Source of the DNA: an uncultured Alistipes sp.
GTDB taxonomy: Bacteria; Bacteroidota; Bacteroidia; Bacteroidales; Rikenellaceae
Direction: 5' to 3'
DNA: 45,209 bases
Assembly: GCA_944321205.1 (NCBI GenBank)
Contig: CALUKK010000074.1
Span: forward strand, 1 to 45,209
The notes below the pieces were generated by a model. That model was not told the DNA's origin and did no database searches. It saw only the letters and a program-made list of their open reading frames with translations. Shown piece after piece: positions 1 to 45,209 of the stretch (position 1 is the stretch's first letter; every line of letters begins with the position of its first letter). Position numbers and translations under genes: made by a program.

Positions 1-1081
1 AGGGTTCGTTCATCGTGACGTTCTTGATGCCGGCCACGTCGGTCTTGTCGCAGTAGAAGATGCGGTCGACGAGCAGGAACGGCGGACGGTGGGGCAGCAT
101 GCGGCGGATGTCGTTGATGTCGTAGAGAGCCGGTTTGCGGCAGTCGTAGGTGAAGCGGGGCTTTTCACCGGCCTTGCGGATGGTGTGTTTGAGCTGCTTC
201 ATGAACTCCGTGTTGGCGAAGTGGCCCGGGCGGGTGGCCCAGACGCGGCCCTTGATGCGCACGCCCAGCAGGGCGAAGTCGCCCAGCAGGTCCAACAGCT
301 TGTGACGGGCCAGTTCGTTGCTGCAGCGCAGTTCGAGGTTGCTCAGGTAACCCGACTTGATCTCGATGTCGGGTTTGTTGAAGATCTTCTTGAGGTGTTC
401 GAGCTGCTCTTCGGGGACGGGGTTCTCCACCACGACGATGGCGTTGTCGAGGTCTCCGCCCTTGATGAGGTTCATCTTCATCAGGGGTTCGATCTCGTGC
501 AGGAAGACGAACGTACGGCAGGGCGCGATCTTTTCGGCGTAGTTGTCGCCGGGGACGAAGGTGGCATACTGGTTTCCGATGACCTTCGAGTTGTAGTCGA
601 CGTGTACCGAGACGGCGAATTCGTCATCGGGGTAGAGGATGATGGCCACGCCCTTTTCGGGGATGGTGTAGACCATCTTTTCGGTCACGTGGTAGAACGA
701 ACGTTCGGCATCCTGATCCTGGAGACCCGTTTCGGTGATGGCCTTGGCGTATGCCGAAGCCGAACCGTCGAGAATGGGGGTCTCTTCGGCGTCGATGTCG
801 ATCACGGCGTTGTCGACGCCCAGGGTCCAGAGGGCCGACATGACGTGCTCGATGGTGTGCACGCGGTGACCTCCGAATTCGATGGTGGTGCCGCGCGAGG
901 TGTCGACCACGTGGTCGCACAATGCCGGGATTATGGGTTGGCCCTCGATGTCGATGCGTCGGAAGACGATACCGGTATTGGCCTCGGCGGGGTTAATGGT
1001 CATGTTCACCCGCACTCCCGTATGGAGGCCCTTGCCCGAGAACGAAATCGGAGCTTTCAGGGTTTGTTGTTTGGTTGACAT
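1..1081 (-). CDS. lpxC/fabZ: Bifunctional UDP-3-O-acyl-GlcNAc deacetylase / 3-hydroxyacyl-ACP dehydratase (partial)
   Basis: The reading frame starts at ATG 1081 and runs off the left edge of the window, so only the first ~360 residues are present. The LpxC part commits UDP-acyl-GlcNAc to lipid A synthesis; the FabZ part dehydrates hydroxyacyl-ACP. Visible LpxC signatures are TIEHVMSAL (Glu and Zn-binding His), [10 protein letters not shown] (His and Asp Zn ligands) and a later PGHFANTEF His. The frame then enters the FabZ hot-dog domain with the typical [16 protein letters not shown] start before it is cut. The fusion of the two enzymes is characteristic of Bacteroidota. A TAnnTTTG element lies 28 bp upstream. 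The gene is divergent from the TonB-like gene at 1169. Confidence 0.95.
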
Positions 1082-1096
1082 AAGTGGAGTAGCGTA

Positions 1097-1104
1097 TATA
1101 TTTG
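1097..1104 (+). promoter_or_regulatory. Promoter -7 element for TonB-like gene (TATATTTG)
   Basis: TATATTTG matches TAnnTTTG, with a TTTG at 1070-1073 as a possible -33 box 23 bp upstream. A second match, TATTTTTG, sits at 1139-1146 closer to the ATG at 1169. Either or both could drive the plus-strand gene. Confidence 0.45.
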
Positions 1105-1108
1105 CGCC

Positions 1109-1116
1109 CAAAGGTA
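1109..1116 (-). promoter_or_regulatory. Promoter -7 element for lpxC/fabZ (TACCTTTG)
   Basis: The minus strand reads TACCTTTG, an exact match to the Bacteroidota -7 consensus TAnnTTTG, 28 bp before the lpxC start codon. It lies only 4 bp from a plus-strand match at 1097-1104, so the two divergent promoters are interleaved. No clear -33 TTTG was found. Confidence 0.55.
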
Positions 1117-1168
1117 TAAAAATTTCGTGAAAAAGCCTTATTTTTGCCTGAAATTCCGAGATGCAGCC

Positions 1169-1972
1169 ATGAGCGAGATTCCAGAGGACAAAAGCCGCAA
1201 ACCGCCCCGCAGGCCCCGATTGAACCTTCCGTTCGACAACCGTCGGGAGGATGCCGGGACGTGGGCCTATGACCATCGGATAGGGTTGTGCGTGACGTTG
1301 ATCGCCTATCTGGTGCTGATGATCGTCTTCGTGTCGTCGAAAATCGTCATCGGGCGCCGGGTCAGTCAGCAGGGGATGTACATCGATCTGCAGACGCTGG
1401 CCGAGATGGAGAAGGAGCGCGATCGTCTGGAGCGCGAGGTGCGGGAGCGTCAGGAGCAGGATCTGATCGACTGGCGCAGCATCCGCAACCGGACGTCGAA
1501 TGAAAATGCACTGAACGAGGAGCTGCGGGATGACCGCGGGACGAATGCCGCCGAGTTGAACGAGGCGGCGGCCGAGGCCGAGGCCCGGATGCGGGCCAAC
1601 CGCGAAGCCTATGAGGCGGGGTTGGCCGAGGAGCGGGCCATCCGCGAACGGCGGGGGCGTGAAAACGGTTCCGAACATCGGGACAGCAAGGCCAAGGGGC
1701 GGGTGACGGTGTCGTTCTCGCTGACCGATCCCGTGCGGACGTCGCGGTGGCTGGAGATTCCGGCCTACCGGTGCGAGGGGGGCGGCGAGGTGATTGTCGC
1801 GGTGACGGTGAATCGTGCCGGCGAGGTCACGGCGGCACGTGTTTCGGAAGGCGGGGACGACTGTATGCGGGAGGCGGCCTTGCAGGCGGCGCGTGCGTCG
1901 CTCTTCAACATCGACTCCTCGGCACCGGCCCGCCAGAGCGGAACGATCACCTACATCTTCATTCCGCAGTAA
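1169..1972 (+). CDS. TonB-family energy transducer-like protein
   Basis: The 267-residue protein has a proline/arginine-rich N-terminus, one membrane segment around residues 35-57, a long charged coiled-coil region (about 70-175) rich in Glu/Arg/Ala, and a C-terminal domain (about 185-267) resembling the TonB C-terminus, with a [14 protein letters not shown] core and a final TITYIFIP strand. This is the layout of inner-membrane TonB proteins that energise outer-membrane receptors, although the periplasmic linker is Glu/Arg-rich rather than Pro-rich. ATG 1169 is preferred; an in-frame GTG at 1127 would add 14 residues overlapping a promoter-like element. There are no ExbB/ExbD genes beside it, so its receptor partner is unknown. 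Confidence 0.75.
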
Positions 1973-2145
1973 CCGGTCGGCCCGGCAGGTGGGGCCGGCA
2001 GGTGGCAAGGAGGCTGGCAGGGACAGAGCATTCCGGTCGGTATCCCGGTTTGAAAACCAGGCGGCACTCCGCTATGGGCCTGCGCCGAAGTCCCGGTCCG
2101 GAATTGGTATTGAATTTGTGACAACTACGTGATAACCACACATCT

Positions 2146-3648
2146 ATGATAATAACAGGCGAAAATGTCGTATTGATCGGAGCACTGCTGCTTTTCGTGG
2201 CGGTGATGGCCGGAAAGGTGGCCTATCGTTTCGGAGCTCCGGCGTTGTTGCTCTTCCTCGGCGTGGGCATGCTGTTCGGTCTGGATTTCATCTCGTTCCG
2301 TTCGGTCGAGATGACGCAGTTCGTGGGCATGATCTCGCTCTGCATCATCCTCTTCACCGGAGGTATGGATACCTCCTTCCAGGAGATCCGACCCGTCCTC
2401 GGCCCCGGAATCGTCCTGGCAACGGCCGGTGTGGTGATGACGGCGGTCGTGCTGGGCGGCTTTGTCTGGCTTGTGGCGCCGTGGATGGGACTCGAGATGT
2501 CGTTCCCGCTGGCGCTGCTGCTTGCCGCCACGATGTCGTCGACCGACTCGGCGTCGGTCTTCTCGATCCTGCGCAGCAAGAAGCAGGGACTCAAACAGCA
2601 TCTGCGCCCGCTGCTGGAGCTGGAGAGCGGCTCGAACGACCCGATGGCCTATATGCTCACGGTCTTGTTGATCAGCGTGCTGTCGAACTCTGCGGAGGGC
2701 AACATCGGCTTCGGGATGGGACTCGTCTATCTGGTTGTACAGCTGGTTGTCGGGGCCCTGTCGGGCTACCTGATCGGGCGTCTGGCCGTCTGGACCCTCA
2801 ACAAGATCAATCTTGTGAATCATTCGCTCTATTCGGTGTTGCTGCTGGCCTTCATCTTCTTCGCCTTTGCCTTCACGGATCTCATCAAGGGGAACGGTTA
2901 TCTGGCCGTCTATCTGGCGGGGCTGGTCGTCGGCAACCACAAGATCGCCCAGCAACGTCCCCTCACGGTCTTTTTCGACGGTTTCACGTGGCTCATGCAG
3001 ATCGTCATGTTCCTCACGCTGGGCCTTTTCGTCAACAGCGACGAACTGTTGCGTCCCGAAGTCCTGCTGTTGGGCGGCGCCGTCGGGATCTTCATGATCG
3101 TGGTGGCGCGTCCCGTGTCGGTTTTCACGTGTCTGCTTCCCTTCCGCAACTTCTCGACCAAGGCCCGGTGGTATATCTCCTGGGTCGGGCTGCGCGGAGC
3201 CGTACCGATTCTTTTTGCCACCTATCCGCTGATGGCCGAGATCGAACATGCCGACCTGCTCTTCAATGTGGTCTTTCTTTCGACGATCATTTCGCTCGTC
3301 GTGCAGGGTACGACGGTCAGCGGTATGGCCAATCTGCTCGGCCTGGCCTTCGAGGAGCGGGAATCGGCCTTCAACGTCGAGATGCACCACGACGACATGA
3401 AATCCGCCTTGACCGAGGTGGAGGTCAATGCCGGGATGCTCGGATCGGGGCATACGCTCAAGGATATCTCCTTGCCGGAGAATACGCTGGTGATGATGGT
3501 CTGCCGCAACGGCGAATATTTCGTTCCGCGGGGCAATACCGAACTGATGGTGGGCGACAAACTGCTGGTGATCTCCGACCGCAGCGAAGAGGAGCTGGCC
3601 GACACCTACAAGAGTCTGGGTATCGACGATGTAATGAAGATCCGCTGA
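2146..3648 (+). CDS. Potassium/proton antiporter, CPA1 (NhaP2/CvrA) type with RCK_C domain
   Basis: The protein is 500 residues. The first ~390 form a polytopic Na+/H+-exchanger-like domain with about 12 hydrophobic segments and a conserved LELESGSNDPMAYML stretch, in which the ND pair is the expected ion-binding region of CPA1 antiporters. Residues ~415-500 form a cytoplasmic TrkA-C/RCK_C domain (DISLPENTLVMMV and VGDKLLVIS motifs) thought to sense regulatory ligands. The length and layout fit NhaP2/CvrA-type K+ efflux antiporters used in osmotic and pH balance. The gene stands alone and is followed by a strong terminator at 3703-3737. Confidence 0.9.
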   Translation: MIITGENVVLIGALLLFVAVMAGKVAYRFGAPALLLFLGVGMLFGLDFISFRSVEMTQFVGMISLCIILFTGGMDTSFQEIRPVLGPGIVLATAGVVMTAVVLGGFVWLVAPWMGLEMSFPLALLLAATMSSTDSASVFSILRSKKQGLKQHLRPLLELESGSNDPMAYMLTVLLISVLSNSAEGNIGFGMGLVYLVVQLVVGALSGYLIGRLAVWTLNKINLVNHSLYSVLLLAFIFFAFAFTDLIKGNGYLAVYLAGLVVGNHKIAQQRPLTVFFDGFTWLMQIVMFLTLGLFVNSDELLRPEVLLLGGAVGIFMIVVARPVSVFTCLLPFRNFSTKARWYISWVGLRGAVPILFATYPLMAEIEHADLLFNVVFLSTIISLVVQGTTVSGMANLLGLAFEERESAFNVEMHHDDMKSALTEVEVNAGMLGSGHTLKDISLPENTLVMMVCRNGEYFVPRGNTELMVGDKLLVISDRSEEELADTYKSLGIDDVMKIR

Positions 3649-3702
3649 CGGCTTCGGTGCCTTTCGACGGGTTGCGGACGCTTGGCGCGGCGCATGAAAA
3701 GG

Positions 3703-3737
3703 GCCGGATCTCCCATCAGCGGGGAATCCGGCTTTTT
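3703..3737 (+). terminator. Intrinsic terminator after the K+/H+ antiporter, probably bidirectional
   Basis: The arms GCCGGAT-CTCCC and GGGGA-ATCCGGC enclose a 6-nt loop and are followed by TTTTT on the plus strand. On the minus strand the hairpin is followed by TTTT, so it may also stop transcripts from the convergent thioesterase gene. Confidence 0.8.
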
Positions 3738-3748
3738 CGTGGGTGTTG

Positions 3749-3836
3749 GTGCCGTTCCCGGGGCGTTGTGTCGTGCCGTTCCCGGGGCGTTGTGTCGTGT
3801 CGTTCCCGGGGTGTTGTGTCGGCACCGTTCCCGGAG
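3749..3836. repeat. 24-bp tandem repeat between convergent genes
   Basis: Three units of 24 bp start at 3749, 3773 and 3797 with the pattern GTGYCGTTCCCGGGGYGTTG, followed by a degenerate fourth unit up to about 3836. The repeat lies between the antiporter terminator and the end of the thioesterase gene. Because 24 is a multiple of three it creates long open frames on both strands, but no coding signature supports them. Confidence 0.8.
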
Positions 3837-3891
3837 ACTTTAGTGCCGTTGCAGGGGCGTTGCAGGGCCCTGTTTGCGGCGGATGTCGGTC

Positions 3892-4383
3892 TCAGGGCAG
3901 CGGGTTGAAGTCTCCCTCCTCGACCGCACAGTCGCAAAAATGAAACTCCTCGCGGGCCTTCTCCTTCGGGAAGAGGAAGTAGACACACGTGGCCTCGGTG
4001 CAGAGGTGTCCTTCGCTGTCGGTGATGCGTACGGCGATGCGCACCAGATTGCGACGCTGCTCCTCGACGCGGGCCCGCAGCAGAATGTGGTCGTCCGAGG
4101 TGTGGATCGGACGGTGGTAACGGACCTCCATGCGGGTGGTTACGCCGCTTGTCTGGAACTTGCGGAAGACCACCCAGCTGCTGATCTCGTCGGCCAGCGT
4201 GGCCTGGATGCCGCCGTGCAGGGTGTCGACCCACCCCTGGAATTCGGGGCGCGGGTGCCAGATACTGACGATCTCCTCGCCCTCTTCGTAGAACTCCATG
4301 CGCAGCCCCTGGGGACTGTGAGGGTCGCAACCGTAGCAGCGGTACCCCTCCATGCCGCGCCAGGGATTGATGATGCGTTTCAT
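3892..4383 (-). CDS. PaaI-family hot-dog thioesterase
   Basis: The 163-residue protein has the single hot-dog fold layout of PaaI/YbgC-like acyl-CoA thioesterases. The hallmark is WVDTLHGGIQATLADEISSW around residues 50-70, in which the HGG turn and the following acidic residue form the usual active-site region. The N-terminus has a CYGCDPHSPQGLRMEF segment with paired Cys, often seen in this subfamily. The substrate is unknown. A TATCTTTG promoter element 25 bp upstream and a terminator-like hairpin between it and the next minus-strand gene suggest it is transcribed alone. Confidence 0.85.
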   Translation of the reverse strand: MKRIINPWRGMEGYRCYGCDPHSPQGLRMEFYEEGEEIVSIWHPRPEFQGWVDTLHGGIQATLADEISSWVVFRKFQTSGVTTRMEVRYHRPIHTSDDHILLRARVEEQRRNLVRIAVRITDSEGHLCTEATCVYFLFPKEKAREEFHFCDCAVEEGDFNPLP

Positions 4384-4407
4384 CGATTTTTACGGATTTT
4401 TCTTGGA

Positions 4408-4415
4408 CAAAGATA
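4408..4415 (-). promoter_or_regulatory. Promoter -7 element for the thioesterase gene (TATCTTTG)
   Basis: The minus strand reads TATCTTTG, matching TAnnTTTG, 25 bp before ATG 4383. This separates the thioesterase from the upstream SusCD operon. Confidence 0.55.
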
Positions 4416-4470
4416 CGCATATTTTCGAATGACGGGGCTTCCGGCCTGCAAAACCTTCCGTTTTGAACAC

Positions 4471-4514
4471 AAAAGAAAACGGGACCGCGATCCACGGATC
4501 ACAGCCCCGTTTTC
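4471..4514 (-). terminator. Intrinsic terminator of the S8-S9-SusCD operon
   Basis: On the minus strand, GAAAACGGG and TCCCGTTTTC flank a smaller GATCC/GGATC inner stem and are followed by TTTTGT. It lies just after the stop codon of the last lipoprotein gene (4538). Confidence 0.65.
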
Positions 4515-4537
4515 GGAAATAGTCCTGTCAGAAACTG

Positions 4538-5809
4538 CTACTTTTTCTTCAGATAGAAGAGCAGATAAACGCCGGCGTCGGTGGCGACGGGACGTGTATC
4601 GTAATACATGTACTCCAGCCAATCTGTGCAGAAAGATTTGGACATGTAATCAACCAGATAGAGCTCCAGAATTTCGTCTCCGGTGCTCTGCTCCTCGACC
4701 AGACGCACGCCGATGTAGGCGTTCTTTTCCGTGCTGGTCGACGTGGCCGAGAAGTCGCGGTTGCAGTTGTCCAGATCGATCAGCAGAAGCTGGTAGCTGG
4801 TCGTATAATCAGTTATGTCTCCGACGGAGCACTCCTTGTCCGTGGGGACCATGTTGCAGGTCTCACCGAAGAAGTTCTTCAGGTCGGACTGCAGCGAGGT
4901 GGTCAGCACGTTCTGCTCAATGTCAAAGGTGAAGGTATCGTCCTCCGTTGCTGTAGGGAATCCTGTCAGAGCGGCCTCTTCAACATAATTATTATTAATC
5001 ATGAAGTCCTTGTCGGTAGGCTGTTGGTAAACATACCAGGTGCCATTGATTTTATCGTAGTCCGAGCCGACGATCGTGATGGTGCACTCGCCCGGATCAC
5101 CCGGGATATACTGTGTGGCCTCGGGATCCACCTTCAGGACAATCTTGTCTTTCCCCTCCTCCAGCTTGAGCAGCTTTATCGTTACGGAGACACGCTCTTT
5201 GCCGGGGACGAAGACGAATTCGGCATCGCCGTCAAATTCGAAGTGTTCACCTTGCACGGCTGTCGATTGCTCCTTATCGACCACTGCGGGAATGTGCATC
5301 TCCTGAGTGACGGAGTATTTGCTGCCATCCATGTTCAACAGCGTGATTTCCGGCTTGACGACGTCTTTGAGCTCCATCGTTCCTTCCAGGAAATTGTATA
5401 CAATAGCCTCCTGGGTGCCGAGTGTGACGATCATCGAGGGATTAGTCCCCAGGGTGAATCCTTCCGGCGCCACCAGATTCATGACAAGGTTTTTCGACTC
5501 CGAACCGTAGTTCTTGGCTCTGATCTTGATGGTGGTGACGGGGTTGTTTCCTCCGATGACGAAGTGGTCCGACGAGAGTTCGTATTCATTCTCGGAAGCC
5601 GAACCCGAGAGTTTCAGCGCCACGACGTATTCCTGGGTCGAGGCCGGATCGAGTCCCGACACCTGGAGATTGATATCAACCGATCCGCTGGACAGGGAGA
5701 TTGTCCGGCGTTCGAAGGAGATGGTGGCGATCGAGGCCCCCGAATCATCTTTGTTGCAGGCTGACAGCAGCATCGGCAGCGTCAGCAACAGATAAAAGAG
5801 TCTCTTCAT
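4538..5809 (-). CDS. Outer-membrane lipoprotein of SusCD operon, Calx-beta/DUF1735-like N-terminus
   Basis: The protein is 423 residues from ATG 5809; an upstream in-frame ATG at 5857 would spoil the signal peptide. The signal ends in LLSAC with Cys18, predicting lipidation, and is followed by NKDDSG. The first ~200 residues look like tandem beta-sandwich repeats (TISFERRTISLSSGSVDINL and similar). The C-terminal ~180 residues are unassigned and carry several Cys and many aromatic residues. It is the last gene of the operon that begins with the subtilase, so it probably sits on the surface with SusCD as a substrate-binding accessory. No catalytic motif was recognised. Confidence 0.75.
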   Translation of the reverse strand: MKRLFYLLLTLPMLLSACNKDDSGASIATISFERRTISLSSGSVDINLQVSGLDPASTQEYVVALKLSGSASENEYELSSDHFVIGGNNPVTTIKIRAKNYGSESKNLVMNLVAPEGFTLGTNPSMIVTLGTQEAIVYNFLEGTMELKDVVKPEITLLNMDGSKYSVTQEMHIPAVVDKEQSTAVQGEHFEFDGDAEFVFVPGKERVSVTIKLLKLEEGKDKIVLKVDPEATQYIPGDPGECTITIVGSDYDKINGTWYVYQQPTDKDFMINNNYVEEAALTGFPTATEDDTFTFDIEQNVLTTSLQSDLKNFFGETCNMVPTDKECSVGDITDYTTSYQLLLIDLDNCNRDFSATSTSTEKNAYIGVRLVEEQSTGDEILELYLVDYMSKSFCTDWLEYMYYDTRPVATDAGVYLLFYLKKK

Positions 5810-5843
5810 ACGTAATGGATTTTGATTGTTGATAAATAGGGTT

Positions 5844-6053
5844 TTATTCATTGGCAATGCTTTCGTTGTATTCCTTGCGCAGCGCTTCGAGCTCGGCCTT
5901 TTCTTCGGCGGTGAGGCGCGTCGGCGACGGAAGGATGAATTTCGAGGCGTAACCGTCGTTGATTTTGGGTGTTTCGTCGTATTTCCCGCCGCAGGCGCTC
6001 ATCATCAGGGAGGTGATCCCGGCGGCGCAAAGCGTGAAGAGGTATTTTTTCAT
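5844..6053 (-). CDS. Small 69-residue lipoprotein of unknown function
   Basis: From ATG 6053 the product is 69 residues, with a signal peptide ending in MMSAC (Cys21) and a mature part of only 48 residues. The mature part begins GGKYDETPKINDGYASKFIL and ends in a charged, probably helical tail (TAEEKAELEALRKEYNES). It lies 26 bp after SusD and 34 bp before the next lipoprotein gene, all on the same strand, which argues that it is a real gene. It could be a small accessory subunit of the SusCD complex. No family was recognised. Confidence 0.7.
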   Translation of the reverse strand: MKKYLFTLCAAGITSLMMSACGGKYDETPKINDGYASKFILPSPTRLTAEEKAELEALRKEYNESIANE

Positions 6054-6078
6054 AGCAGTCTGTTTTTTGTTCGGTCTG

Positions 6079-7464
6079 TTATTCGACATTTTCATAACCC
6101 GGATTCTGGATCAGACCCTCGACGATCTCCGTATCGGTCAGATAGAGCGGGAAGGTGTACATGAACCGGTAGGTGGTGTATTTGAAGCCGCTTTTTGCCA
6201 CCCAGAATTCGGGACAGCCGTTGCGTTTGAGTTCGAACCAGCGGTCGCCCTCCATGAAGAGCTCCTTGCGGCGTTCGCACAGAATGGCATAGAGCAGCGG
6301 TGTGAGGGCATTGCCCCGGGCGTCGACCTGGATCCGGTCCTGCGGATTCACGGCCGGCAGCGTGGCCGACGTGTAGTCCGCAACCCCCTCGATGCGGTTG
6401 CGGCGGAGCAGGTTGAGGTATTCGAGGGCTTTGGTCTCGTCTCCCAGATGATAGTGGCTTTCGGCCAGAATCAGACACATCTCGGCACTGCGCAGACAGG
6501 CGAAGATGTTCTTGTTCGGTACCCGCTGCCGCCCGATCGAGATGTCATAGCGGATATCCTGTTTGCCTTCGGCGAAGAGGTCGATGAACGATTTGCTGAC
6601 GGGACGCTTCGCCAGATATTGCTTGGTCGCGTCGTCGCCCGTCTGGTCTCCCGAGGTGGTGAGGATCCCCGATTTGAAGATCATGTTGCCGGTGCGCTGT
6701 ATCTGGGAGGCCATCATGCTGCGGTAGGCCTCGCCGTTGAGGAGCGGGTATTTCGTCAGCACCTGGTCCGCATAGACGACGGCATCGTCGTAACGCTCGC
6801 TCCAGAAGCAGGCCCGGGCCAGATATCCCGTCACCACGTCGTTGTTGAAGCGGTAGATCTCGTTCTGAATGTCGTATTTGAGAGCCTCCTTCAGGTCGTT
6901 GATCGCCCGGTCGGCGGTTTCGGCCAGGGTGCTGCGCAGGGGCTTGGCCTCCATGTCGAACTCCGTGACCAGCGGCACTCCCAGCTGTTTCGAGGCGCGG
7001 TCGGCATCGTACGCCTCGCAGAACTGACGCATCAATTCGTAGTAGCAGACCCCGCGCAGGGCATAGGCCGTACCGAGGACATCCCTTCCGAGGCGTGTAT
7101 CCCGCTCTTCGAGATTGCCGATGACGATGTTGCAGTCGCGGATGCACTGGTAGAGCCAGCGGTAGTTCATCTGTTTGTCGGAGAGGTGTGCGCTGATGTT
7201 GATCGGGATGTAGTCCACGCCGGAACTTTGGGTGAGACTTGCCTCCAGGTTGTCGGCGTAGCACTCCAGATTGGCCACCGAGGAGATGTTGCCCACGATG
7301 TAGGCTTCGCCGTAGTCGATATTGTTGAGGGTGCTGTTGAGCAGCGAGGAGAATTCGTCGGCGGTCTTCGGGATGGTCTGTCCGTAGGGTTTGATGTCGA
7401 GGTACTCCTTGCAGGAGGTCGACAGCACGAGGACCGCAGCCAGTATGTAGATGGATCGTTTCAT
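6079..7464 (-). CDS. RagB/SusD-family nutrient-binding lipoprotein
   Basis: The 461-residue protein has a lipoprotein signal (LVLSTSCKEYLD, Cys18), then the SusD N-terminus (DIKPYGQTIPKTADEFSSLL) and TPR-like helices. The C-terminal half holds the family features ALRGVCYYELMRQF, LNLLRRNRIEGV and ILCERRKELFMEGDRWFELKR. SusD proteins form the lid over the SusC barrel and capture ligand at the cell surface. It is 19 bp downstream of the SusC gene. The operon also encodes two secreted peptidases, so the ligand is more likely a peptide than a glycan, as in the RagAB system; this is inferred from context. Confidence 0.93.
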   Translation of the reverse strand: MKRSIYILAAVLVLSTSCKEYLDIKPYGQTIPKTADEFSSLLNSTLNNIDYGEAYIVGNISSVANLECYADNLEASLTQSSGVDYIPINISAHLSDKQMNYRWLYQCIRDCNIVIGNLEERDTRLGRDVLGTAYALRGVCYYELMRQFCEAYDADRASKQLGVPLVTEFDMEAKPLRSTLAETADRAINDLKEALKYDIQNEIYRFNNDVVTGYLARACFWSERYDDAVVYADQVLTKYPLLNGEAYRSMMASQIQRTGNMIFKSGILTTSGDQTGDDATKQYLAKRPVSKSFIDLFAEGKQDIRYDISIGRQRVPNKNIFACLRSAEMCLILAESHYHLGDETKALEYLNLLRRNRIEGVADYTSATLPAVNPQDRIQVDARGNALTPLLYAILCERRKELFMEGDRWFELKRNGCPEFWVAKSGFKYTTYRFMYTFPLYLTDTEIVEGLIQNPGYENVE

Positions 7465-7483
7465 GTTGCGTACGTTTTATCGG

Positions 7484-10400
7484 TTAGAAACCCAACGACA
7501 GTCCGAACGAGAAGGCCCGGCTCTGGGGATAGACGGCGCCCGGCGTTTCGGGGTCGATTCCCGAGTAGTTGGTGAAGGTGTAGATGTTGTTGACGGTGAA
7601 CGAAAGGCTCATGCTGCTCAGCCGGAGCTTGCGGATCCACTCCTCGGGGAAGCTGTAAATGAGCGAGATCGACCCGATCTTCAGGTAGGAGACATCCTCG
7701 AGCCGCGTGCAGTTCGTGATGGTCGCGTTCGAGGGCTGGTCCTGCGTGATGTAGTATCCGCTGCCGTCGATCAGCCGCCCGGCGTAGGCATCGATCAACC
7801 GCGGGTATCCGTCCGTCCGGGGGTTGTCCGGCGTCCAGCGGTTCCGCACCTCGCGTACGACGTTCAGATGATTGACATAGAGGTCGTTCTGCGGTGTGGG
7901 GATGGTCTCCTTGTCCACGCCGCTCGCCGAACTGCTCAGCATCGAATAGTCGACCGGCGAGGTGATGTTGTTCAGGATCTTCGACTTGAAGACGAACGAA
8001 CTGGTCGAACTGAGGGTAAAGCCCTTGTAGGTGAAGCTCGTGGTGAAACCTCCGTACCAGGGCGAATCGCTCGTTCCCACGTAGAAGAGGTAGTTGCCGA
8101 TGTCACGGTAGCTGGCTTCGCTGTCCAGCACGGCATCGGGCCGCAACTGGAAGGTATAGAGACCCGTCGAGGGGTTGATGCCCGTACAGATTCCCGTGAA
8201 GATCTTGTTGAGCGGATATCCCACGTAGTAGTCTCCGTAGACGCTGCCCGTCGGGGAGACGTACTTCGTCAGTTCGTTGCGGTTGTAGGAGAGGTTTGTC
8301 GTGATTCTCCACGTGAAGTCCTTCACCTTGACGGGGGTGGCGCCGAGGGTGATTTCGAGACCCTGGTTGACCTGTTCGGAGGTGTTGTAGCTCTGTTCGG
8401 TGAAGCCCGTGGTCGAGGGTACGGCCACACGCGTTACCAGATCCATGCTCTTGCGGTGGTAGGCCTCCAGCTGCAGGTGCAGCCGCTCCTGGAGGAAGCC
8501 CATTTCGAGCCCGACCTTCATGTCGCGGGTCCGCTCCCATCGCAGGTGCGGATTCGGGGCATTGCGGATCGTGCCGATGCGGTACGAATCGGTATCGGTG
8601 ATGCGGAAGTCGTTGTCGTAGTCCATGATGAAGACCGGATAGACGGTCTTGTTCACACCTCCCGTGTAACCGGTAGCCAGACGCAGGGTCATCGAGCTGA
8701 TGACCTTCGAGATACCACCCTTCATGAAGTTCTCCTCGTCGATGTTCCACGAGAAGCCCGTCGACCAGTTGACGTTGAACTGTTCGTCGCTTCCGAAGTT
8801 GTTCGAGCCGTCGGTGCGGGCCGTCACCGAGAAGACGTACTTGTTCATGAGAATGTAGTCGAGCGTTCCGTAGAACGAGGCGAAAGCGTCTTCGTTGATA
8901 CTCTGGCCCATGCATCCGTCGAGCGTCTTGCCGTACTGGATGAGTTTGTCATAGTTGATCTTTCCCTCTTCGGTCTGTGGGAAGAGCGGTGTGGAGTGGT
9001 TTCCCGAGACGGGGTCGTATCCGTAACGCTTTTCGAAGAGGCTCTTGGCGTAGGAACTGCGGATCTCGGCACCTCCCAGCACGCTGAGGCGGTGAATACC
9101 TCCGAACGTGCGAGCGTAGTTGAGCTGTCCGCGCAGGATGTAGGAGGTGTTGTAGGCCGAGTTCTGGAAGATCGAGCCGTAGACGCGCTTCGAGGTCTGG
9201 GTGTTGAGCTCGAAGGGCCGGTCGCTGAAGGCCGCATAGGTATCCTTGCCGTTGATGTTGTCCGAGAAGTTCGAGACGTAACTGAACGAAGCCAGTCCCG
9301 AGAAGCTCAGATGATCGGTGATCTTGTAGCTCAGATTGCCGCGCAGCGTGAAGTTGGCGCTTGTCGAGAGGCTCGACGTTTCGTTGATTTCGCGCATGAG
9401 GTTGAAGCCGTTTTCGGGCAGTGCCTCGATGTAGCTGCCGTTTACCTCGGTCAGTGCGAAGTAGGTTTCGTCGGCACGGTAGGAGCCGTCGTCGTTGTAG
9501 GGGCGTTCGTAGGGGTTTGCGAAGTAGGCGTATTCGAACATGTCGACGTTGCTCGACGGAGCCTTGGATTGCTGGTAGGAGAAGTCCGTGGCGACGCCGA
9601 ACGAGAGCCGCCGGTTGGGCGTGACGTCCACCTTGCCGCTGAAGTTGTACGAGTCGTAGCTGTTTTTCAGTACGATACCGTCGTTGTGGCCGTATCCGAG
9701 CGAGGTGTAGTAGGTGACCTTTTCGTTACCGCCCGAGATCGAAAGATAGTGGTTCGTGGCGATCGAGTTGCGGAAGAGTTCGTCGAACCAGTCTGTTGTG
9801 TGCTGTCCCAGCTGTTCGATGTAGGCGTCCTGTTCGGCCACCGACATGCCGGCATACTTGCCCTTTCCGGCGCGGATCATGCCCACGATTCCGACGATCG
9901 GGTAACGTGTCGGCTTTCCGGCCTGTGTGGCGGTGAAGCCCGGGGCGGAGAACTCATCCCAGAGTTCCTGTTCCCAGGCCAGTTTCTCGCGTGAATTCAT
10001 CAGGTCGGGGCTGCGCGAGGGCTTGGTCTGCACGGTGACGGAACCCGTATAGTTGACCTGCGTGCGTCCGGCCTTGCCGCGTTTGGTGGTCACGACGATG
10101 ACACCTCCGGCGGCCTGCGAGCCGTAGATGGCCGCCGCCGCGGCATCCTTCAGCACGGTGATCGATTCGATGTCGTTGGGGTTGATGCTGCCGACACCCG
10201 TGGCGAAGAAGTTCGTGAAGTCGCCCGAGGAGATCTGGCTGCTGGAGATCTCGGGCATGTTCTGCTGCATGGGCACACCGTCGACCACCCACAGCGGTTC
10301 GGCATTTCCGGTGATGGTGCTCTGGCCGCGGATCCGGATCTTGGCGGCCTCGCCCGGGCGTCCCGAGGTGGCCTGGACGTTTACGCCGGCGAGTTTTCCC

Positions 10401-10843
10401 TTGAGCAGGTAGTCGACGTTGGCGATGGGCGAATCGTTGATCTCCTTGCCGCTGATGATGCCGACCGAACCGGTGCTTTTGCGTACGTCGGTCTGGGAAT
10501 AACCCGTCACGACGACCTGGTCGATATTCAGTTCGGCGGCCTTGAGCAGGATGTCGTAGCTGTTTTTCAGCACGGTGATCTCCTGGGGCTCGTATCCCAC
10601 GTAGCTGAAGCGCAGTTTCGAGTTGAGGGGCACCTGGATTCGGAATTTGCCGTTCAGGTCGGTATTGACGCCGTTGGTGGTGCCGGCCTCGATGACGGAG
10701 ACTCCGATCAGCGGATCTCCGGCGTTGTCCTTGACCGTACCTTCCACGACAATCTTCTCCTGGGCCGGAGCCGTTTCCGGCAGCAGCAGACCCGTGACGA
10801 GCAGAAGTGTACAGCATGCGAAAAATCGGAAAGTTTGTTTCAT
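7484..10843 (-). CDS. SusC/RagA-family TonB-dependent outer-membrane transporter
   Basis: The 1119-residue protein has a signal peptide ending near APAQE, a carboxypeptidase-regulatory-like beta domain (about 30-110, VEGTVKDNAGDPLIGVSVIE), a TonB-box-like VVVTGY and a plug domain. The plug carries the SusC hallmarks IRIRGQSTITGNAEPLWVVD, DIESITVLKDAAAAAIYGSQ and GGVIVVTTKRG. A 22-strand barrel follows, ending in FSFGLSLGF. It imports ligand captured by the adjacent SusD. It is 21 bp downstream of the S9 peptidase gene and clearly co-transcribed, linking extracellular or periplasmic proteolysis to uptake. Confidence 0.95.
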   Translation of the reverse strand: MKQTFRFFACCTLLLVTGLLLPETAPAQEKIVVEGTVKDNAGDPLIGVSVIEAGTTNGVNTDLNGKFRIQVPLNSKLRFSYVGYEPQEITVLKNSYDILLKAAELNIDQVVVTGYSQTDVRKSTGSVGIISGKEINDSPIANVDYLLKGKLAGVNVQATSGRPGEAAKIRIRGQSTITGNAEPLWVVDGVPMQQNMPEISSSQISSGDFTNFFATGVGSINPNDIESITVLKDAAAAAIYGSQAAGGVIVVTTKRGKAGRTQVNYTGSVTVQTKPSRSPDLMNSREKLAWEQELWDEFSAPGFTATQAGKPTRYPIVGIVGMIRAGKGKYAGMSVAEQDAYIEQLGQHTTDWFDELFRNSIATNHYLSISGGNEKVTYYTSLGYGHNDGIVLKNSYDSYNFSGKVDVTPNRRLSFGVATDFSYQQSKAPSSNVDMFEYAYFANPYERPYNDDGSYRADETYFALTEVNGSYIEALPENGFNLMREINETSSLSTSANFTLRGNLSYKITDHLSFSGLASFSYVSNFSDNINGKDTYAAFSDRPFELNTQTSKRVYGSIFQNSAYNTSYILRGQLNYARTFGGIHRLSVLGGAEIRSSYAKSLFEKRYGYDPVSGNHSTPLFPQTEEGKINYDKLIQYGKTLDGCMGQSINEDAFASFYGTLDYILMNKYVFSVTARTDGSNNFGSDEQFNVNWSTGFSWNIDEENFMKGGISKVISSMTLRLATGYTGGVNKTVYPVFIMDYDNDFRITDTDSYRIGTIRNAPNPHLRWERTRDMKVGLEMGFLQERLHLQLEAYHRKSMDLVTRVAVPSTTGFTEQSYNTSEQVNQGLEITLGATPVKVKDFTWRITTNLSYNRNELTKYVSPTGSVYGDYYVGYPLNKIFTGICTGINPSTGLYTFQLRPDAVLDSEASYRDIGNYLFYVGTSDSPWYGGFTTSFTYKGFTLSSTSSFVFKSKILNNITSPVDYSMLSSSASGVDKETIPTPQNDLYVNHLNVVREVRNRWTPDNPRTDGYPRLIDAYAGRLIDGSGYYITQDQPSNATITNCTRLEDVSYLKIGSISLIYSFPEEWIRKLRLSSMSLSFTVNNIYTFTNYSGIDPETPGAVYPQSRAFSFGLSLGF

Positions 10844-10864
10844 AAGCGTTCCGGTTTGAAGGGT

Positions 10865-13144
10865 TTATTCATGTTTTTCGATATCGATGTCCTTTTGGGG
10901 CAGCCCCAGCAGGTGTTCGACGAAGTAGTAGCGGACCAGATTGTTGAAGTAGTCGATCGGCAGGCCGTGGTCTGCCCCCGGGATGATCATCATGTCGAAG
11001 CGCTTGTTGGCACGGATCAGGGCGTCGACCAGCCGCAGGGTCGAGGCCGGATGGACGTTGTCGTCCATGTCTCCGTGGACGAGCAGCAGCCGTCCCTGCA
11101 GACGGTCGGCCAGTTCGATGGTCGTCGGGACGTGGCATTCGAAGTGCACCGTGCCGTCCTTGTCGGTGATCTGTCGGACGCCGTGGTAGACTTCGCCCCA
11201 CCACTGGGCGTAGATGTTGTTGTCGTGGTTGCCCGAGGCGGCGACGCCGACCTTGTAGAATTCCGGATGCTGGAGCATGGCTGCCGCGGTCATGAATCCG
11301 CCGCCCGAGTGGCCGTAGACACCCACGCGTTCCAGGTCGGCAAAGGGGTAGCGGGCCGCAACCTGGCGGATGACGGCCATGTCGTCGTCCAGCGCATAGT
11401 CGCGCAGGTTGCCGTATCCGTAGGTATAGTAGTCGCGGCCGCGCGTGGGACAGCTGCCGCGGTGGGAGAAGTTCACCACGATGAACCCCAGCTGGGCCAG
11501 ACGCATGTTGTCGTTGTCGTCGACCGTGAAGGTCAGCGGCACCTGGTCGTCCAGCGGCCCGGGATAGACGTTGCTGATGATCGGGTATTTGCGCCCGGGT
11601 TCGATTTCGAACGGCAGGTAGACCACGCCGTAGAGCCGGGTCACCGAATCGGCGGCCAGCAGCTCGAGCAGCTGGGGCTCGCGCCATCCCCGGGCCCGGA
11701 TCTCCGAGATGTCGGCGCCGGGCAGTTCGACGAGCGTGCGGCCTTCGAGATCGGCGATGCGACGCTTTTCGGGCAGATTCATCCGCGACCAGCGGTCGTA
11801 GATCCGCGAGCCGTCGGGCGAGATCGAGATCGAGTGGTAACCGTCGGCAGGGGTGAGGCAGAGGGCCTTTCCGCCGTCCAGCGGCACGCGGTAGTAGAGG
11901 CGGTAGTGGGGGTTGATTCCCTCTTCGCCGCCATACCCTTCGACGATGGCCGTACGCTGCAGCGTGTCGATGCGTACGATGTGTCCCGCGACGAAGCGTC
12001 CGTCGGTAACGGCGTTGAGCAGGTGTCCCTGACCGTCGTAACGGTAGAACTGCCCGCGTCCCGAACGCTCCGACCACCAGAGGATCTCGCGTCCGTCGTT
12101 GAGGAGGTGGTATTCGAAGAGCTGTTCGTTCAGATGGGGTTTGGTGGTCTCCCGGAGGATGGTCACGACGCTGTTGTCGGCCGCATTGATGCGGCAGAGC
12201 TCCATCGAGTCGCACGTGCGGCTGCGGCGCAGGAACCAGGCTCCCTGCGAGGTCTGGGGGAAGGCCTGGAAACGCGGCACCTCGATCTTCTGGTCGGGAA
12301 AACGCTCCGTGTCGAGCCGCACGAGCTCGCCCCGGTCGGCATCCACGAGGTGCAGCTCCTGGTGGATGACCTCCTTGTCGCCTGCGGCCACGAACTTGTA
12401 GTTGCGGGCCAGCGGTCTCCCCTCGAGGTTGTCGACGAGCGACATCTCGCCGACACGGCGTTTGTCCTCGCGTACGGCCAGGAATTTGTGGCTTTTGCCG
12501 AGCCAGCGGCCCGCGGCGCTTCCGGTGCCTTTCCCGGCGGCGGCACCGCCCGTGGCGAAGGAGTAGTAGGGGACGCCGTCCGTATTGAGCCGGATGGTGT
12601 CGCCCTGGTGCGAGACGAGCAGCAGGTTGTGCTCCCGCACGGTGACGAAGTAGAGGCTGTCGGCGCAGTAGCTGCGGTTCCAGAGGCTTGTGCTGCGCTC
12701 CGGGCGGGCCGGGGCCTCGACTTCACGGAGCGTGGCACGGCGAATGTCGTAACGCAGGCGGTGATCGTTGTAGTCGAATTCGAAGCAGAGCGGCTGCCGT
12801 TTGTCAAATTCGAAACCGAAGATCCCGAGCCGTGCGGGTTGCGGCAGACGTGCCGAATCGGCATAGGGGGTGAGCAGACTGGCCATGCGGCGGTTGTCGA
12901 ACATCGGGCTGCACCGCCGCGACTTCATGTCGACGATCCAGTAGCGACGTTCTCCCTGCTCGTCGGTTTCGTAGCGGGCATAGCGCTCGCCGCTTCCGAT
13001 CCACTCCACCTCGAGCACCATGTTGCGGCCCGAGCCCAGCGAGTCGGTCGAGAAGCGGTCGGCGCGCTTCATATAGGATGTTTGGGCTGCGCCCGGCAGC
13101 GACCAGAGGGCTGCCAGGAGAAGCAGAAAGCCAGCATGTTTCAT
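10865..13144 (-). CDS. Secreted S9-family (DPP-IV-like) serine peptidase
   Basis: The protein is 759 residues from ATG 13144, with a signal peptide (MKHAGFLLLLAALWSLPGAAQ). Residues ~30-500 form the beta-propeller of DPP-IV N-terminal type, and the last ~240 form the alpha/beta hydrolase domain. The nucleophile is in GVYGHSGGGF (Ser ~613), the acid in LVHGDMDDNVHP and the base in IPGADHG (His ~726). Such enzymes usually trim dipeptides from oligopeptides. Its ATG overlaps the stop of the upstream subtilase gene (ATGA), which suggests translational coupling. It probably processes peptides released by that subtilase before SusCD uptake. Confidence 0.93.
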   Translation of the reverse strand: MKHAGFLLLLAALWSLPGAAQTSYMKRADRFSTDSLGSGRNMVLEVEWIGSGERYARYETDEQGERRYWIVDMKSRRCSPMFDNRRMASLLTPYADSARLPQPARLGIFGFEFDKRQPLCFEFDYNDHRLRYDIRRATLREVEAPARPERSTSLWNRSYCADSLYFVTVREHNLLLVSHQGDTIRLNTDGVPYYSFATGGAAAGKGTGSAAGRWLGKSHKFLAVREDKRRVGEMSLVDNLEGRPLARNYKFVAAGDKEVIHQELHLVDADRGELVRLDTERFPDQKIEVPRFQAFPQTSQGAWFLRRSRTCDSMELCRINAADNSVVTILRETTKPHLNEQLFEYHLLNDGREILWWSERSGRGQFYRYDGQGHLLNAVTDGRFVAGHIVRIDTLQRTAIVEGYGGEEGINPHYRLYYRVPLDGGKALCLTPADGYHSISISPDGSRIYDRWSRMNLPEKRRIADLEGRTLVELPGADISEIRARGWREPQLLELLAADSVTRLYGVVYLPFEIEPGRKYPIISNVYPGPLDDQVPLTFTVDDNDNMRLAQLGFIVVNFSHRGSCPTRGRDYYTYGYGNLRDYALDDDMAVIRQVAARYPFADLERVGVYGHSGGGFMTAAAMLQHPEFYKVGVAASGNHDNNIYAQWWGEVYHGVRQITDKDGTVHFECHVPTTIELADRLQGRLLLVHGDMDDNVHPASTLRLVDALIRANKRFDMMIIPGADHGLPIDYFNNLVRYYFVEHLLGLPQKDIDIEKHE

Positions 13145-14759
13145 TGTCGGATCCGATTGTTCTTGTTCAGGGCGCGGTTCAGGGCGGCCGGAGCATTGAG
13201 CAGGCCGTGGCTGGCGCACAGAGCGCCGCTGTGGGTAGTTTGTCCGGATTTGTCGCCGGGAATGGTCGTTGTGATGTCGTCGAGATTGCGGACCGTTGCG
13301 AGCAGGATCTCGCGGATCTCGCGGGCCGAGAGTTCGGGACAGGCGGCGCGCAGCAGGGCGGCCACGCCGCTTGCCATCGGTGCGGCGATGCTCGTGCCCA
13401 TGGCCGTGTCGTATTCGCCGCCGGGAGCCGTCGAAAGGATGTCATCGCCCGGAGCGAAGAGATCGACGTTGTGCGGGCCGTAGTTCGAAAAGTCGCAGAC
13501 GCGTCCCCGGCGGTCTGTGGCACCCACGACGAGGAGATTCTTCCAGCGACGGCCCTTGGGGTCATTGGCCGCGGGGTAGATCGGCTGTCGGTCGACATTG
13601 CGGCCGTCATTGCCCGAGGACATGACCAGCAGCACATCCTTGCGCGCGGCGTAGCGGATGGCTTTCTGTACCTCCCGGGCATGGGGCGAGAGGTATTTTC
13701 CGAAGCTCATGTTGATGACCTTCGCGCCGTTGTCCACGGCATAGCGGATGGCGGCCGCCACGTCCCGATCATATTCGTCGCCGTCGGGAATGGCGCGCAG
13801 ACCCATGATCTTCACCCGCTCGCGGATGGCGGGTGCGGAGGTGCAGGCCGTAATGACGCCCGCGACCATCGTTCCGTGATAGGCATCCTCCGAGAGGTGG
13901 TTGTTTCCGTAGCGCAGGTGGCGGAAGTCGTCGGGATCGTTGCCCAGACGGCGATGGGGATCGTCGTCCGTATCGAGACTGGCGATGCGGCGGGCGGCCA
14001 GGGCATGTTCGTCGCGGGCCTGTGCGACGACCTTCGACCATGGAGTCCCGGGATGTTGAAGCGACGGACGTGTGGCCACGATGCGCAGGGCGCCGGTCAT
14101 GCCGGTGGTGTCTGCGACCTCGATGTTGAAGAAGTCTTCGATCGTGGTCGGTTGCTCGCCGTAGCAGAGGCGCATGAGTGAATCGCAGATGTCGAAGGCG
14201 CGGGCGATACGTTTCAGATAGGATTCGTAGACGAGGTATTTGTCGAGCCGGGCCTCGTGCTCCATCTCCTTATAATAGGCGTATTCGGCCCGTTGACGGG
14301 GTCGCAGCCGACAGGTGTCTGCATCCTTGTATTTCGGACGCAGACGCTTGTATTCGCGGAAGGCTTCGGTGCCGGCCTTCGTGAAGTCCTCACCCCGGGC
14401 ATTTCCCAGGAAGTTCCAGCCGTGGAGATCGTCCGTAAAGCCGTTGCGGTCGTCATCGCGTCCGTTGTCGGGAATTTCGGCGGGATTGGTCCAGATGCGG
14501 TCGCGCAGATCGGGATGCGAAAAGTCGAATCCGCCGTCGATGACGGCGACTATGACCGGATTATGGGACGGGGTGTATGGAGACGAAAAATTCCCCCCCC
14601 TTGGATTTTGTCAACCTGCACAATGCCGATTCCTCGGAGTGAATCCGAATCGGTAAGATACCAACCGTCATTCAATCCGTTCGGTCTTCCGGCGAATCCC
14701 GGAATGGACGGCACCAGCAGCAGCAGGGTCAGTACGCGTTTGATTGTAGAGTATGACAT
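13141..14759 (-). CDS. Secreted S8 subtilase interrupted by a G8 frameshift
   Basis: As written, the frame from ATG 14759 encodes a signal peptide (MSYSTIKRVLTLLLLVPSIPG) and about 30 more residues, then shifts at a run of eight G on the minus strand (14600-14593) and stops near 14550. Reading on in the other frame, as nine or six G would allow, gives a continuous ~539-residue S8 peptidase. Its catalytic Asp is in VAVIDGGFD (~75), His in DAYHGTMVAGV (~295), oxyanion Asn in MSSGNDG (~384) and Ser in MGTSIAAPMASG (~457). The ~220-residue Asp-His spacing is far longer than in subtilisin. All catalytic residues are intact, so the gene is either phase-variable, recently broken or mis-sequenced. 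It heads the operon. Confidence 0.85.
14593..14600 (-). repeat. G8 homopolymer tract in subtilase gene
   Basis: Eight consecutive C on the plus strand (G on the coding strand) lie about 53 codons into the subtilase gene. Eight G puts the gene out of frame; six or nine restores the full-length protein. Such tracts are classic slipped-strand mispairing sites. Confidence 0.85.
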
Positions 14760-14763
14760 GTCG

Positions 14764-14771
14764 CAAATATA
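14764..14771 (-). promoter_or_regulatory. Promoter -7 element of the S8-S9-SusCD operon (TATATTTG)
   Basis: The minus strand reads TATATTTG, a full TAnnTTTG match, but only 4 bp separate it from the subtilase ATG. If it is used, the transcript would start at or next to the start codon and be leaderless or nearly so. No downstream Met offers an alternative start. Confidence 0.5.
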
Positions 14772-14877
14772 GTTTTTTTTCCGAAAAATTGCACATCTGT
14801 TCCCTGGAAGTATGAATTTTTTGCTGAAATGCCGTTAAAAAAGGAGGGCGGAGTTGTGGAATACGGGGTGAAAACCG

Positions 14878-14885
14878 TATCTTTG
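14878..14885 (+). promoter_or_regulatory. Promoter -7 element for GH43 gene (TATCTTTG)
   Basis: TATCTTTG matches TAnnTTTG, about 67 bp before ATG 14953. It is divergent from the subtilase promoter. Confidence 0.55.
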
Positions 14886-14952
14886 TGTTCGGACGGTTTC
14901 GCAACGGACTGCGTCGTATCGTACCGCACCTTATGCTAACAGTTTGTAAAAG

Positions 14953-16032
14953 ATGAAGAGAATCCGATTTTTGCTGTTTGCCGCCCTGTTGAGCGGCTGT
15001 GCCGGGGGATCCCGGACCTTCGAACCTTCGAATCCGCTTGACGTGGCGTTGGGCGATCCATATGTGCTGCTGGCCTCCGACGGTCATTACTACATGTACG
15101 GGACCCGGGACAAGGAAGAGGGTTTCAGTTGTTATGTTTCGGACGATCTTGCCGATTGGAAGGCGCTTGGCCCCGTCTATCGCGGCAACCGTCCCGGTTC
15201 GTGGACCGAATCCGACTTCTGGGCTCCGGAGGTATATGAACGCGACGGGCGCTACTACCTTTTCTTCAGTGCCAACTGGCGTGAGAACCCGAACAACGAG
15301 GCGGAGAATTTCCGTATCGGTGTGGCTGTATCCGATTCGCCCCGGGGGCCTTTCGTCGAATTGGGGGACGGCCCTCTCTTCGATCCGGGCTATCCGACGA
15401 TCGATGCCAACGTTTTCTTCGACGATGACGGACGTTGCTACCTCTACTACTCCCGCTGTTGTTACAAACATCCCGTCGAGAGCGAGATCTCGGAGTGGGC
15501 CCGCCGCAAGGGGCTTTTCGACACGATCGAAGAGAGCTGGATCTACGGCGTGGAGCTTGAACCCGACTTTTCGGGCATCAAGGGTGAACCGGTGTTGCTG
15601 TTGCGGCCGCCCGTACGCATGGATGATGCGCAGGCCGAGTGGGAGAGCCGTTCGGTGACGTCAGGCGAGGTCAATCGGCGGTGGACCGAGGGGTCGTTCC
15701 TGCTCAAGGACAAGGATACGTATTATATGATGTATTCGGCCAACTTCTTCGGCGGGGCGAATTATGCCGTGGGGTATGCCACTTCGGACTCTCCGCTGGG
15801 ACCCTTCCGCAAGGCGGACAACAATCCGGTGCTGCAGCGCAACACTGCCTCGGGCGGTACGGTCACCGGTACGGGCCACAACAGCGTGACCCGTTCCAGG
15901 GACGGCCGGCAGCTCTATTGCGTCTATCATGGACGTACCGAGGCGACGGGAAACGAACGCGTGGTTTTCATCGACCGGATGTCGATCCGCGACGGCCGTC
16001 TGACGGTTGACGGTCCCACCACGCGTGAGTAA
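14953..16032 (+). CDS. Glycoside hydrolase family 43 lipoprotein
   Basis: The 359-residue protein has a lipoprotein signal (AALLSGCAGG, Cys16) followed by a five-bladed propeller of GH43 type. The three expected acidic residues are visible: the base Asp35 in ALGDPYVLL, the pKa-modulating Asp151 in PTIDANVFF and the acid Glu246 in RWTEGSFLL. GH43 enzymes cleave alpha-L-arabinofuranosides, beta-xylosides or related linkages; which one applies here cannot be told from sequence alone. Its lipid anchor would place it in the outer membrane or facing the periplasm. It stands alone, with no SusCD on its strand, and ends facing the convergent MFS gene. Confidence 0.9.
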   Translation: MKRIRFLLFAALLSGCAGGSRTFEPSNPLDVALGDPYVLLASDGHYYMYGTRDKEEGFSCYVSDDLADWKALGPVYRGNRPGSWTESDFWAPEVYERDGRYYLFFSANWRENPNNEAENFRIGVAVSDSPRGPFVELGDGPLFDPGYPTIDANVFFDDDGRCYLYYSRCCYKHPVESEISEWARRKGLFDTIEESWIYGVELEPDFSGIKGEPVLLLRPPVRMDDAQAEWESRSVTSGEVNRRWTEGSFLLKDKDTYYMMYSANFFGGANYAVGYATSDSPLGPFRKADNNPVLQRNTASGGTVTGTGHNSVTRSRDGRQLYCVYHGRTEATGNERVVFIDRMSIRDGRLTVDGPTTRE

Positions 16033-16160
16033 TTGCTTCGCGGCCGGGCCGGGCGGGCGAAACGGCTGCTCACAGCCTCTTCCCGCCGGATCGGATGGAG
16101 GAACGAGGCTCGGGTGGGGACGCGGTTTCCAGCCCTCCCCCGGCAATCACCCTCTCCGGG

Positions 16161-17363
16161 TCAGCGAAGCCGGTTCCGCAGGAAACTCCGGCGTGCGTAG
16201 GCAAAATAGAAGAGGACGCCCAGGACATTGACGGCGAAGGCCAGCCAGAAGGCCGACGAATAGCCGCCCAGATGTTCGGCGACGCTGCCGCCGCCGATGA
16301 TGCCGATGCCGACGCCGAGATCCCACGACGTGAGGATCGTGGAGTTGGCCGTTCCGCGACGTTCGTGGGGTGCGAGGTTGATGAACATGGTCTGCATGGC
16401 CGGATACATGTGACCGTTTCCCAGACCGATCATCAGAGCCGCGGCGTAGTAGCCGTAGAGGTTTGGCACGGCGGTGAAGACCAGATAGCCGCACATCGAC
16501 ATCAACATGCCGGCCGAGGCGTTCTGCACGATCTTCCCTTCGCGCAGCGAGCGGCTGCCGACCAGTCGCGAAAGGATCAACCCCACGGCCAGCAGCATGA
16601 AGAAGGTTCCCGATCCGGAGGTGATATGCAGGACCTCCTGGCTGTAGATGGCGATGTAGGTCGAGATGACGCCGAACGAGAAGGCGAAGGCTGCAATGCA
16701 GAGACCCTCGCTCCAACCCTTGAGCAGGATGAAGCGGTCGAGCGAGACCTTGCTGTCGCGGCGGATGGGCTGCCGTTCGCGGCAATGGATCGTCGAGTCG
16801 ATGGCCAGCCCTGCGAAGGCGATCACCAGCGAGAGGGTGAAGAGCAGCTCGAAGTTGTGGATCGTGTGGTAGATGTAGAGGCCCATCGAGGGTCCGATTG
16901 CCATGGCGATGTTGTTGCTCAGACCGTAGTATCCGATACCTTCCGAGCGGCGTTCGGGGTGGAGGACGTCGACGGCCATGGTGCTGCTGGCTACGGTCGT
17001 GGCGCCGAACGGTGCACCGTGGAGGGTGCGGATGGCGGCGAAGAGGACCAGCGAGCCGGTGATGAAGTACCCGGCGAAGAAGAGCGCGAAGCAGAAATAG
17101 CAGATCATCAGGACCTTCTTGCGGGAGAAACTGTCGACGACAAACCCGCTGAAGGGCCTCACGCAGAGAGCTGTCAGCGTGTATCCGCTCAGGACGAGTC
17201 CGATCATGGCCTTGCCGGCCGAGAAGGTGTCGCGCAGGTAGAGCGGCAGGAGCGGGGCCAGCAGGTAGAATGCGAAAAAGAGCATGAAGTTGGCGATCCA
17301 CACCTTCACGTAATTGCTGTTCCACAGAACGGGTTGCTCCGTTCGATTTTCATGTCCGATCAT
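16161..17363 (-). CDS. MFS transporter, sugar/drug efflux type
   Basis: The 400-residue protein has 12 hydrophobic segments and the typical MFS loop-2/3 signature around SGFVVDSFSRKKVLM, plus a pseudo-repeat in the second half (ANSTILTSWDLGVGIGIIGG). It resembles the YhhS/AraJ-like exporters, but the substrate is unknown. ATG 17363 is followed by a hydrophilic 20-residue N-terminus typical of cytosolic starts. A TACCTTTG promoter element lies at 17452-17459, giving an ~85-nt leader with no obvious structure. There is no partner gene. Confidence 0.85.
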   Translation of the reverse strand: MIGHENRTEQPVLWNSNYVKVWIANFMLFFAFYLLAPLLPLYLRDTFSAGKAMIGLVLSGYTLTALCVRPFSGFVVDSFSRKKVLMICYFCFALFFAGYFITGSLVLFAAIRTLHGAPFGATTVASSTMAVDVLHPERRSEGIGYYGLSNNIAMAIGPSMGLYIYHTIHNFELLFTLSLVIAFAGLAIDSTIHCRERQPIRRDSKVSLDRFILLKGWSEGLCIAAFAFSFGVISTYIAIYSQEVLHITSGSGTFFMLLAVGLILSRLVGSRSLREGKIVQNASAGMLMSMCGYLVFTAVPNLYGYYAAALMIGLGNGHMYPAMQTMFINLAPHERRGTANSTILTSWDLGVGIGIIGGGSVAEHLGGYSSAFWLAFAVNVLGVLFYFAYARRSFLRNRLR

Positions 17364-17451
17364 CGCTTTCCGGTTTTAAGGGACGGGGAATCCGTCGCGC
17401 ATCGCAGGCCCGCGGGGGCAGGTGCGAAGCGCAACGGATCGTTTCGGGGCG

Positions 17452-17459
17452 CAAAGGTA
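17452..17459 (-). promoter_or_regulatory. Promoter -7 element for the MFS gene (TACCTTTG)
   Basis: The minus strand reads TACCTTTG, matching TAnnTTTG, about 88 bp before ATG 17363 and 62 bp after the end of cysE. Confidence 0.5.
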
Positions 17460-17521
17460 GTGATTTTGGCCGCATGTTGCTCCACCCGAGCGGTGAAAAA
17501 AGCCATTTTCGGCCCGAAGGA

Positions 17522-18451
17522 TCAGATTCCGTCGCCGTTTTCGAAGCTCGAAACCGAGGCCCGGCCCTGTACGACCCGGGAGTGCGGGGGCAGGTCGGAG
17601 GTCTGCCAGACGTTGCCGCCGATCACCGAATCGTGACCGATGCGCACGCGGCCCAGGATCGACGAGTTGGAATAGACCACCACCCGATCCTCTAAAATCG
17701 GATGACGCGGTTCCCGGAGGATGTTGCCCGCGGCGTCGAACTTGAAGCTCTTGGCTCCGAGCGTCACACCTTGATAAAGCCGTACGTGGTTGCCGATGAT
17801 GCAGGTTTCGCCGATGACGACGCCCGTACCGTGGTCGATGCTGAAGTAGTCGCCGATTTCGGCTCCGGGGTGGATGTCGATTCCCGTGTTCGAGTGTGCC
17901 ATTTCGGTAAGCATCCGCGGCAGAATCGGAACCTGCAGCTGCCACAGGGCATGGGCCAGCCGGTAGTGGGTCATGGCCACCAGGGCCGGATAGCAGAGAA
18001 TCACCTCCTCGAAACTTGCCGCGGCGGGATCACCGTCGAAAACGGCCTTGACGTCGGTTCCGAGGCGTCGCCGCAGTTCGGGCAGGCTCTCGAGCAGCTG
18101 CCGGGCCGTTTCCGCACCGAACTCTTCGGCTGTGACACCGCCTGCGGCGGGGTTGTTGCGATGGAAGGTGACATGGGCCCGGGCACTTTGTCGGGCCACG
18201 ATCCCGGCCAGTTCCGCCAGCAGGATCTCGACGGGTTGCGGATCGAAATATCCGGCAAAGACCACCGAACGAAAGAGCTCTACGGCCTGTTTCAGGGCTT
18301 CGGGTTCGATGCCTGCGGCCGGCAGTCGGGGGATGTGCGGATCCTCCGCGGTCAGTCGGTCGGCGATCTGCCGCAACGGCAGATTGTAGAGATAGGTGAT
18401 CAGATGGGGGAGGTGGAAAGCCTCCCGCCGGGAGTCGCAGGGCGTTTTCAT
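17522..18451 (-). CDS. cysE: Serine O-acetyltransferase
   Basis: The 309-residue protein has an alpha-helical N-terminal half and a C-terminal left-handed beta-helix of hexapeptide repeats (about 190-290). The active-site region GIDIHPGAEIGDYFSIDHGTG contains the His and Asp expected to bind serine and acetyl-CoA, and VVIGETCIIGNHVRLYQGV continues the helix. It makes O-acetylserine for the cysteine synthase encoded just upstream. Its ATG overlaps the cysK stop codon as ATGA, so the two are translationally coupled and both fall under the cysteine leader attenuator. The protein is longer than E. coli CysE at its N-terminus and resembles the EpsC-type enzymes. Confidence 0.94.
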   Translation of the reverse strand: MKTPCDSRREAFHLPHLITYLYNLPLRQIADRLTAEDPHIPRLPAAGIEPEALKQAVELFRSVVFAGYFDPQPVEILLAELAGIVARQSARAHVTFHRNNPAAGGVTAEEFGAETARQLLESLPELRRRLGTDVKAVFDGDPAAASFEEVILCYPALVAMTHYRLAHALWQLQVPILPRMLTEMAHSNTGIDIHPGAEIGDYFSIDHGTGVVIGETCIIGNHVRLYQGVTLGAKSFKFDAAGNILREPRHPILEDRVVVYSNSSILGRVRIGHDSVIGGNVWQTSDLPPHSRVVQGRASVSSFENGDGI

Positions 18452-19407
18452 GGGCGGAAATCGGTTTTGTATGTGTCGAAGTCGTAGAGGGCGGTGGAGA
18501 GGTAGCGTTCGCCGGTGTCGGACAGCAGCACGACGATCGTTTTGCCGCGCAGGGCCTCCTCACGGGCCAGGTGCAGGGCGGCCCAGGCCGCCGCACCCGA
18601 GGAGATTCCGACGAGCAAACCTTCGTGTGATGCCAGCAGCCGGGCCGTGGCGATGGCCTGTTCGTCGGAGACCGTCAGAACACGGTCCACAACCTGCGGA
18701 TCGTAGTTCCCGGGGATGAAGCCGGCGCCGATTCCCTGGATCCGGTGGGGTCCCGGGACTCCGCCCGACAGCACCGGGGAAGAGGCCGGCTCCACGGCCA
18801 CGATCTCCACGGCAGGATTCAACTCCTTGAGTCGTCGTCCCGTTCCGCTGACCGTGCCTCCGGTTCCGACCCCGGCCACGAAGAGATCGATCCGGCCCTG
18901 GGTGTCGTGCCAGATTTCATCGCCGGTCGTGTGGTAGTGCCGTTCGGGATTGTCGCGGTTTTCGAACTGCTGGAGGATGATCGATCCGGGGATCTGCGTG
19001 CGGAGCTCCTCGGCCCGGGCGATGGCTCCGGCCATGCCTTCGGACCCCGGAGTCAGAACCACCCGGGCCCCGTAGGCCGCCACCAGACGCCGTCGTTCGA
19101 TGCTCATGGTCTCGGGCATGGTGAGGATCAGCCGATAGCCTTTCAGTGCGCTGACGAGGGCCAGGCCGACTCCGGTGTTTCCGCTTGTAGGTTCGATGAT
19201 TGTGGCGCCGGGGCGCAGATCGCCGCGGGCTTCGGCCGCCTCGACCATGGCCAGAGCCACCCGGTCCTTGACGCTGCCCGCGGGATTGAACGATTCGACC
19301 TTCGCCACGACGCGGGCCACGGCTCCGGCTTCATGACTCAGCCGTCCCAGCTCCACCAGCGGGGTGTGGCCGATGAGTTGCAGGATGTTTTTTGCGATAG
19401 TTTCCAT
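18448..19407 (-). CDS. cysK: Cysteine synthase A (O-acetylserine sulfhydrylase)
   Basis: The protein is 319 residues from ATG 19407. Fold-type II PLP enzyme signatures are clear: the PLP lysine in NPAGSVKDRVAL (Lys47), PTSGNTGVGLA for phosphate/substrate binding, and GVGTGGTVSGTGRRLKE. It condenses O-acetylserine with sulfide to cysteine in the cytoplasm. A longer in-frame extension to 19674 is not protein-like here; it overlaps the regulatory leader in the same frame. The start lies 18 nt after the T8 tract of an intrinsic terminator, so expression depends on read-through. Confidence 0.95.
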   Translation of the reverse strand: METIAKNILQLIGHTPLVELGRLSHEAGAVARVVAKVESFNPAGSVKDRVALAMVEAAEARGDLRPGATIIEPTSGNTGVGLALVSALKGYRLILTMPETMSIERRRLVAAYGARVVLTPGSEGMAGAIARAEELRTQIPGSIILQQFENRDNPERHYHTTGDEIWHDTQGRIDLFVAGVGTGGTVSGTGRRLKELNPAVEIVAVEPASSPVLSGGVPGPHRIQGIGAGFIPGNYDPQVVDRVLTVSDEQAIATARLLASHEGLLVGISSGAAAWAALHLAREEALRGKTIVVLLSDTGERYLSTALYDFDTYKTDFRP

Positions 19408-19425
19408 AGGATTCGGTTTGAAACG

Positions 19426-19455
19426 AAAAAAAAGGCAACAGAGTTTTCTGCTGCC
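19426..19455 (-). terminator. Attenuator terminator in the cysK leader
   Basis: On the minus strand, GGCAGCAGA pairs with TCTGTTGCC (nine pairs, one G-U) around an AAAC loop and is followed immediately by eight T. It sits upstream of cysK rather than after a gene. The 5' arm is perfectly complementary over eight bases to CTGCTGCC at 19531-19524 inside the leader peptide frame, an alternative antiterminator pairing. The Cys-codon stretch (CTGTTGTC) could also pair with the same arm using two G-U pairs. Confidence 0.88.
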
Positions 19456-19493
19456 TTTTCCGTATGCATAAAATGGTGATTTGAAATGCGGAT

Positions 19494-19598
19494 TCAGAAT
19501 TTTTGCGGTTCCGACCCGGGCCCGGCAGCAGGCACGACGCGGCGGCAACGACAACAGATCGCTGCACAACAACACATCGTATGAACTCTTGCGGACAT
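19494..19598 (-). CDS. Cysteine-rich leader peptide (34 aa) of the cysK-cysE attenuator
   Basis: A 34-codon frame from ATG 19598 to TGA 19494 encodes a peptide containing MCCCAAICCRCRR: six Cys codons within ten positions (9, 10, 11, 15, 16, 18), five of them TGT. Translation may also start at Met8, directly before the Cys run. It lies about 45 nt after a TATATTTG promoter element and is followed by a terminator hairpin before cysK. By the logic of classical attenuation, ribosomes stalled at Cys codons when Cys-tRNA is scarce would favour the antiterminator and allow cysK-cysE transcription. The peptide itself probably has no other role. The mechanism is inferred; the codon run and hairpins are seen. 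Confidence 0.85.
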   Translation of the reverse strand: MSARVHTMCCCAAICCRCRRVVPAAGPGSEPQKF

Positions 19599-19643
19599 GG
19601 TCTTTTTCAGAAAAGCGGCCTTTTCGGGCGCGTCGGTCGGGGA

Positions 19644-19651
19644 CAAATATA
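19644..19651 (-). promoter_or_regulatory. Promoter -7 element of the cys leader-cysK-cysE operon (TATATTTG)
   Basis: The minus strand reads TATATTTG, matching TAnnTTTG, about 45 nt before the leader peptide ATG. This is a sensible position for a leader transcript. Confidence 0.6.
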
Positions 19652-19701
19652 GGGATTCGGAACGGAAAAAACAAATGCGAAGCCCCGAAAGCTCGGAAAA
19701 A

Positions 19702-20280
19702 TCATCCGGAGGCACTTCCCGATCCGCTTTTCCGGTGGTGTTGCCACCACTCCGAGACCCACATGACCCCCAGCCCGATACCCACACCGACGACCGACTC
19801 CAGGAAGCGCAGCAGACAGTTGATGGCCGGTGGCAGCCGGGGATTCTCCTGCGAGATGAGCAGGATGACGATCAGCGTGATGGTGGCGATGTGTCCGTTG
19901 ACGTAGATTCCCAGCAGCATGCTGACGATTTCGAGCAGAAAGATCGTCAGCAGCATGCCCAGGACGGAGAAGTGCCAGAAGCTCAGATAGGTGAAGGCGA
20001 TCAGGGCCCCGATGAACGTTCCCAGCACACGCATCCAGCCCACCGGGAGCGACTGTTTGAGACCGGGTTTCTGCAGTACGACGACCACCGACGTGCAGGC
20101 CAGCATGGCGCCCATCCAGTGCGATGCGGCGTGAAAGGGTCCCGTGACGTAGGTGCCGACCAGATAGGCCAGCAGAACCCCTATGCACGTTGCGGCGGCG
20201 TTGACGGGTTGAAGACGTGCGGCCATTCGGCGCAGCAGCGGCGGATTGCGGATTGGGGTGTTTGCAGGATCCGGGTTCAT
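19702..20280 (-). CDS. FUSC-like / aromatic-acid-exporter-type membrane protein
   Basis: The protein is 192 residues from ATG 20280, with about five membrane segments. The pattern (AATCIGVLLAYLVGTYV; SHWMGAMLACTSVVVVLQ; GTFIGALIAFTYLSF; MLLGIYVNGHIATITLIVIL) resembles the N-terminal membrane domain of FUSC/ArAE proteins, including the conserved tract with a Gx3GA motif. It lacks the large cytoplasmic domain of full-length exporters, but short versions are common in Bacteroidota. Function is unknown. It ends about 50 bp before the cys leader promoter on the same strand and is divergent from the NhaC gene. Confidence 0.75.
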   Translation of the reverse strand: MNPDPANTPIRNPPLLRRMAARLQPVNAAATCIGVLLAYLVGTYVTGPFHAASHWMGAMLACTSVVVVLQKPGLKQSLPVGWMRVLGTFIGALIAFTYLSFWHFSVLGMLLTIFLLEIVSMLLGIYVNGHIATITLIVILLISQENPRLPPAINCLLRFLESVVGVGIGLGVMWVSEWWQHHRKSGSGSASG

Positions 20281-20378
20281 GATCCGCTCACCCTGCAAGA
20301 AACGGGCCGCAATGTTTTCGGACGGGAGTGGAGAGTACGGTTCGCAGACGCGAAGTTGACGATCCGGATTTTTTGCCC

Positions 20379-20386
20379 TATTTTTG
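20379..20386 (+). promoter_or_regulatory. Promoter -7 element for the NhaC-like gene (TATTTTTG)
   Basis: TATTTTTG matches TAnnTTTG, 27 bp before ATG 20414. A TTGA at 20356 may serve as a weak -33 box. Confidence 0.55.
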
Positions 20387-20413
20387 CAGCCGGACAGTAT
20401 TGACGAAGCATCC

Positions 20414-21703
20414 ATGTCATCGACCTCAAAATCCCGGGGCGGACTTTTCGCCCTTACACCGCTGGCGGTTTTTCTGGCCAGCTACCTGCTTGTGTCGCTG
20501 CTGGCGGGGGATTTCTACAAGATGCCCATCTCCGTGGCCTTTGTCGCTGCGTCGGTCTACGCCGTGGCGATCATGCGACGCATGCCCTTTTCGGAGCGGA
20601 TCGGGCACTTTTCGCGCGGAGCCTCGGATCCGAACGTGCTGTTGATGATCTGGATCTTCGTGCTGGCCGGGGCCTTTGCCGAATCGGCCCGCGCCATGGG
20701 AGCCGTGGATGCCACGGTGGCTCTGACGCTGCATCTGCTGCCGGGCAGTCTGCTGCCGGCCGGGCTTTTTCTGGCGGCCTGTTTCGTCTCCTTCTCCATC
20801 GGGACGTCGGTCGGAACGGTCGTGGCGCTGGTTCCCGTGGCGGCGGGTCTGGCCGAACAGACGGGGCTTGATGCGGCGTGGTTGACGGCCATTGTGGTCG
20901 GCGGCGCCTTCTTCGGGGACAACCTGTCGTTCATCTCCGACACGACGATCGCCGCAACCCGGACCCAGGAGTGCGATCTGCGGGACAAGTTCCGGGTCAA
21001 CGTGCGGATCGTGGCTCCGGCGGCCCTGCTGACCCTGGGGATCTACCTCGTGACGGGCAGCGTTACGGCGGTTCCGACCGATCCCGAACCGATTGCCTGG
21101 ATCCGGGTCGTGCCCTATCTGCTGGTGCTGGTGACGGCCGTCGCGGGGATGAACGTCATGAAGGTGCTTCTGCTGGGCATCGTCGCCTCGGGGGTGATCG
21201 GTCTGGCGTCGGGGAGCTTCAGCCTGATGGAGTGGTGCGGCGGCATGGGCCGGGGAATCACGGGCATGGGCGAGTTGATCATCATAACGCTGCTGGCCGG
21301 GGGTCTGCTGGAGATGATCCGTCTGAACGGCGGTATCGACTATATCATCGAGCGGATGACCCGACATATTTCGGGACGTCGGGGTGCCGAAGGGACGATC
21401 GCGGGGCTGGTCTGCCTGGCGAATCTCTGCACGGCCAACAACACCATTGCCATTCTGACGGTGGGACCCATCGCCCGCCGCATTGCCGATCGTTTCGGGG
21501 TGAGCCGGCGACGCAGTGCGAGTCTTCTCGACACGTTTTCGTGTTTTACGCAGGGGTTGCTTCCCTACGGGGCGCAGATGCTCATGGCGGCGGGTCTTGC
21601 CGCGCTGTCGCCGCTGGAGATCATGCGCAATCTCTACTATCCGGTGGTTCTCGGCGTGGTGACGCTGCTGGCCATCGTGTGTCGTTACCCGCGCCGGGTG
21701 TGA
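20414..21703 (+). CDS. Na+/H+ antiporter, NhaC family
   Basis: The 429-residue polytopic protein has the NhaC-family signatures FSIGTSVGTVVALVPVAAGL, GGAFFGDNLSFISDTTIAAT and CLANLCTANNTIAILTVGPI. The GDNLSFISDTT motif is the strongly conserved centre of NhaC and related antiporters. It would exchange Na+ for protons at the inner membrane. ATG 20414 is chosen because it follows the promoter by 27 bp and the upstream TTG start would lie inside it. The gene is not in an evident operon. Confidence 0.9.
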   Translation: MSSTSKSRGGLFALTPLAVFLASYLLVSLLAGDFYKMPISVAFVAASVYAVAIMRRMPFSERIGHFSRGASDPNVLLMIWIFVLAGAFAESARAMGAVDATVALTLHLLPGSLLPAGLFLAACFVSFSIGTSVGTVVALVPVAAGLAEQTGLDAAWLTAIVVGGAFFGDNLSFISDTTIAATRTQECDLRDKFRVNVRIVAPAALLTLGIYLVTGSVTAVPTDPEPIAWIRVVPYLLVLVTAVAGMNVMKVLLLGIVASGVIGLASGSFSLMEWCGGMGRGITGMGELIIITLLAGGLLEMIRLNGGIDYIIERMTRHISGRRGAEGTIAGLVCLANLCTANNTIAILTVGPIARRIADRFGVSRRRSASLLDTFSCFTQGLLPYGAQMLMAAGLAALSPLEIMRNLYYPVVLGVVTLLAIVCRYPRRV

Positions 21704-21874
21704 TCCCCATTCCGAGATCCACATACTCTGTTTTTTCGTCGGATTCCCGACCCGACAGGCGGTCTGTGCACCGGAATATCCGGATCCCGGATGGCAACTT
21801 TGGGGCCTGTCATGCGGAAAACATCGAAAAAATAGCTATCTTTATGGATCCAAACGGATCTTATACCTGAAAAT

Positions 21875-23530
21875 ATGGGTTTCACAATCAAACATACGAT
21901 CATCCCGGTTCTTTCCGTCCTCTGTCTTGCGATCCTGACCGGATGCCACAGGGACCATCTGGACGAACAGACCGACTACCTGGACTACATCATCGAAAAC
22001 AAGCAGATGTTCACACAGCAGAAGGAGCGGAACATCGCCGATTTGAAGCGGATGTTCGAGGTGTCGTCGCTGCAGCCCGAGCAGGAGTATTCGATCAATC
22101 AACAGCTTTACGACGAATACCGCAAGTACCTTCTCGATTCGGCGGTTGTTTATGTGGAGCGCAACGTTGCCATCGCCCGGAAGCTGCATTCGGACTATAA
22201 GCTCTACCAGTCGCTGTTGCAGCTGGCCCCGCTGTATTCGTTTTCGGGCAAATACATCGAATCCTACGGCATTCTGAAATCCATCGATGCGGGGCGGCTT
22301 CCCGACGATCTGAAGAGCAAGTATTACGAGGCCTATATTCAGTTTTACGACCACTACGGGACGGTCAGCTCCCAGGACAAATTCCAGCATGTCGAGGAGG
22401 CCTTGCGGGATTCCCTGCTGCGGGTGACACCTCCGGATTCCCGCACCTATCGGTCGAATTACGTGACCCGGCTCATGAATCGGGGCGGGGCGTCGGATTA
22501 CGAACAGGCCGAGCGGATATTGCAGAAACTGTTGTCCGAGACTCCCGAGGGAACCTCCGACTATGCGAGCTCCATGCACCAGATGGCCAAACTCTGTCAG
22601 CGGATGAATCGTCCCGACGAGGCCAAGAAGTATTATACGATCTCGGCAATCACCGATATCCGCTGTGCCATCAAGGAGACCTCGGCGCTTCAGAACCTGG
22701 CCCTGATCTACTTCGACGAGGGGGCCGATGAACGGGCCTTCCGATATGCGCAGTCGGCCGTCGAGGATGCGGTGTTCGGCGGGGCCCAGCTCCGCACCAC
22801 GCAGATGTCCAAGTTCTACTCGATCATCAATGCGACCTTCCGCGACAAGGAGAGTGCCGCCAAGCACCGGCTTCAGCGGTATTTGCTGTTCATCAGTCTG
22901 CTGCTGTTCTGTCTTGTTCTGCTCACGGCGCAGATCCTCATACAGATGCGGAAATTATCCCGGATCAAGGAGCGCCTCTCCGAGACCAACGGCAAACTGG
23001 TCGAACAAAACCGGAAGATCATCGAGATGAACAGTCTGCTGACCGAATCGAACGTGGTCAAGGAGCGATACATCACCCAGTTCTTCGATCTGCATTCGAA
23101 CTATATCGACAAGTTCGAGAACTACCGGAAATCCTTGAACCGGCTTGCGATGAACCACCAGATGAACGAACTCTTCAAAGAGTTGAAATCGACGGAATTC
23201 GCCAAGAACGAGATCAACGAGCTCTATCATCATTTCGATACGATCTTTCTGAGTCTGTATCCGACGTTCGTGACGGATTTCAATGCGCTGCTCGAAAAGG
23301 ATGAACAGATCGTTCTGAAATCCGGCGATCTGCTGAATCGGGAGTTGCGAATCTACGCCTTGTTGCGGCTGGGCATTACGGACAGTGCGCAGATCGCCTC
23401 ATTCCTGCGGTGTTCGATCACCACGGTGTACAATTACCGGACGAAGGCCCGCAACCGGGCCGCCATCTCGCGGGATGATTTCGAGGTGATGGTGCGCAGG
23501 ATCGGCAGTCTGGAGCCCGACCACCAGTGA
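21875..23530 (+). CDS. Membrane-spanning TPR/HTH regulator, DUF6377-like
   Basis: The 551-residue protein has an N-terminal lipoprotein-like signal (LAILTGCHRDHLDE), a periplasmic helical TPR-like region (about 40-330), one membrane segment (~336-358), a coiled coil (IKERLSETNGKLVEQNRKII) and a C-terminal helix-turn-helix (~487-530, LRLGITDSAQIASFLRCSIT followed by TVYNYRTKARNR). This matches the one-piece transmembrane regulators common in Bacteroidota beside nutrient-uptake loci. It may sense a periplasmic or envelope signal and control the nearby GH/EEP operon or the PUL downstream. The target is inferred from proximity only. The signal-like Cys is odd for a protein that must also span the inner membrane. 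Confidence 0.8.
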   Translation: MGFTIKHTIIPVLSVLCLAILTGCHRDHLDEQTDYLDYIIENKQMFTQQKERNIADLKRMFEVSSLQPEQEYSINQQLYDEYRKYLLDSAVVYVERNVAIARKLHSDYKLYQSLLQLAPLYSFSGKYIESYGILKSIDAGRLPDDLKSKYYEAYIQFYDHYGTVSSQDKFQHVEEALRDSLLRVTPPDSRTYRSNYVTRLMNRGGASDYEQAERILQKLLSETPEGTSDYASSMHQMAKLCQRMNRPDEAKKYYTISAITDIRCAIKETSALQNLALIYFDEGADERAFRYAQSAVEDAVFGGAQLRTTQMSKFYSIINATFRDKESAAKHRLQRYLLFISLLLFCLVLLTAQILIQMRKLSRIKERLSETNGKLVEQNRKIIEMNSLLTESNVVKERYITQFFDLHSNYIDKFENYRKSLNRLAMNHQMNELFKELKSTEFAKNEINELYHHFDTIFLSLYPTFVTDFNALLEKDEQIVLKSGDLLNRELRIYALLRLGITDSAQIASFLRCSITTVYNYRTKARNRAAISRDDFEVMVRRIGSLEPDHQ

Positions 23531-23560
23531 CGCCCGGCGGATTTCGCCCCTCCCCTCCGG

Positions 23561-23606
23561 AAAAAGAGGATCCCTCAGAACGTGCAGTTCCGGGGGATCC
23601 TCTTTT
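23561..23606. terminator. Bidirectional terminator between convergent genes
   Basis: AAAAAGAGGATCCC and GGGGGATCCTCTTTT flank a 17-nt loop, giving T-rich 3' ends on both strands. It lies between the stop of the regulator (23530) and that of the glycosidase (23629). Confidence 0.85.
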
Positions 23607-23628
23607 CTTTCGGAGGGCCTTCCGAGAT

Positions 23629-25062
23629 TCAGGGGAAGCGGGGACGTTCCAGCCGGATCTCGATATGCTGTCTGCCGGTCAGATCGGCCGGAATGAAGTG
23701 CTTGTCGGACTTCTTGCCGTTGATGCGGAACTCCACGATGCTGTATCCCTGTCCCTTCAGATCGATATCCAGAAGCATGTTGCCGTATTTGAGCCCCTTG
23801 ATCGACAGGCGTCCGATTCCCTTCGGCAGATAGGGCGTGAAGGACATGCCCTCCAGCTGGGGCCGCAATCCGCAGATGCCGTAGCAGACCATCGACATGT
23901 ATCCCGTTGCGGACCAGGTTTGGTGACGGCGCGAGTACCATTTCGCCCTGCCGGACTGGTTGCCGCCTTCGGGTTTGCCGGTTTCGGGATCGAAAATCTC
24001 GTAGAAATTGTAGTTGCCCTTGTCCTCATCCAGGGCCAGGGATGCCATGGCGTAGAATTCATGCTCGAAGATTCCCCAGTCGCCGGTCACAAGCGCCGCA
24101 TTGGCATAGAAGGCATTCACGAAGGGCCAGATCAGCCGGTTGTGCCGTCCGGGTTTCTCTTTCGAGAAGCGTTTGAAGATGGGGGTGATGGAGGGAATTC
24201 CGTACTGGGTGGTTTCGTTGCGGATGACGGTGAAGTGTCCCTCCTGAGGCGTGATCACACCCGAAAGGATGGCAAAGGCGATCCCCAGCGCCTCCTGATG
24301 CCGGTGGGTATTGCCCTGTTCGTCGATGACGTAGAAGAGCTGTCCCCGGGGATTGTAGAAGTTCTTGCGGATGTTGTTTCTCAACGTGCGGGCCTTGTCC
24401 GCGAATTCGGCGTTTTCGGTGCCGTGCAGGACCGTGTGCATCAGGTTCAGGTCGCGGTATGCCATGTAGTAGGCACAGTTCGTACTCAGACACTTTATGC
24501 CGTGCGTGTTGTGGGCCATGACGCTGGAGGAGTTCGGCTTGGAGACATCGTAGATGGGCTCCTCGAAGGCCGATACGCCGTCGTTGAAGACCGACGAACC
24601 GGTGAACAGTCCGTAATTCTTGTCGTAGGCCTGGGTCTCCAGTTCCCGGATGGTGTTGACGCCGCAGGTGTAGGCCTCCCTGAGGAAGGCCGTGTCACGG
24701 GTCAGCAGATAGTGGTACAGGGCGCCCTGCACCCAGATGATCTTGTCCCAATACTGGTGTCCGATGGTTTGTCGGTTGTTGGTGACGTACCAGAGTGAAC
24801 GCTCCATCACCTGGGGGATGAACAGATCCATTCCGTTCCAGGTGTTGATGGCCACGTCGCGGGTCCACTCGCCGCCATAGTCGGCGCCGGCCGCCAGAAT
24901 GCTGTCCCGCACGTTGTAGAGGACGGTTCTGTGAGCCAGTTCCCAGGCTTCATTGACTTTCGGGTTGTCCGTTTCGAAGGTGTTGTCGCCGGAATCGGTG
25001 CGATGACCGCAGGCCGCGAAGGTGAGGCCTGCCAGGGCGGCAAGGATACAGATTCTCTTCAT
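23629..25062 (-). CDS. (alpha/alpha)6-barrel glycoside hydrolase lipoprotein, MGH1/GH63-like
   Basis: The 477-residue protein has a lipoprotein signal (LAGLTFAACGHR, Cys18). The body resembles six-hairpin glycosidases: GGEWTRDVAINTWNGMDLF, TRDTAFLREAY, SRRHQTWSATGYMSMVCYGI and a short beta C-terminal domain. Candidate acids are in GGEWTRD and IFDPETGKPEGG, but the family cannot be fixed to a single GH number from sequence alone. Its ATG overlaps the stop of the upstream transporter gene (TAATG), so it is translationally coupled. The lipid anchor suggests it acts outside the cytoplasm, on a substrate whose product is imported by that transporter. Confidence 0.78.
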   Translation of the reverse strand: MKRICILAALAGLTFAACGHRTDSGDNTFETDNPKVNEAWELAHRTVLYNVRDSILAAGADYGGEWTRDVAINTWNGMDLFIPQVMERSLWYVTNNRQTIGHQYWDKIIWVQGALYHYLLTRDTAFLREAYTCGVNTIRELETQAYDKNYGLFTGSSVFNDGVSAFEEPIYDVSKPNSSSVMAHNTHGIKCLSTNCAYYMAYRDLNLMHTVLHGTENAEFADKARTLRNNIRKNFYNPRGQLFYVIDEQGNTHRHQEALGIAFAILSGVITPQEGHFTVIRNETTQYGIPSITPIFKRFSKEKPGRHNRLIWPFVNAFYANAALVTGDWGIFEHEFYAMASLALDEDKGNYNFYEIFDPETGKPEGGNQSGRAKWYSRRHQTWSATGYMSMVCYGICGLRPQLEGMSFTPYLPKGIGRLSIKGLKYGNMLLDIDLKGQGYSIVEFRINGKKSDKHFIPADLTGRQHIEIRLERPRFP

Positions 25063-26468
25063 TATGCTGTAAGATTGGTTTTTCTTTTTCCCGTTTTGCG
25101 CCAGATGAGCAGCACCAGCAGGAACGAGACGACCGAGGCTCCGACCCAGAATGCCGACGCCGCCTGGAAGTTGTAGCTCATTCCGTCGGCCGCAATCGTT
25201 TTGCCGTTTTCGATCAGGTGCCCGCTGATGATGTCCTGCAATCCGGCTCCGAGGTAACTGGCCATGCCGACGATCCCCAGCGCGGCACCCGTAGCATCCC
25301 GGGGGACGATATCGATGGCCATGAGGCCCCCGAGGAAGCTGATCAGCACGCCGATGGCGATTCCGAACAGCACCATTGCCAGGATGTTGATTGCGGGGCT
25401 TACGCCGCCGTAGAGGAACAGGCTCAGTCCGATGGTGCACAGCACCCCGAAGAGGAAGGCCAGCATGACGCGGCGTCCCTGGAAGAGCGTATCGGAGAGC
25501 CATCCCGAGAAGACGGTGCCGATGATTCCGAGGAATGCATTGATCGAGACGATTTGCGTGGCCAGCGACAGGGAATAGCCCTTCTCTTCCTGGAGAAAGA
25601 GAACGCCCCACCCGTTGACCGCATAGCGGCTCACATACATGAAGGCGCTGGCCAGGGCCAGCACCCAGACCCACGGATTGCGGATTACGCGTTTCTGGGT
25701 GAGGGCAGTTTCGCGGGTTGCGGGTTGGGGTTCGGGAGCCGGGTCCTCACCGGCCAGGGTAGTGATGGGCGGCAGCCCCTTGCTTTCGGGCGTGTCGTGC
25801 AGGAAGAGCACGATGATGGCGATGCCGATGATTCCGGCCAGGGAGGAGCCGATGAACCCCCATTGCCAGCCGAAAGCTCCGACGATGAGCCCCACGAACA
25901 GGAAGGAGAGGAACTCCCCGATATTGTGGCTTGCGCTGAAGAAACCGTAGTAGGTTCCTCTTTTCGAGAGGGGGAACCAGCGCGACAGGGCGATAATGGC
26001 CGGCGGGGCGCCCATGGACTGACTCCAGCCGTTGATGCCCCACATGATGGCGAATACGAGGAAGAGGATTCCGTTACCGATCCATTGCAGGCCGTTTGCC
26101 AGACCGAGGAGTCCGACCGTGAGGTTGGCGAAGGTGGAGACGGCCAGTCCGGTAGCCATGAAACGTTTGATGTTGCTGTAATCGGACAGGAAGCCGTTGA
26201 CGAACTTGCCGATGGCATAGGCAAAGAGCAGGGCCGAGCCGATAAGTCCCAGTTGAGCCGCATCAAGCGCCCCGCTCTCCAGGATCGGTTGTTTGACGAC
26301 GTTGAGGCTCGTGCGGCACACGTAGTAGAGGCTGTACCCGATGGTTCCGGCCAGAAAACTTTGGAACCGGAGTTTCCGGTAGACGCGGAGACACTCCCCG
26401 CTTCGGGCGTCATAACGGGGTGCTGCCGGGCTGCTTTTGGCGTAAAAGTTCTTGATTGCTCCGAGCAT
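25062..26468 (-). CDS. MFS transporter, organophosphate:phosphate antiporter-like (GlpT/UhpT type)
   Basis: The 468-residue protein has 12 membrane segments and the features of the OPA family: YSLYYVCRTSLNVVKQPIL near the start, WGINGWSQSMGAPPAIIALS with RWFPLSKRGTYYGF, and MYVSRYAVNGWGVLF in the second half, where the Arg pair expected to bind the phosphate group can be placed. OPA carriers import glycerol-3-phosphate or hexose-6-phosphate in exchange for phosphate. It is sandwiched between the EEP gene (3-nt gap) and the glycosidase (1-nt overlap), so all three work together. The exact substrate is unknown. Confidence 0.85.
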   Translation of the reverse strand: MLGAIKNFYAKSSPAAPRYDARSGECLRVYRKLRFQSFLAGTIGYSLYYVCRTSLNVVKQPILESGALDAAQLGLIGSALLFAYAIGKFVNGFLSDYSNIKRFMATGLAVSTFANLTVGLLGLANGLQWIGNGILFLVFAIMWGINGWSQSMGAPPAIIALSRWFPLSKRGTYYGFFSASHNIGEFLSFLFVGLIVGAFGWQWGFIGSSLAGIIGIAIIVLFLHDTPESKGLPPITTLAGEDPAPEPQPATRETALTQKRVIRNPWVWVLALASAFMYVSRYAVNGWGVLFLQEEKGYSLSLATQIVSINAFLGIIGTVFSGWLSDTLFQGRRVMLAFLFGVLCTIGLSLFLYGGVSPAINILAMVLFGIAIGVLISFLGGLMAIDIVPRDATGAALGIVGMASYLGAGLQDIISGHLIENGKTIAADGMSYNFQAASAFWVGASVVSFLLVLLIWRKTGKRKTNLTA

Positions 26469-26471
26469 GCC

Positions 26472-27344
26472 TTACGGGATTTGCAGATAGACACTCACCG
26501 GGAAGTGGTCGGAGGAGGGTCGCACATCCCGATTTCCCGCGGCATCGACCGCCCAGTACAGATTGGTCAACAGACCATACCGCAGGACGTTGATCTTGTC
26601 CGAAACCAGCACATGGTCGATTCGCTGGTCGGTCCATCGATGGACGTCGAATCCGTTGAACGTGCCGGTCTGCGCCATTCGTATGTCGGCCACGTCGTAT
26701 GTATCTCGGAGAATCCGGTCCTTGAGAAGTTGCCGGTAGCTGGGATTCCGCTGATCGACATTGAAATCTCCGGTAAGGATAAACGCGTAGTGACGGTTCC
26801 GGGCCTGTTGTTGTTGGATCCAGTTGATGATCATCCGGGCACTTTCGATCCGGGCCTGTTTGCCGACATGATCGAAATGGGTATTCATGAAGAAGATCTT
26901 TTTCCCGGAGGTGCGGTCCTGGAGTTTGACCCAGGTGCAGATCCGGGGATATTTGGCATCCCAGCCCACACTCGGCACGTCGGGGGTCAGCGAGAGCCAG
27001 AAGACTCCGGAATCCAGCAGTTTGAAGCGTTCCTTCCTGTAAAGGACCGGGGCATATTCGCCCTCCGTCTTACCGTCGTCGCGGCCTTTTCCGACGCAGG
27101 CGTAGTCGTCCGACAGTCCGGACATCAGATCGTCGAGCTGCTCTTTGAGAACCTCCTGCATGCCGATCAGATCGAAAGCCTCGTAGGCGATCAGGTCACA
27201 AATTCCCGGACTTCGTCGCGCCCAGCCGTTCCCGTGTTGTTCATCGGCTTCGTTTGCATACCGGATATTGTATGACGCGACATGGTATTGCTGCCCCGAC
27301 ACGGCCTGTCCGATAAAAATAAGGAAAAACAGAATTCGTTTCAT
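26472..27344 (-). CDS. Secreted endonuclease/exonuclease/phosphatase-fold hydrolase
   Basis: From ATG 27344 the protein is 290 residues with a signal peptide (MKRILFFLIFIGQAVSGQQ). The EEP fold is evident: ASYNIRYAN (Asn), GMQEVLKEQ (metal-binding Glu), NTHFDHVGKQARIESA (His), LTGDFNVDQ (Asp and Asn) and SSDHFPV (catalytic His). Family members cleave phosphodiesters in lipids, inositol phosphates or nucleic acid; this one is exported. An SD-like GAGGTGAT lies just before the ATG, and an in-frame GTG at 27350 is a less likely start. It is the first gene of an operon with the organophosphate-type transporter and the glycosidase, which argues against a plain nuclease role. Confidence 0.9.
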   Translation of the reverse strand: MKRILFFLIFIGQAVSGQQYHVASYNIRYANEADEQHGNGWARRSPGICDLIAYEAFDLIGMQEVLKEQLDDLMSGLSDDYACVGKGRDDGKTEGEYAPVLYRKERFKLLDSGVFWLSLTPDVPSVGWDAKYPRICTWVKLQDRTSGKKIFFMNTHFDHVGKQARIESARMIINWIQQQQARNRHYAFILTGDFNVDQRNPSYRQLLKDRILRDTYDVADIRMAQTGTFNGFDVHRWTDQRIDHVLVSDKINVLRYGLLTNLYWAVDAAGNRDVRPSSDHFPVSVYLQIP

Positions 27345-27439
27345 GATCACCTCGGAATTTGTGGATATGGGATTTTTATATTACATTAGAGTCACAGTTC
27401 GGAACATCGACCGTCCGCAAGTCTCTCGATCAATCATTA

Positions 27440-27447
27440 CAAATTTA
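27440..27447 (-). promoter_or_regulatory. Promoter -7 element of the EEP-MFS-GH operon (TAAATTTG)
   Basis: The minus strand reads TAAATTTG, matching TAnnTTTG, about 95 bp before ATG 27344. Confidence 0.5.
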
Positions 27448-27546
27448 TTTCAAAATCGAACGTAACCGATCGGTTGTATCCGGAAATGTAGGGTGTGTCG
27501 CTTTCTAAGATGCTGTAAGATAGTGAATTGCTTCCTGGTGTGGACG

Positions 27547-27710
27547 CAAAAAAGTAGAGAGGTGAAGAGTTTTTCCGGTTGTCAATGCTTCCAGATGCCG
27601 CCCGGCTTGCTTCGGGGGCTTTGTTGCTGCTGCCGTTCCTGGAAGCGGGGCAAATCGGTGTTTTCGGGGCTGCAATACGGAAAAAACTCTTTTCGTATCT
27701 ACCTTTTTTG
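27547..27710. repeat. 164-bp giant imperfect hairpin / MITE-like element
   Basis: Outer arms 27547-27578 and 27678-27710 are imperfect inverted repeats of about 32 bp: CAAAAAAGTAGA and TCTACCTTTTTTG at the ends, AAGAGTTTTTCCG and CGGAAAAAACTCTT inside. Nested within are GCTTCCAG (27588-27595) and CTGGAAGC. It sits between two divergent operons, where no terminator is needed, and has T6 on both outer edges. It may be a small transposable relic or a structured RNA. A minus-strand 79-codon open frame across it has no coding signature. Confidence 0.6.
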
Positions 27711-27809
27711 AAGGGATTAAAACTATTAATTTATTGATTTTCAATATTTAGCCGTCTGTAAAATCCTACATTTTCATCTCCAGCCCATAACTTGTGTGTA
27801 TTTTTAAGG

Positions 27810-27817
27810 TAAATTTG
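27810..27817 (+). promoter_or_regulatory. Promoter -7 element of the PUL operon (TAAATTTG)
   Basis: TAAATTTG matches TAnnTTTG, with a TTGTG at 27792 as a possible -33 box 18 bp upstream. The first gene starts at 27841. No other full match was seen before the SusC gene, so this may drive the whole cluster. Confidence 0.6.
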
Positions 27818-27840
27818 TATGAAACAAAATCACCAGCCTT

Positions 27841-30342
27841 ATGATGAAAAAATCTCGCCTGTTTTATTTACCCGTGTTGCTGTTGGGACTGGTCTCCTCC
27901 TGTACGAAGGATTCCGCCGGGGAGGGCGCCTCGAAACTGAGCGCCCCCGCAAACCTGACGGTGGAGGCCGCAAGCATTACACAGACGTCGATGCGTTTGA
28001 CGTGGACGGTCGACAGACCGGATCTGGTGACCAGTTATACGGTCGCCTATGCCGAGTCGGACGTTCGGAATTTCTACGAAAAGGAGTGTTTCGAGCCTCA
28101 GATCGTCCTGTCGGGACTCGAGCCCGTGACCGAATATGTCTTCAAGGTACGGGCCAATACGTCGGGAGGTGTGGAGAGCAATTCGGAGTGGTCGGAGGAG
28201 GTGACGGCCTCGACGCTGGCACCGGTGGTTCCGGATGTGCCGCTTAATCTGCGGAGTCTGCCCGACGAGATTTCGTCGACGCGCCTGGGAGTTGCCTGGG
28301 ATGCCTCGGAGGGTGCTGTGAAATACTTCGTATCCTATAAAAAGGAGTCGGACGAGGCCTTTACGGAACTTGAGACCCAGTCGACGGAGCTTCTGCTGGA
28401 ACAATTGGAGGTCAAGACCCCCTATTTGATCAAGGTGCGGGCCTGGTCGGAGATCGGGTATTCGGACTTTACGGCGGAACTCACGGTTTCGACCCTGTCG
28501 CGTTCGGAGGGCATCTTCAACGCCGAGGATTTCGTGGCCTTCGCAACGGGTGCAGCCGATGGCGGCGACTGGCGGAATGAGTCTGGCGAGGTGACGATTC
28601 GTCGCGACATCGACATGAGCGGCGTCGAATGGACTCCGATGGCGGAGTTCACGGGCGTACTCGAAGGATCGGACAAAACGATCTCGAACCTCGCATGTCG
28701 GAACGACGATCTGTACGTCGGGCTGATTGGCGTGCTGAAGGGTACGATCCGCAACCTTACCCTGGACGAAACCTGCACCTTCGAGTCCACCCGTACGGCG
28801 GCGCCCGCTACGGCAGACGAGGTTGCCAGGGCGGGAGCCTTTGCCGGCGTTATCGAGCAGGGCGGATTGCAGCATTGTGTCAGCCGTGCTGCCGTGAAGG
28901 TCGGTCATGGCTGTTCCTATGTCGGCGGACTGGTCGGACTGAGCCGCGGCACCGATGATACCCGTCCCGTCGAAATCACCTCCTGTACGCATGCCGGAAC
29001 GGTCTCTCTGGCCGGCAACATCTCCTGGATCCGTTCGGTGCTGTTAAACCTCAATCTGGGCGGCGTGGTCGGATCGGCCGAAGCGGGTACGATCCTCAAC
29101 GACTGTCACAACCAGGGTACGATTCAGTGCAACAATTCGGCCTCGGCGGCCTCGAACCGCATGCCGATCTATATCGGCGGTATCTCGGGATATGCTTCCG
29201 AAGCCTCGATCACCGCCTGCACCAACGACGAGACCGGACAGATCATAACCCTCACCAACCCCCATTATTCGCGTATCGGCGGTATCCTGGGATATGGCCA
29301 GGGGACCTCCGTGACCGACTGCGACAACTACGGATCGTTCTCGCTGACGGCATCCGCGGATCCCGGTTCGGAGTATGAGATCGGCGGCATCGTCGGACGA
29401 AGTGAATTCGGAACGGGGAGCGGGAAGCTGCTGTTGACGGGTTGTACCAACTATTCGGATTTGACGGTCGAGACGCGTGCCGAGGCCAACAAACAGGTCA
29501 TGGTGGCCGGTATTGCGGGATACCTCAACTTCGGGACCCTGCCCTTCGAGGTTTCGGACTGCCGTAACGAGGGCGCTTTCCAGGTGACGGCCACGACGAG
29601 TACCTCCCTCCTGGGCGGTATCGTGGGCGGCATCGAGGCGAAGGCCGAAGGTGTGATCGAGCAGTGTACGAACCTGGGGGACATCACCACGATTCTGACA
29701 TCGAGCAAGGCGTTCCATGTGGGCGGCATCGTCGGAGTCAACAAGTCGACCCTGGCAACCGTCCGTCAATGTTCGAACTCCGGGAACCTCAACATCACGA
29801 ATATCCAGAAGGCCTACGGTGGCGGTATTGTCGGCGAGGCTCAGGGCTGTACGGTGGAGGATTGCTCGAACAGCGGTTACGTACACGTTCTTTACAACGA
29901 GGGGGATGTGACCCATATCGGCGGCATCGTGGCCCGGACCTATCGGGGAGCGAAGATCCGCAACTGCGTCAACAGCGGAACCATCGTTTATGGAGGAACG
30001 AATGCCAATATCGGGGCGGACAAGACCGGCGGTTTCGGCGGTATTGTCGGCTATCTCGACAAGGACAACGCCGTGGTGGACGGATGTACCAATACGGGAA
30101 CGATTCTGGGCGATCCGGACGGACTGGGCAAGAAGGGAGCCATCTGCGGCTGGGCCTCGCCCGACGGTCCCACCTCGATCACGAACTGTATCGTGCAGGG
30201 CCGCGTGGGCAATTACGACTCGTCGGCTGCGGATCTGGGAGCTTCGGCCGCACTGGAGCTGACCTCGGAGAACTATTCCCAGTACATCTATGGCGGGAAG
30301 CTCGCCGAGTTGACCGAGACGGGCAACGTCTTCTCGAAGTAA
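27841..30342 (+). CDS. Surface lipoprotein with two Fn3 domains and GLUG-type repeats
   Basis: The 833-residue protein has a lipoprotein signal (LLLGLVSSCTKDS), two fibronectin type III domains (about 35-125 and 130-220, each with the WTVDRP/YTVAYAE or WDASEG/YFVSYKK pattern) and a long repeat region (about 225-800). The repeats are ~40-60 residues with GGIVG or GGISG cores followed by a CTN or CSNSG turn, i.e. GLUG-motif repeats of a likely beta-solenoid. Such proteins are usually adhesins or glycan-binding surface proteins. It leads the operon, 42 bp before the phosphoesterase gene, and is probably the substrate-docking protein. No catalytic motif was seen. Confidence 0.85.
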   Translation: MMKKSRLFYLPVLLLGLVSSCTKDSAGEGASKLSAPANLTVEAASITQTSMRLTWTVDRPDLVTSYTVAYAESDVRNFYEKECFEPQIVLSGLEPVTEYVFKVRANTSGGVESNSEWSEEVTASTLAPVVPDVPLNLRSLPDEISSTRLGVAWDASEGAVKYFVSYKKESDEAFTELETQSTELLLEQLEVKTPYLIKVRAWSEIGYSDFTAELTVSTLSRSEGIFNAEDFVAFATGAADGGDWRNESGEVTIRRDIDMSGVEWTPMAEFTGVLEGSDKTISNLACRNDDLYVGLIGVLKGTIRNLTLDETCTFESTRTAAPATADEVARAGAFAGVIEQGGLQHCVSRAAVKVGHGCSYVGGLVGLSRGTDDTRPVEITSCTHAGTVSLAGNISWIRSVLLNLNLGGVVGSAEAGTILNDCHNQGTIQCNNSASAASNRMPIYIGGISGYASEASITACTNDETGQIITLTNPHYSRIGGILGYGQGTSVTDCDNYGSFSLTASADPGSEYEIGGIVGRSEFGTGSGKLLLTGCTNYSDLTVETRAEANKQVMVAGIAGYLNFGTLPFEVSDCRNEGAFQVTATTSTSLLGGIVGGIEAKAEGVIEQCTNLGDITTILTSSKAFHVGGIVGVNKSTLATVRQCSNSGNLNITNIQKAYGGGIVGEAQGCTVEDCSNSGYVHVLYNEGDVTHIGGIVARTYRGAKIRNCVNSGTIVYGGTNANIGADKTGGFGGIVGYLDKDNAVVDGCTNTGTILGDPDGLGKKGAICGWASPDGPTSITNCIVQGRVGNYDSSAADLGASAALELTSENYSQYIYGGKLAELTETGNVFSK

Positions 30343-30384
30343 TCTGTGTGGAGATATCGAAGAATCAGAAATATTGAATAATCA

Positions 30385-31938
30385 ATGGAAAACAAGATGA
30401 GTATGCGGATTTTGGCCATGCTGCTGTTTTTTCTGGCGGCATTTACGAACTGTTCGGCGGGGACCTCGGAAGATCCGGCGGCTCCGGACGGGGGCAGTGA
30501 TCTGCCGTCGGACATCGAGGTGGAAGCGGGCCGGAATCTTGTCGGCAAGGTCAAATACGCGGATGGAACTCCGGCCGTGGGGGTCGTGGTGTCGGACGGA
30601 TACTCCTGCACCAGCACGGATGAGGAGGGCGTTTATCAGCTGACCCGCAACCGGAATGCGCGGAACGTCATTCTGAGCTATCCGGCGGATTGCGAGATCG
30701 AGGTCAAGAAGAATCAGGTTCCGGACTTCTTCCGGGCCATAGACAACAGTCAGACGAAGGTTCTTCGGGAGGATTTCACGTTGAAACGCCGTGAGGGGGG
30801 CGTCCCCGAGTCGTTCCTGTTCTATCCCATCGGGGACCCGCAGATCAAGACCCGGCAGCAGATGACGCGCTTCACCAACGAGATTCTGCTCGATCTGAAC
30901 GACAACGTGTCGGAGGAGACGCTGCCGGCCTTTGCCATCACGCTGGGCGATGTTTGCGACTGGAATCCGGAGATGTTCGAGGAGATTGCCACGGTCTTCT
31001 CCAATCTCGACATCCCGTGTTTTCACGTGATCGGCAATCATGACCGGGATTGGCGCGATGCGGATGAGTCGAACTATTATGTGAGCACGCTGCGTTCGTT
31101 CGAGAAGTATTACACGCCGGTGAACTACTCGTTCAACTACGGGGGTGCACACTTCGTGATTCTGGACGACATCCAGGACAAATCGAGCGGATATGAGGTG
31201 GATCTGAACGACGACGAGATCGAGTGGCTGCGTCAGGATCTGTCGTATGTATCCAGGGACAAGCTGCTGATCGTCTGCGTGCACGGGCCGGTGCGCAACC
31301 GGGCCTCGTACACCAAGCGTGCGGAGTTGTTGACGATGATGTCGGAGTTCCGCGAGGCGCATATCTTTTCGGGGCATACGCATACGAACTTCACGCTTTT
31401 CCACAACGATTTCGGTGGCATCCAGGAGCATGTGACCGGAGCGGCCTGCGGCATGTACTGGTACGGTTCGATCTGTATCGACGGCACGCCGATCGGTTAC
31501 GGGAAGTATCTGGTCAAGGGTTCGACCATCAAGAAGGGACTCTACAAATCCGCGGGCTACGACGAGCAGATGCAGGCCCGGCTCTATGACCAGACGCGCT
31601 TCAAGGGCTGGAACGACGATCCGGAATTGCGGCAGTATGTCTATTGCAACGTCTGGAACAGCAATCCGAAATGGACGGTAGAGCTCTACGAGGACGGGGA
31701 GTTCTCGGCCCGGATGTCCCAATGGAACAGTTACGACTACTCGATCAACGAGTGGCTGCCGCTCATCTGGGATGCCAGCTACAAGCCCGAACCGGTGACG
31801 ACCGATCGGATGTATCGGGTCAAACCCAAGAGCGAAAGCTCCAAGAAGAGTCTGAAACTCACCGACCCCTACGGAGAGATCTTCTGGATCGATCGGGTGA
31901 CAACCTCCTATAACTCCTATTTCGCTCCGGCCAATTGA
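30385..31938 (+). CDS. Calcineurin-like metallophosphoesterase lipoprotein
   Basis: The 517-residue protein has a lipoprotein signal (FLAAFTNCSAG, Cys23), an N-terminal beta domain (about 50-130, VGKVKYADGTPAVGVVVSDG) and a central metallophosphatase domain. The domain has Asp151 in YPIGDPQIK, Asp189 in LGDVCDW, Asn218-His219 in GNHDRDW, His300 in CVHGP and GHTHTN (His331, His333). The first motif is DPQ rather than the classical DxH. A C-terminal beta domain follows, as in the Metallophos_N/Metallophos_C proteins of Bacteroidota. A start at Met6 (30400) is also possible. It would hydrolyse phosphate esters at the cell surface or in the periplasm, unusual beside SusCD and beta-galactosidase. 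Confidence 0.88.
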   Translation: MENKMSMRILAMLLFFLAAFTNCSAGTSEDPAAPDGGSDLPSDIEVEAGRNLVGKVKYADGTPAVGVVVSDGYSCTSTDEEGVYQLTRNRNARNVILSYPADCEIEVKKNQVPDFFRAIDNSQTKVLREDFTLKRREGGVPESFLFYPIGDPQIKTRQQMTRFTNEILLDLNDNVSEETLPAFAITLGDVCDWNPEMFEEIATVFSNLDIPCFHVIGNHDRDWRDADESNYYVSTLRSFEKYYTPVNYSFNYGGAHFVILDDIQDKSSGYEVDLNDDEIEWLRQDLSYVSRDKLLIVCVHGPVRNRASYTKRAELLTMMSEFREAHIFSGHTHTNFTLFHNDFGGIQEHVTGAACGMYWYGSICIDGTPIGYGKYLVKGSTIKKGLYKSAGYDEQMQARLYDQTRFKGWNDDPELRQYVYCNVWNSNPKWTVELYEDGEFSARMSQWNSYDYSINEWLPLIWDASYKPEPVTTDRMYRVKPKSESSKKSLKLTDPYGEIFWIDRVTTSYNSYFAPAN

Positions 31939-32189
31939 TCCGGAAGAGGAGGAATGATTCTGGAAGGGCGGGGCGGCCCGGTGCCGCCCGACCCTGAACA
32001 AAACCGCCACGGATTGTTCTTGCCGCGTATTGAATGGATCCGGCGTGCTTGACGGTGGATGACTGCCGGGAGCATGCAGGTGTGGACCGTATTGTCTCTT
32101 TCCGGACGGAGCGTCCGGAAGAGCACCGGTCGACGCGGCAACCGTCCGTAGCGAAATACTCCGACAACACTTAAACCCAAACTTATCAG

Positions 32190-35100
32190 ATGAAAACTAC
32201 TACTACGAACCCTTCATGTGTGTGGCACAGGATAGGCAGGACATGTCGGATGTTGCTGTCGGCGTTCCTGCTGCTGACGATTGCCGAAGTGGCGGCCGAG
32301 AGTCCGGATCCGGGCCAGACGCAGGTGAAAGGAAAGATCCTGAACAGTCAGGGTCAGCCGTTGGTTGCGGTGACAGTCACCGTGGAAGGCACGACCACCG
32401 GAACACTCTCCGATACGGAGGGATATTATGCGATCCAGGCTGCGCCGGGTCAGAAACTGGTTTTCCGCTTCCTGGGTTTCGTCACCCAGACGCTGGAGGT
32501 TCCGCGTTCGATGTCGCTGGACGTGGTGATGCACGAGGAGGTCCAGCAGATCGAGGAGCTGGTCGTCGTGGGTATGGGGCAGCAGGCCCGGGCCAGTGTC
32601 ATCGGAGCGGTCACGACGGTGAACGTTGCGGATCTGAAGACGCCGTCACGGTCGTTGACCAATGCCCTGGCGGGGCGTTTGGCCGGAGTGGTTGCGGTTC
32701 AGCGGTCGGGCGAGCCGGGATATGACAACTCCTCGTTCTGGATCCGCGGACTGTCGACCTTCGGCAGCAACCAGTCGCCGCTGGTGCTGGTCGACGGCGT
32801 GGAGCGGGACATGGCGAACATCAGCCCCGAGGAGATCGAAAGTGTCTCGATCCTCAAGGATGCCTCGGCCACGGCGGTCTACGGAGTGCGTGCGGCCAAC
32901 GGCGTTGTGGTGATCACGACCCGACGGGGCGTGGTCTCCAAGAAGCCCAATATCGATCTCAAGATGGAATATGGCGTCAGCACGCTGACCCGGGTTCCGA
33001 AACTGTTGGGTGGTGTTGACTACATGAAACTCTACAACGAGGCGGCCGGCAGCGAGGTCTTCTCGGCCGAACGGATCGAAGCCACGCGGTTGCAGACGGA
33101 CCCCTATCTCTATCCGGATGTCAACTGGCTGGACGAGATCTACAAAAAGACCTCCAGCAACCATCAGGTATCGTTGAATGTCAGCGGAGGCGGTGAGGTG
33201 GCACGCTATTTCGTGTCGTTCGGGAGCATCGGCGAGTTGGGCAACTACCACGAGAATCCGCAGAGCGAATACTCTTCGAACATCAAGGTTCAGCGCTACA
33301 ATTTCCGGACGAATGTCGATGTGTCGATCACCAAGTCGACCCTTCTGGATATCGAGTTGGGCGGTTATGTGATTGACGGGCACTATCCGGGCATTTCGAA
33401 CTCGTCGCTTTATGCGAAGGTGTATGTGGCGAATCCCGTATCGTTGCCGGTGCGTTATCCGTACGGCGTGAACGAGGACGGCAGCACCCGGTATGTCTGG
33501 GCCGGTATTCTGTCGGGCACGGTGGAGAATCCCGTGGAGCGCCTCATGGGTTCGGGCTATACCACGGAGTACAAGAACCAGTTGCTGGGACAGGTCCGTC
33601 TGACCCAGGATTTCGGGAAGATCATCAAACCGCTCGAGGGCCTGAAGGCCAATGTCGCCTTCTCGTTCGACACCTACAACGAAACCAAAATCAACCGTAC
33701 GAAGAAGGAGTCCTACTATCTGGCCAACGGGCGTAATCCGCAGACCAACGAACTGGAGTTGGTGCAGACGGTTATCGGTGACGAGTACCTGGGCTTCAGC
33801 AAGGGTCTTTACAGCGATCGGGCCATGGAGTTCAAGGGGCAGATCAACTATGACCGGAAGTTCGGCGGCGTGCATAACGTCGGGGCGATGGCCATGTACT
33901 ATCAGCGGGATTACCGCAAGAGTGCGGACGATGCGATCTCGTCGTTGCCCTATCGCAAACAGGGTCTGGCCTTCCGTGCGACGTACAATTACGATCTGCG
34001 TTATTTCTTCGAGTTCAACCTGGGATACAACGGTTCGGAGAACTTCCCGAAGGGCGAGCGTTTCGGCGTATTTCCGGCGGGCGCCCTGGGATACCTGATT
34101 TCCGAGGAGAAATTCTGGAAATCGGGCCGGATATCGAATGTGATCTCGATGCTGAAGTTCAAGGGATCGGTCGGACTGGTAGGTTCGGAGGCCCTGCCCA
34201 ACAATCAGCGTTATGCCTATCTGACGTTGGTGGGCAGCGGCCTGGGCGGCTACAGTTTCGGAGCCGATCCGGTGGGCTATTCCGGTACGGGCGAGAACCG
34301 CGAAGGCATCGTGGGTCTGACCTGGGAGAAGGGTCTGAAGGCGAATGCAGGTTTTCAGGCGGAGTTTTTCCGGAAGCTGTCGCTGGAGATGGACTATTTC
34401 CATGAACGGCGTACGGACATTCTGGTACAGCGGACCTCGCTTCCGGATATCGTGGGTATCAACAGCCAGCCGTTCGCCAATATCGGCGAGATGTCCAACT
34501 GGGGAATCGACGGCACGATGGAGTTCAACCATTCGTTCAACGGCGTCTCCATGCGGGCCTATGCCAATGCGACCTTTGCGCGCAACCGCGTGGTGTTCCA
34601 GGACGAGCCGGCGTGGAAATATTCCTATCAGAATCGTACGGGAAAGAAGTACAACCAGCCGTTCGGGCTGATCGCACTGGGCTATTTCAACAGCGAGGAG
34701 GAGATTGCCGCCAGTCCGACACAGACATTCGGACAGGTACGGCCCGGAGATGTCAAGTATCTGGATGTCAATGGTGACGGTGTTGTGGACTCCTATGACG
34801 AGGTGGCCATCGGCTATCCGACGATCCCGGAACTGACCTACGGTTTCGGTCTTCAGGTGGGCTACAAGGGCTTTGATGTGGGTGTCTTCTTCCGGGGACA
34901 GGCCCTGGTCAACTACATGCTGGGCGGCGAGGGTTTCGTACCGTTCCAGGAGGGTGGTGACCGCGGCAACCTTTTCGTCGAGGCGTTGGATCGCTGGACG
35001 GTCGACAATCCGCGTCAGGATGCCTTCTATCCGCGTCTGAGCATCGGCAACACCGAGAACAACTACCGTTCGTCGACGAAGTGGCAGTATGACGGCAGTT

Positions 35101-35312
35101 TTCTGCGGCTGTCGGATCTTGAGATCGGCTACAATTTCCCGAAGAAAGTGCTCAAGTCGCTTCGCATGCAGGGTTTGCGCATCTATTTCCACGGTTCGAA
35201 CCTTGCGTTGTTCTCGAAATTCAAGATGTGGGATCCCGAGCTCGGCAAGGGCCGTGGCGATGCCTATCCGTTGCAGCGGAAGTTCAATTTTGGCGTGCGG
35301 GTGAATTTCTAA
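32190..35312 (+). CDS. SusC/RagA-family TonB-dependent outer-membrane transporter
   Basis: The 1040-residue protein has a signal peptide ending near EVAAESPD, a carboxypeptidase-regulatory-like domain (VKGKILNSQGQPLVAVTVTV), a TonB-box-like ELVVVGMGQQ and a plug with LAGRLAGVVAVQRSGEPG, IRGLSTFGSNQSPLVLVDGV and SVSILKDASATAVYGVRAAN. A barrel follows, ending in RKFNFGVRVNF. It imports the oligosaccharide captured by the adjacent SusD. It lies 251 bp after the phosphoesterase gene, with no recognised promoter of its own and a GC-rich hairpin (31971-31989) in the gap, so it may be transcribed from 27810 with internal control. Confidence 0.95.
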   Translation: MKTTTTNPSCVWHRIGRTCRMLLSAFLLLTIAEVAAESPDPGQTQVKGKILNSQGQPLVAVTVTVEGTTTGTLSDTEGYYAIQAAPGQKLVFRFLGFVTQTLEVPRSMSLDVVMHEEVQQIEELVVVGMGQQARASVIGAVTTVNVADLKTPSRSLTNALAGRLAGVVAVQRSGEPGYDNSSFWIRGLSTFGSNQSPLVLVDGVERDMANISPEEIESVSILKDASATAVYGVRAANGVVVITTRRGVVSKKPNIDLKMEYGVSTLTRVPKLLGGVDYMKLYNEAAGSEVFSAERIEATRLQTDPYLYPDVNWLDEIYKKTSSNHQVSLNVSGGGEVARYFVSFGSIGELGNYHENPQSEYSSNIKVQRYNFRTNVDVSITKSTLLDIELGGYVIDGHYPGISNSSLYAKVYVANPVSLPVRYPYGVNEDGSTRYVWAGILSGTVENPVERLMGSGYTTEYKNQLLGQVRLTQDFGKIIKPLEGLKANVAFSFDTYNETKINRTKKESYYLANGRNPQTNELELVQTVIGDEYLGFSKGLYSDRAMEFKGQINYDRKFGGVHNVGAMAMYYQRDYRKSADDAISSLPYRKQGLAFRATYNYDLRYFFEFNLGYNGSENFPKGERFGVFPAGALGYLISEEKFWKSGRISNVISMLKFKGSVGLVGSEALPNNQRYAYLTLVGSGLGGYSFGADPVGYSGTGENREGIVGLTWEKGLKANAGFQAEFFRKLSLEMDYFHERRTDILVQRTSLPDIVGINSQPFANIGEMSNWGIDGTMEFNHSFNGVSMRAYANATFARNRVVFQDEPAWKYSYQNRTGKKYNQPFGLIALGYFNSEEEIAASPTQTFGQVRPGDVKYLDVNGDGVVDSYDEVAIGYPTIPELTYGFGLQVGYKGFDVGVFFRGQALVNYMLGGEGFVPFQEGGDRGNLFVEALDRWTVDNPRQDAFYPRLSIGNTENNYRSSTKWQYDGSFLRLSDLEIGYNFPKKVLKSLRMQGLRIYFHGSNLALFSKFKMWDPELGKGRGDAYPLQRKFNFGVRVNF

Positions 35313-35336
35313 TAACACAGCTAATACAGCAGCAAT

Positions 35337-37265
35337 ATGAACCATATAACCTCGAACAAGTTTTTCCGGATACTTCTGTTGACCCTGGGCGTGTCCGCTG
35401 TCTCCTGCGATTTTCTGGACAAGATGCCGGACGATCAGAAAACCATGGATATGGTCTGGAAGAGTCAGAAGGAGACCGAAAAGTTCCTGTACAATATTTA
35501 TGCGAGTCTTCCCGATCCGAACAGCATGATGTGGAGTACCATTCCGTGGGTTCCGGTATCGGACGAACTGGATATCGTGTGGGACCGCTATTATCCCACG
35601 AGCATCAATGTCGGAAACTGGAATCCGACGACGAACTACTATGACATCTGGAGTGCCTGCTACAAGTCCATTCGAGCCTCCTTTGTCTTCGAGAACAACA
35701 TCGACCGGTGCTTCGAGCTGTCGGACAACCTGAAGACGCAGTATCGTGCGGAGGCGAAATTCCTGCGCGGATATTACTACTGGCTGCTGCTGCGTCAGTA
35801 CGGTCCGTTCGTGCTTGTGGAGAACGAACTGGACTGGACGGACGATCTGAATCTGCCCCGTACGCCCTATGATGAGTGTGTGGCGTATATCTGCCGGATG
35901 ATGGACGAGGCGATGCCGGATCTGCCCCTGTCGTGGCGGTCGAGCAACCCCACGTGGCTGGGCAAGCCCGACCAGATGGCCTGCCTGGCCGTGAAGTCCC
36001 AGGTGTTGCTGATGGCGGCGAGCCCCCAGTGGAACGGGAATGCGGACTATGTGGATTTTGTGAACAAGGACGGCACACCGCTTGTCAACACGGCTTACAG
36101 CGAACAGAAGTGGCGGGATGCCGCAGAGGCGGCGCATGCCGTGATAGAGGCTGCCGAAGGCACGTCGGGTGAATATGCCATCCGGCTGTATCGCAACGAC
36201 GAGAACAACGACGGAGCCTTCAATCCCTTCCGGTCGGTTCAGGACGTCCATCTGGTGAAGTGGAACTGCGAATGTCTGTGGGGCACGACGAAGGGTGATT
36301 TCCGGAACGTGGAGCGTCATGCGACCCCGCGGCCGGGCGGTTACAGCGGACTGGCTCCGACGCAGCGGATGGTGGATGCCTTCTTCATGATGAACGGTCG
36401 GACCATCGACGATGCATCGTCGGGTTACGTGGAGGAGGGTTTTGCGGTTTCGGCGCATCCGAACTGGACCAACGATGACGTGAGCGAGATCCGCAAGCGC
36501 AACTGCTGGGGGCATCGGGCCGGCGAACGGAACATGTATGCCAATCGGGAGGCGCGGTTCTATGCGGCCATTCTCTACAACGGGCGTCCGGTTCCTCAGG
36601 TAGCACCGGAGGATCGCGACCTGTTCTCGTCGTCGATCAATCGCGACGGCTGGGGCCGGGCAGAGTTTTACAGCGACGGCATGAGCGGTTCGGGCAGTGC
36701 GGACCACTCCACGACGGGCTATACGATCTTGAAGTATGTCAACTATGACAGCAATCCCTACCGGGGACAGCAGAGTGCCTGGCGCAATGGCATCTATATC
36801 CGGCTTGCGGAGATCTACCTGAACTATATCGAGGCGCTCAACGAGTACGATCCGTCGAATCCGGACATCAAGAAGTATTGGGATTTGATCCGTTCGCGGG
36901 CGGGGCTTCCGAGTATCTTCGATACCTATCCCGAGATCAAGGGCAATACGGCCAAGCAGCTGGAATATATCATCCGGGAGCGGCAGGTGGAGTTGTGCTT
37001 CGAGGGCGACCGATATTTCACGACACGGCGACGGCTGCTTTCGGACAAGGTGGACACGGGTCATGCCGTGGACCATCGGATGTACGGCGACAACGGTCCG
37101 TTGTATGGTATGAACATCGCGGCGGGCGGAGGATTCACGGCGGAGGATTTTTACAAGAGAACGGTCATCGAAAACCGGGTTTTTGAAAAAAAGATGTATC
37201 TTTGGCCAATTCCGCAGCATGAGATGGACCGGGATACGCAGTTGGTCCAGAATCCTGGATGGTAA
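35337..37265 (+). CDS. RagB/SusD-family glycan-binding lipoprotein
   Basis: The 642-residue protein has a lipoprotein signal (LGVSAVSCDFLDKMPDD, Cys24), TPR-like helices with AEAKFLRGYYYWLLLRQYGP and a C-terminus with IYIRLAEIYLNYIEALNEYD and IRERQVELCFEGDRYFTTRR. These are standard SusD features. It is longer than typical SusD (~550), with extra loops in the middle. It starts 24 bp after SusC and is followed 18 bp later by the DUF1735-F5/8C gene, completing the surface complex. Confidence 0.95.
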   Translation: MNHITSNKFFRILLLTLGVSAVSCDFLDKMPDDQKTMDMVWKSQKETEKFLYNIYASLPDPNSMMWSTIPWVPVSDELDIVWDRYYPTSINVGNWNPTTNYYDIWSACYKSIRASFVFENNIDRCFELSDNLKTQYRAEAKFLRGYYYWLLLRQYGPFVLVENELDWTDDLNLPRTPYDECVAYICRMMDEAMPDLPLSWRSSNPTWLGKPDQMACLAVKSQVLLMAASPQWNGNADYVDFVNKDGTPLVNTAYSEQKWRDAAEAAHAVIEAAEGTSGEYAIRLYRNDENNDGAFNPFRSVQDVHLVKWNCECLWGTTKGDFRNVERHATPRPGGYSGLAPTQRMVDAFFMMNGRTIDDASSGYVEEGFAVSAHPNWTNDDVSEIRKRNCWGHRAGERNMYANREARFYAAILYNGRPVPQVAPEDRDLFSSSINRDGWGRAEFYSDGMSGSGSADHSTTGYTILKYVNYDSNPYRGQQSAWRNGIYIRLAEIYLNYIEALNEYDPSNPDIKKYWDLIRSRAGLPSIFDTYPEIKGNTAKQLEYIIRERQVELCFEGDRYFTTRRRLLSDKVDTGHAVDHRMYGDNGPLYGMNIAAGGGFTAEDFYKRTVIENRVFEKKMYLWPIPQHEMDRDTQLVQNPGW

Positions 37266-37283
37266 TCATAAAAACAGAAGAGT

Positions 37284-41961
<4,678 letters not shown>

Positions 41962-42028
41962 GGCATCGGAAGTGTCGGATGTCGGAGAGCCGGGATGCGA
42001 GGCCCGGTATTCGGCGACACGGTCGGAC

Positions 42029-42065
42029 AGCAGGTTGAACCCGTCGGGTTCAACCTGCTTTTTTT
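42029..42065 (+). terminator. Intrinsic terminator of the PUL operon
   Basis: AGCAGGTTGAACCC and GGGTTCAACCTGCT form a perfect 14-bp stem around a 3-nt loop, followed by seven T, 68 bp after the beta-galactosidase stop codon. Confidence 0.92.
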
Positions 42066-42150
42066 CGGCCGGAACCCTGCAAATCCCCGAGATGGATGAT
42101 CTGTGTGGCAGAATGACCCATATTCCGACATCCGATCGGGCGAATGCCGT

Positions 42151-42158
42151 TATCTTTG
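42151..42158 (+). promoter_or_regulatory. Orphan promoter -7 element (TATCTTTG)
   Basis: TATCTTTG matches TAnnTTTG and points right, but no start codon with a plausible gene follows. Instead the sequence turns AT-rich within about 40 bp. It may be the promoter of a gene displaced by the inserted DNA. Confidence 0.4.
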
Positions 42159-42197
42159 TGAAGCGGAAACCCTCTTTTACCACCGAACTGTCATAGT

Positions 42198-42229
42198 GTG
42201 GGATTAAAGTGATGTAACGACTTGATTTA
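42198..42229 (+). repeat. Left copy of imperfect 32-bp direct repeat
   Basis: This 32-bp stretch (GTGGGATTAAAGTGATGTAA then CGACTTGATTTA) matches 45042-45073 at 27 of 32 positions in the same orientation. It lies where host-like DNA gives way to AT-rich DNA. It could be an attachment-site-like repeat or a shared fragment. Confidence 0.5.
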
Positions 42230-42244
42230 TCGAGTCGTTACATC
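42211..42244. repeat. Perfect 12-bp inverted repeat
   Basis: GATGTAACGACT (42211-42222) and AGTCGTTACATC (42233-42244) flank a 10-nt spacer. No T-run follows, so it is not a typical terminator. It overlaps the left direct-repeat copy and may be a recombinase or protein-binding site. Confidence 0.65.
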
Positions 42245-42537
42245 CTTGTATAGAAGAATAGGCAACGAGAAGGTAACGGTTTATTTTCAGCATCTTGCGC
42301 TCGAATACCGCATTTCAAATAACTAATTGCAAGATACGAAAAAAATACGGATTTGACAAATTTGCTAAAAAGGGCGGTATTCTAACGCATGGATATTCCA
42401 TTTTCTCAAGCATACAAAGTTTTGTTGGAAGAAATAGAACAAGAAATTATCATTAGTGTCAGAACACAAAATGCTCGAACAGTTTTATGTGTCAGTTATG
42501 ATGAATGAGAATCATCGAGACAGAAACAATCATTAAC
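42245..42537. other. AT-rich segment with one tiny open frame
   Basis: This segment is much richer in A and T than the DNA to its left. The only open frame of note is on the plus strand from ATG 42389 to TGA 42508 (39 residues, MDIPFSQAYKVLLEEIEQE...), with no recognisable family; it may be a gene fragment or chance. Nothing else was supported. Confidence 0.4.
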
Positions 42538-43460
42538 TTATTTTTTCCTCTCAAAGAAGAGTTCGGGCAATATGATCTTTATCTCTTTTGCAACTTTCTC
42601 GCTCTGCCAGTAGACAATGAAATTTACCATTGCACGTTTTAATTCGTACCCTTGCCTATGCAGCCTTTCATAATGTTCCGACATAAAATTTCGAGAAAAT
42701 TTCAACACGGATTGTCCATTTCCATCCAAGCATTCGTCTCCCCTGACATATAAAGTATCGCCGCTTCTGATGCGAGCGATCTGTGGTTGTCGTTGAATGA
42801 AATAATCCAGCCATATATCGCTGTGAGTCAGGTGTATCGCCAACTCTTCCGGCGGCGAATAATCGATTTTATCTTCCATATATTCAACATCTTCCGAAGA
42901 AATACCATCGAGGAAATCGGAATTCAGGTGAATGGTCAGGTCCCGTCGTGCCCTTGTCATGGCAACGTACAGTTGTCGGATTCTTTCGTCCAAAGACAAA
43001 TTGAAGTTGTTCAGCATCAAAAAAACATGATCGAACTCTTTGCCTTTTACCTTGTGGATCGTCGAAACGAATATAGTTTCTCCGCTTTCACCGAAGAAAT
43101 CATTCAATTTAGACTCTCTGATAAAAAGCTCCAAATCGGATTTGTATCTTCTTTTAGGATTTATCGTTTCAAAATCCCGAATTAAACCCAAACAACTTTC
43201 CAGTTTACTACTGTTCTGAAACACGGTTTGCAACTCCTTCTTCGCCTGCTCCCATACATCATCGTCAATCAGGAAAATATCTTCCACCGAATGTAACCGG
43301 GAAAGAAAAAAATTGATTTCATCGAGTTTCAACAAGCAGAATCCGCTGTTATCCTGAATCAATTGTGCCGGCATCCCGTTTTTAAGCAGAAGCCCTGACA
43401 CCTGCAAAGCCTCGTCATTCGTATACGTAAGCACACAAACGCTTCCGCGAAGTTCGACGG
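42538..43460 (-). pseudogene. C-terminal fragment of UvrD/Rep-like SF1 DNA helicase
   Basis: About 305 residues at the end of a helicase remain. The SF1 late motifs are clear: TIFVSTIHKVKGKEFDHVFL (motif V region) and RQLYVAMTRARRDLTIHL (motif VI). The N-terminal ATPase half with the Walker box is missing. The open frame continues upstream of ~43460, but only into the antisense of the recombinase fragment, so the real coding sequence ends at that junction. GC content is clearly lower than in the neighbours, pointing to a different donor. It resembles the helicase C-terminus found in long RecQ/UvrD-type proteins of Bacteroidota, but the full parent cannot be told. Confidence 0.75.
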
Positions 43461-43845
43461 ATAGAATCACAAGCCCCGCGAGAAGACCTCCGTGATGAGC
43501 CGCATCCCGCTGCTCCCGGCCACGCTCGAAATACTGCGCCGCTACGAGCACGACGAAGTATGCGTCGCACGATCACGGGTGCTCCCCACGCCGAGCAACC
43601 AGAAGATGAACGCCTACATGAAAGAGATCGCGGCCGTGTGCGGCATCGACAAGGTGCTGACCACCCACTGCGCCCGCCACACCTTCGCCTGCATGGCCGT
43701 CGAATACGGCATGCCGATCGACGTACTGGCCAAGATTCTCGGCCACTCGAACACCAACATGACGCGCCACTACGCCAAATTCTCCGAGACGGTCATCGGC
43801 CGTGAAATGGAGGCGTTCGGCGAGCGGCTGGCGTCGGCTACTTGA
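43461..43845 (+). pseudogene. C-terminal fragment of a tyrosine recombinase/integrase
   Basis: The plus strand reads REKTSVMSRIPLLPATLEIL, then THCARHTFACMAVEYGMPID, ILGHSNTNMTRHYAKFS and the stop. This gives the second catalytic box HxxR, the GHS His and the nucleophile Tyr (in TRHYAK) of a phage-type integrase. The N-terminal arm and core-binding domains and the first catalytic Arg are absent, replaced at about 43460 by the helicase fragment. An ATG at 43492 would give 117 residues, but this would not be an active recombinase. GC is high, unlike the helicase piece. Confidence 0.85.
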
Positions 43846-43896
43846 TACCTGAAAGGATTCGGCCAAAAGCGCTCCTCGAATGAGGGGCGCCGACGC

Positions 43897-44541
43897 CTAT
43901 CGCTGGCTCTCTTCAATCAGAGAGTTGCGCAGCAGATCCAGAAACCGTGTCAGCCGCAATTTGCGGTTGATGACCCCACGGCGGCACTGAATAGGATTGT
44001 TGATGCGGACGTTGAACATCCACGAGAACAACTCGACCAACTGTTCCACATTGGCACGGGTACCGTCGATACGCCGTCCCACGCCGGCAGTATGCAACGC
44101 CGTAATCAGCTCCATGAGATCCGTCGGCGTGAACGGCTCGGCCAGATAGAGCGTCGAGCAGGGTTTGTCGCTCTGCGGCAACCGGTCCGTGACCGCAGGA
44201 TGCTCGATACGCAGGTAGACCATCCGTATCTCGAAGTCCAGATGCGCGACGGCACCTTCCCAAAGCGCAACAAGCGCCGCCGGACGCCGTTCCTCACAGG
44301 CACACAGCCGCACGAGCCGGTTCCGGGCACGGGACAAGGCGTGTAGCATGTCGAGCGGCGTACAATGCTCCGATGCAACGAAACGTTGCACACTTCCTAT
44401 AAAACGCGCATAGGACGCTTCCAAGCGTTTAAAATCGCATGGTTCGGCACCGTCCTCCAGCGACGTGCAAAGCTGTTTCACAAAACGACTCTTTTCCAAA
44501 AGGCGCAGATTATGCGATATATTCTTTTTATCGGGTTTCAT
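43897..44541 (-). CDS. RteC-family-like protein of mobile-element origin
   Basis: The 214-residue protein has a helical N-terminal half and a C-terminal part resembling the RteC domain: CSTLYLAEPFTPTDLMELIT, ALHTAGVGRRIDGTRANVEQ, LVELFSWMFNVRINN and RKLRLTRFLDLLRNSL. RteC controls excision of CTnDOT-type conjugative transposons, and related proteins are often found next to integrases. It lies 51 bp from the end of the recombinase fragment, convergent to it. No RteA/RteB or transfer genes are in view, so it is probably an orphan relic. No clear promoter was found upstream. Confidence 0.6.
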   Translation of the reverse strand: MKPDKKNISHNLRLLEKSRFVKQLCTSLEDGAEPCDFKRLEASYARFIGSVQRFVASEHCTPLDMLHALSRARNRLVRLCACEERRPAALVALWEGAVAHLDFEIRMVYLRIEHPAVTDRLPQSDKPCSTLYLAEPFTPTDLMELITALHTAGVGRRIDGTRANVEQLVELFSWMFNVRINNPIQCRRGVINRKLRLTRFLDLLRNSLIEESQR

Positions 44542-44640
44542 TTTTCAAGATTTTTTTGTTTTCTGTTTCTGACTTACAATTCCGTGTGGGCAAAGTCTCA
44601 GGGCGGACCCCGTGCACGCCAACGGAAGGCGGCGTCACGA

Positions 44641-44679
44641 CAGAAAACAGCAAGCCCCGGAGTCCGAAACTCCGGGGCT
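44641..44679 (-). terminator. Terminator after the outer-membrane-protein fragment
   Basis: AGCCCCGGAGT and ACTCCGGGGCT form a perfect 11-bp stem with a 5-nt loop; on the minus strand it is followed by a T-rich stretch (TTGCTGTTTTCTG). The stop codon of the minus-strand fragment is at 44762. The remainder of 44542-44761 shows no gene. Confidence 0.7.
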
Positions 44680-44761
44680 CGATAACGAGCAGGCAAACCA
44701 ACGCTCAATATTATTTCATATTAAGGGCAATACAGACAGTACATTCTACACGAGGGAGGAT

Positions 44762-45109
44762 TCAGAACACGGCGCAGGCTTCGAGCGAGATGGTTGCCAG
44801 ATGCAGACGCCTACCGGCGCCTGCGACGGCAAGAGGAGCCATATCATAGTCCAGCGACAAACGCACCCCGAAATTACGGGTCGCCAGAAACGTCGAGCCA
44901 AGCCCCGCATCAAGGGCAAAGCCCTCACGCCATCCTGCCGGGAGGGTCCCCGCGGCTTCGTTGCGATGGAAGCCGCAGCCGCCCAGCAGGCGTCCTCCGA
45001 GAAGCCAGCGCGCCGAAAAAGGCCACGAACCCGCAACGGGCGTGGGATCGAAGAGATGTAACGGCTTGATTTGATACTGTTCCAAATAGTGTGTCTGGTG
45101 GAGGGTAAA
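44762..45109 (-). pseudogene. C-terminal fragment of an outer-membrane beta-barrel protein
   Basis: The minus-strand frame ends with alternating hydrophobic/polar residues and an aromatic C-terminus (LHLATISLEACAVF), typical of outer-membrane barrels. Before that come FSARWLLGGRLLGGCGFH and WREGFALDAGLGSTFLATRN. It remains open upstream through HQTHYLEQYQIKPLHLFDPT to about 45109 and then meets the AT-rich insertion-sequence-like DNA. The N-terminal part and signal peptide are missing. No specific family was recognised. Confidence 0.6.
45042..45073 (+). repeat. Right copy of imperfect 32-bp direct repeat
   Basis: This stretch matches 42198-42229 at 27 of 32 positions. Here it lies inside the outer-membrane-protein fragment (codons for QIKPLHLFDPT on the minus strand); the left copy reads IKSLHHFNPT on the same strand. 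Confidence 0.5.
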
Positions 45110-45130
45110 TAAAAAAGTCTACAGATTTTT

Positions 45131-45138
45131 TAGATTTG
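45131..45138 (+). promoter_or_regulatory. Promoter -7 element of the putative transposase gene (TAGATTTG)
   Basis: TAGATTTG matches TAnnTTTG, 40 bp before ATG 45178. An AAGTCTAC/GTAGACTT inverted repeat (45115-45122 and 45170-45177) brackets the leader. Confidence 0.45.
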
Positions 45139-45177
45139 TATAGGGAATCAACAAAAAACTAAAAAAGGAGTAGACTT

Positions 45178-45209
45178 ATGATGTTGACAAAGGAACAACT
45201 TTCCGAATT
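45178..45209 (+). CDS. Start of a gene, probably an insertion-sequence transposase (partial)
   Basis: Only the first ten residues (MMLTKEQLSE) lie in the window. An SD-like GGAG ends 8 bp before the ATG and a promoter element lies upstream. The AT-rich leader abutting a truncated outer-membrane gene suggests an insertion-sequence left end, but the transposase family cannot be determined from so little. Confidence 0.4.
   Translation, partial: MMLTKEQLSE

Follow-up and report, generated by a model that had tools for sequence, protein, structure and literature searches.

A predicted cysteine-responsive transcription attenuator upstream of cysK-cysE in Alistipes

The cysK-cysE operon of an uncultured Alistipes sp. 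is preceded by what appears to be a cysteine-responsive, ribosome-mediated transcription attenuator, a reading to which we give a probability of about 0.84. Most likely, cysK-cysE would be transcribed only when cysteine is scarce. The locus lies in a stretch of 45,209 nucleotides that was analyzed at its full length and is referred to below as the window. A first-pass annotation had proposed a cysteine attenuator before cysK-cysE, and comparison of the DNA with that of related genomes supports this proposal.

Layout of the leader locus in the window

Read along the minus strand, the elements follow each other in the order TTTG, TATATTTG, 34-codon ORF, terminator hairpin with T8, cysK, and cysE. 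The features are as follows.

19672..19675, minus strand: -33-like TTTG element, 20 nt upstream of TATATTTG (sequence)
19644..19651, minus strand: -7-like element TATATTTG, with TANNTTTG in orthologous loci (sequence)
19494..19598, minus strand: leader ORF, 34 codons plus stop, ATG at 19598 and TGA at 19494 (sequence)
19566..19574, minus strand: Cys codons 9-11, TGT TGT TGT (translation)
19551..19556, minus strand: Cys codons 15-16, TGT TGT (translation)
19545..19547, minus strand: Cys codon 18, TGC (translation)
19560..19572, minus strand: candidate segment 1, UUGUUGUGCAGCG, pairing with 19518-19530 (RNAalifold consensus of 13 leaders)
19559..19580, minus strand: 5' arms of the alternative hairpin that spans the Cys codons (window MFE fold)
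19524..19531, minus strand: segment 2, CTGCTGCC, antiterminator 5' strand (leader codons 23-25)
19448..19455, minus strand: segment 3, GGCAGCAG, antiterminator 3' strand and terminator 5' arm (sequence)
19434..19441, minus strand: segment 4, CTGTTGCC, terminator 3' arm (sequence, terminator scan)
19426..19461, minus strand: predicted intrinsic terminator, stem-loop 19461-19428 overlapping the T8 tail 19433-19426
18448..19407, minus strand: cysK, O-acetylserine sulfhydrylase (TIGR01139, 431.9 bits, above the cut-off of 350.95; NCBIfam)
17522..18451, minus strand: cysE, serine O-acetyltransferase (TIGR01172, E=1.8e-47, below its cut-off; NCBIfam)

The promoter-like element noted earlier before the leader is borne out by TATATTTG at 19651-19644 together with TTTG at 19675-19672, which we take to be the -33-like element of the Bacteroidota promoter layout. 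A TANNTTTG box lies at -211 to -310 from cysK in 14/14 orthologous loci, and TAnnTTTG is given as the -7 consensus in the available text of PMC9723704. A simple sigma-70 scan of the window found no promoter, as expected because Bacteroidota promoters are outside the coverage of that scan. The gene directly upstream of the leader promoter (19702-20415, minus strand) encodes a FUSC-like membrane protein (PF13515), a relative of which occupies the same place in only some of the orthologous loci.

The leader ATG lies 45 nt from the predicted -7 box, with an alternative in-frame ATG at 19577, and the predicted peptide is MSARVHTMCCCAAICCRCRRVVPAAGPGSEPQKF. Its Cys residues fall at codons 9, 10, 11, 15, 16, and 18, so that the 34-codon leader with six Cys in ten codons is exactly as first described. 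No other 10-codon stretch in the six frames of the 45-kb window holds six Cys, and 40 copies of the window simulated with a first-order Markov model yielded none. TGT makes up five of the six leader Cys codons versus 9/33 in six neighboring genes, a small sample. The 9-bp terminator hairpin with T8 was also confirmed by sequence; its core, GGCAGCAGA/TCTGTTGCC, includes one G-U pair, and the terminator scan counts 15 pairs. T8 ends 18 nt before the cysK ATG (19407), and the cysK stop and cysE start share ATGA (18451-18448), both precisely as annotated. The terminator 5' arm GGCAGCAG (19455-19448) had been called perfectly complementary to a segment of the leader, and indeed it is so to CTGCTGCC (19531-19524). 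This duplex of segments 2 and 3 was calculated at -19.6 kcal/mol and was matched by 0/500 dinucleotide shuffles.

A search of the window against Rfam 15 gave 0 matches at the gathering threshold. A relaxed Rfam search returned STnc40 and CsrC, which scored below threshold and are not credible.

We infer leader translation, ribosome stalling, terminator read-through, and the response to cysteine as follows. RNA polymerase would start at the TATATTTG promoter, and a ribosome would trail it on the short leader ORF. With Cys-tRNA plentiful, the ribosome would clear the Cys codons, and segment 2 would be hidden by the ribosome and/or by upstream pairing; segments 3 and 4 would then pair, and transcription would stop 18 nt short of cysK. 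With Cys-tRNA scarce, the ribosome would halt on the Cys codons, its leading edge just before segment 2. Segment 2 would be free to pair with segment 3, no terminator would form, and cysK-cysE would be transcribed.

Conservation and folding of the Alistipes leaders

The genus sample comprised 180 genomes, and this cysK was found at E<=1e-90 in 14 of them; the other 166 were without it at that threshold, some having a relative of ~44% identity. Alignments of 13 leaders omit L051, whose upstream region is identical to that of L021. In all 14 loci the leader carries four to six Cys codons and a hairpin is predicted at the matching place before cysK, L050 requiring a relaxed T filter. Orthologous leaders with the hairpin and without Cys codons, which the first-pass annotation had named as evidence against its reading, numbered 0/14, an outcome in its favor. 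The upstream comparison that had also been suggested found the Cys run and the hairpin in 14/14 and segment 2, CTGCTGCC, identical in 12/13 distinct leaders, one of them (L055) in a shifted reading frame. Segment 3, GGCAGCAG, is identical in 10/13 distinct leaders, and in seven of these ten the terminator 3' arm is the wobble-pairing CTGTTGCC. L055 keeps CTGCTGCCGG in its shifted frame and there reads CLLP, not PAAG. The wobble-pairing CTGTTGCC in 7/10 and the L055 frame shift point to selection at the RNA level.

Some leaders depart from the common form. ALF replaces the first Cys run in L055, codon 15 is Ser in L049, and Cys codons 15-16 are replaced by Ala-Asn in L050 and L005. The latter two have lost the second Cys pair (CCCAAIANRC) and have a poor T-tract (TTTC), and each is possibly a decaying attenuator. 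Same-strand cysE is found just downstream of cysK in 13/14 loci; the exception is L055, where cysE is divergent and lies upstream of the leader and cysK. Two loci carry short tandem repeats, which are GAGAGGTCC-like and between promoter and leader in L049, and AAGCCGGTCGG-like and upstream of the promoter in L003.

R1, a covariance model of the leader core, was built from 13 of the 14 loci and retrieves these by construction. Among the other 166 genus genomes it gave two weak matches only, neither with a Cys-run leader, and in 393 genomes of the order it gave the window and one weak match under strict filters, with which weak matches are lost. The weak matches (L070, L071, and L072) are without a Cys-run leader and represent coding DNA or chance. 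Genome G023, one of the 14, and the Alistipes sp. An66 record (Rikenellaceae, L073) have the same leader. The 44%-identical cysK-like paralogs L008, L010, L011, and L012 have strong upstream terminators, and the scan showed no Cys ORF there.

The duplex of segments 2 and 3 (2:3) exceeded 95% of dinucleotide shuffles in 10/13 distinct leaders; those below this mark were L050 (31/500 shuffles), L006 (41/500), and L022 (110/500). In the alignment of the 13 Alistipes leaders (A1), the 2:3 helix is near-invariant, with 94.2% of cells paired, and displays conservation only, without covariation. In 13/13 distinct leaders the best duplex begins 9-13 nt past the final Cys codon of the run, the L022 duplex not being significant and the L055 run being counted as ending before its fourth Cys, which adjoins segment 2. 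This is about where the leading edge of a stalled ribosome would lie, just before segment 2. For the window, folds as far as the terminator loop with a ribosome stalled at Cys codons 9, 10, and 11 gave 0.4, 0.0, and 3.5 antiterminator pairs, respectively, and a stall at codon 15, 16, or 18 gave 9.7.

Folding models suggest that the protector hairpin, formed by segments 1 and 2 (1:2), is weak or ambiguous in the Alistipes form. RNAalifold predicts a 1:2 hairpin joining the Cys-codon region to segment 2, and the segment 1 pairing (19560-19572/19518-19530) has 93.7% of cells paired and three pairs with a double change, but in single-sequence ensembles this pairing is lost once segment 3 is present. 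The alternative hairpin over the Cys codons pairs 19573-19580 with 19534-19541 and 19559-19565 with 19545-19551. As long as segment 3 is still missing, segment 2 forms four or more pairs with upstream sequence in 8/13 leaders. When the RNA is folded as far as the terminator loop, 11/13 leaders prefer 2:3, with a stalled ribosome or with none. When the whole terminator is present, pairing of segments 3 and 4 (3:4) beats 2:3 in 13/13, stalled or not, so that switching must be kinetic, and its outcome would be set during RNA synthesis. The classical attenuation layout proposed in the first-pass annotation stands as regards the Cys leader, the terminator, and the 2:3 pairing, and is ambiguous as regards the protector. 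In the trp model too, basal read-through results when the ribosome leaves the stop codon ahead of the synthesis of segment 4, according to the available text of PMC1183508.

A second leader family in Cryptobacteroides

The named-genome sample held 80 cysK loci, of which 78 were used in the counts, L073 and L119 being counted apart. Besides An66, the only one of the 80 with a Cys-run leader and terminator was that of Candidatus Cryptobacteroides onthequi (Bacteroidales incertae sedis), whose cysK-cysE leader is MKNSMIISMSACCCCCFAPVSDWYGKPAL. From the genus of this species 200 genomes were searched, 67 of them with cysK at E<=1e-100; 70 of the 74 matches were surveyed, and L193 and L119 are one locus. 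The Cryptobacteroides leaders are unalignable with those of Alistipes. At 19/70 loci an ORF starting with ATG holds three Cys within six codons, and 18 of these loci belong to the 48 where cysE follows directly; some others (L207, L220, L237, L244, and L249) have variants with CxCC, CC, or a non-ATG start. Cys ORF and terminator were associated across the 70 loci (18 with both, 5 with the ORF only, 3 with the terminator only, and 44 with neither; Fisher p=1.4e-9, which is optimistic given that the genomes are related). Terminators that the scan missed are visible by eye at L229, L234, and L217. By these scans, 23 of the 48 cysK-cysE loci had neither leader nor terminator.

The duplex of segments 2 and 3 exceeded 95% of shuffles in 11/19 Cryptobacteroides leaders and fell below that mark in 8/19. 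For the analysis of covariation we used an alignment (A4) of 21 leaders with rows picked by eye and an 8-pair helix written from L193; it omits L197, L252, and L262, which have Cys ORFs and no segment 2 visible by eye, and keeps L250. The A4 antiterminator had 91.0% of cells paired versus 83.4% in shuffles, 16 double-changed cells versus 6.7, and a covariation score of 0.436 versus 0.290, each with 0/500 shuffles as high. Two stricter measures, less inflated by relatedness, were within the range of the shuffles, with 5 double-changed pairs versus 3.8 (104/500) and 14 further pair types versus 12.4 (64/500). Controls in which the helix was slid along A4 gave 15-47% paired, with no more than 2 double-changed pairs and 7 types. 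Compensatory changes are seen in the matching strands GACT:AGTC in L193, GATT:AATC in L219, AATT:AATT in L195, and GGAT:ATCC in L244. In L193, AGTC is the terminator loop, where the terminator itself requires no pairing.

For these leaders RNAalifold predicted both a protector hairpin and a terminator, and the 5' arm of the predicted protector includes the last Cys codon in four-Cys leaders. Double changes affected 11/16 of the RNAalifold pairs, with 4/8 in the protector (one sequence each) and 7/8 in the terminator. Folded with no ribosome, 15/19 leaders had at most 2 antiterminator pairs, the exceptions being L193, L194, L207, and L249. Placing a ribosome on the final Cys codon of the run made the antiterminator form in 19/19 (4.5 to 15.9 pairs); segment 2 was defined generously for these stall folds, as a zone of 32 nt, and an upstream TTG or GTG was the start of some transcripts. 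When the transcript was folded at full length, stalling at the last Cys tipped the fold to 2:3 in 7/19 (L194, L197, L211, L220, L242, L244, and L248); L249 shifted the opposite way, and the hairpin scored for L219 did not form. The Cryptobacteroides form, as predicted by these folds, is a textbook three-state trp-type layout.

R2, a covariance model of the second family built from 20 leaders, gave matches at E<=0.5 in 38/200 genomes. Of its 23 matches at E<=0.011, coordinates place 21 before cysK; of the remaining two, one sits at a contig end and the other at a cysK remnant (L333). Eleven R2 loci were inspected closely, and the weaker ones, except L346, were without a nearby cysK. At L333 (G666:C169, reverse strand, ~603-800), all that remains of cysK after the leader MCCCCTFPAGWYGFARA and its downstream segment is a short internal piece, as if the leader had outlived the operon. 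A TGTTGC hexamer repeat is found in a Cryptobacteroides genome at G656:C15 (~24227-24271).

Alternatives, distribution, and known systems

We consider it improbable that the terminator is regulated not through the ribosome but by another sensor acting at the hairpin over the Cys codons, be it a protein, small RNA, or riboswitch of an unknown class. Such a sensor would fit the conservation of this hairpin in the RNA (19534-19580; 91.6% of cells paired over 13 leaders) and the CATACGATGTGTTGTTGTGC stretch that is unchanged in 11/13 leaders, but the window is without an Rfam family at gathering score, having two sub-threshold matches only, and a second genus with leaders of its own combines a Cys run with matching antiterminator logic before the same gene. 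An arrest peptide, in which the nascent chain would stall the ribosome on another signal such as redox, metal, or a drug, is less probable still. It could explain why 11/14 leaders begin their core with HTMCCCAA, and poly-Cys could perhaps chelate or oxidize; however, variously placed Cys runs are nearly all that L054, L022, L055, and the Cryptobacteroides leaders have in common, and PAAG is dictated by the RNA segment, as shown by L055, which reads that segment in another frame. The least probable account regards the hairpin as constitutive or as terminating an upstream transcript, and the Cys-run ORF as arisen by chance. It draws on the same-strand FUSC-like ORF that ends at 19702, upstream of the leader, and on the many spurious frames in this DNA, but a promoter box sits between that gene and the leader, the upstream neighbor is divergent in L021, L051, and L055, leaving no same-strand gene there for the hairpin to terminate, the window has no second stretch with six Cys in ten codons, and leader and hairpin occur together in 14/14 loci.

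Returning to the attenuator, Cys-run leaders are concentrated in the two genera. Strict Cys ORFs were found at 13/14 Alistipes loci (L022 misses), at 19/70 Cryptobacteroides loci, and at 1/194 loci elsewhere, namely 0/26 fetched loci from other genera of the family, 1/90 in the order sample (90 of 128 matches surveyed), and 0/78 in other named genomes. Cys is the commonest run-forming residue in both leader-bearing sets and among the rarest in the other sets. Antisense Cys ORFs occurred at 12/278 loci (Alistipes 0/14, Cryptobacteroides 3/70, family 2/26, order 4/90, and named genomes 3/78), which puts the chance level for such ORFs at a few percent. That antisense Cys ORFs are not rare, and that some A4 measures fall within the shuffles, lessens our confidence in the attenuator.

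A tree of 200 CysK proteins, built quickly with SH-aLRT support only and rooted at the midpoint, grouped the Alistipes set with L253 and L254, apart from the leader-bearing Cryptobacteroides copies. L253 and L254 are Cryptobacteroides cysK loci with a divergent cysE ~100-130 nt away and no leader seen; L254 is long-branched. On the cysK tree, a sign test of leader against operon gave a median p of 0.5 with few pairs. The two leader families probably have separate origins. A broader proposal seems doubtful to us, namely that cysteine attenuators of the Bacteroidales arose at least twice, in different cysK lineages and each with a cysK-cysE operon, and, jointly with this, that the Alistipes form is a reduced one without a working protector, in which an untranslated leader reads through by default. 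Its probability is lowered by the eight of 194 other loci that have cysE downstream of cysK and no leader.

Attenuators of the trp/his type in Enterobacteria have a leader ORF rich in codons for the product and an antiterminator that competes with an intrinsic terminator. The present candidates resemble them in having leader codons for the product of the operon, competition between antiterminator and terminator, and regulatory codons just upstream of segment 2. They differ in that the amino acid is Cys and the phylum is another, and in the 1:2 hairpin, which is weak in the Alistipes form and predicted in the Cryptobacteroides form. Canestrari et al. (2020) reportedly described mycobacterial polycysteine ORFs as leaderless, cysteine-responsive attenuators; in contrast to those leaderless ORFs, 45 nt separate the predicted -7 box from the leader ATG here.

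In Actinobacteria, cys operons have Cys-codon leader ORFs with no conserved terminator hairpin, and Rho has been suggested, according to the available text of PMC1262725. The likeness lies in the Cys-codon runs that precede cysteine genes (PMC1262725), and the difference in the intrinsic terminator predicted here. These actinobacterial peptides had been named as the closest concept and are indeed among the relatives, but a leader of the Rhodobacterales is also close. This leader, uORFC-8-2, is a predicted ORF upstream of cysS with tandem Cys codons and a terminator stem followed by a U run, as described in the available text of PMC8632094. It shares the predicted Cys-codon ORF and the terminator with U run (PMC8632094), whereas it precedes cysS in alphaproteobacteria and usually has two Cys codons at positions 14-15, with cysK and cysE lying downstream in our case.

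A genome-wide study of 2010 stated that leader peptides were known in Proteobacteria and Actinobacteria only, before adding Firmicutes (available text of PMC2965389). Leader peptides have been suggested for amino-acid operons in Flavobacterium psychrophilum (PMC9723704) and for long 5' UTRs in Bacteroides thetaiotaomicron (PMC7366714). Those candidates are from the same phylum, but no cysteine or cysK leader is named in the available text of either source. The accessible text of the open-licence literature searched reports no cysteine attenuator in Bacteroidota, which is an absence and not a proof. Ribosome-mediated attenuation and cysteine leaders are known in other groups; a cysK-cysE attenuator in Bacteroidota would be new with respect to the literature searched.

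If the attenuator is real, a self-contained RNA switch that reads the charging of tRNA-Cys would control cysK-cysE without a dedicated regulator, and transcription-translation coupling in these gut bacteria would be tight enough for attenuation. The reduced form, if true, would turn the operon on under cysteine shortage and also under general translation failure. The two leader families provide ready-made covariance models.
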